Assembly (NCBI GenBank): GCA_030622115.1
Contig: JAUXGN010000016.1
Location: forward strand, 1 to 59,457
Length of the DNA stretch: 59,457 bases
Direction: 5' to 3'
Source of the DNA: Candidatus Eiseniibacteriota bacterium
GTDB taxonomy: Bacteria; Joyebacterota; Joyebacteria; Joyebacterales; Joyebacteraceae
The position numbers and the translations under genes were made by a program. The notes under the pieces were generated by a model. That model did no database searches. It had not been told where the DNA came from and saw only the letters and a program-made list of their open reading frames with translations. This document shows positions 1-59,457 of the stretch, piece by piece. How positions within the stretch are numbered: position 1 is the first letter of the stretch; each line of letters starts with the position of its first letter.

Positions 1-155
1 GATCAGCTTCGCGGACACGCTGATGCTGCCGGCGGTCAGCATTGTGGACACGCTGGCGGTGTCGGAGATCAGCTTCGCGGACACGCTGATGCTGCCGGCG
101 GTCAGCATTGTGGACACGCTGGCGCTGTTGGAGATCAGCTTTGCGGACACGCTCG
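1..155. repeat. 66-bp in-frame tandem repeat, 2.3 copies
   Basis: Units at 1-66 and 67-132 are almost identical, differing only near the 3' end of the unit. A third, partial copy runs from 133 to about 153. The unit is a multiple of three and encodes 22 residues, so the array lengthens the protein without shifting its frame. It may continue to the left of the window. Confidence 0.9.
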
Positions 156-499
156 ATGGACCCGAAGGGATCTTGGCGGGAGATGGTGACGAGGATGATA
201 TCTCTGATCTGGCGCTCGCACGCTTCCGCACTGCCGAGTTGTACCTCTTCAAGCTCGACAATCCGGATCTGGCCATCGATTACTACACCGACGTCGTTTC
301 CCATCACGGCGAGTGTGCGTTGGCCCCGAAGGCAGCGCTGGCGATAGCATACGTGCGGGACAATATCCTGGACCAGCCCGTACTGGCCTCCGGAGCCTAC
401 CGCGATGTCATGGTCCTGTTTCCGGGAACCGAGCACGCGATTGTGGCCGAGAAGGCGCTGGCCGCTCTCGTGGAAAGGGAACATATCCTGCAACAGTAG
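2..499 (+). CDS. TPR-like protein, C-terminal part (5' end outside window)
   Basis: The frame is open from the left edge and ends at TAG 497-499, so only the C-terminal ~165 residues are visible. The first part is a 22-residue tandem repeat (unit close to ISFADTLMLPAVSIVDTLAV) present about 2.3 times. A short acidic linker follows, then about 100 residues of helical-pair sequence (LALARFRTAELYLFKLDNPD, later YRDVMVLFPGTEHAIVAEKA). That pattern, including a 'LFPGTEHA' type turn, is typical of tetratricopeptide proteins of the BamD/YbgF kind found before envelope genes in FCB bacteria. Function is unknown. The internal Met codons are not convincing starts, because the repeat continues upstream of them. 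Confidence 0.55.
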   Translation: MSFADTLMLPAVSIVDTLAVSEISFADTLMLPAVSIVDTLALLEISFADTLDGPEGILAGDGDEDDISDLALARFRTAELYLFKLDNPDLAIDYYTDVVSHHGECALAPKAALAIAYVRDNILDQPVLASGAYRDVMVLFPGTEHAIVAEKALAALVEREHILQQ

Positions 500-556
500 T
501 GCGTGCATCGCCCGTTCGATGTGGGCGGAGTGGCGCAGGCGTGGGGGAATCGAACA

Positions 557-1927
557 ATGGTGCTTATTCGGAGCGTCTCAGGTGTGCGCGGACTTGTGGG
601 TCAGGATCTGACGCCTGCCATCGTCTCAGGCTACGCTCGGGCGTTCGGCGCGATGGTCGGTGGCACTGTTGTTGTTGGATGGGACGCGAGAAGAGGCGGG
701 GCCGAACTCCACAACGCTGTTCTGAGCGGTCTTGAGGCCGCGGGCGTCGTGCCACACGACATCGGAGTGGTGCCCACTCCGACGGTTGGGATAGCCGTCA
801 GGCGTGGCCGGTTCTCGGGTGGGATGGTTGTGACAGCGAGCCACAATCCCGAGGAGTACAACGGTCTCAAATTCTTCACGGCAAGAGGGACTTTCCTTGA
901 GCGTCCCGACGTGGAACGCCTGCTCGCGGAGGTCGACGCGCGTGCGAGCGGCGGGATCTCCGACATGGCCCCTGTCGAGCCCGCACCGGGCGGACCGGCG
1001 CCGGGGAGCGGAGAGGCGAATTGGATCGAGCGACACCTCGATCTGATCCTGAACTGCGGGCTGATCTCTCTCGAAGCAATCAGGACCAACCCTCCGAAGG
1101 TCGTTGTAGATTGCGTGAACGCAGCGGGGTCGCGTGCTCTGCCCGAGTTGTTGAGGAAGCTCGGCTGTGATGTCGTCGAGCTGAACACATCGCCGGGGGC
1201 CGGGTTCCCGCATGGCGCCGAGCCGGTGCCTGAGTATCTCGGGCAACTCTCCGAGGCCGTGAGATCGGCAGGAGCATCCCTCGGGTGCGCGTGCGACCCG
1301 GATTGTGACCGGCTTGCTTTCGTGGATGAAACAGGACGGGCGATAGGAGAGGAGTACACTCTTGCGATGGCCACCGCCGCCATTCTTGATCAGAAAAAGG
1401 GTCCGGTTGTGGCGAACGTGTCGACGAGTCGTATGATCGATGATATCGCGAAAGAGCACTCTGTGCCTGTCTATCGCTCGCCGGTCGGGGAGATAAACGT
1501 TGTTGCGAAGATGCTCGAAGTGTCGGCCGTCATGGGTGGTGAGGGTAACGGAGGCGTCATCCTGCCGGAGGTTCACATGGGGCGGGATGCCTGCACGGCA
1601 GCGGCTCTTGTCGTCGGATGGATGGCCGCTCGCGGTGCGAAGAGCCTGGGCGAGCTGACATCGGGTTTCGGTAGCTACGCCATGATGAAGACGAAGATCG
1701 CGCGCGAGGACGCCGATCGTGATGCGATGGCACGCGTCATGCGGGAGGCGTTTCCCGACGGAGAGCTTGATCTTACCGACGGCCCGAAGATCATCCTGCC
1801 TTCGAGTTGGGTTCACACCCGTCCATCCGGGACGGAGCCGGTCGTGAGGATCATCGCGGAAGCGGAAAGCAAGTCCGAGGCCCAGCGTCTCATCGATTTG
1901 GCTACTGCCGCGCTTTCGGCGGCCTAG
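557..1927 (+). CDS. glmM: Phosphoglucosamine mutase / phosphohexomutase
   Basis: This alpha-D-phosphohexomutase is 456 aa long, the usual size. The phosphoserine loop TASHNPEEYNG has the catalytic Ser at about residue 95. The metal loop is DPDCDRLAF, the sugar-specificity loop is GEGNGGVILPEVHMGRDA, and the phosphate-binding loop is RPSGTEPVVRI. I chose ATG 557 because GGGGGA sits 8-9 nt upstream and the protein then begins at the conserved 'IRSVSGVRG'; the longer frame from 503 adds unconserved residues. It is followed 14 bp later by glmS, so GlcN-6-P to GlcN-1-P conversion is the likeliest role. The sugar loop resembles broad-specificity phosphomannomutase/phosphoglucosamine mutases, so use of mannose-P or glucose-P cannot be excluded. 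Confidence 0.88.
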   Translation: MVLIRSVSGVRGLVGQDLTPAIVSGYARAFGAMVGGTVVVGWDARRGGAELHNAVLSGLEAAGVVPHDIGVVPTPTVGIAVRRGRFSGGMVVTASHNPEEYNGLKFFTARGTFLERPDVERLLAEVDARASGGISDMAPVEPAPGGPAPGSGEANWIERHLDLILNCGLISLEAIRTNPPKVVVDCVNAAGSRALPELLRKLGCDVVELNTSPGAGFPHGAEPVPEYLGQLSEAVRSAGASLGCACDPDCDRLAFVDETGRAIGEEYTLAMATAAILDQKKGPVVANVSTSRMIDDIAKEHSVPVYRSPVGEINVVAKMLEVSAVMGGEGNGGVILPEVHMGRDACTAAALVVGWMAARGAKSLGELTSGFGSYAMMKTKIAREDADRDAMARVMREAFPDGELDLTDGPKIILPSSWVHTRPSGTEPVVRIIAEAESKSEAQRLIDLATAALSAA

Positions 1928-1941
1928 AGAGGGAATCGGCC

Positions 1942-3771
<1,830 letters not shown>

Positions 3772-3844
3772 CGCGGGCATCCAAGCATGTCGGGTAGCCG
3801 ATCGCGTCGTCGATCTCAGTGTCAGAGCCACAAGTGGAGAGAAC

Positions 3845-4891
3845 GTGAGCAAGGAAGAGATCATCAAGCTGACCCAGAAGGTTCGCTGCTCGGGCTGAGC
3901 GTCCAAACTTGGTCCGGAGGACCTCGCCGAGGCGCTTGAGAATCTGAAGCCGATCATCGATCCGCGCGTGCTGGTCTCCGCCAGTACGGCTGATGACGCC
4001 GGCGTCTATCTTATGGATGATGGACGAGCCATCGTTTTCACCCTCGACTTCTTCACGCCCGTTGTCGATGATCCACGTGACTTCGGTCGCATCTCGGCTG
4101 CCAACTCGCTCTCCGACGTATACGCGATGGGCGGAACACCCATTGTCGCATTGAACATCGCCTGCTTTCCGGAAAGCGAGCTTCCAGGCTGGGTCCTGAG
4201 CGAGATCCTGGCAGGTGGCCAGGAGAAAGCAATGGAGGCAGGTGTGCCCACGATCGGCGGGCACTCCGTCAGCGATATGGAACTCAAGTACGGTCTTGCC
4301 GTTGTCGGCACCATCGACCCTGAGAGCATCGTCACCAACGCGGACGCCAGAGCGGGTGACGTTATTGTTCTCACCAAGCCACTGGGGATCGGCATTCTGA
4401 CCACGGGGATCAAGTACGAGCGACTGTCGGCCAACGAAATCGCGCGCGTGACCGATGTCATGACCTCTCTTAACCATGCGGCGTCACAGGCGATGCTCAA
4501 GGCAGGCGCTCACTCGGCAACCGACATCACCGGGTTCGGTCTGGCGGGCCATGCTCTCGAGATGGCGGATGGGAGCGGGGTCACTCTGGAACTGAGTCTC
4601 GCCGACATCCCTGTTCTCGATGGGGCTGAGGAACTCGCGGCCTCCGGCATCGCGCCGGGCGGGCTCGGCACGAATCGCGAATACTTCGGTCGCCGGGTCG
4701 AGACCTCGATACGTGAGGGAGACGCACGGTTGAGTCTCATCTACGACCCGCAAACGTCGGGAGGTCTTCTCATCGCCCTGTCCCCTGAGAGTGTAGAGCT
4801 GTTTGGACAGGCGATGCTCAAGGCCGGCGTGGACTGGTGGACGATAGGCCGTGCAGTATCCGCAGTCGAGCGGCCTCTCGTCATCCTCTAG
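3845..4891 (+). CDS. selD: Selenophosphate synthase containing selenocysteine (UGA at codon 18)
   Basis: SelD makes selenophosphate from selenide and ATP for selenocysteine synthesis. Reading from GTG 3845 (GGAG 5 nt upstream), codons 1-17 give VSKEEIIKLTQKVRCSG. UGA 3896-3898 falls at the catalytic Cys/Sec position, and the frame continues as ASKLGPEDLAEALE into an ordinary SelD. With UGA read as Sec the product is 348 aa, matching E. coli SelD (347 aa). Downstream landmarks are DDAGVYLMDDGRA, AANSLSDVYAMGGTP, DITGFGLAGHALEMA and the C-terminal QTSGGLLIAL. The equivalent of E. coli Cys19 is Ser20, while Cys15 lies three residues before Sec, forming a CxxU pair. A strong hairpin follows the UGA, and tRNA-Sec is the next gene. 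A caller that stops at UGA would give a truncated protein beginning near 3968. Confidence 0.95.
3896..3934 (+). promoter_or_regulatory. Sec UGA codon with candidate bacterial SECIS hairpin
   Basis: UGA is at 3896-3898. A perfect 5-bp stem GGTCC 3911-3915 / GGACC 3919-3923 encloses a GGA loop. The loop starts 18 nt after the UGA, within the range known for bacterial SECIS elements recognised by SelB, and has G at the apex. The lower stem is not obvious by eye. The element overlaps coding sequence, as expected for bacteria. Confidence 0.75.
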
Positions 4892-4911
4892 CAAACGTCC
4901 CTCTTCTTGAC

Positions 4912-4917
4912 TATACT
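4912..4917 (+). promoter_or_regulatory. Candidate -10 box before tRNA-Sec
   Basis: TATACT lies 30 bp before the mature tRNA 5' end. TTGACT overlaps the box and is too close to serve as its -35, and no good -35 is seen 16-18 bp upstream. tRNA-Sec could also be co-transcribed with selD, whose stop codon is only 56 bp before it. Confidence 0.4.
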
Positions 4918-4947
4918 ACTTGGTAGCACGAACCGAAGAGATCGTGC

Positions 4948-5046
4948 GGGAGTGGATGGGTCCTGGTGGGCTCCAAGGGCTTCAAACCCTTATGTCGGGC
5001 GGCTGATCCCGTCCGAGGTGGGTTCGATTCCCACACATTCCCGCCA
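4948..5046 (+). tRNA. selC: tRNA-Sec (anticodon TCA)
   Basis: This 99-nt tRNA has the class features of bacterial selenocysteine tRNA. The acceptor is GGGAGTGG/ACATTCCC with discriminator G and encoded CCA. The D stem has six base pairs closed by a TGGT loop. The anticodon arm is AAGGG-CTTCAAA-CCCTT, reading UGA. The long variable arm is TCGGGCGG/CCGTCCGA (8 bp, loop CTGATC), and the T arm is GTGGG-TTCGATT-CCCAC. The eighth acceptor pair is a G-A mismatch, so the stack is 7+5 pairs plus one mismatch rather than a clean 8+5. It lies between selD and the PP-loop gene, which begins 32 bp after CCA. Confidence 0.95.
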
Positions 5047-5078
5047 CAACCTCTCACTGAGACGGGGATTCCCACAGG

Positions 5079-6050
5079 GTGAAGGCTCTCTCTCTCATGT
5101 CCGGTGGTCTGGACAGCATGCTCGCTGCCAAGCTCATGATGGAGCAGGGTATCGAGGTAATCGGTCTCAGTTTCATCTCGTCGTTCTTCGACGCGGAAGG
5201 CGCACAGAGGGGTGCGGCTGAACTCGGCATTGAGCTCGTCGTGATGGATTTCAGCGACGAGCTTCTCAAGGTCATCCGGTCGCCGAAGCACGGGTACGGC
5301 AAGCATATGAACCCATGCATAGACTGTCATGCGCTCATGCTGCGGCTGGCCGGTGAGCGGCTGGAGGAACTCGGCGCGTCGTTCGTCATCACCGGAGAAG
5401 TCGTAGGTCAGCGGCCCAAATCGCAGATGCGCTTCGGACTCGGCGTCGTCGAGCGAGTCTCCGGGCTTGAGGGATACCTTCTTCGACCGCTTTCTGCCAA
5501 GTTGTTGCCACCGACGGTGCCCGAGATCAAGGGGTGGGTCGATCGCGAGAAGCTCCTTGGTTTTCACGGCAGAAGTCGCAAGCCCCAGATGGCACTCGCG
5601 GAGGAATTCGGCATCAAGACGTACGCCACACCGGCCGGCGGGTGTCTTCTCACCGACGAGAATTTCTCGAGGGCGCTGAGAGATCTCAAGGAGCACGGAC
5701 GACTGACGCATTCCGGGATGCGGATTCTGAGCTTCGGCCGCCAGTTCCGGCTATCCGACACGGCGAAGCTGATCGTCGGCCGGAACCACACGGAGAACAC
5801 ACAACTCTTCAGGCTCAGGTCTGAGGATGATCTATTGGTGAAGGTCATGGACCACAAGGGCCCGGTGGGAGTGCTCTCCGGTGACGCAACCGATGGGGAT
5901 ATCGAACTCGCCGCTCGCGTCGTCGCGCGCTATTCCGATGCCGACGCACACGAATCTGTGACTGTGAGGGCCTGGAGTTCGGAGGACGACTCCAAGAAGA
6001 TCACGGTGGCGCCCTTCAGTTCGAAGGAAGTCAAGGAGCTGGCAATCTGA
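5079..6050 (+). CDS. PP-loop ATPase, tRNA-thiolation type, with NFACT-R-like C terminus
   Basis: 323 aa. The N-terminal ATP-pyrophosphatase P-loop SGGLDSML is at residues 8-15. The CxxC pair in HMNPCIDCH is at Cys80/Cys83, and PAGGCLLTD gives a third Cys at 189. This is the layout of thiouridine synthases of the MnmA/ThiI/TtuA kind, which adenylate a tRNA base and then exchange in sulfur. The C-terminal third (LSFGRQFRLSDTAKLIVGRN onward) resembles the NFACT-R RNA-binding domain that occurs fused to some PP-loop enzymes. GTG 5079 is the first start after tRNA-Sec and gives the expected MKALSLMSGG N terminus; a weak GGGGA lies about 12 nt upstream. Its position after selD-selC hints at sulfur or selenium tRNA modification, but the actual substrate is unknown. 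Confidence 0.75.
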   Translation: MKALSLMSGGLDSMLAAKLMMEQGIEVIGLSFISSFFDAEGAQRGAAELGIELVVMDFSDELLKVIRSPKHGYGKHMNPCIDCHALMLRLAGERLEELGASFVITGEVVGQRPKSQMRFGLGVVERVSGLEGYLLRPLSAKLLPPTVPEIKGWVDREKLLGFHGRSRKPQMALAEEFGIKTYATPAGGCLLTDENFSRALRDLKEHGRLTHSGMRILSFGRQFRLSDTAKLIVGRNHTENTQLFRLRSEDDLLVKVMDHKGPVGVLSGDATDGDIELAARVVARYSDADAHESVTVRAWSSEDDSKKITVAPFSSKEVKELAI

Positions 6051-6607
6051 TGAAGAATCTCGCGCTCACCGTTCTGGCTGTGTGCGCGATGCTCTTGGTC
6101 GCGTCCGCGACGACGTACGGGCAGGCGCCGGAGGAAGACAGGTCCTCGGCAGGCACGGCGATCACGCCTGCAGCAGGAGTGTCACCGCTCATCTCCGACG
6201 CGCTGAACCGCCCAAGCGGCGGCGTCGCGCTGGTCGCCTCTGCGGCCTATCCCGGGTTGGGGCAGCTTCTCAATGACGCGGAGACTAAGGCAGCCGTTAT
6301 CGGAGCCGCCGAGGCGTTCCTCCTGGCCCGTCTTGTTCTGGAGGACCGCTGGACGAGGAATTCGTACAAGAACTACGCGGAGACGGGCGCCGCTCTTTGG
6401 TACAACGAGTATTCGGAGCACTACGACAGGAGACAGACACTCATCTGGTGGGTGGCCATCGTGGCGCTCTACAGTCTCACCGATGCCTACGTCGATGCGC
6501 ATCTGGCTGGATTTGATGATCCTCTGCCTGCGTATCTCGACGTCGTCTCGATAGGGCCCGGCTCGAGCGGAGATGAACTCAGAGTGGCTTTGAGCGTTCG
6601 ATTCTGA
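6050..6607 (+). CDS. DUF5683-like exported/membrane protein
   Basis: 185 aa. Its ATG overlaps the stop of the PP-loop gene (TGATG), so the two are translationally coupled. A clear signal peptide (LALTVLAVCAMLLVASATTYGQA) is followed by a low-complexity stretch. Next come a 'SAAYPGLGQLLN' segment, a central hydrophobic helix (AAVIGAAEAFLLARLVL) and a second helix (LIWWVAIVALYSLTDAYVDAHL). The PGxGQ motif followed by an AYVDAHL helix is the DUF5683 pattern. The C terminus (LRVALSVRF) ends in an aromatic residue. Function is unknown. Confidence 0.6.
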   Translation: MKNLALTVLAVCAMLLVASATTYGQAPEEDRSSAGTAITPAAGVSPLISDALNRPSGGVALVASAAYPGLGQLLNDAETKAAVIGAAEAFLLARLVLEDRWTRNSYKNYAETGAALWYNEYSEHYDRRQTLIWWVAIVALYSLTDAYVDAHLAGFDDPLPAYLDVVSIGPGSSGDELRVALSVRF

Positions 6608-6649
6608 TCAACGAGCGCTTGCCCGTGTGCGGGAGACAGAGCTTTGCAC

Positions 6650-6673
6650 TGACGCGTATACTGACGCGTATGA
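6650..6673. repeat. 12-bp tandem duplication before lepB
   Basis: ACTGACGCGTAT is repeated twice head to tail about 13-37 bp upstream of the lepB start. It may be a slippage product and carries no recognised operator. Confidence 0.6.
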
Positions 6674-6686
6674 GGAGGCGTAGAGG

Positions 6687-7322
6687 ATGGCGAGGGAGAC
6701 CAAGAGGAAGGCTGTGAAGCCGAAGGGCAAGAGCTTCTACAGAGACTTCGTTGAGACCATTGTGACGGCCGTTCTGCTTGCTCTGATTCTCCGAGCGTTC
6801 GTCGTTCAGACCTTCAGGATTCCCTCGGGGTCCATGGAGGATACACTGCTCATCGGCGACTTCCTGGTCGTGAACAAGTTCATCTACGGCATAAAGGTGC
6901 CGTTCACCGAGACCCGCATTCGCGGTGTGCGGGAGCCGCAGCGCGGGGACGTCATAGTCTTCGAGTATCCGAATCCGAATCCGCGCGCGAAGAAAGAGAA
7001 CTACGTCAAACGCTGCATCGGTGTTGAGGGCGACATCGTTGAGATGAAGAACAACGTCGTCTACATCAACGGAGAGCCGATCACTGAGGACTACATCAAG
7101 CTCAAGCCACCGACTCCGAGGTGGTCGACCTTCGGTCCGGTGAAGATCCCCGAGGGGCAGCTTCTGATGCTCGGGGATAACCGCAACTACAGCGCCGATA
7201 GTCGCGACTGGGGTTTCCTCGACAAGAGCCTCATGCAGGGCAAAGCGATCGTGATCTACTGGTCGTGGGATCAGATCCTCAAGCGGCCCCGACTGGAGCG
7301 CTTCTTTCAGCTCATACGCTAG
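6687..7322 (+). CDS. lepB: Signal peptidase I
   Basis: 211-aa inner-membrane serine protease that removes Sec and Tat signal peptides. A basic N terminus is followed by one transmembrane helix (TIVTAVLLALILRAFVVQTF, about residues 24-43). The catalytic Ser49 is in IPSGSMEDTL and the general-base Lys108 in NYVKRCIG. The conserved LMLGDNRNYSADSRDWGF box E is present. The single-helix topology resembles Gram-positive, cyanobacterial and FCB enzymes more than E. coli LepB. A GAGGAGGCG-type site precedes ATG 6687. It presumably processes the several exported proteins seen in this window. Confidence 0.95.
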   Translation: MARETKRKAVKPKGKSFYRDFVETIVTAVLLALILRAFVVQTFRIPSGSMEDTLLIGDFLVVNKFIYGIKVPFTETRIRGVREPQRGDVIVFEYPNPNPRAKKENYVKRCIGVEGDIVEMKNNVVYINGEPITEDYIKLKPPTPRWSTFGPVKIPEGQLLMLGDNRNYSADSRDWGFLDKSLMQGKAIVIYWSWDQILKRPRLERFFQLIR

Positions 7323-7460
7323 CGGCGAGTATCGCTCACTCGTCTGCACGTCATGCACTGTGCCCCCTGAAGAGCGTTCACCGCGATGCTCTCCGGGGGG
7401 CGACGTGCGTGGCGCCGGTTCCGGGCGCTCCGTTCTCCATTCGACTGTCCTCTTTTCGGC

Positions 7461-7489
7461 TTGACACTCCATCAGCGTGGGGCTATGTT
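7461..7489 (+). promoter_or_regulatory. Sigma-70-type promoter of the hrcA operon
   Basis: TTGACA (7461-7466), a 17-bp spacer and TATGTT (7484-7489) form a near-consensus promoter. The CIRCE operator begins 8 bp after the -10 box, so the start site should lie inside or at the edge of the operator. Confidence 0.85.
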
Positions 7490-7496
7490 GTCAGTA

Positions 7497-7523
7497 TTAG
7501 CAGTCGCCGTACTAGAGTGCTAA
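7497..7523 (+). promoter_or_regulatory. CIRCE operator (HrcA binding site)
   Basis: TTAGCAGTC-N9-GAGTGCTAA matches the CIRCE consensus TTAGCACTC-N9-GAGTGCTAA with one mismatch in the left arm. It lies between the promoter and the hrcA start, as in autoregulated hrcA-grpE-dnaK-dnaJ operons. Confidence 0.95.
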
Positions 7524-7544
7524 CTGTGAAAGCCCGGAGGGCGA

Positions 7545-8591
7545 GTGCGACACGAAGACCTGACAGCTCGCGAAGAGCGCATTCTCTCGGCCATAGTCGA
7601 GTCCTATATCCGGTCAGCCAAGCCGGTGAGCTCGGCCGCCGTCGTGCGACGCGGCTCACTCAAGCTATCCTCGGCGACCGTCCGCAACGTCATGCGTTCT
7701 CTTGAGAATCGCGGTCTCATCGAACAGCCGCACACCTCTGCGGGCCGGATCCCGGCCGATCGCGGCTACCGATACTACGTCGACAGACTGATGGGTCCGG
7801 CGACCGTCTCGAACAGTGATAGAGCGCAGATCCGCGCGGGCATCTCGGTTCTTGGGGGAAGGGACATCGCGACCATCGTGACGGGAGTCTCCAGAACGCT
7901 GAGTGAACTGTGCAAACAGCTCGCCGTCGGTCTTGAGCCCGCCGTCGAGGGCGGAGTCATAGATCGTGTGGAACTTGTCCATCTGGAGGAGGAGCGCTGC
8001 CTCGTGGTCGCCGGGCTTCGGTCGGGTCAGACCAGAAGCGTCCTCATTGAGTGCCGGGAGAACGTATCGGAATCCGATGTTGCCGCTGCAACGGGGCTTC
8101 TCAACGATTGGCTTGACGGTCTGTCAATTGCTGAAGCCTCAGAGCTTCTGAAGCGGAAGCTCAAGCAGCGGGACTGTCCGTTTCGCGATCTGATCGGGAA
8201 TATCCACGATCGGTGGGATCGGATCTTCCATCTGCACGACTCGGAGCGCGTCCACTACGAGGGCGCTCGGTACATTCTCAGGAACCCCGAGTTTGCAGGA
8301 GACTCCTCGCTTCTCGGCGAGATCCTCGACAGCGAGGAGGCACTCGCTGATCTTGTGAGGAGGCCCGGGGGACGAGAGGTCGTGGTGATCATCGGCCACG
8401 AGAACCACCGGCGAAGGATGGAGGGAGTTTCTCTTATCGTAGGAAGCTATCGCGTCGGTGAGACCGTAGGGCGTATCGGAGTTATCGGTCCGACGCGAAT
8501 GCAGTACCGGAGGTTGGTCGGTGTTGTAGATCAGTTCTCGAGGCTCCTGGATGATCTTTTCTCCTCGAGCCATTGGCAGGAGCGACGATAG
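7545..8591 (+). CDS. hrcA: Heat-inducible transcription repressor HrcA
   Basis: 348 aa, the usual size. The N-terminal winged helix carries the family signature: LTAREERILSAIVESYI, then PVSSAAVVRR and LSSATVRNVMRSLENRGLIEQPHTSAGRIPADRGYRYYV. The central GAF-like part and the C-terminal part (GREVVVIIGHEN, SLIVGSYRVGETVGRIGVIGPTRMQY) are complete. GTG 7545 follows GGAGG at 7536-7540. HrcA represses the heat-shock operon through CIRCE until GroEL is titrated by unfolded proteins; the matching operator is immediately upstream, so autoregulation is expected. Confidence 0.97.
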   Translation: MRHEDLTAREERILSAIVESYIRSAKPVSSAAVVRRGSLKLSSATVRNVMRSLENRGLIEQPHTSAGRIPADRGYRYYVDRLMGPATVSNSDRAQIRAGISVLGGRDIATIVTGVSRTLSELCKQLAVGLEPAVEGGVIDRVELVHLEEERCLVVAGLRSGQTRSVLIECRENVSESDVAAATGLLNDWLDGLSIAEASELLKRKLKQRDCPFRDLIGNIHDRWDRIFHLHDSERVHYEGARYILRNPEFAGDSSLLGEILDSEEALADLVRRPGGREVVVIIGHENHRRRMEGVSLIVGSYRVGETVGRIGVIGPTRMQYRRLVGVVDQFSRLLDDLFSSSHWQERR

Positions 8592-8626
8592 ACCACGTCA
8601 CGTGGCGTGTGGAGGACGGACAGAGC

Positions 8627-9208
8627 TTGAGCAAGAAGAGCAAGGAAGCCAAGGCAGCCAAAGCAACATCGAGATCCACAGAGGAAACCGCACCGGTGGA
8701 CCAGGTGTCTCAGAAAGACGGGTCCGTGGGAGCCGATCCGGACGGAAGCGAGCTCAATGCCAAGTGGCTGCGAGCGCTCGCGGATCTCGACAACTACAAG
8801 AAGAGGGTGCAGCGTGAGCGGATCCAGTGGGACCGTTCGGCGCGTGAGGAAGTGCTCATCCCGATTCTGGAGGTCGTCGACAACTTCGAGCGTGCGATCT
8901 ACGGCGACGTCACCGATGCGGGAGACGCGAATGGTCCTGCAAGCAGGGACGCGAACGGCTCCGATACCGGAGACGCCTTCAGAGACGGTGTGGAACTCAT
9001 CTTCAGGCACTTCATAGATGTGCTTGAGAAAGGTGGTGTCACGCCCATAGAGACGGAAGGGCGTGATTTTGACCCCAATCTCCACGAGGCGGTAGGCCAC
9101 GTGGAATCCGACGGACACAAGACGGACCAGATCATACAGGAAATGCAGAAGGGCTATATGCTGGGCGACAGGCTTCTCAGGCCCGCACGCGTAGTAGTCG
9201 CGAAATAG
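8627..9208 (+). CDS. grpE: Nucleotide exchange factor GrpE
   Basis: 193 aa from TTG 8627, chosen because GGAGGA at 8611-8616 precedes it; the longer frame from TTG 8573 would overlap hrcA and has no ribosome-binding site. A charged, low-complexity N terminus leads into the dimerising helix (LRALADLDNYKKRVQRERIQ) and the four-helix and beta-wing region. That region includes IPILEVVDNFERA, and the conserved motif near the end (DFDPNLHEAV, then GYMLGDRLLRPARVVVAK). A short Asp/Gly/Asn-rich insertion (GDANGPASRDANGSDTGDAF) lies in the middle. It releases ADP from DnaK. It lies between hrcA and dnaK. Confidence 0.95.
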   Translation: MSKKSKEAKAAKATSRSTEETAPVDQVSQKDGSVGADPDGSELNAKWLRALADLDNYKKRVQRERIQWDRSAREEVLIPILEVVDNFERAIYGDVTDAGDANGPASRDANGSDTGDAFRDGVELIFRHFIDVLEKGGVTPIETEGRDFDPNLHEAVGHVESDGHKTDQIIQEMQKGYMLGDRLLRPARVVVAK

Positions 9209-9223
9209 GAAGGAAGAGAAACT

Positions 9224-11173
9224 ATGAGCAAAGTCATCGGAATCGACCTGGGTACAACGAACTCCTGCGTTGCCGTAATGGAAGGTGGGGAGCCGGTTGT
9301 GATCGCCAACCCTGAGGGTGGGCGGACCACGCCATCGGTCGTTGCATTCACAAAGACGGGAGAGCGCCTGGTGGGCCAGGTTGCGAAGCGTCAGGCCATC
9401 ACGAACCCGGAGAACACGGTCTCTTCGATAAAGCGATTCATGGGCCGTAGATTCGACGAAGTGACTGAGGAAATCAGCCTCGTCCCGTTCAAGGTCCTGA
9501 AGGACTCGAGTGGAGCGGCGAAGATCGAGGCGCATGGAACCGAGTACGCGCCGCCCGAGATCTCGGCCATGATCCTCCAGTCAATGAAGAACGCGGCCGA
9601 GCAGCATCTCGGCGAGAAGGTGGAGAAGGCGGTCGTCACGGTGCCTGCCTACTTCAACGATGCGCAGCGCCAGGCGACGAAGGATGCCGGCAAGATCGCG
9701 GGCCTTGAAGTTCTCAGGATCATCAACGAGCCGACGGCGGCGTCGCTGGCGTACGGCATCGACAAGAAGAAGCAGGAGAAGATCGCCGTCTACGACTTCG
9801 GCGGCGGCACGTTCGACATCTCGATTCTGGAAATCGACGAGGGTCTCGTGAAGGTTCTCGCGACAAACGGTGACACGCACCTTGGTGGCGACAACCTCGA
9901 CCGCCGCGTCATCGACTGGATCGCCGATGAGTTCAAGAAGGACAACGGGATCGATCTCAAGCAGGATGCGATGGCCCTCCAGCGCCTCAAGGAGGCTGCG
10001 GAGAAGGCCAAGAGCGAACTCTCGACCACGCTCGAGACCGACATCAACCTGCCGTTCATTACGGCCGATGCATCCGGACCGAAGCATCTCACGCTCAAGC
10101 TCACGCGTGCGAAGCTCGAGTCACTTATCGATGATCTGGTCGAGCGGACCGCGGGGCCGTGCAAGCAGGCGCTCGCCGACGCCAAGGTCAAGGCTTCGGA
10201 GATAGACGAAGTCGTGCTGGTCGGTGGTTCGACCAGGATTCCCGCTGTGCAGGAAATCGTGAAGAAGCTCTTCGGGAGGGAGCCCCACAAGGGTGTCAAC
10301 CCCGATGAGGTCGTCGCGGTCGGCGCCGCGATTCAGGGCGCCATCCTGGCCGGCGAGGCTGGAGTCAAAGATGTGCTCCTGCTCGACGTGACCCCGCTCT
10401 CACTCGGTATCGAGACGTTGGGCGCCGTCATGACGCCTCTCATCGAGCGGAACACGACGATTCCGACCAAGAAGAGCCAGATATTCTCGACGGCGGCCGA
10501 CAACCAGCCGGCGGTGTCGATCAACGTGCTGCAGGGAGAGCGGGCGGTAGCGTCGCAGAATCGTACGCTCGGCCGGTTCGACCTGGTCGGCATTCCGCCA
10601 GCGCCGCGAGGCCTGCCGCAGATCGAGGTGACGTTCGATATCGACGCGAACGGCATCGTGCACGTCTCGGCGAAGGACCTCGGAACCGGCAAGGAGCAGA
10701 AGATAAGGATCGAGGTCTCGAGCAGTCTGTCCGAGGAAGAAATCGACAAGATGGTGAAGGACGCCGATGCGCATGCGTCCGAGGATGAGGCGAAGCGCAA
10801 GGAGGTCGAGACCAGAAACCGGGCGGATGCTCTCGTCTACTCGACCGAGAAGTCCCTGAAGGAGCACGGCGACGCACTCGACGAGTCCGAGAAGTCGGCT
10901 ATCGAGGGAGCGATCGCCACTCTGAAGACGACGCTCGAAGGGGGAGACGCTGACGCCATCGAGCGCGACATGGAAGCTCTGAACACGGCCTCGCACAAGC
11001 TGGCCGAGAAGATGTATGCTGATGCGACCGCCGAACAGCAGGCGGCGGCAGGAGCGGGTCCCGAGGCCGGTGGCCCGGGCGCGCAGGGCGGCCCCGGTGC
11101 TCAGTCTGGCCCCGATGCGGGCGGCGCTGATGAGAACGTCGTTGATGCAGACTACGAGGTTGTGGACGACTAG
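9224..11173 (+). CDS. dnaK: Molecular chaperone DnaK (Hsp70)
   Basis: 649 aa with a complete ATPase domain: [48 protein letters not shown] and [15 protein letters not shown]. The linker [18 protein letters not shown], the substrate-binding beta domain and the helical lid follow. The C terminus is a Gly/Pro/Ala-rich tail ending in [13 protein letters not shown], the usual bacterial DnaK end. AGGAAGAG lies 8-10 nt before ATG 9224. It is the third gene of the CIRCE operon and works with GrpE and DnaJ. Confidence 0.98.
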
Positions 11174-11207
11174 GGTGTTGGGTGTTGAAGACAGATGAGA
11201 CGGGTTC

Positions 11208-11232
11208 GGGGTCGGTGGTTCGTGCCGGCCCC
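11208..11232 (+). other. Stable hairpin in the dnaK-dnaJ intergenic region
   Basis: GGGGTCGG (11208-11215) pairs with CCGGCCCC (11225-11232), with one G-U pair, around a 9-nt loop. No T tract follows, so it is not a clear intrinsic terminator. It may act in mRNA processing or partial attenuation within the 100-bp gap before dnaJ. Confidence 0.5.
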
Positions 11233-11273
11233 GGGTCCGGATTCTCTCGTCATAGTGATCCGAGAGGTGATTA

Positions 11274-12419
11274 ATGGCAGGTTCCCGAGACTACTACGAA
11301 GTTCTGGGTGTGGGCCGTGACGCGTCTGACGACGATATCAAGAAGGCCTACCGGGAGCTTGCTTTCAAGTACCATCCGGACAAGAATCCCGACGATCCGG
11401 CCGCTGAAGAGAAGTTCAAAGAGGTCGCTGAGGCCCACGAGGTCCTGGGGGATAGCGAGAAGCGCGGGCGCTACGATCAGTTTGGTGCTGCCGCGTTTAA
11501 CCAGGGTGGTGCTGGCGGTGGGTTCGGTGGAGCCGACTTCTCTCACATGGACCTGAACGACGCCCTGAATGCATTCATGAGAAGCTTCGGTGGTGGCGGG
11601 GGCGGTGGGCTGAGTGATCTCTTCGGGTTTGGCGGGCAGACGCGCGGCGGTCCCCAGCGGGGTTCCGATGTACGGATCAGGTTGAGACTAACGCTCGAAG
11701 AGATAGCGACCGGGGTCAGGAAGAAGATCAAGGTCACGAAGTTCGTTCACTGCAAGGAGTGCCACGGGTCGGGCGCCAAGCCCGGCACCAGTCCGAAGAC
11801 TTGCACGACCTGTCGTGGCGCCGGGCAGGTGCAGACCCAGCGCTCGATGGGGATGCTCGGGACGTTCATGACAACCACGCCCTGTCCGACCTGCAGAGGT
11901 ACCGGTCAGGTCATAGACGATCCGTGCCCGCGGTGTGTGGGGAAGGGGTTCGTCAGGGCGAAGGAGACCGTTGAGATAGACGTCCCGGTAGGCGTATCGA
12001 CCGGGAACTACATCCCGATCAACGGGGCCGGCAATGCCGGTCCGCGTGGCGGTCCTTCCGGTCGACTCCTCGTGGTTCTGGAAGAAATCCCCCACAAGAT
12101 ATTCGAGCGGCATGGCGACAACGTGCTCCTTGAGTTGCCCGTGTCGATCGCGACGGCGGCTCTCGGCGGCAGCGTCGAGGTCCCCACACTCGACGGCAAG
12201 GCACGCCTCAAGATCCCCGCCGGTACCCAGTCCGGCCAGCTCCTCAAGATGCGCGGCAAGGGAATACCCCATCACCGCGGTTTTGGAACGGGCGACCAGT
12301 TCGTGAGCGTCGCCGTCTGGGTTCCGAAGCGCCCCTCATCCGACGAGAAGAAACTCCTCAAGAAGTTGGGCGACATCCAGAAGAAGAACGTGCCCGGGCC
12401 CAGGCGGCCTGGGCGGTAG
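11274..12419 (+). CDS. dnaJ: Chaperone DnaJ (Hsp40)
   Basis: 381-aa class A J-protein. The J domain has the HPD triad ([11 protein letters not shown]). A Gly/Phe-rich stretch follows ([28 protein letters not shown]). Four CxxCxGxG zinc motifs come next ([32 protein letters not shown]), then the two client-binding beta domains. AGAGGTGATTA precedes ATG 11274. It stimulates the DnaK ATPase and delivers unfolded substrates. It is the last gene of the heat-shock block, 100 bp after dnaK. Confidence 0.98.
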
Positions 12420-12501
12420 CTCGGGTGGATACAATTCGTCTGCTTCGAAGTAGGTCTGAGGCTGTTCCGACCATTGCCGAAGGCCCTCACAGAAAGCACC
12501 C

Positions 12502-13083
12502 ATGGCGATCACACTCAAGCGCGCCGACATATTTCTGGTCCGAGGCACGAGTTGGCTGAGCGGGGCGATTCGCTTTGTCACGCGCACGATCGGGGAGAGC
12601 CGTACGCAGGTCAATCATGTGGGCCTGATCGTGGAGGACGGGCCTCTGAAGGACGTCGACATGGTAGAAGCTGTGACCACAGTGAAGCACCATGGGCTCT
12701 GGGCGAAGTACGGTCCGCCAAGCACTGACTCTGTGGCGATCTATCGCCCAATGAATCTCACGGATGAGCAGATAGATCTCATTGTGGATGAAGCTCTCAG
12801 GCAGGTGGGGAAGTCGTACGGCTACTTCAAGGCCGTCGCCCACTTCCTCGACTGGGTGCTCCTTGGTGCGTACGTATTCCGGCGCAAGGCCAAGAGTGAG
12901 CGCTATCCGATCTGCTCGTGGCTCGTGGCGGATGTCTTCAAGAAGGCCGGCAAGCACTTCGGTGTGGCGCCCGGAGCCGCGAGTCCCGATGATATCTGGG
13001 ATTTCATACAGGCGCACCCGGACATCTATGAGATGATTCATCCGCTCAAGCCACTCGAGGCAGGTGAGGAACCGCCAGCCTAG
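12502..13083 (+). CDS. YiiX/NlpC-like permuted papain-fold hydrolase
   Basis: 193 aa. An N-terminal ADIFLVRGTSWLSGAIRF is followed by NHVGLIVEDG with the candidate catalytic His, MVEAV with an acidic residue, and later RYPICSWLVADVFKKAG with the candidate catalytic Cys. His before Cys is the circularly permuted papain-fold order of YiiX/YebB-like NlpC/P60 relatives, which act on peptidoglycan peptides or lipid amides. No signal peptide is seen, so it may be cytoplasmic. It is not obviously in an operon with dnaJ (82-bp gap). The substrate is unknown. Confidence 0.7.
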   Translation: MAITLKRADIFLVRGTSWLSGAIRFVTRTIGESRTQVNHVGLIVEDGPLKDVDMVEAVTTVKHHGLWAKYGPPSTDSVAIYRPMNLTDEQIDLIVDEALRQVGKSYGYFKAVAHFLDWVLLGAYVFRRKAKSERYPICSWLVADVFKKAGKHFGVAPGAASPDDIWDFIQAHPDIYEMIHPLKPLEAGEEPPA

Positions 13084-13102
13084 AAGAGAAGGGAGAGTAG
13101 CC

Positions 13103-13795
13103 GTGAAGCGCAACACGCTCAACTACATCGTTGACGCGATAGGGTTTGTCGCAATGGCATTCCTGATCTCCACAGGTGCGATCATGCGGTTCGTGCTCCC
13201 GTCCGGTTCGGGCTACACCCTCGAGGTCTGGGGCATGGATCGCCATACGTGGGGGCACGTCCACTTCTGGCTGGGCTTCGTGTTCCTCGTGGTGGTCGTC
13301 GCCCACATCGTTCTTCACTGGGGGTGGATCGTCTCGGTGACGAGAGGAAGCCAGAAGAGTCGGGCCGGAAGCCGCATATGGATGGCGGTGATCGCGACAG
13401 TCGTGGTTCTGGCACTGGCGGCGATTCCGCTTCTTGCACTTGTGGGGGAGACCGGGGAATCGCCTCGCAGGGGGCGATCGGAGCGGGTTCAAACGGGGGC
13501 TGCTGACGTTGAGCGGGCTCAGACAGAGACGACAGTCGGCGAGGGGGAACGCGCCCGGACCGCAGACGTTGACCGCGATATCCATGGCGCAGACCTCGAG
13601 CATGATATCCACGGTTCCATGACACTGAGGGACATCGAGAAACTCACCGGCATTCCTGCAGCACACATTCTCCAGGAGCTCGGGCTATCGTCGAGCGTCT
13701 CGATCGACGAGCGGCTGGGCAGACTCCGCCGCGCGCATGGGTTTGAGATCGATGAGGTGCGTGCGATAGTCGAGAGCTACCACGAATCGGAGTAG
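13103..13795 (+). CDS. DUF4405-like membrane cytochrome-type protein with C-terminal helical domain
   Basis: 230 aa from GTG 13103 (GGGAGAG 6 nt upstream). Three hydrophobic helices are visible: YIVDAIGFVAMAFLISTGAIM, HVHFWLGFVFLVVVVAHIVLH and WMAVIATVVVLALAAIPLLAL. Histidines at their ends (DRHTWGHVHFW, AHIVLHW) suit heme b or quinone-type binding as in DUF4405/cytochrome b561-like proteins. A polar linker rich in Arg, Glu and Thr follows. The C-terminal ~55 residues (MTLRDIEKLTGIPAAHILQELGL and on) look like a small helix-hairpin or SAM-like domain. This kind of tail occurs in some DUF4405 proteins next to iron or electron-transfer genes. The role is unknown. Confidence 0.55.
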   Translation: MKRNTLNYIVDAIGFVAMAFLISTGAIMRFVLPSGSGYTLEVWGMDRHTWGHVHFWLGFVFLVVVVAHIVLHWGWIVSVTRGSQKSRAGSRIWMAVIATVVVLALAAIPLLALVGETGESPRRGRSERVQTGAADVERAQTETTVGEGERARTADVDRDIHGADLEHDIHGSMTLRDIEKLTGIPAAHILQELGLSSSVSIDERLGRLRRAHGFEIDEVRAIVESYHESE

Positions 13796-13874
13796 CTGCT
13801 TCACCGTTTCGTCGTGCGCCACTGGGGACCACACTCGTCCCCGTGAATTCATCCGGTACGGAGTCTCACCCCAT

Positions 13875-14672
13875 ATGGACGCAACATTCTGGTACAAGCT
13901 TGCCCTCAGCTTCATTGTGGGAAGCGCCTGGGTCACTCTGAGCACGGTCGTTGCTGAGAGGTACGGTAGCAGGCTCGGTGGCGTCATCGCCGGCTTTCCG
14001 TCCACCGTGGCTGTTGCGCTTCTCTTCATCGGTGTCACCCAGACGCCGCTTGCCGCGATCCAGGCGACCACGGTCATGCCGCTGGCGATGGCTCTGAACG
14101 GCGTCTTCATGATCGTCTATCTTCTTCTGGCGCGGCGTGGCCTTGCCGTGGCTCTCACGAGCGCGCTCGTCATCTGGTTCCTTCAGGCCAGCGTCCTCTT
14201 GGCGCTCGACATTCAGCATTTCTGGATCTCAGTCGCCGGATGGGTCCTCATCGCCCCGGCCTGCTACTTCGTGGTCGAGAAGCTGATGACAATTCCCTCC
14301 CGTCCCGGGGTTAGAGTGGCGTATTCGCACGCCCAGATCGCGTTCAGGGCGCTCTTCGGCGGGGCTCTCATCTCATTCGCAGTTCTCTTGGGCAAGCTGG
14401 GAGGTCCCGTCTACGGTGGCGTCTTCGCCATATTCCCCATGATGTTCATCTCAACTCTCGTGATCACCTATCACGCGGGAGGAGCCGATTTCTCCCGGGC
14501 GATGGGGAAGGCCATCCTGGTAGGCGCAACGGTGAATGTCTCCCTCTATACGATGGTGGTGAGGTACACTTACGCGTGGACGGGACTCGTGTACGGAACG
14601 GCGATAGCACTCGTTCTGGCTTGTGGTGTAGGGTACCTGACCTATAGGTTTATGAGAGCGAAGCTGTCTTGA
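13875..14672 (+). CDS. Multi-pass integral membrane protein, family not recognised
   Basis: 265 aa, almost wholly hydrophobic, with about nine predicted transmembrane segments. The two halves share a motif: RLGGVIAGFPSTVAVALLF in helix 2 and PVYGGVFAIFPMMFISTLV in helix 7, both GGVxAxFP followed by small and hydrophobic residues. That suggests an internal duplication, common in transporters with pseudo-symmetric halves. A conserved polar loop (KLMTIPSRPGVRVAYSHAQIAFR) separates the halves. No substrate can be assigned. ATG 13875 is the only plausible start. Confidence 0.6.
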   Translation: MDATFWYKLALSFIVGSAWVTLSTVVAERYGSRLGGVIAGFPSTVAVALLFIGVTQTPLAAIQATTVMPLAMALNGVFMIVYLLLARRGLAVALTSALVIWFLQASVLLALDIQHFWISVAGWVLIAPACYFVVEKLMTIPSRPGVRVAYSHAQIAFRALFGGALISFAVLLGKLGGPVYGGVFAIFPMMFISTLVITYHAGGADFSRAMGKAILVGATVNVSLYTMVVRYTYAWTGLVYGTAIALVLACGVGYLTYRFMRAKLS

Positions 14673-14680
14673 TGTCGACG

Positions 14681-14746
14681 TGGATGTGAGGAGAGAGAGA
14701 CGGGCGCTGCCAATGGATGTGAGAGTCGAGAAGCGGGCGCTGCTTG
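14681..14746. repeat. Degenerate 33-bp tandem duplication
   Basis: Two 33-bp copies (14681-14713 and 14714-14746) share TGGATGTGAG at the start and CGGGCGCTGC near the end, with a divergent centre. The second copy ends at the TTG directly before the ATG of the AlkD-like fragment. Confidence 0.75.
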
Positions 14747-15052
14747 ATGAAGCTCGTCGAAGCCCTCTGGAATGGGGAGTCGCGTGAAGAGTGTATGCTC
14801 GCCGTGTATGTGCTCAGTCGCTACAAGCGCTTTATCCCTGATCTGACATGGGGGGATTTCGACCGCTGGCGACGGAAGGTGGACAACTGGGAGGTCGGCG
14901 ACGGGCTGGCCATGTGGGTACTGTCTCCCTGGGTCGCGGTCGACCGGGAGGCCCGTCTGGATCATCTTCGGACCCTCATCGCCGATAACGACATATGGAG
15001 CCGCACGACGACGAAGCGTCTGATTCCGTGGATACACCAGGACCCGATATGA
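14747..15052 (+). CDS. Short AlkD-like protein, probably a remnant
   Basis: 101 aa. The sequence VEALWNGESREECMLAVYVLSRYKRF, then FDRWRRKVDNWEVGDGLAMWVLSPWV and IADNDIWSRTTTKR matches the middle HEAT-like helices of AlkD-type alkylpurine DNA glycosylases. Those are about 230 aa, and the N-terminal ~80 and C-terminal ~60 residues are missing here. Two UGA stops lie in the same frame within the 33-bp duplication upstream. The stop overlaps the rsmE start (ATGA), so translation coupling has been kept. It may be a decayed gene or a genuine minimal variant; glycosylase activity is doubtful. Confidence 0.5.
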   Translation: MKLVEALWNGESREECMLAVYVLSRYKRFIPDLTWGDFDRWRRKVDNWEVGDGLAMWVLSPWVAVDREARLDHLRTLIADNDIWSRTTTKRLIPWIHQDPI

Positions 15053-15843
15053 AACTCGACAGCAACTCGATCTGGAGACTCACGACGTTCCTCGTGCCGC
15101 CGGACAACATCGACGGGAACGAGATCATCATCGACGGACCCGAGGGGCACCACGCCGCCGATGTGTTGCGTGTGCGCACGGGTGAAGAGATCCGTGTGAT
15201 AGACGGTGAAGGTATGGAAGCGCTCGCGACGGCTACTGAGTCCGGCGGGGGAGTGATGAGAGCGAGCATCAATGAGATGCGGCAGTACTCGCGGGCGAAC
15301 GGCAACGAACTCACGGTCGCGCAGGCGCTTCTCAAGGGACGCACATTCGATGATGTCGTTCGAAGGTGCTCGGAGCTTGGCGTGGGACGCATCATTCCCT
15401 TGAACACCGAACGTTCGATCGGACGCGTCCCCTCGGATGCGCTGGACTCCCGGCTCGAGCGATGGCGCGGGATCGCCCAAGCCGCCGTCAAGCAGTCACG
15501 CGGCGTCTTCCTTCCGTTCATCGAGCAGCCGCTCGAGATCGCTCAGCTTGAGTCCTCGATCCGTGAGGCGGGTCTTGCGCTCATCGCCTGGGAGGAGGAG
15601 AGTGGAGCCACGCTCGGTGATGCTCTGAAGGCACACGCGGAATCCCTCCACGAGGCAGAGGGGCAAGAACCGATCGTCTTGGTCGTAGGCCCCGAGGGCG
15701 GCCTGTCCGGGGACGAGGTCGAGATACTGGAGGGTTTCGGAGCCGGCGCTGTGAGTGTGGGTAGACGCGTCCTCAAGGCCGACTGGGCGGCAGCCGCTAT
15801 CGCCGCCATGATCTCCTCCGAGATTGGTGGACTTCTGCCATAG
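15049..15843 (+). CDS. rsmE: 16S rRNA m3U1498 methyltransferase RsmE
   Basis: 264 aa from ATG 15049, which overlaps the upstream stop (ATGA); AGGA lies about 8 nt before. A PUA-like N-terminal domain (GPEGHHAADVLRVRTGEEIRVIDG) is followed by a SPOUT domain. That domain carries the KGRTFDDVVRRCSELGVGRIIPLNTERSI segment and the SAM-binding knot signatures VLVVGPEGGLSGDEVE and VGRRVLKADWAAAA. The last motif usually reads LGxRILRxETA, so the Thr/Glu positions are changed here (ADW). It methylates U1498 in the decoding region of 16S rRNA. A start at 14995 is possible but lies inside the preceding gene. Confidence 0.9.
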   Translation: MKLDSNSIWRLTTFLVPPDNIDGNEIIIDGPEGHHAADVLRVRTGEEIRVIDGEGMEALATATESGGGVMRASINEMRQYSRANGNELTVAQALLKGRTFDDVVRRCSELGVGRIIPLNTERSIGRVPSDALDSRLERWRGIAQAAVKQSRGVFLPFIEQPLEIAQLESSIREAGLALIAWEEESGATLGDALKAHAESLHEAEGQEPIVLVVGPEGGLSGDEVEILEGFGAGAVSVGRRVLKADWAAAAIAAMISSEIGGLLP

Positions 15844-15917
15844 CGAGGCGACGCGCACAGGCCTTGCCTCCGTGGCGCAGAGTATCCCCATGCTGGCGGA
15901 AAACCTCCAGAAACAGG

Positions 15918-15946
15918 TTGACAGCCGGCCGAATAGTTAATAAACT
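15918..15946 (+). promoter_or_regulatory. Promoter for rpsU operon
   Basis: TTGACA (15918-15923), 17 bp, TAAACT (15941-15946). It lies 125 bp before the rpsU start, leaving a leader of about 115 nt ending in a strong GAGGGGGTG ribosome-binding site. Confidence 0.75.
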
Positions 15947-16070
15947 AAGCGGTTCAGCTATCCACACCGTCCTTGTGCGTCCGCATAGGATGGCCGGATG
16001 CGTGTGGGTAGGTGTGACTTCCGACCGTGTCCGTACCAACCTGAACGACCCTTGAGGGGGTGAACACTGA

Positions 16071-16274
16071 ATGCCGGGTGTCCGAGTCAAGGACGGTGAG
16101 TCGTTTGAGCGCGCACTGCGTCGCTTCAAGAAGCGGTGCGAGAAGGCCGGAGTCCTTTCCGACCTCCGCAAACACTCACACTTCGAGAAGCCGAGCGAGC
16201 GTAAGAAGAGGAAGAAGAGCGCCGCGAAGCGGAAACTGCGCAAGCTGAGGATCAAGCAGGACAAGCGCAGGTAG
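16071..16274 (+). CDS. rpsU: 30S ribosomal protein S21
   Basis: 67-aa, very basic protein with the S21 signature: [23 protein letters not shown] near the N terminus, then [12 protein letters not shown] and a Lys/Arg-rich tail. It binds the platform of the small subunit near the anti-Shine-Dalgarno. GAGGGGGTG precedes ATG 16071. It heads the rpsU-yqeY-NIF3-mutS2-dnaG-rpoD block, an expanded form of the classic rpsU-dnaG-rpoD macromolecular-synthesis operon. Confidence 0.97.
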
Positions 16275-16300
16275 CACAACGCTGGTTCCGGGGAGCACGA

Positions 16301-16759
16301 ATGAGCATCCTGGAGCGATTGCAGAGCGACATGATCGTGGCGACCAAGACTCGCGAGAAGGAGCGCTTGGGCGCCATCAGGTTTGTTCGCTCTGAGATGA
16401 AGTATCGTGAGATCGAACTGGGCCGTCCTCTCAAGGATGAGGACGCTTTGGAAGTACTCTCGAAACTCTCGAAACGTCATCGCGAATCGATAGAGCAGTT
16501 CACGTCAGCCGGGCGCCTCGATCTTGTTGAGAACGAGAAGGTCGGGCTTGGCGTTGTGACGGAGTATCTTCCCGAGGCACTGACGGAGAATGAACTTGTG
16601 GCCATCGTGACGGAGACCATAGCAGAGGTTGGAGCGAGTGCTCCGGGTGAGATCGGTCTCGTTATGAAGGCGGTAATGCCGAAGGTGAAGGGACGTGCGG
16701 ACGGGAAGATGGTCAGGAATCTGGTGCAGACCGAGCTCGCGCGTGCGACTGAGAACTGA
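16301..16759 (+). CDS. yqeY: GatB/YqeY domain protein
   Basis: 152 aa, complete. It starts SILERLQSDMIVATKTREKERLGAIRFVRSEMKYREIE and ends with the conserved IGLVMKAVMPKVKGRADGKMVRNLVQTELA. This is the tRNA-binding YqeY fold shared with the C terminus of GatB. The free-standing protein is common next to rpsU and dnaG. Its proposed link to tRNA-dependent amidation is only inferred. It lies 26 bp after rpsU. Confidence 0.93.
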   Translation: MSILERLQSDMIVATKTREKERLGAIRFVRSEMKYREIELGRPLKDEDALEVLSKLSKRHRESIEQFTSAGRLDLVENEKVGLGVVTEYLPEALTENELVAIVTETIAEVGASAPGEIGLVMKAVMPKVKGRADGKMVRNLVQTELARATEN

Positions 16760-16808
16760 CCCTGTCGTTTGATCCGGACAGGGCTCATCTTGAAGGAGAC
16801 AGAACCAG

Positions 16809-17771
16809 ATGAAGCTCGGGAAACTCCACGAAGCTGCGATGAAGGTCGGGATGGCCAGCGATCCCAGGGGCAGCGCCGGCGTTCGCGCGCAGCTCAAGAG
16901 GGCCAAGAAAAAGTACGATGGCTTGAAGGCCGATGAGAAGAAGCGCTTCGATCTTGAGAGCCTGACAAACCCCTATGCCGACTCCAGGATCCTCTACGGC
17001 AAGGAGACCGTCGAGGTCAAGAACATCATGGTCGGCATCGACATGGAAGTGGGCGAGCTTCTCATTGCCGACAGACTTCGCGAGAAGGGCAAGCGCGTCG
17101 ATCTGGTCTGGGCGCATCACCCGGAGGGTGCGGCGCTGGCCAACTTGAGCAGAGTCATGCCGATGCAGGCTGAGATGCTCATGCGATACGGAGTGCCGAT
17201 CAACGTCGCGGAGGGAATACTCGCACCGCGCATCGCGCAGGTCGAGCGTGGCGTCATGCCTGCCAACCACATGCGGGCGGTGGATGCGGCGCGGATCCTG
17301 GATGTTCCCATGATCTGCTCGCACACACCGGCTGATAACTGCGTAGCAACACATCTTCAGAAGCTCTTCGACAAGAAGAAGGTCGAGACCGTCGGTGATG
17401 TACTCACTGTGCTTCGGGACATACCCGAGTATGCCGACGCCGAAAAGGCGGGTGCCGGCCTCAGGATCTTCGTTGGCAGCAAGGAACGCAGGACCGGCCG
17501 TGTTTTCGTCGATATGACAGGCGGCACAGGCGGATCCGAGAAGACGTTCGAGAAGCTGGCCAACACATCCGACATCGGGACGATAGTAGGTATGCACATC
17601 TCCGAGAAAAACCGGGAAGCAGCAGAGAAGAATCACATCAACGTCGTGATTGCGGGGCATATCGCCAGCGACACGCTTGGAATGAATCTCCTCCTGGACG
17701 GCGTGGAGAAGACCGCCAGGACGAAGTTCAATGTGATAGATTGTTCCGGTTTCAGGCGACGCAAGCACTAG
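16809..17771 (+). CDS. NIF3-like metal-binding protein
   Basis: 320 aa. VDLVWAHHPEGAAL carries the paired His metal ligands seen in NIF3 (DUF34) proteins, and VVIAGHIASDTLGMN near the C terminus supplies the second ligand site. The N-terminal ~60 residues (KLHEAAMKVGMASDPRGSAGV...) are extra and basic. NIF3 proteins form toroidal hexamers with a di-metal site and may act as GTP cyclohydrolase I type 2-like or metal-chaperone proteins; the function here is unknown. AAGGAGAC precedes ATG 16809. Confidence 0.8.
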   Translation: MKLGKLHEAAMKVGMASDPRGSAGVRAQLKRAKKKYDGLKADEKKRFDLESLTNPYADSRILYGKETVEVKNIMVGIDMEVGELLIADRLREKGKRVDLVWAHHPEGAALANLSRVMPMQAEMLMRYGVPINVAEGILAPRIAQVERGVMPANHMRAVDAARILDVPMICSHTPADNCVATHLQKLFDKKKVETVGDVLTVLRDIPEYADAEKAGAGLRIFVGSKERRTGRVFVDMTGGTGGSEKTFEKLANTSDIGTIVGMHISEKNREAAEKNHINVVIAGHIASDTLGMNLLLDGVEKTARTKFNVIDCSGFRRRKH

Positions 17772-17818
17772 AGCCTGAAGACCCCCGATCCATATCTGCA
17801 CCAAGAAGAAGCGAGTGA

Positions 17819-20191
17819 ATGAACACACACGCGCGCAATGTCCTTGAGTATGACAAGGTCGTCGAGATGCTTGTCGAGAGGACTTCCTTCGAGCCGGGCG
17901 CAGAGCTGGCAGCGATCCTGACTCCTACTGTCGACGTCGAGTCGATCGAGCAGGCTCTCGATATCACAAGCGAGATCCGTTCGCTCATGGATACGGGCGC
18001 CAGGCTCCCGCTGGAAGGCGCGAGCGACGTTCGCCGCGCGGTCGAGCGGAGTGCGACGGAGGGAGCCGTGCTCACGTGCGAGGAACTCGCGGCCGCTCGG
18101 GGGACGCTTCAGGTCATCCGAAGCCTGCGTGACTACGTCTCCGACCGGTCGGAGGCATCGCCGGCTCTATGGTCGCTGGCTCAAGGCCTCCATCCGAGCA
18201 AGGAAATAGAGGATGCCATCGAGCGGGCGGTGGATGAGCTTGCGATGGAGGTCCGCGACACCGCGAGCAAGGAACTTGGGAAGATCCGTCGGGCCATGGA
18301 ACGGACTCGGGTCCGACTGGACGAGAAGCTCCAGGAGATAGTCAAGAAGGAACTTGAGAGGGACACGATCCAGGAAGCTGCCGTCCACATCCGGAACGGG
18401 CGTCTCGTGCTGCCGGTCAAGCGCGCATCCAGGTCGAGGCTCAAGGGCATCGTGCACGATCAGTCATCGACCGGCGCTACCGTTTTCATGGAGCCCATGG
18501 GCACCGTTCCGCTCAACAACGAGCTTGCTGAACTCGCCGCTGCTGAAAAGAAGGAGATCCACCGCATTCTCCGCGTGCTGACGGCCATGGTGGGAGCCGA
18601 ATCCAGAGAGATTGCGCACTCTTTGAGACTACTCGCCGAGCTCGACTACTACAAGGCGACGGCGCTTCTATCGCGCGACCTGGATGCGGTGAGACCGAAG
18701 TTGAACCGCGAGGGCAGGATACGAATCCTGGATGGCCGACATCCAGTGCTCGCGGCTGTCGCCCGCAAGAGCGGAACCGACGTCGTCCCGCTGAACCTCA
18801 AGCTCGGTGAGGGCGCTTCGACGCTTGTCATCTCGGGTCCGAACGCCGGTGGGAAGACCGTGACTCTGAAGACCGTCGGTCTTCTGACCATGATGGCGCA
18901 GTCAGGCCTCCATGTCCCCGCCGGAGCCGACACCGAACTCTCGGTCTTCAGGGAGATCTACGCCGATATCGGCGACGAGCAGTCGATAGAGATGAGCCTC
19001 TCCACCTTCTCGTCTCACCTCAGGATCATTGACGAGATCCTCCGGGAGTCCGACGCCCGTGCGCTCGTGCTCATCGACGAGCTGGGCTCCGGCACCGACC
19101 CGGACGAGGGAGCCAGTCTCGGTATCGCCATCCTCGAGGAGCTGACCGACAGGGGCGTTCACACGATCGCGACGACTCATCTCGGAATCGTCAAGAATCA
19201 CGTCCACGAGTATGAGGGCATGGCCAACGGTTCGATGGCGTTCGATCCTGACACGCTAGAGCCGACATTCCGGTTCGTTCCCGACATTCCCGGGTCGAGC
19301 CACGCGTTGTCGATCGCCGAGACTCTTGGACTTCCTCCGAACGTGCTCGAACGGGCGCGTGAACTCCGTGACGGTGACGTGGCCAGAATCGACGGGCTCC
19401 TGGCAGACCTTGTCGAGCGCGGACGGCGTTTGGATGAGACGCTCGGCGTCGCCGAGATCGATCGCGACAAAGCCAGGCTTCTGACCGCCGACTATGAAGA
19501 ACGGCTGGCCGGTGTCAGGGATGAACGCAAGCAGATCCGCGCTCGCGCGCTCGCCGAGGCTCGGGAGATCCTCGATCGGGCGCAGAGCCTGGTTGAAGAA
19601 ACCGTGAAGGAACTCAAGGAGAGTCAGGCCGCCCGCGAGATCATCAAGGCGGCGCGGGAGAAGCTGCGTCGCGAGAAGGCCGTCGTGGTTGAGGAACTGA
19701 TTCAGGAGATCAAGCCGCCCGTCGATGATGGAGCAGCGCCGGAGAGATTCGAGGTCGGCATGCATGTCCGGCTGGCTGGGCGCGTGGGCAAACTGCTGAG
19801 CCTTCCTGACGCAAAGGGCAAGGTCCAGGTTCGGGTGAAGAACGCCACCCTCGAGGTTGCGGCCGAGGATCTGAGGGAAGCGGGAGCGCCGGCTGTGAAG
19901 CAAGCGAGCCTTTCGAGCGTCACGTTTGAGAGTCTGAACGATGAAGAGCCTGCAGTGGAGCTACATCTGAGAGGCATGACGACCGATGACGTGGAGAATT
20001 CCATAGACAAGTTCCTGAGTACGGCAGTGATGCAGGGAATCACCGAGGTTCGCATAGTACACGGCAAGGGCACAGGGGCGTTGAGAACGCGAACGCAGGA
20101 GGTGCTGAAGGGCTCGCCGGCGGTCAAGTCGTTCAGGCTTGGTCGGTGGGGCGAGGGGGACACGGGTGTGACCGTAGTGGAACTGAAGTAG
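17819..20191 (+). CDS. mutS2: Endonuclease MutS2
   Basis: 790 aa. It lacks the mismatch-recognition domain of MutS and begins with the core domain (VLEYDKVVEMLVERTSFEPG). The ABC-type ATPase has Walker A ISGPNAGGKTVTLKT, Walker B ALVLIDELGSGTDPDEG and the GASLGIAILEEL region. A long coiled coil follows, and the C-terminal Smr domain carries LHLRGMTTDDVE and VHGKGTGALR. MutS2 suppresses recombination and rescues collided ribosomes. It lies in the rpsU-dnaG-rpoD block, 17 bp before dnaG. Confidence 0.95.
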   Translation: MNTHARNVLEYDKVVEMLVERTSFEPGAELAAILTPTVDVESIEQALDITSEIRSLMDTGARLPLEGASDVRRAVERSATEGAVLTCEELAAARGTLQVIRSLRDYVSDRSEASPALWSLAQGLHPSKEIEDAIERAVDELAMEVRDTASKELGKIRRAMERTRVRLDEKLQEIVKKELERDTIQEAAVHIRNGRLVLPVKRASRSRLKGIVHDQSSTGATVFMEPMGTVPLNNELAELAAAEKKEIHRILRVLTAMVGAESREIAHSLRLLAELDYYKATALLSRDLDAVRPKLNREGRIRILDGRHPVLAAVARKSGTDVVPLNLKLGEGASTLVISGPNAGGKTVTLKTVGLLTMMAQSGLHVPAGADTELSVFREIYADIGDEQSIEMSLSTFSSHLRIIDEILRESDARALVLIDELGSGTDPDEGASLGIAILEELTDRGVHTIATTHLGIVKNHVHEYEGMANGSMAFDPDTLEPTFRFVPDIPGSSHALSIAETLGLPPNVLERARELRDGDVARIDGLLADLVERGRRLDETLGVAEIDRDKARLLTADYEERLAGVRDERKQIRARALAEAREILDRAQSLVEETVKELKESQAAREIIKAAREKLRREKAVVVEELIQEIKPPVDDGAAPERFEVGMHVRLAGRVGKLLSLPDAKGKVQVRVKNATLEVAAEDLREAGAPAVKQASLSSVTFESLNDEEPAVELHLRGMTTDDVENSIDKFLSTAVMQGITEVRIVHGKGTGALRTRTQEVLKGSPAVKSFRLGRWGEGDTGVTVVELK

Positions 20192-20207
20192 AGGGAGCAG
20201 ACGGACA

Positions 20208-22037
20208 GTGGCCAACCGCATTCCAGATGAGCTGATCGACCAGATTCGAGAGGCGAACAACATCGTCGACGTCATATCGGAACACGTGCAGCTCAAGCGC
20301 GCTGGGGGCAACTTCAAGGGGCCGTGTCCGTTCCACCAGGAGAAGACACCGTCCTTCAATGTCAATCCCGCCCGCCAGATCTACCACTGTTTCGGGTGTG
20401 GAGTGGGCGGCAATGTGATCACATTCCTGATGGAATACGAGAAGATCGGTTTCATGGACGCGCTTCGTGAGCTGGCTCACAGGGCGGGCATCACGCTTCC
20501 GGATCGTGGAAGCGACCGGACCGGAGCCGAGGACGATCCGGCCGTTGTGGCGAATCAGATGGCCCTCGCGTTCTACCGCTCCTGCCTCGACGGTGAGGGC
20601 GGAGCGGAAGCAAGGGACTACGTCAAGGAACGCGATCTGGGCCCCGACGTTGTGTCGACGTTCGCCATCGGGTATGCGCCTGCTGGATGGGACAATCTCT
20701 TGAGCGCCGCGCGTCGCAAAGGAATCGCTACCTCCGCGCTCCTGGGGGCCGGGCTTATCGTGGAACGAGACGGTGGTGGGTTCTACGACAGATTCAGGCA
20801 GCGTCTCATCTTCCCGCTCCTGTCGTCCGGCAACAGAGCGATCGGTTTCGGAGGACGGGCGTTCGGCGATCAGGAGCCGAAATACCTGAACTCGCCCGAG
20901 ACCCGTCTCTATCGGAAGGGCTACTATCTCTACGGTCTCTCTCAGGCGCGTCAGGCGATCAGGCTCTCCAGGGAAGCGATACTGGTGGAAGGCTACATGG
21001 ATCTTCTCAGTCTCTACCAGGTCGGATTCCACAACGTGGTTGCATCGGCCGGGACCGCGCTCACGAACGAGCAGGGTCGGACAATCGCGAAGTATGCCGA
21101 CAAGGTGTTCATTGCCTACGACGGTGACAAGGCCGGGATCCTTGCCGCGACGCGCGCTGCCGAGACGCTCATTCAGCTTGGCCTCAAGGTCCGGGTCGCC
21201 GCGTTCCCGGATGGGGCGGACCCCGACTCCTACGTGCGGGAGTTCGGTCCCGACGCGCTGAGAGATCTGCTGACATCGTCGCAGGATTTCATCGATTTCT
21301 ATGTGTCGCTCAATCCCACCGACAGTCCGGACGACCGCGAGGGGGCGGCCAGGAGTCTGATCGAGACCGTCGTGGGGATTGAGGATTCCCTGAAGGCTGA
21401 GTTGATGTTGGAGAAGATTGCCACCGCGCTCTCGCTCAGACCGGCCGTTGTGGCGCGGGTGTACGAGCGGCGTCGGGCGGAGAGGCAGCTTCGGGGACGC
21501 GCCGCCGGTCGGGCGCGAGGGGGTGAGGAGAAGCAGATACACGGGCGCACCAGCGGGGACATCCGCCACGGCGAAGCCGCCGACCGGGATACGACCGGAG
21601 CGCACTACGCGGCACAGAAGGGGCTCCTGGGCCTTCTGCTCGCAGGGGGGGAAGGAGCTGAGTACGTGAGGTCGCACATCAGTGCGAGCGAGTTCACGAA
21701 TCCCGACATTCGGACACTGGTCGAGCGCATTCTGGCCGGTTCCACGTCAGAAAGTCAGGTTGATATCGCAGCGCTGATCGATCCGGAGGACGATTCAGTG
21801 CCGGCCGTGCTCTTGACCGAGCTGACGGTGTCGGAGTCGTCCCAGAGGGATGGCAGTAGGCTGTGTGATGACTATATTGGGGTCATCAGGAAGACCCAGA
21901 TCGAGGGCCGGATCCGCGATGTGGACAAGGAGATCCGCGCCGCCGAGCTGACCGGTGATGAACGGCGGGCCACAGAGGCCGTCGTCAGAAGGCAGGAACT
22001 TGCGCAGGAACTGAGTGCGCTTTCCTCTGATAGATAG
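20208..22037 (+). CDS. dnaG: DNA primase
   Basis: 609 aa from GTG 20208. The N-terminal CHC2 zinc ribbon reads [29 protein letters not shown]. The RNA polymerase domain includes [12 protein letters not shown] and IGFGGRAF. The TOPRIM acidic residues sit in [16 protein letters not shown] and AYDGDKAG. A variable Arg-rich linker leads to the helicase-binding C-terminal domain. It synthesises RNA primers for DNA replication. It is followed by rpoD after a short gap, the classical order. Confidence 0.97.
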
Positions 22038-22072
22038 CTCTTCCTTTGATGCCGGGGAGGCGTGTCACACGT

Positions 22073-23851
22073 ATGGCTAAGCGTTCTGCAGCGAAGATCG
22101 TTGAGGCGATCAAGAAGTCAGTCGGGAACTCGAAGGTCCTGACGTATGGAGATTTCAGCGGTTTCTTTGGCACGGATATCGATATCGATCTTGTCGACGA
22201 TGTCTACTGCCGTCTCGGTGATGTCTCCATTGAAGTGGTCGACAAGAAGGTGCGTGAAGCTACCAAGAAGCGGGATCTGAGAAGGAAGACGAAAGCTCAG
22301 CCGCGTCTGAGATTCGACGATCCAGTCCGCATGTATCTCAGGGAGATGGGGTCGGTCAAGCTCCTGAACCGCGAAGGCGAGGTCGAGATCTGCAAGAGAA
22401 TCGAATCGGCCGAGCGTATGGCGTACGGAGCTATCTTCGAGTCGCAGACGACTATGAGACGGTTGAACGCGCTGACTGAACGCCTCGTGGGTGAGAGAGT
22501 GCGGCTCGACCGTGTCGTCGTTGTCGACAAGAAGCGAAAGAACGCGACCGGTAAGGAGGAGCGCCGCAAGGTCGTCTTGCGGATCAACAGAGTGATCAAG
22601 CTCGACGGTGAGAAGAGGGAGCTTCAGGCAAGACTCGCGAAGGCCGGGTCGCGGCACTCGACACAGACCAGGAAGGCGGTTGAGCGACGACGCAAGAGCC
22701 TGGTGACCGAGACACGGAAGCTCTGTTTGCACCCGACACAGGTAGAGAAGATGGGTGCCCGAATCGGCGAGCTTCTGCTGAAGGTGGAACATCTCGAGCA
22801 GAAGACCGATGAACTCATCGAGCAGCACGAGGCGGCCGTCAGGAGACTCGAGAGGGCGGAAGCGAAGAAGAAGAGAGAGCGAGCAAAGAAGAGTAAGGCC
22901 AAGAAGAGCAAGACCAAGACCAAGAAAGCCTCCGCAACCGCGGCGACGCCCAAGTCGAGAGCGAAGTCGGTGGCCTCGCTGAAGGCTGAGGTCGAGGAGT
23001 CTGCGAACGAGGTAAGGAACAGCAAGAGGGCCCTGAGACGAGTCGAGCGCGAATGCGGGCTCTCGTGCGATGATCTCAAAGATGTTGTCTATCGGATCCG
23101 TGTTGGTGATCGGGAGGCGAACCGGGCCAAGACCGAGATGGTCGAGGCGAACGTTCGGCTCGTCATATCGATCGCGAAGAGGTACACGCACAGGGGGCTC
23201 GATTTTCTTGACCTCATTCAGGAAGGGAATACGGGACTCATGCGTGCCGTTGAGAAGTTCGACTACAAGAGAGGCTACAAGTTCTCCACGTATGCCACGT
23301 GGTGGATCCGTCAGGCCATCACACGCGCCATTGCGGATCAGGCTCGGACGATCAGAGTGCCGGTGCACATGATCGAGGCCATCAACAAGGTCGTGCGTAC
23401 GACGCGGCAGCTCGTTCAGGAGGAGGGCAGGGATCCGTCGGTGGACGAGATCGCCGACAAGCTCGAACTCTCCGAGGACAAGGTGAAGGGGATCCTCAAG
23501 GCTGCGCAGCAGCCGATCTCCCTCGACCGGCCAATCGGCGAGGATGAGGACTCGAGTCTGGGAGACTTCGTTGAGGACACCAAGGTCGTCTCGCCCTCAG
23601 ACTACGCCTCCTTCCGTCTTCTGCGCGAGGAGATCAACGAGGTTCTGTCCGAGCTGGACGCCCGGGAGGAACGGATCATTCGTCTCCGGTTCGGTCTGGA
23701 GAAGGACCGCGCGCCAATGACTCTGGAGGAGGTTGGCGTCATATTCGGGGTCACGAGAGAGCGGGTGAGACAGATCGAGAAGAAGGCGATCGGGAAGCTG
23801 AGGCACTACAAGCGGAGGAGCAGGCTGAGGGGATACATCGACCTGCCCTAG
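22073..23851 (+). CDS. rpoD: RNA polymerase primary sigma factor (RpoD) with Lys-rich insertion
   Basis: 592 aa from ATG 22073; GGGGAGG lies about 14 nt upstream, and the earlier in-frame starts have no site. A region 1.1-like domain covers about residues 1-70 and region 1.2 reads [25 protein letters not shown] long non-conserved region of about 200 residues carries a Lys/Ala-rich stretch ([20 protein letters not shown]). Then come region 2 ([42 protein letters not shown]), region 3 and region 4 ([32 protein letters not shown]). The complete -10 and -35 readers match the TTGACA/TATAAT-type promoters seen in this window. Confidence 0.96.
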
Positions 23852-23860
23852 CGCGCAACG

Positions 23861-23889
23861 TTGACACCTCGAAATCAGGGTGCTATACT
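23861..23889 (+). promoter_or_regulatory. Promoter of the tRNA pair
   Basis: TTGACA (23861-23866), a 17-bp spacer and TATACT (23884-23889) form a near-consensus promoter 13 bp before the first tRNA and 10 bp after the rpoD stop. Confidence 0.88.
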
Positions 23890-23902
23890 GCCGGCTTGGT
23901 CT

Positions 23903-23977
23903 GGGCCCATAGCTCAGCGGTAGAGCAGCGGACTCATAATCCGTAGGTCCTTGGTTCGAATCCGAGTGGGCCCACCA
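23903..23977 (+). tRNA. tRNA with CAT anticodon (Met elongator or Ile2)
   Basis: 75 nt with acceptor GGGCCCA/TGGGCCC, D arm GCTCAGCGGTAGAGC, anticodon arm GCGGA-CTCATAA-TCCGT, T arm ending TTCGAAT, and encoded ACCA. The anticodon is CAT. Sequence alone cannot tell elongator Met from lysidine-modified Ile2; initiator Met is unlikely because the first pair is G-C and three G-C pairs are missing from the anticodon stem. Confidence 0.93.
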
Positions 23978-23995
23978 TCACTAGACGCAAGATCC

Positions 23996-24072
23996 GGGCG
24001 ATTAGCTCAGTTGGTTAGAGTGCCGGTCTCACATACCGGAGGTCACTGGTTCGATTCCAGTATCGCCCACCA
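23996..24072 (+). tRNA. tRNA-Val (anticodon CAC)
   Basis: 77 nt with acceptor GGGCGAT/ATCGCCC and encoded ACCA. The anticodon arm CCGGT-CTCACAT-ACCGG reads GUG. The T arm ACTGG-TTCGATT-CCAGT is complete. It follows the CAT tRNA by 18 bp and shares its promoter. Confidence 0.94.
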
Positions 24073-24148
24073 TATTCATGTCTCCACCGGCGCTCGGTGG
24101 CGGGCACCCCACAAGGCAAACGTCAAGTCAGCGATCGAGGGGGAGCTC

Positions 24149-24874
24149 TTGCGCGAACAACTGGAACTGCTGCTCAAACTGCAGGAGATTGACAACACGC
24201 TGACCGATCTTGAAGGGGAGACTCAGGATCTTCCTGAGCGGATCGCAGATCTGAGACGGCAGATTGAGCTGACCGATACCGTGGTGAAGGAGCAGGAGAC
24301 CGCTCTGGAGACGGCGAAGAGGGACAGGACGAAGCTCGAAAACGATCTCGAAGATGCGAACGTGAAACTTGATGGTCTTAAGTCGAAGCAACTGGTCATC
24401 AAGACGAATGAAGAGTACGCCGCCCTCCAGACTGAGATCCAGTACACGACGGACGCGACTTCCAAGATCGAGGATTCGATCCTCATCCTTCTCGAACAGA
24501 TCGAGGGTGCGTCCGCGGACGCGGTTGCGGCGAGGCAGTCGGCGGCCGATTCCAGGGGCGTCATCGAGGCGGAGATCGCGGAACTCGATCGCGAAATGGG
24601 TCGCCTGACGGAAGCGCTGACGATAAAGAGGGACGAGCGGGTTCGAGTCGCGATGAACATCGATGAGCGTATGCGTGAGAGATACGAGCGGATTATCGAG
24701 AGCAAGGGTGATCAGGCGCTCGTGCCGCTTGTCGACGGTTTCTGCACCGGTTGCTACAAGAAGCTGCCGTCCCAGCAAGCCATCGAGATCAGGCGGGGCG
24801 AGAAGTTCTTCGAGTGCGGTGGATGCGGTCGCATCCTCTACTGGGGAGGAGAGGGGCAGGATGGGGAGGAGTGA
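24149..24874 (+). CDS. C4-type zinc-ribbon coiled-coil protein (DUF164)
   Basis: 241 aa from TTG 24149, which follows GAGGGGGAG; the open frame extends upstream only by reading through the two tRNA genes. Residues 1-190 form a long coiled coil (LELLLKLQEIDNTLTDL, LRRQIELTDTVVKEQETALETA). The C terminus is a zinc ribbon (CTGCYKKLPSQQ...ECGGCGRILYW). This is the DUF164 family, often next to RNase P RNA, RNase H-like or NIF3 genes, with a presumed nucleic-acid role. It overlaps the start of the RNase H-like gene by 14 bp. Confidence 0.85.
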   Translation: MREQLELLLKLQEIDNTLTDLEGETQDLPERIADLRRQIELTDTVVKEQETALETAKRDRTKLENDLEDANVKLDGLKSKQLVIKTNEEYAALQTEIQYTTDATSKIEDSILILLEQIEGASADAVAARQSAADSRGVIEAEIAELDREMGRLTEALTIKRDERVRVAMNIDERMRERYERIIESKGDQALVPLVDGFCTGCYKKLPSQQAIEIRRGEKFFECGGCGRILYWGGEGQDGEE

Positions 24875-25472
24875 GGAGGAGTTCGTTCAGGGTCTGATAG
24901 ATGGACTGACGTGGAAGGACTCCGCGGCTGAATCGGGGCTCTCACCAGAGAAGGCCAAGGCGTTTCTTGAGAGCATCGCGCGCTTCGCCGGATCGGCGAA
25001 CCCGGACATCGAATTCGCTTCGTCCTCCGGATCCGGCAAGGCGGCGCTCGGGGGCGATCATGAGGAGCTGGTCGTATACACAGACGGAGCTTCACTTGGA
25101 AACCCGGGTCCTTCAGGCGCGGGGGCGATAGTCAAGACTCCTGACGGAGTGAACGTGGCGCTGGTGCACGAGCATCTTGGCCACGCGACGAACAATCAGG
25201 CTGAGTACAGAGCCGTTCGTCTCGGACTCGAAACGGCCTTGGCGCACGGAGCAAGACGAGTCACCATGAGGATGGACAGCGAACTCGTTGCCAGGCAGTT
25301 GACTGGGCGATACAAGGTGAAGAACCGGAATCTGATGAACACCTTTTTCGAGGTCAAGGCACTCATAGCGAAACTCGACGACGTCAAGATCGAATCTATT
25401 CCCCGTGAGCAGAACGGCGAGGCCGACAAGCTTGCGAAGATGGGCGCTAAGGATGTCGGGAAGAACCGCTGA
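24861..25472 (+). CDS. Ribonuclease HI-like protein with small N-terminal domain
   Basis: 203 aa from ATG 24861, overlapping the zinc-ribbon gene by 14 bp. The first ~55 residues (EEEFVQGLIDGLTWKDSAAESGLSPEKAKAFLESI) look like a small helix-turn-helix-type domain. The RNase H fold follows, with the acidic active site spread over YTDGASLGNPGPSGAGAI, NNQAEYRAVRLGLE, MRMDSELVARQLTG and NGEADKLAKMG. The short form without the basic protrusion resembles Bacillus YpdQ and archaeal-type RNase HI. It may remove RNA from RNA-DNA hybrids; its activity is not certain. Confidence 0.85.
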   Translation: MGRSEEEFVQGLIDGLTWKDSAAESGLSPEKAKAFLESIARFAGSANPDIEFASSSGSGKAALGGDHEELVVYTDGASLGNPGPSGAGAIVKTPDGVNVALVHEHLGHATNNQAEYRAVRLGLETALAHGARRVTMRMDSELVARQLTGRYKVKNRNLMNTFFEVKALIAKLDDVKIESIPREQNGEADKLAKMGAKDVGKNR

Positions 25473-25549
25473 TCCCGGGAGCGCCTTGCGAGTCTGACAG
25501 ACGAGTGCCGGATCGAGGGATGCCAGCGCTCTAGCAAGGAAGGGGAACG

Positions 25550-25952
25550 AGAGGCCGCAGCAGGACAGGCGATCGCGGGTGGGCAGAAGCCTTGTCCGCT
25601 CGAGGAAAGTCCGAGCTCCGCAGGGCAGAGTGCTGGGTAACACCCAGTGGGAGCGATCCTAAGGAAAGTGCCGCAGAGAGGGAGACCGCCTAAGGAGCCT
25701 CGCGGTTCTGCCGCAGGTTCCCGGCAAGGGTGAAAAGGTGAGGTAAGAGCTCACCAGTGTCTCCGGTGACGGGGGCAGCTTGGTAAACCCCACTCGGAGC
25801 GAGATCAAGTAGGGGAGGATGAGGTGGTCCCGCCTCGCTAGAACTCCCGGGTAGGTTGCTAGAGATGACGGGTAACCGTCATCCCAGATGAATGATCGCC
25901 ACGGAAGGCTTGCCTTCCGACAGAACTCGGCTTATGACCTGCTGCGACCTCG
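25550..25952 (+). ncRNA. rnpB: RNase P RNA (type A)
   Basis: About 400 nt. The 5' end GAGGCCGCAGCAGG pairs with CCTGCTGCGACCTC at the 3' end to form P1. Conserved blocks in order are GAGGAAAGTCCGAGCTCC, GAGGGAGACCGCC, GGCAAGGGTGAAAAGGTG, AGATGAATGATCGCC and ACAGAACTCGGCTTA, the hallmarks of the bacterial RNase P catalytic core. It makes the mature 5' ends of tRNAs. It fills the gap between the RNase H-like gene and recJ; the frame of recJ is open into it but is not translated there. Confidence 0.95.
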
Positions 25953-26002
25953 TCGTTCCCCCCGATGCCGACGGGATACGGAACAGGAATTCAGGAGAGC
26001 GC

Positions 26003-27709
26003 GTGAGACGGAGATGGAAGCTTCCAGATCCAGACAAGACCCGGCAGTTTGACGAGCTTGCGAAGGCTCTGGACGCTCCGAGAGCGTTTGCCGCTGTGCT
26101 CGTGAATCGTGGCGTCACCAACACGGAGACTGCCGCTTCGTTCCTGAAGCCGGACCGCTCCCAGCTCTACGATCCCTTTCTTCTTCCGGACATCGAGCCC
26201 GCTCTCGACAGGTTCCGTAGGGCCATCGACAAGCGCGAACGTATCTTTATCTGTGGCGACTACGATGTCGACGGCATCACTTCCATCGTACTGATGAAAC
26301 GCTGCCTGGAATCGGCCGGTGTGGATGTCGGATTCTACATTCCCAATCGTCTCGATGAGGGATACGGTCTTTCAGAACGCGGCGTCGTGATCGCCAAGGA
26401 ATCGGGCGCCGGACTCATCGTCACGGTGGACAGTGGAGTCACCGGTCACGAGCAGATTGACGTCGCCAGCAAGCTGGGTGTTGACATCATTGTCACGGAT
26501 CACCACGAACCGCAGGATACACTTCCGAATGCACTGGCGGTCGTTGATCCGAAGCGGAAGGACTCGCGCTATCCGTACAAGGATCTGGCTGGTGTCGGAG
26601 TGGCCTTCAAGGTGCTGGAGGCCTTGGCCCGGGATTACCGGGATATGGCATACACGGTGGAGGAGAACCTTGACATCGTGGCCGTCGGCACCGTCGCGGA
26701 CATTGTGCCTCTGAACTCCGAGAACAGGATACTGACATCGCTTGGGCTCGACAGGCTCAGGGCGACCACGAATCCCGGACTCGCCGCTCTCATGAAGGCC
26801 GCTGCCGTCGAGCCGGCCAGTGTTCAATCGACGCACATCGGATTCGCTCTTGGACCGCGGCTGAATGCCGCAGGCCGTCTCGGCGACGCCAGCATAGGTG
26901 TTGAGCTTCTGACGACCGAGGATGCCGACAAGGCCGATGCCATTGCGCTTCAGCTTGACGGCGAGAACAAGAAGCGGCGTCAGCTGGAGCGTCAGGTTCT
27001 CGAGGATGCGACCCGCATTCTCGAGGAGACGATCGATCTGAGCCGCAGCCGCTCCATTGTGCTCTGGTCAGCCGGATGGCACGCGGGCGTCATCGGCATC
27101 GTGGCTTCAAGGATCGCCAAGCAGTACAACCGGCCGACAGTGCTTCTCTCCATCACGGACGGTATTGCCAAGGGGTCGGGACGGAGCATCCCCGGCTTCG
27201 ATCTGCACGCCGCCCTGATAACGTGCAGGGATCACCTGCTCAGTTTCGGGGGGCACCAGTATGCTGCCGGAGTATCGCTTGCGGAAGAGCACCTTGATAG
27301 GTTCCGAGCATGTGTTGAAGAGGCGGTATCGTCCAAGCTGACTCCAGACGACCTTGTGCCGGAGGTCGAGATCGATGCCATGATTCCTTTGTCGGAGTGC
27401 AGGTTCGAGCTTGTCAACATGCTCAAGCGAGTGCGCCCGTTCGGCGCGGGGAACCCGGAGCCGGTATTTGGTACGAGGGATGTCAAGGTTATCTCGGCGA
27501 AAGTGGTCGGTAATGGTCATCTCAAGATGACGGTCGAACAGGGTGAGAAGGTGATGGACGCCATCGGCTTTGGCCTGGGTGAAGTCTTCGATGATCTGAA
27601 GCGAAGTGGTGGAATGGTCTCTCTTGCCTACGTACTTGAGGAGAATACGTGGAGGGGGGTCACGAATCTCCAGCTGCGCCTGAAGGACGTCCAGTTCGAG
27701 GAGTACTAG
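26003..27709 (+). CDS. recJ: Single-stranded-DNA exonuclease RecJ
   Basis: 568 aa from GTG 26003 (AGGAG 8-9 nt upstream); upstream in-frame codons fall within rnpB. DHH phosphoesterase motifs are present: CGDYDVDGITSI, LIVTVDSGVTGHEQ and IIVTDHHEPQDT. The DHHA1 domain reads WHAGVIGIVASRIAKQYNRPT, then GSGRSIPGFDLHAALITC and FGGHQYAAG, and an OB domain follows. It degrades single-stranded DNA 5' to 3' in recombination and mismatch repair. It is followed 44 bp later by rel. Confidence 0.96.
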   Translation: MRRRWKLPDPDKTRQFDELAKALDAPRAFAAVLVNRGVTNTETAASFLKPDRSQLYDPFLLPDIEPALDRFRRAIDKRERIFICGDYDVDGITSIVLMKRCLESAGVDVGFYIPNRLDEGYGLSERGVVIAKESGAGLIVTVDSGVTGHEQIDVASKLGVDIIVTDHHEPQDTLPNALAVVDPKRKDSRYPYKDLAGVGVAFKVLEALARDYRDMAYTVEENLDIVAVGTVADIVPLNSENRILTSLGLDRLRATTNPGLAALMKAAAVEPASVQSTHIGFALGPRLNAAGRLGDASIGVELLTTEDADKADAIALQLDGENKKRRQLERQVLEDATRILEETIDLSRSRSIVLWSAGWHAGVIGIVASRIAKQYNRPTVLLSITDGIAKGSGRSIPGFDLHAALITCRDHLLSFGGHQYAAGVSLAEEHLDRFRACVEEAVSSKLTPDDLVPEVEIDAMIPLSECRFELVNMLKRVRPFGAGNPEPVFGTRDVKVISAKVVGNGHLKMTVEQGEKVMDAIGFGLGEVFDDLKRSGGMVSLAYVLEENTWRGVTNLQLRLKDVQFEEY

Positions 27710-27753
27710 TCCAAGGCGCAGAGTGTCTCGAAACCCCACCTCCGTGAATCCAG

Positions 27754-29883
27754 ATGACAGGCAGCGAATTCGCCAAGATACTGATGCAAATCGATTCGAG
27801 GCTCGATGCGGACCTGATCGCGCGAGCCCACGACTGTGCCGCCTTGGCTCACGAGGGGCAGAAGCGAAAGTCCGGGGCTCCGTACATTGAGCATGCCCGT
27901 GAGACCGCTTCCATTCTTGCAGAGCTCAAGCTCGACTCGGCCACGGTTGCCGCCGGCCTTCTGCACGATGTTCTCGAGGAGAGCGACACCTCTCTTGCTG
28001 ATCTTGCGCGTGAGTTCGGCACGGAGATATCGAAGCTCGTTGATGGTGTCACCAAGATCACGGGGCTGAGATTCGAGAGCCGTGAGCGTGCACAAGCTGA
28101 GAACTTCCGCAAGATGCTCCTGTCTGTCGTGCAGGACATTCGCGTCATACTGATCAAGCTTGCCGATCGCCTCCACAACATGCGTACCATCTCTCATCTG
28201 ACCCCGGAACAGATCGAGCGTATCTCCCGCGAGACAAGGGAGATATTCGCCCCGCTGGCGGGGCGGTTCGGCATGGCGAAGATTCAGCGCGAATTGGAGG
28301 ATCTGTCATTCAAGTGGCTGGAGCCCGATGCGTACAGACGGCTTGCAGACCTTGTGAAGGCAACTCGTGAGGAGCGCGAGGCGACCATCGAGGAGACGAC
28401 TCGACCGATTCGGAAACGACTGACGCACGACGGAATGAAGGCGCTCATCGCCGGTCGGATAAAGCACCTGAGCAGCATTCACCGGAAGATGGCGACGCGG
28501 GAGAAGAGCTTCGGTGAGATCTACGATCTCTTGGCCATTCGCATCATTACTCAAACGGTTGAGGAGTGCTACCGGGTACTCGGCATCGTGCACACGCTCT
28601 TCACTCCGGTTCACGACAGGATCAAGGACTACATCGCGACTCCAAAGCTTAACGGCTACCGCTCGCTTCACACGACGGTAATGACACCGAAGGGGCAGAT
28701 GCTGGAGATACAGATACGCACACGCGAAATGCACGAACAGGCCGAGTTCGGCATCGCAGCGCACTGGACATACAAAGAGGGCAAGCCGGGAGACGACGAG
28801 CTGACCAGGAGTCTCAACTGGGTGCGTCAGCTTCTCGAGGGCAACGTGGATCTCATGGAGGCTCACGAGTTCATGGAGTCGCTCAAGGTCGATCTGTTCC
28901 AGGATGAGATTTTCGTCTTCACACCGAATGGCGATCTCAAACACCTGCCCAAGGGATCGACACCGGTGGACTTCGCCTACTCCATTCATAGTGACGTGGG
29001 CAGTCACTGCGCCGGAGCAAGGATCAGCGGGCGGCTTGTCTCTCTCCGGCATAGTCTCAGGAGCGGGGACACGGTTGAGATCGTCACATCTGATTCGGCC
29101 CACCCCAGCCGTGACTGGCTGGGTTTCGTGGCCACCTCCCGGGCACGCAGCAAGATCAGGCACCATCTGAGGGCACAGGCGGACAGGGAGAGCATCGTGC
29201 TTGGGCGGAGGATCATCGATCGCGAACTCAAGAAGCTGGCATCCGGAAGGAAGGACATTCCACTCGATGACATCGCCCAAGGTCTCGGATACGACAGCGT
29301 AGAGGACTTCACGGCAGCCATAGGTCGCGGTGACGTCAGCGCGGGGGAGCTGGCCAAGAAACTCAGGCCGAAGCCGCAGCTCGGCCGGGGACTGGTCGAG
29401 CGTCTGACGCGGCGTGCGCGCCGCCATGACACGGGAGTCAGGATCGAGGGCATCGGCGAGATCATGATCCACTTCGCGAAGTGCTGCCAGCCGGTCCCTG
29501 GAGATCAGATCGTCGGCATTATCACGAGAGGACGGGGAATCTCGGTGCACCGCGTTGGATGTCCCAACACATTCGGTCCCACCGTCGACAAAGAACACAG
29601 GATGCCGGTCGAATGGGATGTTGCGGACGGCCAGACTTTCCCCGCCGCCTTCATAGTGAAGGGGGATCTCAGACGCAATTTCCTTGCCGATGTGTCGAGG
29701 ATCATCTCGGAGGAACATGTGGAGGTCTCTGCGGCAAGCATGACTACAGAGAGCGGACTTGTTATCGTGAGGTTCCGTGTAGACATAGGCAATCTCCACA
29801 GGCTGAGAAGACTCATGAAGGCGATCCATGCGCTCAAGGGAGTCAAGAGCGTCGAGCGCAGACGATCGATCCGCGAGCAGTGA
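27754..29883 (+). CDS. rel: Bifunctional (p)ppGpp synthetase/hydrolase Rel
   Basis: 709 aa with the full long-RSH architecture. The HD hydrolase motif is AAGLLHDVLEESDT, with the upstream His in YIEHARETASIL. The synthetase domain includes NGYRSLHTTVMTPKGQMLEIQIRT. TGS follows (IFVFTPNGDLKHLPKGSTPVDFAY), then a helical region, a zinc-finger-like segment (FAKCCQPVPGDQIVGIITRGRG) and the C-terminal ACT domain. Intact HD residues indicate that it can both make and break the alarmone. It works at the ribosome in starvation. Confidence 0.96.
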   Translation: MTGSEFAKILMQIDSRLDADLIARAHDCAALAHEGQKRKSGAPYIEHARETASILAELKLDSATVAAGLLHDVLEESDTSLADLAREFGTEISKLVDGVTKITGLRFESRERAQAENFRKMLLSVVQDIRVILIKLADRLHNMRTISHLTPEQIERISRETREIFAPLAGRFGMAKIQRELEDLSFKWLEPDAYRRLADLVKATREEREATIEETTRPIRKRLTHDGMKALIAGRIKHLSSIHRKMATREKSFGEIYDLLAIRIITQTVEECYRVLGIVHTLFTPVHDRIKDYIATPKLNGYRSLHTTVMTPKGQMLEIQIRTREMHEQAEFGIAAHWTYKEGKPGDDELTRSLNWVRQLLEGNVDLMEAHEFMESLKVDLFQDEIFVFTPNGDLKHLPKGSTPVDFAYSIHSDVGSHCAGARISGRLVSLRHSLRSGDTVEIVTSDSAHPSRDWLGFVATSRARSKIRHHLRAQADRESIVLGRRIIDRELKKLASGRKDIPLDDIAQGLGYDSVEDFTAAIGRGDVSAGELAKKLRPKPQLGRGLVERLTRRARRHDTGVRIEGIGEIMIHFAKCCQPVPGDQIVGIITRGRGISVHRVGCPNTFGPTVDKEHRMPVEWDVADGQTFPAAFIVKGDLRRNFLADVSRIISEEHVEVSAASMTTESGLVIVRFRVDIGNLHRLRRLMKAIHALKGVKSVERRRSIREQ

Positions 29884-29896
29884 GAGGGAGGCGATT

Positions 29897-30376
29897 CTGA
29901 GAGCAGTTCTGCAAAGGGTGTCGCGCGCGTCCGTCTCGGTAGCGGGTGAGACCGTCGGTGAGATAGAGGGTGGTCTCGTCGTGCTGCTTGGCGTTCAAGA
30001 CGGCGACACCGAAGAGGACGGTCGCTGGCTCGCATCTAAGTGTGCCCAGCTCAGGATCTTCGAGGACGGCGACGGGCGGATGAACCGCTCCGTTCTGGAA
30101 ACGTCAGGCGCCGTCTTGCTCATTTCGCAGTTCACCCTTCTTGCAGACTGCAGGAAGGGGCGCAGACCCAGCTTCACAAGAGCGGCGCGACCCCAGGAGG
30201 GCGAGGAACTCTATGAACAGTTCGCCGTGTTCCTGCGGGACGATGGGCTCACTGTGTCCATGGGGCGTTTCGGCGCCAGAATGGTCGTCGAGCTTGCAAA
30301 CGATGGTCCCGTTACCATTGTGATAGACAGCTCCGAGAGACACAGAAGCAGGGGAGGAGGTAGCGGTGGCGTGTGA
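29897..30376 (+). CDS. dtd: D-aminoacyl-tRNA deacylase, probable CTG start
   Basis: 159 aa. Conserved Dtd proteins begin MRAVxQRV; here the matching codons are CTG AGA GCA GTT CTG CAA AGG GTG, with GAGGGAGG ending 5 nt before the CTG. The adjacent ATT 29894 is the only other nearby candidate, and the nearest ordinary start is far upstream inside rel. Motifs are LLGVQDGDTEEDGRWLASK, the catalytic SQFTLLADCRKGRRPSF and the Gly-cisPro loop DGPVTIVI. It removes D-amino acids from tRNAs. Its end overlaps maf by 11 bp. Confidence 0.9.
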   Translation: MRAVLQRVSRASVSVAGETVGEIEGGLVVLLGVQDGDTEEDGRWLASKCAQLRIFEDGDGRMNRSVLETSGAVLLISQFTLLADCRKGRRPSFTRAARPQEGEELYEQFAVFLRDDGLTVSMGRFGARMVVELANDGPVTIVIDSSERHRSRGGGSGGV

Positions 30377-30971
30377 ACTCGTGAAGCGGCTCGTGAGCGA
30401 GGAACCCATCGTGCTGGGTTCGAGTTCTCCTCGCCGCAGACGCATTCTGGACGGATTGGATCTCGAGTTCATCGTCGATGCTCCTGATATCGACGAGTCT
30501 CTTGAGAATGGCGAATCACCTGAGGACCATGTGAAGCGTCTCGCCTGGCTCAAGGCGGCAACAGTGGCCGGACGCCATGAGAAGGGAACCGTTATCGCGG
30601 CCGACACCATCGTGATTCTGGACGACAGGATCCTGGGGAAGCCGGCTGACAACAGGGACGCCGTGGAGATGCTGAAGATGCTCCGCGGCCGCCGACACGA
30701 GGTTCTGACCGGTGTCGCGGTCCTGCGCTGCTCCGATGGCGCGGGCGCTGTCGGTGTGGAATCCACTGAAGTGCTGGTTCGAAAGCTGTCGGACGACGAC
30801 ATCGAGTCGTACGTGGAAGGCGGCGAGCCGCTGGACAAGGCCGGCTCCTACGCAATCCAGGACTGCGGGGCGGCGATCGTGGAAGAGGTGAGCGGCTGCT
30901 TTTACAACGTCGTGGGGTTGCCCGTGGCGCTCTTGTGTGATGCGCTGAGTCGCCTTACTTCCATGGACTAG
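30366..30971 (+). CDS. maf: Maf-like nucleotide pyrophosphatase
   Basis: 201 aa from GTG 30366, overlapping dtd and preceded by GGGGAGGAGG. Signatures are VLGSSSPRRRRILDGL, the catalytic Asp in AADTIV, ILGKPADNRDAVEMLKMLRGRRHEVLTGVAV and the DKAGSYAIQD loop. Maf enzymes hydrolyse dTTP/UTP or modified pyrimidine nucleotides and keep them out of nucleic acids. The DKAGSYAIQ motif matches the YhdE (dTTP/UTPase) subtype. Confidence 0.93.
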   Translation: MACELVKRLVSEEPIVLGSSSPRRRRILDGLDLEFIVDAPDIDESLENGESPEDHVKRLAWLKAATVAGRHEKGTVIAADTIVILDDRILGKPADNRDAVEMLKMLRGRRHEVLTGVAVLRCSDGAGAVGVESTEVLVRKLSDDDIESYVEGGEPLDKAGSYAIQDCGAAIVEEVSGCFYNVVGLPVALLCDALSRLTSMD

Positions 30972-31000
30972 AGCCGGTTCCGGGCAGGTTTGGGGGAGAA

Positions 31001-32062
31001 ATGATGAGGAATGAGCACGTCAAGACCATTGAGTGGACGGGTGGTGTCGTGCGGCTGGTCGATCAGACGCGTCTGCCCGGGGAACTCGTGTTCAAGGACG
31101 TGACCGACCACAGGCAACTGGCCGAGAGCATCAGGCGCCTGGAGGTTCGTGGCGCTCCCGCCATAGGAGTTGCCGGGGCCATGGGCGTGGCGCTGGCCGC
31201 CGCGAAGAGTGACGCCGATTCCCTGGATGAACTTCGCTCCGACGTTCGGGCTGCAGCGGAGCTTCTGATCTCAACGCGTCCGACCGCCGTCAATCTACGC
31301 TGGGCGATAGAGCGAAGTCTCCGTGTTGCGGGAGACGAGTCGATTCGCGACAGGGACGAGCTTGGCCGCCGCCTGGTCGACGAGGCGCTCAGTATCTGCG
31401 AAGAGGACAGAGAGTTGTCCCGCAGGATTGGTCGGAACGGAGCAGTTCTTCTCTCGGACGGCGACGGTGTTCTGACGCACTGCAATGCGGGAGGGCTCGC
31501 GACGGCGGAGTACGGGACGGCTCTGGCCGTCATCTATGCGGCCGTGGAGGAGGGGAAGCGCGTACACGTCTACGCGGACGAAACGAGACCGTTGCTTCAG
31601 GGAGCGAGGCTGACAACCTGGGAGATGATGCAGCACGGGATAGATGTGACTCTGCTCTGCGACAGCGCCGCCGCCTCTGCGATGGCCCGGGGTTGGGTGA
31701 ATGAGGTCATCGTCGGCGCCGACAGGATCGCCCGGAACGGTGACGTGGCCAACAAGATCGGTACTTTCCCTCTAGCTCTGGCGGCGCATCGGCATGGGAT
31801 CCCATTCTATGTCGCGGCGCCCTACTCAACTCTCGATCCGTCGCTCCCAGATGGAACCACCATTCCCATCGAGGAGCGTTCCTCCGACGAAATCACCACA
31901 ATAGGGGGCTTTCGGGTGGCTCCGGTGGGCGTGAAGGTGTTTAATCCCGCCTTCGATGTGACGCCGGCCGAGCTTGTGACCGCGATTATCACTGATGTCG
32001 GGGTCTTCCGACCCCCGTACGGTCCCTCGCTTCTTGCGAAAAACAGGCCATCTGGCGCTTGA
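31001..32062 (+). CDS. mtnA: S-methyl-5-thioribose-1-phosphate isomerase
   Basis: 353 aa, the usual size. RLEVRGAPAIGVAGAMG binds the phosphate. VLTHCNAGGLATAEYGTAL holds the catalytic Cys and VGADRIARNGDVANKIGTF holds the catalytic Asp. ATG ATG at 31001 follows GGGGGAGA. It isomerises MTR-1-P to MTRu-1-P in methionine salvage. No other salvage genes are adjacent, so its partner enzymes must lie elsewhere; a related role on 5-deoxyribose-1-P is possible. Confidence 0.93.
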   Translation: MMRNEHVKTIEWTGGVVRLVDQTRLPGELVFKDVTDHRQLAESIRRLEVRGAPAIGVAGAMGVALAAAKSDADSLDELRSDVRAAAELLISTRPTAVNLRWAIERSLRVAGDESIRDRDELGRRLVDEALSICEEDRELSRRIGRNGAVLLSDGDGVLTHCNAGGLATAEYGTALAVIYAAVEEGKRVHVYADETRPLLQGARLTTWEMMQHGIDVTLLCDSAAASAMARGWVNEVIVGADRIARNGDVANKIGTFPLALAAHRHGIPFYVAAPYSTLDPSLPDGTTIPIEERSSDEITTIGGFRVAPVGVKVFNPAFDVTPAELVTAIITDVGVFRPPYGPSLLAKNRPSGA

Positions 32063-32087
32063 CAGCGCTCCTGCGCATTGCTACTAT
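32059..32087 (+). promoter_or_regulatory. Promoter for rplM-rpsI, with ~175-nt leader
   Basis: TTGACA (32059-32064), 17 bp, TACTAT (32082-32087). The -35 overlaps the mtnA stop. About 175 nt of untranslated leader follow before rplM, enough for an autoregulatory L13 leader structure, though no known motif can be assigned by eye. Confidence 0.75.
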
Positions 32088-32270
32088 TCAAAGTTCGTAC
32101 CGTGGAGTCCAGACGAGGCGCCCGAATCGCCGGACGGTGTTCCCGACAACATCGGCCAGCGGGTTGGCATGGAAGCAGTCGGTTCGCCTCGAAGTGTGGA
32201 TGGGCGGAGAGGTCTGCCTGTGTTCGCGGGCGTGTGGCAACAGATAAAAGCAATTCGGAGGACTAGCTGG

Positions 32271-32699
32271 ATGTCGACACATATTACGAAGATCTCGGAG
32301 ATCGAGAGGAAACACTACGTCGTGGATGCCGACGGGAAGGTTCTCGGCAGGCTCTCCACCGTGGTCGCCTCCGTCCTTCGCGGCAAGGGCAAGGTGAACT
32401 TCTCGACGCATCTGGACACGGGCGACTTCGTCGTTGTCGTAAACGCGGCAAAGGTCGTGGTCACGGGGAACAAGCTTGAGACGAAGACTTACTTCACTCA
32501 CAGTGGCTACCCCGGCGGCGCAAGGTACGTCACGATGAAGAAGCTTATGGAGACCCGACCGGAGGACGTCGTGCGGCACGCTATCAAGGGCATGCTTCCG
32601 AAGAACAAGCTCGGACGCGCCATGCTCAAGAAGCTCCGCGTCTACGCCGGTCCGGAGCATCCGCACGAGGCACAGCAGCCTGAGGTTCTGGAAGTCTAG
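32271..32699 (+). CDS. rplM: 50S ribosomal protein L13
   Basis: 142 aa, standard length, from ATG 32271 with CGGAGGA 8 nt upstream; the in-frame upstream extension is the leader. Signatures are HYVVDADGKVLGRLSTVVASVLRGKGK, NAAKVVVTGNKLETKTYFTHSGYPGG and HAIKGMLPKNKLGRAMLKKLRVYAGPEHPH. It is an early-assembling 23S rRNA-binding protein and is co-transcribed with rpsI. Confidence 0.98.
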   Translation: MSTHITKISEIERKHYVVDADGKVLGRLSTVVASVLRGKGKVNFSTHLDTGDFVVVVNAAKVVVTGNKLETKTYFTHSGYPGGARYVTMKKLMETRPEDVVRHAIKGMLPKNKLGRAMLKKLRVYAGPEHPHEAQQPEVLEV

Positions 32700-32755
32700 C
32701 GCATCGCGCCGTATGCTGTAGCTCGCGGCGATGATTGCTTGAAAGGAGAAGTCTG

Positions 32756-33145
32756 ATGGCGAGTTCCTTCCATGCCGTTGGAAGGCGCAAGGAGGCGGTC
32801 GCGCGAGTGCGACTGATTCCGGGCACAGGAGTCAGAGTCGTGAACGGGCGAGATATCGACCAGTTTTTTCCGATAAAGACCTTGGTCGGCGACATCCTGC
32901 GGCCTCTCGAAGTGACCTCTACCAGTGACCGCTACGACATTCGGGCGAACGTCCGAGGCGGTGGAGTGGCCGGGCAGGCGGGTGCGGTGCGACTCGGTAT
33001 TGCCAGGGCGCTGGTGAAGATTGACGAGAGCTACAGGAAGCCTCTGAAGCAAGATGGACTGTTGACGAGAGACTCGAGGATGAAGGAACGGAAGAAGCCC
33101 GGCCAGCCAGGCGCCAGGAAGAAGTTCCAGTTCTCGAAGAGGTAG
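32756..33145 (+). CDS. rpsI: 30S ribosomal protein S9
   Basis: 129 aa from ATG 32756, AAAGGAGAA 7 nt upstream. AVGRRKEAVARVRLIPGTG at the N terminus, GGGVAGQAGAVRLGIARAL in the middle and the basic C-terminal KKFQFSKR tail, which reaches the P-site tRNA, are all present. The gene follows rplM by 56 bp. Confidence 0.98.
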   Translation: MASSFHAVGRRKEAVARVRLIPGTGVRVVNGRDIDQFFPIKTLVGDILRPLEVTSTSDRYDIRANVRGGGVAGQAGAVRLGIARALVKIDESYRKPLKQDGLLTRDSRMKERKKPGQPGARKKFQFSKR

Positions 33146-33325
33146 AGTGACACATGCTCCGTGCGCGGACATCGCGTTCCCAGGATGGGGATTGTGATGC
33201 GCTGGGGCAAATCCAGCACGCGGTCGGACCGTTACGGGGGTCCGTGGCGAACGTACTCGTCATGGCCTGTCGCGGGATGATGGCCGCGGAAGAGGCAACC
33301 AGGCAGTTGAAGGGAGTGAGAAGCA

Positions 33326-34129
33326 ATGGCATCACCAGATGTCCGTACTCTGCTGGAGGCCGGCGTTCATTTTGGCCACCAGACCCGCCGTTGGAATCCC
33401 AAAATGAAGCCTTTCATCTTCATGAGGCGGAACGGGATTCACATCATCGATCTCGCAAAGACAGTCGCAGCCATGAAAGACGCGGAGACCGCGATCTTCG
33501 AGACTGTTCGTGGCGGCGGCAAGATCCTCTTTGTCTGCACGAAGAGGCAGGGCCACCAGATCGTGAAGGAGGAAGCCGGGAGGTGCGGCATGCTCTACAT
33601 GACCGAGCGTTGGCTCGGCGGCACGCTGACAAACCTCCAGACTGTCCGCAAGAGCGTCAAGAAGCTCGAGGACATCGAGAAGATGGCGGAGGACGGAACG
33701 TACGAACTGATCTCCAAGCGCGAGAGACTCAAGCACGACAGGGCGAAGGCGAAGCTCCTGAACGTCCTTGACGGTATCCGCGACATGAAGAAGCCTCCCG
33801 GTCTGGTGTTCATCATCGACACCAAGAGGGAGGAGATCGCAGTGAGCGAGGCCGGCAAGCTCCGCATACCAATCGTCGGGGTCGTGGACACGAATGCGAA
33901 TCCGGATCTGATCGTCTACCCGATTCCCGGGAACGATGACGCGATCCGCTCGATCAGACTCTTCGCGGCGTTCGTGGCCGACTGTGTGCTGGAAGCCAAG
34001 GCTCATCAGCTCGAGGGCAAGGACGCCGTAGAGCCGGATTCGAACAAGGCGCCGGAAGCAGCGAAGCCGGCGGCCGCGGGGAAGCCGGCGGCTGAGGTGG
34101 TGTCGGAGGTCAAACCGCAGCAGACGTAG
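33326..34129 (+). CDS. rpsB: 30S ribosomal protein S2
   Basis: 267 aa. LLEAGVHFGHQTRRWNPKMKPFIF, the WLGGTLTNLQTVRKSVKK motif and IPIVGVVDTNANPDLIVYPIPGNDDAIRSIRL are typical of S2. The tail is extended by an Ala/Pro/Glu-rich stretch of about 35 residues. The 180 bp upstream carry no gene I can support and probably form the mRNA leader. It heads rpsB-tsf-pyrH-frr. Confidence 0.98.
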   Translation: MASPDVRTLLEAGVHFGHQTRRWNPKMKPFIFMRRNGIHIIDLAKTVAAMKDAETAIFETVRGGGKILFVCTKRQGHQIVKEEAGRCGMLYMTERWLGGTLTNLQTVRKSVKKLEDIEKMAEDGTYELISKRERLKHDRAKAKLLNVLDGIRDMKKPPGLVFIIDTKREEIAVSEAGKLRIPIVGVVDTNANPDLIVYPIPGNDDAIRSIRLFAAFVADCVLEAKAHQLEGKDAVEPDSNKAPEAAKPAAAGKPAAEVVSEVKPQQT

Positions 34130-34178
34130 TATTCAGCTTGTCAGTCATCCATGTGGATTCACAGAGTTGGAGAACAAG

Positions 34179-34772
34179 ATGGAGATAAGTGCAGCCCAGG
34201 TAAAGGAACTCAGACAGAAGACCGGCGCCGGTCTGATGGACTGCAAGAAAGCGCTCAAGGAGACCAGCGGCAACGTGGAGGAGGCGAGCGACTACCTCCG
34301 TAAGAGTGGTGTTCTGAAGGCCGCGAAGCGGGCCGGCAGGACCACCGGCGAGGGAGTTGTCGCCTCATACGTGCATTCCGGCTCGAAACTGGCCGTACTT
34401 GTAGAGGTGAACTGCGAGACGGACTTCGTGGCCAGGACCGACCAGTTCCAGAGCTTCACGAAGGACGTTGCCATGCACATAGCGGCGCAGAATCCTCTCG
34501 TTGTTTCGCGCGAGGATCTCTCTCCCGACATCCTTGTCAGGGAGAAGGCAATCTACCGCGAGCAGGCGATAGCTTCCGGCAAGCCGGAGAACATCGTGGA
34601 CAAGATCGTGGACGGACGAGTTGAGAAGTATTACTCGGAAGTCTGTCTGCTCGATCAGCCGTTCGTCAAGGATGGCGATATCACAGTCGCGGATGTTCTC
34701 AACCAGACGATCGCCCTTCTCGGCGAGAACGTTCGCATCCGACGCTTCGTCCGCATGAATCTCGGCGAGTAG
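34179..34772 (+). CDS. tsf: Elongation factor Ts
   Basis: 197 aa from ATG 34179 (GGAG 6 nt upstream). The N-terminal AQVKELRQKTGAGLMDCKKALKE and the core EVNCETDFVARTDQFQSF are signatures. It is the short EF-Ts form, with one core subdomain reduced as in many FCB and thermophilic bacteria. It exchanges nucleotides on EF-Tu. Confidence 0.96.
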   Translation: MEISAAQVKELRQKTGAGLMDCKKALKETSGNVEEASDYLRKSGVLKAAKRAGRTTGEGVVASYVHSGSKLAVLVEVNCETDFVARTDQFQSFTKDVAMHIAAQNPLVVSREDLSPDILVREKAIYREQAIASGKPENIVDKIVDGRVEKYYSEVCLLDQPFVKDGDITVADVLNQTIALLGENVRIRRFVRMNLGE

Positions 34773-34796
34773 ACTCAAGGGTGGGTAAGGAGCCGA

Positions 34797-35510
34797 ATGC
34801 CTGCGTTTGAACGAGTTGTCGTCAAGGTTAGTGGAGAATCCCTGAAGGGTGAGGGGCACAGCCCCATTTCGCTCGATGCGGCCACGTGGCTCGCCGGTGA
34901 GATAGGCAAGGCTCACGAGGCCGGAGCGGAACTCGGTGTCGTCATAGGTGGCGGGAACATCCTCCGCGGGGGCTCGGTCGCTCGCGACGGCGCCGACCGT
35001 GTGACGGCCGACCACATGGGGATGCTGGCGACTATCATCAACGCGTTGGCGCTCCGTGTCGCACTTGAGGAACAGGGGCTCAATGCGCATGTCATGAGTG
35101 CCGTACCGTGCGGCACCCTGGCGGAACCTGTCGATGTGGCAAGGGCGAGGGCGCACCTTTCCTCCGGCGGCATTGTGGTGTTCGCTGGAGGGACGGGGAA
35201 CCCGTTCTTCAGCACTGACACGGCAGCCGCACTCAGAGCTTCCGAGATTATGGCCGACGGGCTTCTCAAGGGTACGAAGACCGACGGTGTGTACGACGCC
35301 GACCCGGTAACCCATCCGGATGCCAAGCGGTATGCAGAGCTTACCTATACAGAAGCAATCGAGAGAAGACTGGCCGTCATGGACATGACGGCCTTCTCGC
35401 TGTGCAGGGATCAGAAGTTGCCGATCGTCGTGTTCGATCTCTGGGTCGAAGGCAACATCAGACGAGCAGTCGACGGCGAATCGGTTGGAACCGTTGTGAA
35501 GGAGGACTAG
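34797..35510 (+). CDS. pyrH: UMP kinase
   Basis: 237 aa of the amino-acid kinase fold. VVVKVSGESLKGEG binds phosphate, GVVIGGGNILRGG and DHMGMLATIINALAL bind UMP, and GGTGNPFFSTDTAAALRA and DGVYDADP are conserved. It makes UDP for RNA and sugar nucleotides. The gene lies between tsf and frr, the near-universal order. Confidence 0.97.
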   Translation: MPAFERVVVKVSGESLKGEGHSPISLDAATWLAGEIGKAHEAGAELGVVIGGGNILRGGSVARDGADRVTADHMGMLATIINALALRVALEEQGLNAHVMSAVPCGTLAEPVDVARARAHLSSGGIVVFAGGTGNPFFSTDTAAALRASEIMADGLLKGTKTDGVYDADPVTHPDAKRYAELTYTEAIERRLAVMDMTAFSLCRDQKLPIVVFDLWVEGNIRRAVDGESVGTVVKED

Positions 35511-35513
35511 CTG

Positions 35514-36071
35514 ATGGAAGAACTCTTCGCCCGTACTGGAGAGAAAATGGCGAAGTCCGTGGATGCGGTGAAGCGTGAACTTGCGAGGATACGTACCGGG
35601 AAGGCTACGGTCTCGCTTCTTGACGGAGTGAAGGTCGAGTATTACGGTAACACTGTTCCGCTCAGACAGATCGCCAACATCAGTGTGCCGGAAGCGCGAC
35701 TCTTGATCGTCCAGCCGTGGGAGAAGGGGATCATCGGTGATATCGAGAAGTCCATTCTCAAGGCGGATCTTGGCCTGAACCCATCGAACGACGGCAACAT
35801 CATAAGAGTTCCGATTCCCGCGCTCACAGAGGAGCGCCGGAAGGAACTGGTTCGGTTTGTTCACAAGCTGGCCGAAGAGGGACGCGTGTCTGTCAGGAAC
35901 GTGCGCAGGGACGCAAACGAGGTGCTCAAGAAACTGAAGACCGCCGGCGAGATCTCGGAGGATGATTTCCACCGGGCGCACGACCACACGATTCAGGACA
36001 TGACGGACAAGCACATCAAGGAAGTGGACGATGTGCTCAGCGCCAAGGAGAAGGAGCTGATGAAGGTCTAG
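35514..36071 (+). CDS. frr: Ribosome recycling factor
   Basis: 185 aa. The sequence has KMAKSVDAVKRELARIRTGKATVSLLDGVKVEYYG, the IQPW-type loop IVQPWEKG, DGNIIRVPIPALTEERRKELV and the conserved three-helix C terminus ending KEVDDVLSAKEKELMKV. It splits post-termination ribosomes with EF-G. It lies three nucleotides after pyrH. Confidence 0.98.
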   Translation: MEELFARTGEKMAKSVDAVKRELARIRTGKATVSLLDGVKVEYYGNTVPLRQIANISVPEARLLIVQPWEKGIIGDIEKSILKADLGLNPSNDGNIIRVPIPALTEERRKELVRFVHKLAEEGRVSVRNVRRDANEVLKKLKTAGEISEDDFHRAHDHTIQDMTDKHIKEVDDVLSAKEKELMKV

Positions 36072-36116
36072 CCATTGTGGCCGGGCCGTGAGTCGATTTT
36101 CCAACTGGAGGTTTGA

Positions 36117-36287
36117 ATGGCATACGTGATCACAGACACATGCACCTCCTGTGGCGCGTGCGTGAGCGCGTGTCCTGTCGAGGCGATTTCGGAGGGTCCC
36201 GATAAGTACGTGATCGATCCGAACCTGTGCACCGACTGCGCTCTGTGCGTTGACGAGTGCCCGTTCGACGCGATCGAGCAGGGCTAA
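36117..36287 (+). CDS. 2[4Fe-4S] ferredoxin (56 aa)
   Basis: Small gene from ATG 36117 to TAA 36285-36287, with GGAGG 5-6 nt before the start. It has two classical cluster motifs: CTSCGACVSACP at about residues 9-20 and CTDCALCVDECP at about residues 38-49, giving eight Cys ligands. It is a bacterial clostridial-type ferredoxin for low-potential electron transfer. It lies between frr and uppS in an otherwise translation and isoprenoid cluster. The reducing partner is unknown; IspG and IspH of the same MEP pathway as dxr need such electrons, but that link is inference. Confidence 0.95.
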   Translation: MAYVITDTCTSCGACVSACPVEAISEGPDKYVIDPNLCTDCALCVDECPFDAIEQG

Positions 36288-36367
36288 GGGCCGCAACAAG
36301 CCACACAGACGAGCGAGGGCGGCCGGCGCGATTCGGCCGCCTTCGTCTGCGAGTCACGGGAGAGAGC

Positions 36368-37123
36368 ATGGCAGGACGCAATCCCAAGAACGCTCCTGCA
36401 CGCGCGGGCGTTGATGCCGCGCGCCTGCCCAGCCACGTTGCGATCATCATGGACGGCAACGGACGGTGGGCCAAGCGCCGCCGCCTGCCCCGCATAGCTG
36501 GGCACGCTGCGGCACGCGAGTCCGTCAGAGATGTCGTCTCGGCCGCGGCTGGACTTGGGCTGGATGAGCTGACTCTCTACACGTTCTCCATGGAGAACTG
36601 GACGCGACCCGGCAAGGAAGTCTCCGCTCTCATGCATCTCCTGGATCAGACCCTCAAGGATCAGATCGAGGAGATGGACGAGAATGACATCACCCTGCAG
36701 GCGATCGGTCGGATCGAACTGCTTCCCAAGTACGTCAGGAGTAGACTCGACAGATGCGTAGCGAGGCTGTCCGGGAACACGGGTCTCAGACTCAACCTTG
36801 CTCTCTCCTACGGGGGGCGCGCTGAGATCATGGACGCCGTGCGCTCAATCGCCCGCGACGTGAAATGCGGAAATCTGGACCCGTCCGATATCGACGATGA
36901 CACCTTCCGGCGGAATCTGTACTGCGCGGATCTTCCCGATCCGGACCTCCTCATACGAACGAGCGGTGAGATGCGAATAAGCAACTTCCTCCTGTGGCAG
37001 ATCGCGTACACTGAACTCTACATGACGGATGTCCTCTGGCCGGATTTCAGACGGCGACATCTGCTCGAGGCGATAGAGGATTACCAGACGAGACAGCGGC
37101 GGTTTGGTGGAGTGGGGGCCTAG
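36368..37123 (+). CDS. uppS: Isoprenyl transferase (undecaprenyl diphosphate synthase)
   Basis: 251 aa from ATG 36368, with GGGAGAGA upstream; the in-frame extension covers the ferredoxin end and lacks conservation. IIMDGNGRWAKRRRLPRIAGH has the catalytic Asp, TLYTFSMENWTRP is conserved, and PDPDLLIRTSGEMRISNFLLWQIAYTELY closes the site. It extends FPP to the C55 carrier for peptidoglycan and O-antigen. It is followed by cdsA. Confidence 0.96.
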   Translation: MAGRNPKNAPARAGVDAARLPSHVAIIMDGNGRWAKRRRLPRIAGHAAARESVRDVVSAAAGLGLDELTLYTFSMENWTRPGKEVSALMHLLDQTLKDQIEEMDENDITLQAIGRIELLPKYVRSRLDRCVARLSGNTGLRLNLALSYGGRAEIMDAVRSIARDVKCGNLDPSDIDDDTFRRNLYCADLPDPDLLIRTSGEMRISNFLLWQIAYTELYMTDVLWPDFRRRHLLEAIEDYQTRQRRFGGVGA

Positions 37124-37128
37124 GTCAC

Positions 37129-37962
37129 ATGACAATAGACAGGAAACAGCTTGGCCGACGACTCATGACCGCTGCGGTCGGTGTTCCTGTCGCGATCGTG
37201 TTCTCGCTTGTTGGAGGCATTGGCTTCCTCCTTGCCATGAATCTCATCATCGGCGTGGGACTCTTCGAGTTCTACCGGATGATGGAGGCCAAGGGAATCG
37301 AGCCCTACAAGAAGTTGGGTGTGGGCGCCGGCCTTGGTGTCTCCTGGTATGTCTATTTTCAGGGTGGGTTATTTTCGAGTCTCTTCATCACGGTCGTTCT
37401 TATCAGTGTCATGGTAATGGAGCTGACGCGTCGAGACAACGACTTGGCGGTATTCCACATATCAACCACGATTCTCGGCATCTTCTACGTGGCCTGGCTT
37501 GGGAGCCACATCATTCTTCTCAGAAGGCTTGGTCAGACGGCTCCCTGGGGTGACACCGGGGGCTGGTTCGTGATTCTCGCATTCGCGCTCGCATGGGGCA
37601 GCGATACGGGCGCGTACTTCTTCGGTCACGCCTTTGGGAAACGGAGACTGCTGCCCAGGGTCAGTCCGAACAAATCGGTGGAAGGCGCCATTGGCGGTGT
37701 CGTGATCTCGCTGTTGGTTGCGGTGTGTGCCAGATTCACGTTCGCGACCTACCTTTCGTTTGTCGATGTGATCATCCTAGGACTGGGATCATCCGCCATG
37801 GCGACGCTTGGGGATCTCGTGGAGTCACTTCTCAAGCGAGATGTGAAGATAAAAGAGACATCCCATGCGCTTCCCGGGCATGGAGGAATGTTGGACAGGT
37901 TCGACAGCGTTCTGTTTGTGGCGCCCCTTGTTTACTACTACCTCTATTTCGTGGTGCACTAG
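37129..37962 (+). CDS. cdsA: Phosphatidate cytidylyltransferase
   Basis: 277-aa multi-pass membrane protein. The conserved C-terminal signature reads KETSHALPGHGGMLDRFDSVLFVAP. AWGSDTGAYFFGHAFGKRRL and VSPNKSVEGAIGG supply the Mg/CTP site. It converts phosphatidate and CTP to CDP-diacylglycerol for all phospholipids. Its ATG lies 5 bp after uppS. Confidence 0.96.
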   Translation: MTIDRKQLGRRLMTAAVGVPVAIVFSLVGGIGFLLAMNLIIGVGLFEFYRMMEAKGIEPYKKLGVGAGLGVSWYVYFQGGLFSSLFITVVLISVMVMELTRRDNDLAVFHISTTILGIFYVAWLGSHIILLRRLGQTAPWGDTGGWFVILAFALAWGSDTGAYFFGHAFGKRRLLPRVSPNKSVEGAIGGVVISLLVAVCARFTFATYLSFVDVIILGLGSSAMATLGDLVESLLKRDVKIKETSHALPGHGGMLDRFDSVLFVAPLVYYYLYFVVH

Positions 37963-37992
37963 ACAAGAAAACCCGTTACGGGAGACGCAAGA

Positions 37993-39147
37993 GTGGTAGC
38001 TCCGAAGCGGATCGCCATCCTCGGTTCGACCGGTTCGATAGGCCGGGCCGCGCTCGAGGTCGTCGCAGCGTCTCCCGGATCATTTGAGGTCGTGGCTCTC
38101 ACCGCTCTCAGCAATTCGGTTCTCCTCGCCGAGCAGGCAGCTCGCTTTGGTGTTCGACGAGTTGCGATCGGTGACGAAGCTGCAAGCGTGGACTTCGCTC
38201 CAGGAGTCCACGTACAGAGAGGTGCTGCGGCTCTCGATGAACTCGCCGGCGATCCGGACCTGGATCTGGTTCTCAATGCTCTGGTCGGCTCGTCGGGCCT
38301 CAAGCCCGCACTCGCTGCTATCCGAGCCGGCAGCCGCGTTGCTGTCGCGAACAAGGAATCGCTTGTCATGGCGGGCGAGTTTCTCATCCCGATGGCATCG
38401 GCGACCGGGAGTGAACTCATTCCGGTAGACAGCGAGCACAGCGCGATCTTCAGATGTCTTAAGAGCACCCGCACCGAGGAGGTGGAAGGCATAACACTCA
38501 CGGCCTCAGGCGGTCCCTTGAGAGGCATGTCCTCCGAAGCGACGGCGGTCGCTTCACTCGAGGATGTTCTGGATCATCCCACGTGGGAGATGGGCCGAAA
38601 GGTGACCGTGGATTCCGCGTCGATGTTCAACAAGGGACTTGAGATCATCGAGGCCCACTGGCTGTTCAATCTTGAGTACGACAGAATCGACGCCGTCGTG
38701 CATCCGGAATCCATCGTTCACTCGCTCGTGCGGCTGACCGACGGGAGTCTCCTCGCACATATGGGGGAGCCCGACATGAAGGTTCCGATACAGTTCGCGA
38801 TGTTCTACCCTGAGCCTGCGCCTGTCGCCTTCGGGCGATGTGATCTGGGAGCGATCGGCGGGCTCAGCTTCGAGCCGCTCGACGAGACTCGCTATCCGTG
38901 CTACGGCCTCATGCTTGATGCCGGGCGAATCGGAGGTACCGCACCGACCATCGCGGCTACCGCGGACGAGGTGGCGGTTGAGGCATTCGTCGAGAGACGG
39001 ATACAGTTTGGAGAGATAGCTTCGGTCATCGATGCGACGCTCAGGGGAGTTCGGGCCGAGCCGGCCGATGAAGTGGATCACATACTTGCCGCTGAGGACA
39101 AGGCGAGAGCCTGTGCTCTGAGCGTTGTGGCACAACTGGTGAGCTGA
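37993..39147 (+). CDS. dxr: 1-deoxy-D-xylulose-5-phosphate reductoisomerase
   Basis: 384 aa from GTG 37993. The NADPH-binding motif AILGSTGSIGRAALEVV is at the N terminus. NKESLVMAGE and DSEHSAIFRCL bind substrate and metal, and KVTVDSASMFNKGLEIIEAHWLF and VHPESIVHSLV are conserved. It is the first committed step of the MEP isoprenoid pathway, making uppS substrate in the same cluster. Confidence 0.97.
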   Translation: MVAPKRIAILGSTGSIGRAALEVVAASPGSFEVVALTALSNSVLLAEQAARFGVRRVAIGDEAASVDFAPGVHVQRGAAALDELAGDPDLDLVLNALVGSSGLKPALAAIRAGSRVAVANKESLVMAGEFLIPMASATGSELIPVDSEHSAIFRCLKSTRTEEVEGITLTASGGPLRGMSSEATAVASLEDVLDHPTWEMGRKVTVDSASMFNKGLEIIEAHWLFNLEYDRIDAVVHPESIVHSLVRLTDGSLLAHMGEPDMKVPIQFAMFYPEPAPVAFGRCDLGAIGGLSFEPLDETRYPCYGLMLDAGRIGGTAPTIAATADEVAVEAFVERRIQFGEIASVIDATLRGVRAEPADEVDHILAAEDKARACALSVVAQLVS

Positions 39148-39194
39148 CCCAGCGGCCGCTGCCAGGCACTGAGACTAAAGAGAGCGGGAACATC

Positions 39195-40508
39195 ATGTAC
39201 GTCTTCTACCTGTTTGCAGCCATTCTCCTCGGGGTTCTGATCATCGTACACGAGGTCGGGCACTTCTTTGCGGCCCGCATCTCCGGCGTTCGCGTGGAGC
39301 GTTTCTCGATAGGCTTCGGACCGAGGATCGCGAGTTTCGTCAGAGGTGATACGGAGTATGCCATATCGCTCATTCCTCTCGGTGGGTATGTGAAGATGGC
39401 GGGGGCAGAGCACATTGCCGATCCAACGCGTGCTGAGCCATGGACGTTCGTGGCCAAGCCGATCGCGCTACGCGTGTTCATCGTTGCCGCAGGACCAGTG
39501 ATGAACTTCGTCTGGGCCGTTGTTGTTACGACGCTGGTTCTCATGATCGCCGGATCACCGACACTCGGCGATCCCGTCATCGCTGATGTGCTTCCGGGAT
39601 CGGTGGCCGAACAGGCGGGGCTCCTATCGGGTGATCTGATAGTCGCCGTGGAGGGTATCGACGTCGACACATGGGCCGACGTCTATGATGAGCTTGCCGT
39701 CGCGGAAGACGCCTTCACATTCGGGGTTGTCTCAGAGGATACTGGTGAACGGCGAGACGTTCGTATCCAGTCGGCCGCGAGTGATGATCCTGACGGAGAC
39801 CCCGTCGTCCTCGGAATCACGCCCTACATCCCTTCCATCATCGGGGGTGTCATGCGCGGCAGTCCGGCGGATCGCGCGGGGCTGCGCTCCGGGGACAGGG
39901 TTGTGTCGGTATCCGGCATCGCCGTATCCACATGGTACGAGCTTGGAGATCTGATCCACGAGCGCCCGCTTGAGGAGACCGAGGTTATTTGGGAAAGAGA
40001 CGGCGTCTCGATGCGGGCCTCTATCGTGCCGGAGGAGGAAGAGGAGCAGATTGGCTCGGAGACGAGGACGATCGGCCTGATCGGCATCATGCGTCCATGG
40101 AATACAAAGCGATTGGGACCGTGGCACGCACTGACAACGAGCTTTGCGATCTCAGTGTCGACCTTCTCTCAGATAGGCCAGTTCATCTGGGGGGTTGTGA
40201 CGCGCCAGGTGTCATCGGAGCAGCTCGGGGGGCCGGTCCGTGTTGTGCAGATGGCGAGCGAGAGCGCAAGATGGGGTGGGAGTTACTTCTTCACGTTCAT
40301 GGCGTTTCTCAGCTTGAACCTGGGCTTCATCAACCTGCTGCCGCTTCCCATACTGGACGGGGGTCACCTACTTCTGCTTTTGGTGGAGAAGCTGCGCCGC
40401 AGGACACTCACTGAACGGCAGTTGCTGATCTGGCAGCAGACAGGTTTCGCATTCTTCGCTGTTCTGATGGTCTTCCTGTTGGTGAGGGATCTGATAGGCC
40501 TGCGGTAG
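39195..40508 (+). CDS. rseP: Site-2 protease RseP, two PDZ domains
   Basis: 437 aa. The HEVGH zinc motif lies in helix 1 (IVHEVGHFFAARISGV). Two PDZ domains follow (VLPGSVAEQAGLLSGDLIVAVEG and MRGSPADRAGLRSGDRVVSVSG). The LDGGH-type motif NLLPLPILDGGHLLLLLVEKL and a final transmembrane helix close the protein. It cuts anti-sigma factors and residual signal peptides in the inner membrane. It is the last gene of the rpsB-to-rseP run, as in E. coli. Confidence 0.96.
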   Translation: MYVFYLFAAILLGVLIIVHEVGHFFAARISGVRVERFSIGFGPRIASFVRGDTEYAISLIPLGGYVKMAGAEHIADPTRAEPWTFVAKPIALRVFIVAAGPVMNFVWAVVVTTLVLMIAGSPTLGDPVIADVLPGSVAEQAGLLSGDLIVAVEGIDVDTWADVYDELAVAEDAFTFGVVSEDTGERRDVRIQSAASDDPDGDPVVLGITPYIPSIIGGVMRGSPADRAGLRSGDRVVSVSGIAVSTWYELGDLIHERPLEETEVIWERDGVSMRASIVPEEEEEQIGSETRTIGLIGIMRPWNTKRLGPWHALTTSFAISVSTFSQIGQFIWGVVTRQVSSEQLGGPVRVVQMASESARWGGSYFFTFMAFLSLNLGFINLLPLPILDGGHLLLLLVEKLRRRTLTERQLLIWQQTGFAFFAVLMVFLLVRDLIGLR

Positions 40509-40518
40509 AGGATCTGCG

Positions 40519-40923
40519 TTACTGCCCGCTTTCCGGGCGCGGGACCTTCTCTCTGAGCAGCTCGATCTGCTCATCCACGGATCGCTCGATTTCCGCCCAG
40601 TGGACGGGATCATGACGAAGACCATCGAGAGCCGATTCGATGTCGTCATCGTCGAGGATCCTGATCCCAAGTTCGGATACTCTGGAGTCAGCTGCCTCTC
40701 CAGTCAGACCTTCCTCGAGAGCGATTGTCAGAGCAGCCATGAAGTTGATGTACTCCGCCTCGGTGACAGTTGAGCCGTCGATGGTCACGTCCTCTGCGGT
40801 CGCGTTTTCTGGGGACGGATCGTCTGTGGGGTCGCCGCAGGAGACGAGTCCGATTGCCGCTGCGACGGCAAGAGCTGTGAGCGGAATGCGAAGAGTGTTT
40901 CGGATGCGCTTCCCTGTCGACAC
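40519..40923 (-). CDS. Small lipoprotein of unknown function
   Basis: 134 aa on the minus strand from GTG 40923, with AAGGAGAG a few nt upstream. The signal peptide ends in a lipobox (AIGLVSCGDP), so Cys29 would be lipid-modified. A Pro/Glu/Asp-rich linker follows, then an acidic helical domain (EYINFMAALTIALEEGLTGEAA...). It resembles no family I can name. It is convergent with rseP and divergent from the zincin fusion gene. Confidence 0.7.
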   Translation of the reverse strand: MSTGKRIRNTLRIPLTALAVAAAIGLVSCGDPTDDPSPENATAEDVTIDGSTVTEAEYINFMAALTIALEEGLTGEAADSRVSELGIRILDDDDIESALDGLRHDPVHWAEIERSVDEQIELLREKVPRPESGQ

Positions 40924-41073
40924 GGATACTCTCCTTCGAAGAATCCAGCATGAGAATGCGTCTCACATCTTCGCCATGACCGACGCCCGTGTCAACCCCT
41001 TCGTTCTTGCCTCTATCGAGTCTCGCACCGGTGCTCCGACCCGGCGTGTCGGAGAGAGCGACAGTGGGTGTAG

Positions 41074-41101
41074 TTGACATAGCGTAACTCGATGTTAGAA
41101 T
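41074..41101 (+). promoter_or_regulatory. Promoter before the zincin-propeller-barrel gene
   Basis: TTGACA (41074-41079), 16 bp, TAGAAT (41096-41101). It lies 27 bp before ATG 41129, so the leader is short. Confidence 0.8.
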
Positions 41102-41128
41102 ATAGGTAACCCACGGGATATCAAACGG

Positions 41129-44100
41129 ATGGTCTGTCAGATGTCACCCTTGTTCTCAAAGAACGCGTTCATCTCAGCTGTTCTAGCCTTGCTGGTCCTG
41201 CCGTCAGTCCAGCCGGACGCCTCCGCGACCAGGTTCGGGCGCAACAAGGTCCAGTATGAGCGGTTCGAGTGGGAGATAGTCAAGACCGAGCATTTCGACG
41301 TCTACTACTATGCGGGTGAGGAAGATCTCTCCGAGGCCGTTGCGCAAATCATCGAAGAGGCGAACGACAGCCTTGAAGCGACGATGAACCATGAACTCAC
41401 GACGACCATCCCCATCGTTGTCTACGCATCCCACAATGAGTTCCAGCAGACCAACATTCTGTCCTCGGATGTCGGGGAGGGTGTGGGAGGGTTCATGGAG
41501 CTCTTCAAGAACCGAGTCGTGATCCCGTTCACGGGTTCATACGATGAGCTGAGGCACGTGCTTCATCATGAGCTGACACACGTGTTCATGTTCGACATCA
41601 TCTATCGAGGTCTGGCAGAGTCCGTAATCCGCCAGGCCTACTTCAATCCCATCCAGCTCTGGTTTGCGGAGGGGCTGGCTGAGTATGCCTCCCAGGGATG
41701 GGATACGAACGCGGAGATGATGATCCGGGACATGGTCATTTCTGATGTCGTGATCCCGCTCGAGTACCTCTATGGTGGCTACGCTGTCTACAAGGAAGGA
41801 CAGTCGGTCTTCAATTTCATCGCCGAGCAGTACGGAACCGAGAAGGTATCGGAGATGATTCACGATCTTGCGCGTACTCAGAACCTCGACAAGACGCTTC
41901 GCGAGACACTGGGATTGACGCCGGCCGAGCTCTCCGACGAATGGGAGGCGTGGCTCAAACGCAAGTACTGGCCGGAGGTCGTGGAACGCTCAAATCTCAG
42001 CGATATCGCGAAGCTCCTTACCGACCATCGAAACGAACACTCCTACTTCAATATCGGTCCGGCTGTTTCTCCCGACGGAGCCCGCGTCGTGTTCACCAGT
42101 GACAAGAGTGGCTATGCGGACGTCTATGTCGCTTCGACACTCGATGGGGCGGAGCTTGAGCATCTCGTAAAGGGAGAGAGAAGTGATGAGTTCGAGCAGC
42201 TTCATCTTCTTCGCACCGGATTCTCGTGGTCGCCCGACGGGAAGCAGATATGCCTGGCCGCAAAGGCGGGGAGCAGTGATGCGCTTCACATTCTTGACGC
42301 CGAGACAGGGGAGATTCTCAGAAGCTTGAGTTTTCCTCTCGACGGGCTGTACACACCGGCATGGTCGCCGGACGGGAAGTGGATAGCCTTCGTGGGCATC
42401 AAGGGAGGGGCGTCGGAGCTCTATCTGACCGATCCCGATGGCAGCCGATTCGACAGGCTCACGGATGACTTCGATGACGAGCGCGATCCCGCGTGGTCAC
42501 CTGACAGCAGGTTCATTGCGTTCGTCTCGGATCGCGATTCACCGATCGAGCGCGGTTTCCACAGAAGCTACGATCTCTACGTGATAGATGTGGAGACCCG
42601 GGACGTTGCGACTATCGTACGAGTCCCGGGGAGAGAGAAGTCTCCCACGTGGTCGCCGGACGGGCGCAAGATCATCTATTCCTCCGATCGCAGCAGATCG
42701 CCCGAACTCTACCTGGTTGATCTGGATGTTTCGACGTGCGTGGCTCTTACGAGCCTCATCGGTGGGGCCGAGTCGCCGAGCTGGTCGCGCGAGGGCGACC
42801 GGCTGGTCTTCGTCGGATACGAGCGCGGGGGTTGGGATGTCGCCGTGGTGAAGGATCCGCTGACGCACTTTGCCGACGTGATCGAGTCCGGAGACGCCTT
42901 CCCAAGCATTGAGTTGGAGCCGGGGGCGGAGCCGTTCGACGAGATAAGGTGGGAGGAGATTGCCGACGCCCCGGGCGACGGCGGCGAGAGCGCGGAGACT
43001 ACCGGTGACGGCGACGAGAGCGCGGAGACTACCGGTGACGGCGGCGAGAGCGCGGAGACTACCGGTGACGGCGGCGAGAGCGCGGAGACCGTCGAGAAAC
43101 CCGAATCGACGCAGAAGAGCGAAACCGTGCGCCTGGCCAGAGATGCGTACGACAAGGCGACCGGAAGAAAACCGCGCAGGGCGGATGATGCGACGGAGGA
43201 GAGAACGGGCGTCATCGAGCGCTACACGCCGCGGTTCTCTCCGGACTGGATTGACGGAGGCGTATCGTACAACTCTGCCCACGGCGTTGGCGCGGCAGCG
43301 GAGGTGGCCATCAGCGACATCCTGGGGAACCACCGTTTCTATCTCATGACGGACTTCTTCTCCTCGATAGAATTCAGCAACGCGCACCTGAGCTACGAAT
43401 ACCTGGCACGACGCACCGATTACTCCGCCAGTGTCTACACGTACCGTCACTATCTGTACTCCAACAGAACTGTGTTTGGTGAAGACCTGGGGGAGAAACG
43501 CTACTTCACCGAGCGGCACTACGGCATCTCTCTCGGTGTCTCCTATCCGTTCAGCAGATTCACGAGGATCGAGTTGGATGTCGATGGACTGAGCATGATG
43601 CGCCAGTTTGCTGAGGAGAACGAGGAGGGGGACATAGAGCTGACGGATGAGGGGGTTGAGAGGACGCTCGTCATCCCGGCTCTGCGACTCGTCAACGACA
43701 CGACCCTCTGGGGGAGCGTCGGCCCGATCGGAGGAGGACGCTCATCATTCACGATCACGAAGTCGTTCGGCTTGAACGGGAGGTTTGACTATCTGACGGG
43801 GATCGCCGACTTCAGACGGTACGTCAGGATCGGTCAGAGACACAGTCTTGCGATGAAACTGGTGTTTGCACGCAGCACTCAACCCGACGCGCAGACGTTC
43901 TTCGTAGGTGGTACCAACAGCATACGAGGACACGACGATTTCGAATTCTCAGGGCACAGCACCGCGATAGCCAATCTGGAGTTCCGCTACCCGTTCGTGG
44001 ACAGGCTCGACGTAGCGTCGCCGCTGCCGCTCTCGATACGGGGCTTAAGGGGAGTCATGTTCGTCGATCTGGGTGCAGCCTGGGATGGCGACAGATTCCG

Positions 44101-44272
44101 CGGAATCGTGGATGATGATGGGGTCCGGTTCAAGGACATCAAGGCAGGATACGGTGTTGGGGTACGCACGCAGTTCATGTTCTTCATCCTCCGCTACGAC
44201 CTCGCGTGGTCAACGGATTTCAAGACAAGGGGCGAGCCGGTCTCGCACTTCTCAATCGGGGCTGAGTTCTAG
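41129..44272 (+). CDS. Zincin / TolB-like propeller / Omp85-type barrel fusion protein
   Basis: 1047 aa. A signal peptide covers about residues 1-33. Residues 40-280 form a peptidase-MA-like gluzincin: VLHHELTHVFMFD gives HExxH at His147-His151, and WFAEGLAEYAS gives the third ligand at Glu181. Residues 310-590 hold about six PD40/WD40-like propeller blades (SPDGARVVFTSDKSG, AWSPDGKWIAFVG, TWSPDGRKIIYSSDRS). A linker has four 10-residue repeats. Residues 690-1047 form a surface-antigen-type barrel (VGGTNSIRGHDDFEFSG, FVDLGAAWDGD, YGVGVRTQFMFFILRYDLAWS, ending SIGAEF with terminal Phe). The likely location is the outer membrane with periplasmic propeller and protease. The role is unknown; quality control of exported proteins is a guess. 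Confidence 0.85.
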   Translation: MVCQMSPLFSKNAFISAVLALLVLPSVQPDASATRFGRNKVQYERFEWEIVKTEHFDVYYYAGEEDLSEAVAQIIEEANDSLEATMNHELTTTIPIVVYASHNEFQQTNILSSDVGEGVGGFMELFKNRVVIPFTGSYDELRHVLHHELTHVFMFDIIYRGLAESVIRQAYFNPIQLWFAEGLAEYASQGWDTNAEMMIRDMVISDVVIPLEYLYGGYAVYKEGQSVFNFIAEQYGTEKVSEMIHDLARTQNLDKTLRETLGLTPAELSDEWEAWLKRKYWPEVVERSNLSDIAKLLTDHRNEHSYFNIGPAVSPDGARVVFTSDKSGYADVYVASTLDGAELEHLVKGERSDEFEQLHLLRTGFSWSPDGKQICLAAKAGSSDALHILDAETGEILRSLSFPLDGLYTPAWSPDGKWIAFVGIKGGASELYLTDPDGSRFDRLTDDFDDERDPAWSPDSRFIAFVSDRDSPIERGFHRSYDLYVIDVETRDVATIVRVPGREKSPTWSPDGRKIIYSSDRSRSPELYLVDLDVSTCVALTSLIGGAESPSWSREGDRLVFVGYERGGWDVAVVKDPLTHFADVIESGDAFPSIELEPGAEPFDEIRWEEIADAPGDGGESAETTGDGDESAETTGDGGESAETTGDGGESAETVEKPESTQKSETVRLARDAYDKATGRKPRRADDATEERTGVIERYTPRFSPDWIDGGVSYNSAHGVGAAAEVAISDILGNHRFYLMTDFFSSIEFSNAHLSYEYLARRTDYSASVYTYRHYLYSNRTVFGEDLGEKRYFTERHYGISLGVSYPFSRFTRIELDVDGLSMMRQFAEENEEGDIELTDEGVERTLVIPALRLVNDTTLWGSVGPIGGGRSSFTITKSFGLNGRFDYLTGIADFRRYVRIGQRHSLAMKLVFARSTQPDAQTFFVGGTNSIRGHDDFEFSGHSTAIANLEFRYPFVDRLDVASPLPLSIRGLRGVMFVDLGAAWDGDRFRGIVDDDGVRFKDIKAGYGVGVRTQFMFFILRYDLAWSTDFKTRGEPVSHFSIGAEF
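42974..43093. repeat. 30-bp in-frame tandem repeat, 4 copies
   Basis: Four 30-bp units encode GDGGESAETT, with GDGDESAETT in unit 2 and GDGGESAETV in unit 4. They form an acidic linker between the propeller and the barrel. The units are nearly identical at the DNA level, so copy number probably varies between strains. Confidence 0.93.
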
Positions 44273-44358
44273 GTGTGTCCAGGCTGACAGCCTTCGCGCC
44301 GGTGCTGCGAAAGCTGCCGGCCGGTGCGGGGTCTTCACAGATCAGGGGAGGGGCGGGG

Positions 44359-46644
44359 ATGATTGATCGCAGAGAGATCGACAGCCTGAATTCGGTGCAG
44401 CAGAAGGCGGTCCGCCATGGAGACGGGCCGCTTCTTGTGCTTGCCGGAGCCGGCAGTGGGAAAACGCGCGTACTGACGTCCAGAATCGCATATCTGATCA
44501 CCGAGTGTGGTGTGAGCCCGCGCAGGATTCTCGCGGTGACCTTCACCAACAAGGCAGCCGAGGAGATGAAGAAGCGCGTGGCGGCTCTTGTTGGTGGGGG
44601 GAACGAGCGAGCCTGGATAGGGACCTTCCATTCCATCTGCGCCCGCATACTGCGAACGGAGGCCGACTGGGGTTGGTGGACGCGCGATTTTTCCATCTAC
44701 GATACGAGCGACCAGCTCGATCTGATCAAGACCTCAATGCTTCGCGTCGGCATCTCCGCGACGGTTCTGGCTCCGAAGGCCATTCTATCCGAGATCTCCA
44801 AGGCGAAGGATAGACTCCTCACTGCTGACGGATACGCGAAACGTGGCGGTGGTCGATTCGAGCAGGCTGTTTCCAAGATCTACGCGGAGTATGAGAAGGG
44901 ACTCGTGAAGAACAACGCCTTCGACTTCGACGATCTTATCATGCAGACCGTCGGCCTCCTGAGGCGAAACCTGGATCTCAAGAACAGCTACTCGTTGCGG
45001 TTCCTGCATGTTCTCGTGGATGAGTACCAGGACACGAGCCACGCGCAGTACGAACTCATAAGCATGCTCTCATCCCACCATCAGAACATATGCGTCGTTG
45101 GTGATGACGACCAGTCGATCTACGGCTGGCGCGGGGCCGACATCACGAACATCCTGGATTTCGAGAAGGACCACCCCGACGCCGTTGTTCTCAGGCTCGA
45201 ACAGAACTACCGTTCTACGGGACGCATACTCGCTGCGGCCCACGACGTCGTGAGCAACAACGAGCGGCGCAAGGAGAAGAAGCTCTGGACCGAGCGGGAG
45301 CATGGCGCTCCCGTCCGGCTCACACGCGTGTCGAACGAGTACCAGGAAGCCGACGCTATCAGGGACACCGTGCTCATGATCATGAGCGGACGTCCTCTGG
45401 CCTATCGGGACTTCGCTGTGCTCTACCGGACACACGCGCAGTCGAGGGTGATCGAGGATAGCCTTCGCAGGGCCGGAATCGCGTACGACATCATCGGCGG
45501 GGTCAGGTTCTACGAGCGTGCGGAGGTGAAGGACGTGCTGGCATACCTCCGCGTCATCATCAACCCCGCCGACGAGGTCAGCCTGAAGAGGATAATCAAC
45601 GTGCCTCCTCGCCGCGCCGGAGAGAAGAGCATCGAGAGGCTCGAGGAGTTCGCTGAAGCCGAGGGGATCCGGGTCATTGATGCGCTCGCAAGGGCCGGTG
45701 AGGTGGTGGGTATCCCGGCCGCTGCCAGGGACGGGATGGTGTCGTTGGAAGCGATGTTCGCCAGGTTGAGGAAGACGAGCGACGTTACCCCTGTCAATGA
45801 ACTCATCGATGATCTGCTCAATGAGTCCGGATACGTGACGTGGCTTGAGGGCAGACGCAGCGAGGAATCGGCGCAGCGGTTGGCCAACCTCGAAGAGCTC
45901 GTCTCCGCGGCAAGCGAGTTCATCGAGTTGAGCGGAGAAGGAACTCTGGGCGCATTCCTGGAGCAGGTCGCCCTCGTGGCCAACATCGATCAGTGGGAGG
46001 ATGGGGCCAATGCCGTCTCACTGATGACCCTCCACAGTGCGAAGGGGCTCGAGTTCACGATCGTTCTGATACCGGGCATGGAGGATGGGCTACTTCCCCA
46101 TGAATCTGCGTACGACGATGATGATGAGATGGAAGAGGAACGGCGTCTGTTCTATGTTGGGATGACGCGTGCCAAGGACGAGCTTCACCTGTTTGCGGCC
46201 GACACGCGGCGGCGCGGGAGCACAATGGACCTTCGGTCGGCATCGCGTTTTCTCCGCGAGATCGATCCAGAGCATGTCGAAGCGGTTTCGGTCGGCCCCA
46301 AGGCCCGGCGGGGTACGGGATCGTTCGGTCAGACGCAATTCGGCCGTCGTCGCGCGGCGAGCCCCACCAGTTCGCGTCGTTCAGCAGGTGCTACGCCGCC
46401 GCGTTCAGGCGCTGCGCCGCCGCGGGGGGATGTCTTCCCGGACTACGAGGGCATGTCTCAGGAAAGGATGGAGCTCAGAGTTGGAGCGCGAGTTCGCCAC
46501 GCGGCGTGGGGAGAGGGGATCGTGCTCGAGATCGCGGGCACGTCCGGCGACGCCATCGTGCGCGTGCGGTTCGGTGAGGGCGAGTCTGGAATAGAGAAGC
46601 GGATCATGCTAAGGTACGGCAAACTCGAACTGGTGAGTGACTGA
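44359..46644 (+). CDS. UvrD/PcrA-type ATP-dependent DNA helicase
   Basis: 761 aa from ATG 44359 with GGAGGGGCGGGG upstream; a GTG 3 bp after the previous stop would add 28 unconserved residues. SF1A motifs are LVLAGAGSGKTRVLTSRIAYLI (Walker A), FTNKAAEEMKKRV, GTFHSICARILR, VLVDEYQDTSHAQYEL, GDDDQSIYGWRGADITN, LEQNYRST, TLHSAKGLEFTIVLIPGMEDGLLPH and RRLFYVGMTRAKDELHL. The C terminus ends in an RVRHAAWGEGIVLEI tudor-like domain that binds RNA polymerase in PcrA. It acts in repair and replication-transcription conflicts. Confidence 0.95.
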   Translation: MIDRREIDSLNSVQQKAVRHGDGPLLVLAGAGSGKTRVLTSRIAYLITECGVSPRRILAVTFTNKAAEEMKKRVAALVGGGNERAWIGTFHSICARILRTEADWGWWTRDFSIYDTSDQLDLIKTSMLRVGISATVLAPKAILSEISKAKDRLLTADGYAKRGGGRFEQAVSKIYAEYEKGLVKNNAFDFDDLIMQTVGLLRRNLDLKNSYSLRFLHVLVDEYQDTSHAQYELISMLSSHHQNICVVGDDDQSIYGWRGADITNILDFEKDHPDAVVLRLEQNYRSTGRILAAAHDVVSNNERRKEKKLWTEREHGAPVRLTRVSNEYQEADAIRDTVLMIMSGRPLAYRDFAVLYRTHAQSRVIEDSLRRAGIAYDIIGGVRFYERAEVKDVLAYLRVIINPADEVSLKRIINVPPRRAGEKSIERLEEFAEAEGIRVIDALARAGEVVGIPAAARDGMVSLEAMFARLRKTSDVTPVNELIDDLLNESGYVTWLEGRRSEESAQRLANLEELVSAASEFIELSGEGTLGAFLEQVALVANIDQWEDGANAVSLMTLHSAKGLEFTIVLIPGMEDGLLPHESAYDDDDEMEEERRLFYVGMTRAKDELHLFAADTRRRGSTMDLRSASRFLREIDPEHVEAVSVGPKARRGTGSFGQTQFGRRRAASPTSSRRSAGATPPRSGAAPPRGDVFPDYEGMSQERMELRVGARVRHAAWGEGIVLEIAGTSGDAIVRVRFGEGESGIEKRIMLRYGKLELVSD

Positions 46645-46661
46645 CGACGGAGGCTACGGTA

Positions 46662-46955
46662 GTGGCGGCAACGACCGACGACATACGGCACATCGCCGCG
46701 CTCGCGAAGCTCTCGTTCTCCGATGACGAACTGGAGAGACTGACCAATGAGATGGACGCCATCCTGAACTACGTGGCCCAGCTGTCGGGAGCGAAGCTCG
46801 ATGGTGTTGATCCCGCCTTCGCTCTCCTTCGCCGCGACAACGTTTTTCGTGAGGATCGAGTTGGGGAGATGCTCAAACCGGATGACGCCCTCTCAAATGC
46901 ACCCGATCGGGACGAGGATTTCTTCCGTGTTCCCGGGTTCTTGCCGGAAGGCTGA
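46662..46955 (+). CDS. gatC: Aspartyl/glutamyl-tRNA amidotransferase subunit C
   Basis: 97 aa from GTG 46662 with CGGAGG upstream. IRHIAALAKLSFSDDELERLTNEMDAILNYVAQL at the N terminus and the LRRDNV and APDRDEDFFRVPGFL end match GatC. It wraps the GatA-GatB pair that converts Glu-tRNA-Gln and Asp-tRNA-Asn to the amidated forms. Its stop codon lies in the first unit of a 35-bp tandem repeat. Confidence 0.95.
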   Translation: MAATTDDIRHIAALAKLSFSDDELERLTNEMDAILNYVAQLSGAKLDGVDPAFALLRRDNVFREDRVGEMLKPDDALSNAPDRDEDFFRVPGFLPEG

Positions 46956-47049
46956 CATCCGCGGGCGGCGCCCATATCTCACATTCATGACATCCGCGGG
47001 CGGCGTCCATATCTCACGTTCATGACATCCGCGGGCGGTGTCCGCACAC
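46953..47049. repeat. 35-bp tandem repeat between gatC and gatA
   Basis: Units at 46953-46987 and 46988-47022 differ at only two positions, and a third partial unit begins at 47023. Each begins TGACATCCGCGGGCGG and has a CCGCGG palindrome. The array starts exactly at the gatC stop codon and ends just before the gatA start. A 35-bp unit is not a multiple of three. Confidence 0.95.
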
Positions 47050-47056
47050 GAGGCCC

Positions 47057-48541
47057 ATGGAACTCCACGAACTGACATTCAGCGAGGCTCGCCGCGGTCT
47101 TGAGGAAGGGACATTCTCGGCACGTGATCTGGTCGAGTCTGCCTTGGGCAGGATCGAAGGCGTCGAGCATTCACTCAACGCCTTCATTCGTGTTCGCGAG
47201 AGGGATGATCTGCTGGTTGAGGCCGGCAAGACAGATGCGGCTCGCGCGCGCGGTGAGGAACTCGGTCCGCTGGCAGGGATCCCCGTGGCAGTGAAGGACA
47301 ACATCTCGACGCGCGGACTCGGAACCACGTGCGCGTCCCGAATCCTGGCCGGGTATGATCCACCCTATGACGCGACGGCCGTAGAGCGACTCCGGGATGC
47401 GGGCGCGATTACTGTGGGGAAGACCAATCTCGACGAATTCGCAATGGGCTCGTCGAATGAGCACTCAGCCTACGGCGCCGTCAGAAACCCCTGGGATCCG
47501 GGTCGCGTACCGGGTGGCTCGAGTGGCGGCTCAGCAGCGGCGGTTGCGGCCGGCGAGGCTGTCCTGGCTCTTGGGACCGACACAGGCGGATCGGTGCGGC
47601 AGCCGGCTGGATTCTGTGGGATCGTGGGTGTGAAACCGAGCTACGGACGTGTTTCCCGCTACGGCCTCGTTGCATTCGCTTCGTCCTTCGATCAGATCGG
47701 CACGATGTCGCGAGACGTTGACGGCGCAGCCGAGCTTCTCGCCGCGATCTCGGGAGCGGATTCCCGCGATGCGACCACGTCGGAGGTAGACGTGCCGGAG
47801 TACACGGGCTTGGTGACGGGAAACCTGAGCGGAGTGCGTGTCGGTGTTCCGCGAGAGTCGACCGGAGAAGGTGTGGATCCAGAGGTTGCCGAAGCGGTGC
47901 TTGCTGCCGTCGATGTGATGCGCTCCCTGGGCGCGGATGTGGATGAACTCAAGCTTGAGCACAGCGAGCACGCAGTGGCATCCTACTACCTGGTCGCGAA
48001 CGCGGAGGCTTCGTCAAACCTGGCTCGATACGACGGCTTGAGCTATGGCCATCGAGCGCAGGGAGCGGATGGTTTGGATGAGATCGTAGTGAGGACCCGG
48101 AGCGAGGATTTCGGCGCCGAGGTGAAGCGGCGGATCATGCTCGGGACCTACGCGCTCGCCTCCGGATACTACGATGACTATTACTTGAGAGCGCAGCGGG
48201 TTCGGACACTGATAGCCAACGACTTCGCAAGCGCGTTTGAGCGCTTCGACGTGATCGTGACGCCGACTTCGCCCACGCCGGCGTTCCGCTTGCGTGAGCA
48301 CGCGGACGACCCGCTCGCGATGTATCTCTCTGACGTCTTCACAGTTCCGGCCAATCTCGCAGGAATCGCCGCACTATCCATGCCATGTGGACTGAGCAGC
48401 ACGGGACTCCCCGTCGGTCTTCAGATCACAGCGAACAGATTCATGGAGCCGATGATGTTCCGCGTCGCGCGCGAGTATGAGGCGGCGTCGGGTGTCCGCC
48501 TTCGCGTTCCCGAGGTGAAGAGGACGGAGAGAGACGCATGA
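47057..48541 (+). CDS. gatA: Aspartyl/glutamyl-tRNA amidotransferase subunit A
   Basis: 494-aa amidase-signature enzyme. The Ser-cisSer-Lys triad comes from AVKDNISTRGL (Lys), GGSSGGSAAAVAAGEAVLALGTDTGGSVRQPAGFCG (both Ser). It generates ammonia from glutamine for GatB. ATG 47057 lies just after the repeat array and has no strong ribosome-binding site (CACGAGG is the best). The gene overlaps gatB by 4 bp. Confidence 0.97.
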   Translation: MELHELTFSEARRGLEEGTFSARDLVESALGRIEGVEHSLNAFIRVRERDDLLVEAGKTDAARARGEELGPLAGIPVAVKDNISTRGLGTTCASRILAGYDPPYDATAVERLRDAGAITVGKTNLDEFAMGSSNEHSAYGAVRNPWDPGRVPGGSSGGSAAAVAAGEAVLALGTDTGGSVRQPAGFCGIVGVKPSYGRVSRYGLVAFASSFDQIGTMSRDVDGAAELLAAISGADSRDATTSEVDVPEYTGLVTGNLSGVRVGVPRESTGEGVDPEVAEAVLAAVDVMRSLGADVDELKLEHSEHAVASYYLVANAEASSNLARYDGLSYGHRAQGADGLDEIVVRTRSEDFGAEVKRRIMLGTYALASGYYDDYYLRAQRVRTLIANDFASAFERFDVIVTPTSPTPAFRLREHADDPLAMYLSDVFTVPANLAGIAALSMPCGLSSTGLPVGLQITANRFMEPMMFRVAREYEAASGVRLRVPEVKRTERDA

Positions 48542-50136
48542 TGCGTGATGTGGCCATCGGGTTTGAGGTTCATGCGCAGCTTGCTACTGTGACCAAGATC
48601 TTCTGCGCATGTGCGAACGAGTCCGGTGGGGCGCCTAACAGCCGGGTCTGCCCCGTCTGCCTCGGTCTTCCAGGAGCGCTTCCCGTTCTGAATCGTGAGG
48701 CCGTCGAACTTGGTATCCGCGTTGCGCTCGCCTTGGAGTCTGACATCACCGCACGCTCATCCTTCGCAAGGAAGAACTACTTCTATCCTGACCTGCCGAA
48801 GGGCTATCAGATAACGCAGCACCGGACCACGCTCGCCACCGGTGGGCATGTAGATGTGGACGTTCAAGGGACCAGGAAGCTCGTCGGCATCCGTGACATC
48901 CACATTGAGGAAGACGCGGGGAAGACCGTGCACGCACCGTTCTCGAAGAACGCGCGCGGTTCGGGTTCAGTCGGCCTCGTGGACATGAACAGATGCGGTG
49001 TCCCGCTCGTGGAGATTGTGAGCGAGCCCGACATCTCGAGCATCGAGGAAGCCGACGCATATCTCAGGAAGCTCTACCAGATCCTCATCTATCTCGGAGT
49101 CACCGCGGGCGAGCTCCACCGGGGTAACGTCCGGTTCGACACGAACGTCTCGATCAGGAACGCCGTCGATGGTTCGCTTGGAACACCGTGCGAGATCAAG
49201 AACCTGAACTCGTTCAAGTCTGCCGGACGTGCGCTCTTGTTCGAGATCGAGCGCCAGTCCCGCGTCCTTGATGCGGGCGGGACGATTGAGCATGAGACGC
49301 TCCTCTGGGACGATCGCGCGGAGCGCGCGCTGCCGATGCGTTCCAAAGAGGAAGCTTCCGACTACCGTTACTTCCCGGAGCCGGATCTCGGCGACCTGGT
49401 CATCGGGGATGATTGGATCGACTTTGTGAGGCGGTTCATGCCGGAGCCGCCCGACGAGCATGCTCTTAGATTCCGCAATTGGTATGGGCTCAGAGATGAC
49501 ACAGCGCGTGTGCTCACGGCGGAACCGACCGTGGCTATCTACTTCGAGGATACTCTTGCGAACCTGCTTCGTGTGCTCGGTCTGGCGCCCGATAGCATCG
49601 TGAATCCAGCCTCAAGGCTTCTTGCGATTTCTGTTGAGGCTCGGGAGAAGATGTCGGTGGTGTTCTCGGAGATGGAGGGCATCAGTCCGGAGCGGCTCCC
49701 CGAACTGGCGGAGGTCACTGCCAACTGGGTGACTGTAATGGTCGGAGCGTGGGTCAACGAGAACGGCGTGGACCTGAAGACGCTGGCGCTGTCTTGTCTG
49801 CCTGCCGCGCGCCTCGCAGAGGTCATCGCTGCGAGGGTGCGGGGGACCGTAAATGAGCCGGCCGCAAAGCGTCTTCTCGTCGCGGCGATCGACTCGTCCG
49901 AGCCTGTGGATGAGTTGCTGGAACGGCTCGATCTCACACAGGTGACGGATGCGAGCACCATTGAGACTCTCGTCACGGATGTGCTTCTTCTGCACCCTGC
50001 TGAGGTCGAGCGCCTGAGAGCGGGCGAGGAGAAGCTCATCCGATTCCTCGTCGGGCAGGTGATGAAGCACTCAGGCGGCAAGGCCGACCCGGTCCTCGTG
50101 GGTGAGACCCTCGCAAAACTGCTCGGGATAGAGTGA
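48538..50136 (+). CDS. gatB: Aspartyl/glutamyl-tRNA amidotransferase subunit B
   Basis: 532 aa, longer than the usual ~480. IGFEVHAQLATVTKIFCACANESGGAPNSRVCPVCLGLPGALPVLN with its zinc Cys residues, FYPDLPKGYQITQ and IHIEEDAGK are all GatB. The C-terminal YqeY-like tRNA-binding domain ends at GGKADPVLVGETLAKLLGI. ATG ATG at 48538 overlaps the gatA stop. The presence of GatCAB suggests indirect Gln-tRNA and/or Asn-tRNA formation in this organism. Confidence 0.97.
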   Translation: MMRDVAIGFEVHAQLATVTKIFCACANESGGAPNSRVCPVCLGLPGALPVLNREAVELGIRVALALESDITARSSFARKNYFYPDLPKGYQITQHRTTLATGGHVDVDVQGTRKLVGIRDIHIEEDAGKTVHAPFSKNARGSGSVGLVDMNRCGVPLVEIVSEPDISSIEEADAYLRKLYQILIYLGVTAGELHRGNVRFDTNVSIRNAVDGSLGTPCEIKNLNSFKSAGRALLFEIERQSRVLDAGGTIEHETLLWDDRAERALPMRSKEEASDYRYFPEPDLGDLVIGDDWIDFVRRFMPEPPDEHALRFRNWYGLRDDTARVLTAEPTVAIYFEDTLANLLRVLGLAPDSIVNPASRLLAISVEAREKMSVVFSEMEGISPERLPELAEVTANWVTVMVGAWVNENGVDLKTLALSCLPAARLAEVIAARVRGTVNEPAAKRLLVAAIDSSEPVDELLERLDLTQVTDASTIETLVTDVLLLHPAEVERLRAGEEKLIRFLVGQVMKHSGGKADPVLVGETLAKLLGIE

Positions 50137-50175
50137 GCCCCGATGCTGGTGCACCGGGGCCCTCTCTACCTGCAA
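50137..50175 (+). terminator. Candidate terminator after gatB
   Basis: GCCCCG (50137-50142) pairs with CGGGGC (50155-50160), with an inner TGC/GCA helix and a TGGT loop, followed by pyrimidine-rich CCTCTCTACCT. It begins one base after the gatB stop and lies between convergent genes. Confidence 0.6.
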
Positions 50176-50243
50176 TGAACCATCTGAGTGACTGAAGGTG
50201 TGACCGAACGCGTGACTTAGGGCGCACCCAAGACGTCCTCGAG

Positions 50244-52331
50244 TTACTTCAAAAGAACCATCCTCCTGATGTCGGTCTCTTCACCAGCCTGAAGCCTGCA
50301 GAAGTAGACGCCTGAGGCAACGCTCTTGCCGGCGGCATCGGTTCCATCCCACGCGACCTCATGATCTCCGGGGGCCAACTCGCCGGCTCTAAGGAGCGTT
50401 CTTACGACGCGGCCTGCGGCATCGTAGACGACGATGTCTACAGGTGACGGCTGTCCAAGCTGGAAGGCCACCATGGTCCTTGGGTTGAATGGGTTGGGGG
50501 ATATGCCGAGGATCCTGCTGCCACGCAGCGGAACGTCGGAATCGATCCCGGACGATTCACTGTTGAGCTCGTGCGTACAGACGAGCGAATAGCTCTGCGA
50601 GCTCGCAAGCGCGCCCTTGTGGGATACGACGATGCGGAATTCACCCTCGGTGTAGCTGTCGAGGAAGACCTGCTCTGTGACGTCTCTCGCATTGTCGCCG
50701 GTCCCCGGAGCGTTGCCGGGGTTGGACGGGTCGAGAAGGTACGGCTCGTACGTGTCGAGAGCCGGGTAGGTCTGGAGGCGGAGGTCAAGATCATTCACGA
50801 GCATCGCATCAGTCGGGTCGAGTGCCGGGGCCGCGGGCGTGCCGGGAGGGTCGGTCCATGCCAGCGTTACACGAATGGGCGCAAGACCGTCGGCCTCCAC
50901 GTAGTAGATGTCCGATTCACCGTCAGAGAGGGAGTCCTCGATAACGACCTCCGTCCCCGCGCCATCCTCAGAGATGAGCTCCGCAGCCGTCTGAGCGTTG
51001 AGAAGCCCCCAGCCATGCTTGAAGTCGGGGCCATCGTAGTCGCCGGCCTCGTCCGCCGTCTGGACCAGGATGGCCTTCATTGTTGAAGCCAGCGGAGTCT
51101 CGTCCGAGTGTGTGCCCTCGTAGTGACGAACGAGCAGGTTGAGTGCTCCGGCGAGATTGGGTGTGCTCATCGACGTTCCGCTGTACGATGCGTATGAAGA
51201 ACTCCCGCTGTCCGTGCACGAGTAGAGCCCGATACCGTTCGCCACGAGATCGGGCTTGATGCGCCCGTCATCGGTCGGTCCGTATCCGCTGAAGGATGCC
51301 ATCACCACATCTCCGGGAGTACTGTATCCCCCCGGAATATCCTCAACTGCTCCCACCGTGATTATATTCTTCGCGGTCGTGAGCCAGGAGACTGTGTCAT
51401 AGCCCGAGTCCCAGCCGTCCGCGTTCCGGACTGTAGTGCTCCAGACCCAGTCCTCCGCGTCGTTGTCCCAGGCGTAATGCCCGTCTCCCGGATCGGGTCC
51501 GTCGTCGTTGCGGTCATTGCCGGCCGACTTGCAGATCGTGTAGTAGGGAGCGTCGTAGGCTATCTGGTCCCACGCCTGTGCGCTCTCGCCGTAGTAGCCG
51601 AACCCGTAATCCTCGACCTCGCTGATATCCGTATCGCCGAACCAGTACCAGTCCGATGACGCCCATCCCCATCGCCATCCCGTCACAAATCCGTACGAGT
51701 GGCTGGAGATGTTCATGCCGGCCGCTGCCGCCGTGGCCATCTCGGTGTCGGCGTCGTCCCAATCGTAGGCGGCGATCGTGGCCGCGAACGACATGCCCTG
51801 CGCGTCGCTCTCGATGCCTTCGGCGATCATCGTACCGGCGACGTGTGTGGAGTGATAGTGCGTCCCGCCGGGGGAGTCGATCTGAGTAGCGCGTCCTGTG
51901 AACTCCTGATGGGTGAGCAGTACACCACCCGCATCCCACACGCCCAGCTCTCCAAGTACCGTTCCGGACCCATCGAGCGAGAGCCCCGCCGATCCCCCGG
52001 GCCAGACCTCGTCGGCCGATACGGTCTCGGCCGCGATGAGATTGTCGGTCTCGTAGAAACGGGGCACGCCGGCTTCGTCAACGAACATCAATTCGATATC
52101 CCGGTCGGCATTGAGTTCTGCCTGCGGTCCGGTCTCGGTCCCACTCAGTTTTGAGAAGAGTTCCCCGCGAAGCGATGCCAATCGGGTCTGAAGTCGCTCC
52201 GCCAGTTCCTCGAGTCTTGAGATCTGCGTGGCCGGCCGGGCAGAAGCTGGTGCCACGGATGTGGCAGACAGAGTTACCGCCAGAACTGCGATCATGAACA
52301 GTCTCGAAGGAAACCAAGTTCTTCGATGCAA
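50244..52331 (-). CDS. Secreted subtilisin-like (S8) protease with FlgD-type C-terminal sorting domain
   Basis: 695 aa from TTG 52331, chosen because GGAGGG lies 5 nt upstream and a good signal peptide (RRTWFPSRLF MIAVLAVTLSATSVAPASA) begins there. The S8 triad is visible: Asp133 in LGVWDAGG, His163 in HYHSTHVAGTM and Ser387 in YSGTSMSTPNLAG; the oxyanion Asn is in KSAGNDRND. A proprotein-convertase-like beta domain follows. The last ~85 residues form the FlgD-Ig-like sorting domain (LGISPNPFNPRTMVAF, YDAAGRVVRTLLRAGEL, WDGTDAAGKSVASGVYFCRL, MVLLK). That domain is typical of secreted proteins in FCB candidate phyla and may target a type IX-like pathway. It is an extracellular or surface protease. 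Confidence 0.9.
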   Translation of the reverse strand: MHRRTWFPSRLFMIAVLAVTLSATSVAPASARPATQISRLEELAERLQTRLASLRGELFSKLSGTETGPQAELNADRDIELMFVDEAGVPRFYETDNLIAAETVSADEVWPGGSAGLSLDGSGTVLGELGVWDAGGVLLTHQEFTGRATQIDSPGGTHYHSTHVAGTMIAEGIESDAQGMSFAATIAAYDWDDADTEMATAAAAGMNISSHSYGFVTGWRWGWASSDWYWFGDTDISEVEDYGFGYYGESAQAWDQIAYDAPYYTICKSAGNDRNDDGPDPGDGHYAWDNDAEDWVWSTTVRNADGWDSGYDTVSWLTTAKNIITVGAVEDIPGGYSTPGDVVMASFSGYGPTDDGRIKPDLVANGIGLYSCTDSGSSSYASYSGTSMSTPNLAGALNLLVRHYEGTHSDETPLASTMKAILVQTADEAGDYDGPDFKHGWGLLNAQTAAELISEDGAGTEVVIEDSLSDGESDIYYVEADGLAPIRVTLAWTDPPGTPAAPALDPTDAMLVNDLDLRLQTYPALDTYEPYLLDPSNPGNAPGTGDNARDVTEQVFLDSYTEGEFRIVVSHKGALASSQSYSLVCTHELNSESSGIDSDVPLRGSRILGISPNPFNPRTMVAFQLGQPSPVDIVVYDAAGRVVRTLLRAGELAPGDHEVAWDGTDAAGKSVASGVYFCRLQAGEETDIRRMVLLK

Positions 52332-52597
52332 GGAGACCCTCCGCGCTAGGGGCGAAACAGACGCCCGACAGGTGCATGACAACTTCTACTACCATTGTAC
52401 CACGTTTCGGGGTGTGATTCCCCATGTCTTTCGATTGCGCTCTCCGCTTCAAGTTTCACAAGCGTGCCTGCGCTCTCCGCAAAAGGAGCACTGTTCCTTC
52501 CGGCTTGCCTTGATCGCGTGGGAGTCGTACCGTGTTTTGGGAGATGGGCGGTCAGCGCGGCCGTCCACGCGTTCCTCACCTTGCAAAGGGGCAGGAT

Positions 52598-53290
52598 ATG
52601 AAACGACCGCACGGTGTCTTGGCTGGTCTCACGGCGATCACGGTACTTATGATCACTCTGACGGCGGGCAGTCCGTCGTGTGTGGCGGCAGCAGAGATGA
52701 CACCCATCATCTCCGCCATCGAGGCAGGGGAGCACATTGGTGAGTACACAACGGTCTGCGGAATCGTGAAGAGCGCGGTGCACCTTTCGCGGTCCACGGG
52801 GCAACCGACATTCTTGAACCTTGGCAGACCGTATCCCGACCAGCCGTTCACTGTTGTCATCTGGGGCTCGACGAGAGCTCTGTTTGAGCGCTCACCGGAG
52901 TCGCTTTTCGACGGACGCCGCATATGCGTCACGGGGACCGTCGTGACCCACAAGGGAAAGCCCCAGATCGTGGTCGACGACCCGGGGCAGATCGAACTCG
53001 CTGATACGGTGCTTCCCATCGAACTCAGCTATCTGGAGAAGGTTCTTGTGAAGGTAGTCATGGCATCGCTCGGTCAAGATGTCAACTACGGTTCAGGGGA
53101 CTGGGACGAGGATGCCTCCCGGGCGCTCACTGAGTTTCAGGATGCGGAAGGGCTCGAACCGACGGGGCTACCCGATGCGGCGACGCTCCGCGCGCTCGCC
53201 GACGGCGTGATAGGGATTCCTCCGGACGATCAGACGATGATCATCCGACTCCTGCTCTTCAGTCTTGCGCAGCGGGAGGAAGAGCGCTAG
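52598..53290 (+). CDS. Exported OB-fold plus peptidoglycan-binding-domain protein
   Basis: 230 aa from ATG 52598 after GGGGCAGG. A signal peptide is followed by an OB fold (YTTVCGIVKSAVHLSRSTGQPTFLNLGRPYPDQPFTVVIWG... FDGRRICVTGTVV) of the kind found with micrococcal-nuclease-type and nucleic-acid-binding exported proteins. The C terminus has a PG_binding_1 domain (DEDASRALTEFQDAEGLEPTGLPDAATLRAL). The pair suggests a periplasmic protein anchored to the wall, function unknown. Its last 32 bp overlap the convergent EEP gene. Confidence 0.7.
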   Translation: MKRPHGVLAGLTAITVLMITLTAGSPSCVAAAEMTPIISAIEAGEHIGEYTTVCGIVKSAVHLSRSTGQPTFLNLGRPYPDQPFTVVIWGSTRALFERSPESLFDGRRICVTGTVVTHKGKPQIVVDDPGQIELADTVLPIELSYLEKVLVKVVMASLGQDVNYGSGDWDEDASRALTEFQDAEGLEPTGLPDAATLRALADGVIGIPPDDQTMIIRLLLFSLAQREEER

Positions 53291-54899
53291 AGGGCAGAGC
53301 GAAGTCGGCAACGACCGGCAGATGATCCGACGCCTTCCGCGTGTCCTCTGCCCTGAGACCGTAGGAAGCGAGAGTCGCCGGGTTCAGGTCCTCCGTCCAG
53401 AGGATGAAGGCGTTCGTCAGTCGTGCAACACTGTCGGAAAAGACAATGTAGTCGAGGCGGCCGGGCGCGAACGCACTCCGGTCGTCTCTCCACGTGTATG
53501 CCTCGCGCCCGCTGAGATGATGCGGAGCCGCGTCAGTGAGCGCCGTACCGTCCCAGTCGGCGCGGTGGGATGGTCCAAACCGTTCATGGTCGACGATTGT
53601 CCCGGACACGAGCGTCTCGACTTGACGGTAGCTTCCAACAAGATTCATGTCCCCGGCGATCACGATGAACGTCTCGGGCGCGATCTCGACATCACCCTGA
53701 GTCTGGATCTCCCGCATCCAGGCCGCGATCCCGTCCAGCTCCTCCTGTCGCCCATCCTCGTTGCCGCAACATGGTGGGTGAGCGCTGACGATAGACAGAT
53801 CGACACTGTAGAGACTGTCCGGAAGATCGATCAGCGCCCAGTAGTTGCCGGTGCCGTCGATCGACTGTCCCCTGATGATGGGATACCTGCTCACGATCAT
53901 TCCGTCCTCGGTGTTTCCCCCGTGCCAGGGGGCGTCGGGAAGCGCGAGGGAGACCTGGTCCACAGTCTGCTGCGCGGAGTGTGACCAGAGCTCCTGAAAG
54001 CAGATGACGTCCGGGTCGATTGCCTTGAGGATTCGTCTGAACGGAGCGGGGCGCTTGAAGAGCCCGTCGAAAAGGACGTTGTACGTCAACACTCGCAGGT
54101 CGCGACGATCGCGTCGAGCGAGCGTCAGCTGCTCGTCCGTCAACGGCTCGCGAAATGCGGTTTCGCTGCGTGACGGTTCGCCGGCCGGTGCTGCACTGGT
54201 TGATGCCGCATCGAGCAGGAATGCGGCATCCGTGAGATCCACGGCCGTTCCGGGCATCGCGTCCGAGGGCGCCGCGGCCGCACCAGATTCCGCGTTCTGG
54301 AGTGACACCACTACTCCAGGCCCCGTATCCGGAAGGCGGTCGCCACCGGGTGCTCCGGTATCATGGAGGGCGATCCGGATCACGCTGCCGAGTCGGAGGG
54401 ATGGCAGCGAGCGCGTGATGGAGATCTCAAACACGTCCGATGTCACGGTTGGTCCCTGCCTGAGATCCATATCCGACTGTTCGATGCGCAAGTACTCCTT
54501 CTTGCCGTGTGCGCGATGAATGCGTCCCTCGCGCTTGCCGAACGTCCACTCGAGATCGACGCCCATCCCGTCGATCGGTCGACCCGTTTCCGGATCGTCA
54601 TCGGCGTCAATGAAGAGCCTGATCGCGTTTCCGCCTTGCAGGCCCGTCTCTCTTCCAGTCTCGAAACAGATGTAGAGACGGTTCGTGTCGCCGGCAACCC
54701 ACAACCGTCCGAAGTCGATACCGCCACCGTCCCCGAGTGAATCGTTCCAGACCGGCTCTTGCTCGGTCCAGTCGTCGAAGCTGCCGTCGATCACGATCTC
54801 AGCGGCGTCAAGGTGCCCCGCCGCGAGCACGAGCAGCAAGGTGAGGAACAGACTGACGGCGTGTGGACGTTGTGTGAACAGAAGTCCCTGAGTGTTCAT
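53259..54899 (-). CDS. Exported CBM9-like / endonuclease-exonuclease-phosphatase (EEP) protein
   Basis: 546 aa from ATG 54899, with GGGAGA 6-7 nt upstream; the longer frame to 55031 is unconserved. A signal peptide (AVSLFLTLLLVLAAGHLDAAE) is followed by a CBM9-like beta domain (IVIDGSFDDWTEQEPVWNDS...IDFGRLWVAGDTNRLYICFE). From about residue 268 comes the EEP fold: LRVLTYNVLFDG, ICFQELW, the metal/active-site IVIAGDMNLVGS, RLDYIVFS and KASDHLPVVADF. It may hydrolyse nucleic acids or phospho-sugars or lipids outside the cytoplasm; the substrate is unknown. It is convergent with the OB-fold gene. Confidence 0.8.
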   Translation of the reverse strand: MNTQGLLFTQRPHAVSLFLTLLLVLAAGHLDAAEIVIDGSFDDWTEQEPVWNDSLGDGGGIDFGRLWVAGDTNRLYICFETGRETGLQGGNAIRLFIDADDDPETGRPIDGMGVDLEWTFGKREGRIHRAHGKKEYLRIEQSDMDLRQGPTVTSDVFEISITRSLPSLRLGSVIRIALHDTGAPGGDRLPDTGPGVVVSLQNAESGAAAAPSDAMPGTAVDLTDAAFLLDAASTSAAPAGEPSRSETAFREPLTDEQLTLARRDRRDLRVLTYNVLFDGLFKRPAPFRRILKAIDPDVICFQELWSHSAQQTVDQVSLALPDAPWHGGNTEDGMIVSRYPIIRGQSIDGTGNYWALIDLPDSLYSVDLSIVSAHPPCCGNEDGRQEELDGIAAWMREIQTQGDVEIAPETFIVIAGDMNLVGSYRQVETLVSGTIVDHERFGPSHRADWDGTALTDAAPHHLSGREAYTWRDDRSAFAPGRLDYIVFSDSVARLTNAFILWTEDLNPATLASYGLRAEDTRKASDHLPVVADFALPSSALPPAAQD

Positions 54900-55199
54900 G
54901 CATTGTCTCCCGGTCGGTCTCGCTGGACATGTTGGCCCGTTTCTGCCGGCGGACTTCGACCCGCGCGCCTGGACCTGCGTGGGTTCTGTCGACTGTTGCC
55001 GACTCTCAATATGCTGTGAAGGTAGCACCAAGGCGGGCCGGTGCGCAAGCCGGGTTGGGAGTGAATCCTTGCACCTGTTTCCGAATCCGAATAGGCTGAA
55101 ATGCAGAGCGGCATTCAGTCTGATCTTTGACCGAGCGGCAGATGAGTGCCGTGGCTCCGGTCACGCGAGCCGGGACGCCCAGAGCACAGGAGGAGAACG
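54900..55199. other. Divergent intergenic region between EEP and rubrerythrin genes
   Basis: These 300 bp separate two divergent genes. A possible plus-strand promoter is TTGCAC (55069-55074) with a 17-bp spacer and TAGGCT (55092-55097), but the -10 is poor. AGGAGG before 55200 is the rubrerythrin ribosome-binding site. I see no RNA gene, repeat or small coding gene here. Confidence 0.4.
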
Positions 55200-55697
55200 A
55201 TGGGAAAGGCACAGGATTTTCTGATGGACGCTTTCGCCGGGGAATCACAGGCGAACAGACGCTATCTTGCTTTTGGGAAGAAGGCTGATGACGAAGGGCA
55301 CCCGCAGGCTGCGCGGCTGTTCCGGGCGGCCGCGGCCGCGGAGACGGTTCATGCTCACAATCATCTGAAGGCCTGGGGTGGCATCAAGGGCACGGCGGAG
55401 AACCTCAAGGAGGCGATCGCCGGCGAGACCCACGAATTCACGAACGTGTATCCTGATATGATCGAGGCCGCGAAGGCGGAGGGCCATAGAGAGGCGCTTC
55501 GTTCCTTCAGATTCGCGAACGAAGTCGAGAAGATCCACGCGGAGTTGTACCAGGGACTTCTGGACAACCTCGGATCCGGCGGCGACGAGTTCCCTTACCG
55601 TGTCTGCCCGATCTGCGGCTTCACGGCAGAGCGCGAAGCACCCGGAACGTGCCCGATCTGCGGGACGAAGGGTGATATGTTCGAGAAGATCAGCTAG
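55200..55697 (+). CDS. Rubrerythrin
   Basis: 165 aa from ATG 55200 with AGGAGG 5-6 nt upstream. The N-terminal four-helix diiron domain carries the Glu/His ligands in ESQANRRYLAFGKKADDEG, AAAAAETVHAHNHL, IAGETHEF and FANEVEKIHAELY. The C-terminal rubredoxin-like knuckles are CPICGFT and CPICGTKG. Rubrerythrin reduces hydrogen peroxide using reduced rubredoxin or ferredoxin, typical of anaerobes and microaerophiles. A terminator follows the gene. Confidence 0.95.
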   Translation: MGKAQDFLMDAFAGESQANRRYLAFGKKADDEGHPQAARLFRAAAAAETVHAHNHLKAWGGIKGTAENLKEAIAGETHEFTNVYPDMIEAAKAEGHREALRSFRFANEVEKIHAELYQGLLDNLGSGGDEFPYRVCPICGFTAEREAPGTCPICGTKGDMFEKIS

Positions 55698-55721
55698 CCT
55701 GAAGCATGAACAAGCTGCGAT

Positions 55722-55755
55722 ATGGGCCTCGCCACGCGGGCGGGGCCCATCTTCT
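55722..55755 (+). terminator. Rho-independent terminator after rubrerythrin
   Basis: ATGGGCCTCGCC (55722-55733) pairs with GGCGGGGCCCAT (55739-55750) in a 12-bp stem with a 5-nt ACGCG loop, followed by CTTCTT. It lies 25 bp after the rubrerythrin stop codon. Confidence 0.85.
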
Positions 55756-55779
55756 TGGCGTCGGGCTTCAGGGGCGTGC

Positions 55780-55785
55780 TATACT
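55780..55785 (+). promoter_or_regulatory. Candidate -10 box for the pullulanase gene
   Basis: TATACT at 55780-55785, with only a weak -35 (TTGGCG at 55755-55760, 19-bp spacer), 47 bp before the chosen start. It lies after the rubrerythrin terminator, so the gene has its own transcription unit. Confidence 0.5.
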
Positions 55786-55831
55786 AATCGTCCATATCAC
55801 CAACATGATTCCCAAAGAATGGGAGGCAGTC

Positions 55832-58800
55832 ATGCGAGGCACACACGTGCTGGGCGCGCTCGTACTACTGAGTATGGTTCTTTTCGCCGTCACGGCTCCG
55901 GCTGTGGAGGTGACGTTCACATTGGAACCGCCTGTTGGCTTCCAGGTGGAGTCAGTGTCTGTTCGGGGCAGCTTCAACGACTGGAGTGAATCGCCGATGG
56001 AGGAGGGTGACGACGATTTGTGGTCGTTGACCCTGGATCTCGAGCAAGGCGAATATCTCTACAAGTTCTTCATCAACGGCGAGTGGCCGGGGAACATGGA
56101 GACATGGCTCGACGGCGGTCCGGTCGATATCGAGGCGCAGGACTATGTAGATGACGGCTACGGAGGCCAGAACGCCGTTCGCATCGTGGGTGGGGAACCG
56201 AAGGCCGAGGAGGAGTTCGGCGAGGCCCCGGAGCTTGCCGATGGTCATGCACGCATCCATTACCACCGCCCGAGGGCCGGCTACGCTGGGTGGGGTCTAC
56301 ACCTCTGGGACGATACGACGGAGTCCGTCGAGTGGATGAGTCCGTTTCCGCAATCGGGCCGCGACGGATACGGCGTCTACTGGGACGTGAGTCTCTCCGA
56401 CGATGCGGCGATGGTCGGGTTCATAGTGCACCGCGGCGACAGCAAGGACCCGGGGCCGGACATGTCGCTTGTGCTGTCGGAACACGGCAATGAGATCTGG
56501 CTCGTCTCGGGCAGGACCAACATCTACACAGAGGCGCCGGACGTTGCCGCACTCGCGCTCGGGGATCTCTCGCGGTTGAGAGCACACTGGGTCAGTGAGA
56601 GCACGATCGCCTGGCGTCTGCAGAGAGGGGAAGGCCACCGGTACTTCCTTCACTCATCTCCCGAGGGGCGGCTCGAACTCACGTTAGAAGGCGTGGTCGG
56701 CGGCGAGACTATCGAACTTGTGGTACCAGACACCGGGCTGCCGAGCGAGATCAAGAGTAACTTCCCGCACCTCAAGGGGCTCGCCGCGCTCAGGCTTCCC
56801 GAAGATGCGTTGGGACTCGTGCCGGGGCTTCTGAAGGGTCAGCTTGCTGTGTCGGTGGTCGACTCCGATGGGAAGCTTGTCGATGCGACGGGCGTTCAGA
56901 TCCCGGGCGTGCTCGACGATCTCTTCTCGTACCGCGGGCCGCTCGGCGTCACGTGGAACGACGCAGGCGCGCCGTTCTTCCACGTCTGGGCGCCGACAGC
57001 CCAGAGCGTTCAGCTGCATGTTTTCGACGACGCAACTGCGCAGGACGCCAACCTCGTGATCGGGATGGTTGAGCAGGACGGTGTCTGGACCGCGCCCGGT
57101 CACCCCGACTGGAAAGGCATGTACTACCTCTACGAGGTAAGCGTCTACATGCATCAGACCGGTTTCGTTGAGAAGAGCCTCGTGACTGATCCATATTCGC
57201 GCGGGCTCTCGATGAACAGCACACGGACGCTGATCGTGGACCTCGACGACCCGGCTCTGAAGCCTGATGGCTGGGATACGATAGAGAAGTCGGCGCTCGA
57301 CTTCCCTGTGGACATCGTTCTCTACGAGCTGCACGTGCGAGATTTCAGCGCAACAGATCCCACCGTGCCTGCGGAATACGCGGGCACATTCAAGGCCTTC
57401 ACCGTCGAATCGAACGGCGTGGAGCACCTGAAGGGGCTCGCGGAGGCGGGTGTGACACACATACATCTGTTGCCGGCGTTCGACATCGCGACCATCAACG
57501 AGAACAGGAGCGAACAGGAGAACCCTGGGGATCTCACCGGCTTCGCGCGTGACTCGGAGGAACAGCAGGCCGCGATGGCGCGCGTGCGTGATCTCGACGG
57601 CTACAACTGGGGTTACGATCCGTACCACTTCGGCGTTCCTGAGGGGAGCTACGCGACTGACCCAAACGGGACGGCACGCATCGTCGAGTTCCGTGAAATG
57701 GTGCAGGCGCTCTCCGGGATGGGGCTTCGAGTCGTGATGGATGTTGTCTACAACCACACGCATGCAAGCGGGCCCGAGCCGCGCGCGGTGCTCGACCGCA
57801 TCGTTCCCGGCTACTACCACCGTCTGAACGCCGACGGTCGGGTCGAGACGAGCACGTGCTGCCAGAACACCGCGACCGAGCATTTCATGATGGAACGGCT
57901 CATGATCGATGATCTCGTTCACTGGGCACGTGACTACAAGGTGGACGCCTTTCGGTTCGACCTCATGGGTCATCACATGAAGAGTAACATGGAGAATGCG
58001 CGTGACGCGCTTCACGCACTCACGGTGGAGGCTGATGGGGTTCATGGGTCATCCATCTACCTCTACGGAGAAGGATGGGATTTCGGTGAGGTGGGTGGCG
58101 GCAAGCGCGGCGTGAACGCGACGCAGATGAACATGGCCGGGACAGGGATCGGCTGCTTCAACGACCGCATGCGGGACGCCGTTCGCGGAGGAAGTGCGTT
58201 CTCCGACAGGCGCGAGCAGGGCTTCGCGACGGGGCTCTTTACTGCGCCGAGCGGCTACAACCGCGACGGAGGACTCGAGCGCGCTACGCTTCTCAACCAG
58301 GCTGACAGGATCCGCGTCGGACTCGCCGGCAATCTGAGGAGCTACGAGTTCGTCGATCGAACCGGTCGGACAACGACGGGCGGACAGTTCGAGAACGTCG
58401 GTTTCGCGGAGGAACCGCAGGAGACGATCGCCTACATATCGGCGCACGACAACGAGACGTGGTTCGACAAGATCCAGTACGCGGCCGCCGCCCAGGCGAC
58501 GATGGCCGACCGGGTGCGAATGCAGATGATGGGGCTGTCGATAGTCTCGCTCTCACAGGGCGTGCCGTTCTTCCACGCCGGGTCGGAGCTCCTCCGCTCG
58601 AAATCAATGGAGGCCGACAGCTACAATGCCGGTGACTGGTTCAACCACCTCGACTGGAGCTACGAGACGAACAACTTCGCCGTCGGATTGCCGTCGGCCG
58701 AGAAGAACCACGATCGCTGGAGCATCATCGGTCCCATCCTCGCGCGGGAGGAACTCTCGCCGGGGCAGGACGAGATCCTGGCTTGTCTCGCTCACTTCAA

Positions 58801-59164
58801 GGAGATGCTGAGAATCAGACAGACCTCGCGGCTCTTCAGATTGCCGGCAGCGATCGGCGTCGAGGCGCGACTCGAGTTTCACAACACCGGACCGAGCCAG
58901 ATCCCGGGGCTTATTGTGATGAGCCTGTCGGATGAGATCGAGGGCATCCCGCCGGTCGACGAACAGTACGCTGAGATCGTCGTCCTCTTCAATGCGACTC
59001 CGGAGGAGCAGACGTTTGCAGGAGAGGGATGGAGCGGGAAGACATTTGAGCTTCACCCTGTAATGGTGGGTTCAGCGGATCCCGTCGCGCGGGAGGCTCG
59101 CTTCGACAACGCTGCGGGGAGCTTCGCAGTGCCTGCCAGGACGACGGCGGTGTTCGTGCGGTAG
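55832..59164 (+). CDS. Exported pullulanase-type alpha-1,6-glucosidase (GH13)
   Basis: 1110 aa from ATG 55832, GGGAGG 5 nt upstream. A signal peptide (GALVLLSMVLFAVTAPAVE) is followed by a CBM48-like starch/glycogen-binding E-set (VEVTFTLEPPVGFQVESVSVRGSFNDWSES). A CBM41 (ARIHYHRPRAGYAGWGLHLW) comes next, then E-set N modules. The GH13 barrel has GLRVVMDVVYNH, DAFRFDLMGHH (nucleophile Asp), YLYGEGWDFGEV (acid Glu) and YISAHDNETWFDK. It is closest to the pullulanase PulA-type alpha-1,6-glucosidase group (GH13_13). It debranches starch, pullulan or glycogen outside the cytoplasm. No C-terminal sorting domain is seen. Confidence 0.92.
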   Translation: MRGTHVLGALVLLSMVLFAVTAPAVEVTFTLEPPVGFQVESVSVRGSFNDWSESPMEEGDDDLWSLTLDLEQGEYLYKFFINGEWPGNMETWLDGGPVDIEAQDYVDDGYGGQNAVRIVGGEPKAEEEFGEAPELADGHARIHYHRPRAGYAGWGLHLWDDTTESVEWMSPFPQSGRDGYGVYWDVSLSDDAAMVGFIVHRGDSKDPGPDMSLVLSEHGNEIWLVSGRTNIYTEAPDVAALALGDLSRLRAHWVSESTIAWRLQRGEGHRYFLHSSPEGRLELTLEGVVGGETIELVVPDTGLPSEIKSNFPHLKGLAALRLPEDALGLVPGLLKGQLAVSVVDSDGKLVDATGVQIPGVLDDLFSYRGPLGVTWNDAGAPFFHVWAPTAQSVQLHVFDDATAQDANLVIGMVEQDGVWTAPGHPDWKGMYYLYEVSVYMHQTGFVEKSLVTDPYSRGLSMNSTRTLIVDLDDPALKPDGWDTIEKSALDFPVDIVLYELHVRDFSATDPTVPAEYAGTFKAFTVESNGVEHLKGLAEAGVTHIHLLPAFDIATINENRSEQENPGDLTGFARDSEEQQAAMARVRDLDGYNWGYDPYHFGVPEGSYATDPNGTARIVEFREMVQALSGMGLRVVMDVVYNHTHASGPEPRAVLDRIVPGYYHRLNADGRVETSTCCQNTATEHFMMERLMIDDLVHWARDYKVDAFRFDLMGHHMKSNMENARDALHALTVEADGVHGSSIYLYGEGWDFGEVGGGKRGVNATQMNMAGTGIGCFNDRMRDAVRGGSAFSDRREQGFATGLFTAPSGYNRDGGLERATLLNQADRIRVGLAGNLRSYEFVDRTGRTTTGGQFENVGFAEEPQETIAYISAHDNETWFDKIQYAAAAQATMADRVRMQMMGLSIVSLSQGVPFFHAGSELLRSKSMEADSYNAGDWFNHLDWSYETNNFAVGLPSAEKNHDRWSIIGPILAREELSPGQDEILACLAHFKEMLRIRQTSRLFRLPAAIGVEARLEFHNTGPSQIPGLIVMSLSDEIEGIPPVDEQYAEIVVLFNATPEEQTFAGEGWSGKTFELHPVMVGSADPVAREARFDNAAGSFAVPARTTAVFVR

Positions 59165-59210
59165 GGGAGAACGGCCGGCAGCTGCCGGATGGATTCCATC
59201 ATGGAATGAC

Positions 59211-59247
59211 GAAGGCCGGCCCGGAATGGGCCGGCCTTCACTCTGTT
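59211..59247. terminator. Bidirectional rho-independent terminator
   Basis: GAAGGCCGGCCC (59211-59222) and GGGCCGGCCTTC (59228-59239) form a perfect 12-bp stem with a GGAAT loop. It ends both the pullulanase gene and the convergent minus-strand gene. A second palindrome, CCGGCAGCTGCCGG, lies at about 59174-59187. Confidence 0.9.
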
Positions 59248-59287
59248 TACCGCTCGTTCCGTCCGATTCCAACGCGGGCAAGCGATT

Positions 59288-59457
59288 CTATCGCAGAAGC
59301 ACGATCTTGCAGTGTGCGTTTCCCGCATCGGCCGTGAGCCGTGCGAAGTAGATGCCGGACGGAAGCTCGCGGCCCGTATCGTCACGGCCGCACCACATGT
59401 GCGAGCTAGTGCCTGCCGGGAGACCCGTGTCCAACACCGTCGCGACGAGCCTGCCGC
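59288..59457 (-). CDS. C terminus of a secreted protein with FlgD-type sorting domain (5' end outside window)
   Basis: On the minus strand the frame is open from the right edge and ends at TAG (59290-59288), giving the last 55 residues. The sequence LVATVLDTGLPAGTSSHMWC, then GRDDTGRELPSGIYFARL and a final KIVLLR is the end of a FlgD-Ig-like domain, homologous in pattern to the subtilase C terminus at 50244. The catalytic or binding part lies beyond the window. The frame was too short to be listed as an ORF of its own. Confidence 0.85.
   Translation of the reverse strand, partial: GRLVATVLDTGLPAGTSSHMWCGRDDTGRELPSGIYFARLTADAGNAHCKIVLLR

Follow-up and report, generated by a model that had tools for sequence, protein, structure and literature searches.

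The gene found at positions 3845 to 4891 of the window, the whole stretch of 59,457 nucleotides that was analyzed, raises the question of whether a TGA triplet located near the beginning of its reading frame ends translation or encodes selenocysteine (Sec). The gene, like the other window features described below, is on the forward strand. It was identified as selD, the gene for selenophosphate synthetase, and its frame has a GTG start, preceded by a likely ribosome-binding site (GGAGAG, 3836 to 3841), and a TAG stop. The TGA (3896 to 3898) is codon 18 and the sole codon that must be recoded for the read-through translation to yield a 348-amino acid product with a predicted Sec18. This product matched the TIGR00476 equivalog with 374.2 bits (cut-off, 125) over positions 1 to 310 of the 311 in the profile, as expected from the proposal in the first-pass annotation that the read-through protein is complete, and it carries both AIRS domains, PF00586 at the N-terminal and PF02769 at the C-terminal side. 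The same annotation had anticipated that a gene caller would begin selD near 3968 and lose the active site. Translation of the region with table 11 gave precisely this outcome, i.e., the longest open reading frame was 3968 to 4891 (307 amino acids), which does not include the active-site loop. Ordinary annotation would cut 41 residues off SelD, the active site among them, and reading the TGA as Sec corrects the gene.

The location of the TGA within the protein was assessed by alignment with solved SelD chains. Residue 18 aligned with the Cys in the sequences GAGCGCK of 3u0o and SSGCAAK of 2yye, which we take to be the catalytic residue of SelD. The placement of the UGA at the catalytic Cys/Sec position, which had originally been deduced from the letters alone, was in agreement with this alignment. 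The Aquifex aeolicus SelD (PDB 2yye/2zod) aligned over its full length and has Sec at the same position as the protein described here; the Cys at this place in the 2yye chain corresponds to Sec in the native enzyme. The two motifs, SSG-U-AAKVGP in A. aeolicus and CSG-U-ASKLGP here, are similar in that neither has a Cys two residues past the Sec. They differ in the Cys three residues before the Sec, which is present here and in many other Sec-containing SelD proteins and absent in A. aeolicus. The E. coli-type Cys enzyme, for which chain 3u0o was compared, belongs to the same family and aligned over residues 4 to 340, but it has a catalytic Cys and a second Cys two residues on where this protein has Sec18 and Ser20.

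The genome (2.63 Mb in 98 contigs, listed as 100% complete) was inspected for the components of the Sec pathway. The selA gene was found in contig C74 (436 bits) and selB in contig C42 (353 bits, with a match to the C-terminal region). A tRNA-Sec gene (selC) with the anticodon TCA was located at 4948 to 5046 by ARAGORN and as an Rfam RF01852 match of 70.9 bits; it begins 57 bases past the selD stop. It is the only tRNA-Sec with a TCA anticodon in the genome, and a second RF01852 match above the cut-off turned out to be a tRNA-Leu. The absence of selA and selB had been named beforehand as an observation that would speak against a selenoprotein. Instead, both genes are present and the tRNA-Sec gene adjoins selD. 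The locus combines features expected of a bacterial selenoprotein gene, a UGA at the position occupied by Cys or Sec in homologues and a genome with selA, selB, and tRNA-Sec.

Conservation of the TGA was surveyed in 20 genomes that represent a single family of the phylum. The Sec-type SelD was represented by 20 copies in 19 of them, while the remaining genome, which is 78% complete, produced only weak matches. Each of the 20 copies carries a single TGA, always at this codon, and this holds down to about 54% identity. Among the best 80 relatives elsewhere in a public genome collection, this codon is TGA in 74 and TGT or TGC in 6. Concern that the triplet at 3896 might actually be TGC or TGT is answered by the relatives, since they too carry TGA. 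Its presence in all family copies and in 74 of the 80 relatives elsewhere makes a sequencing error untenable.

In bacteria, the SECIS element is a hairpin just 3′ of the UGA, with a short loop that has G at its first two positions. A putative apical hairpin of this kind, GGUCC-GGA-GGACC, lies at 3911 to 3923 and appears in the predicted fold. The arms GGTCC (3911 to 3915) and GGACC (3919 to 3923) would form a stem of 5 bp closing the 3-nt loop GGA (3916 to 3918). The pairing of these arms had been noticed in the first-pass annotation and stands, but the spacing of 18 nt given there does not, as the distance from the UGA is 12 nt to the start of the stem and 17 nt to the start of the loop. The folding energy of a 48-nt stretch of this single sequence was not better than that of shuffled versions (z −0.43), and because of this unremarkable value it is the comparative evidence that carries the hairpin. 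Since the stretch also encodes a conserved peptide, GPEDL, conservation alone is no proof of a hairpin. The comparison was therefore made against a null in which synonymous codons were drawn according to the codon usage of each gene (2000 trials). All 14 distinct family selD sequences form 5 of 5 pairs, whereas under the null 2.1 sequences did so on average and 8 at most. Of 72 other distinct Sec-SelD sequences, 18 are fully paired (null 2.0, maximum 9), and paired alternatives of the stem such as GGGCC/GGCCC and GCACC/GGTGC occur in other lineages. None of 10 Cys-SelD sequences was fully paired in the same register, where the null expectation is also about 0. Furthermore, these genes most often use GGC for Gly, yet the Gly in the stem is encoded by GGT in all 20 family copies. 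The selD element has a 5-bp stem and a loop GGA that starts 17 nt past the UGA, and it is kept beyond the constraint of the codons, as anticipated for a SECIS element.

These results support, with a probability of about 0.96, that the 3845 to 4891 gene encodes an ordinary bacterial Sec-type selenophosphate synthetase, in which SelB would read the hairpin and Sec would occupy codon 18. The conserved TGA and the pairing of the hairpin exceed what chance would produce, and on these sequence comparisons the assignment of the UGA to Sec can be made with high confidence. The main proposal of the first-pass annotation, that this SelD is a selenoprotein, is likewise favored by the machinery, the conserved TGA, and the hairpin. 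In the expected pathway, SelB and Sec-tRNA-Sec would recognize the hairpin of the selD mRNA just past the UGA, leading to the insertion of Sec at codon 18. Sec18, in a mobile N-terminal loop, would handle selenide, and SelD would convert selenide and ATP to selenophosphate, which SelA would use to produce Sec-tRNA-Sec. Because SelA makes Sec-tRNA-Sec from selenophosphate, SelD would support its own synthesis. We infer the insertion of Sec and the activity of SelD from established knowledge of the family; the gene content, the codon position, and the conservation of the hairpin were read from the genomes.

Were the TGA a true stop or a sequencing error, the locus would be a pseudogene or encode a shorter protein from 3968, and a table 11 frame does exist there. 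This is very improbable, considering that 20 copies, distributed over 19 genomes, share this TGA and a conserved N-terminal peptide around it, that the full Sec machinery is present, and that the hairpin has been maintained. That the UGA was reassigned, or is read through as Trp, Cys, or some other residue, has a negligible probability, as nothing beyond the in-frame TGA speaks for it, no clear gene in the window apart from selD requires read-through, TGA terminates many other genes there, the only tRNA-Trp seen has a CCA anticodon, and a dedicated tRNA-Sec exists together with selA and selB. A chance TGA, a pseudogene, and code reassignment were rejected on the basis of the conserved TGA, the hairpin null, and the TGA stops in other genes.

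The combination of a CxxU pair with Ser at the place of the E. coli Cys19 had been regarded as unusual. This view was not sustained. Among the family copies, 17 of 20 have CxxU without a Cys two residues past the Sec, as do 17 of 74 Sec-SelD loci of other lineages, including, according to record titles, Chloroflexi, Acidobacteria, KSB1, and Candidatus Eisenbacteria, and A. aeolicus also lacks that Cys. The Sec form of SelD is already well described and common in bacteria, and the claim of novelty for CxxU fails. Few bacterial selenoproteins are as widespread as SelD, which reviews rank second in prokaryotes, and the bacterial SECIS of selD is known (PMC1794560, PMC13188914, PMC4561486). With this result, a lineage that has received little study joins the known Sec users, and the general view of selenium biology is unchanged.

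Other uses of selenium were sought in the same genome. No mnmH/ybbB, indicative of selenouridine use, was found. Six families (Mo-oxidoreductase/FdhA, peroxiredoxin, thioredoxin, CCG, CMD, and FlpD) were examined and yielded no second selenoprotein, and the genome matches to PF00384, PF00578, PF00085, PF02754, PF02627, and PF02662 had no internal stops. The sampled stretches around selA, selB, and redox clusters held no convincing second UGA gene. One cluster, in positions 1 to 12000 of contig C32 (locus L152), includes a formate-dehydrogenase-alpha-like protein (562 amino acids, without Sec), a sulfhydrogenase-beta-like protein, and a NuoD-like subunit. The genome has a complete Sec machinery, yet the six families examined revealed no selenoprotein in addition to SelD. 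A literature search on Eisenbacteria selenoproteins returned nothing useful.

The gene that follows selD and tRNA-Sec (5079 to 6050) is more curious than selD itself. It encodes a ThiI-like PP-loop protein with a C-terminal NFACT-R_2 domain (Pfam PF02568 and PF18297). In 17 of the 19 family genomes with selD, it immediately follows selD and tRNA-Sec, and the other 2 have contig breaks. The flanking sequences retrieved for 80 SelD loci of other lineages did not contain a recognizable copy of the gene, and a literature search on the ThiI/NFACT architecture with selD was not useful. We consider it doubtful that this protein is a dedicated part of the selenium system acting, for example, in tRNA-Sec modification or selenium hand-over.

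Some relatives have a second, Cys-type SelD beside the Sec-SelD. In the locus L030 of one relative (334 to 2553), a Cys-type SelD follows a NifS-like cysteine desulfurase in one fused protein; similar open frames were observed in L031 and L032, and the frame is split in L033. NifS-SelD fusions, a type reported from two instances only (PMC4561486), share the SelD domain with the protein described here, but they are of the Cys type, fused, and without the hairpin of this selD; none was found in the genome under study. In those relatives, the Cys-type SelD could supply selenophosphate before the Sec-SelD is made.
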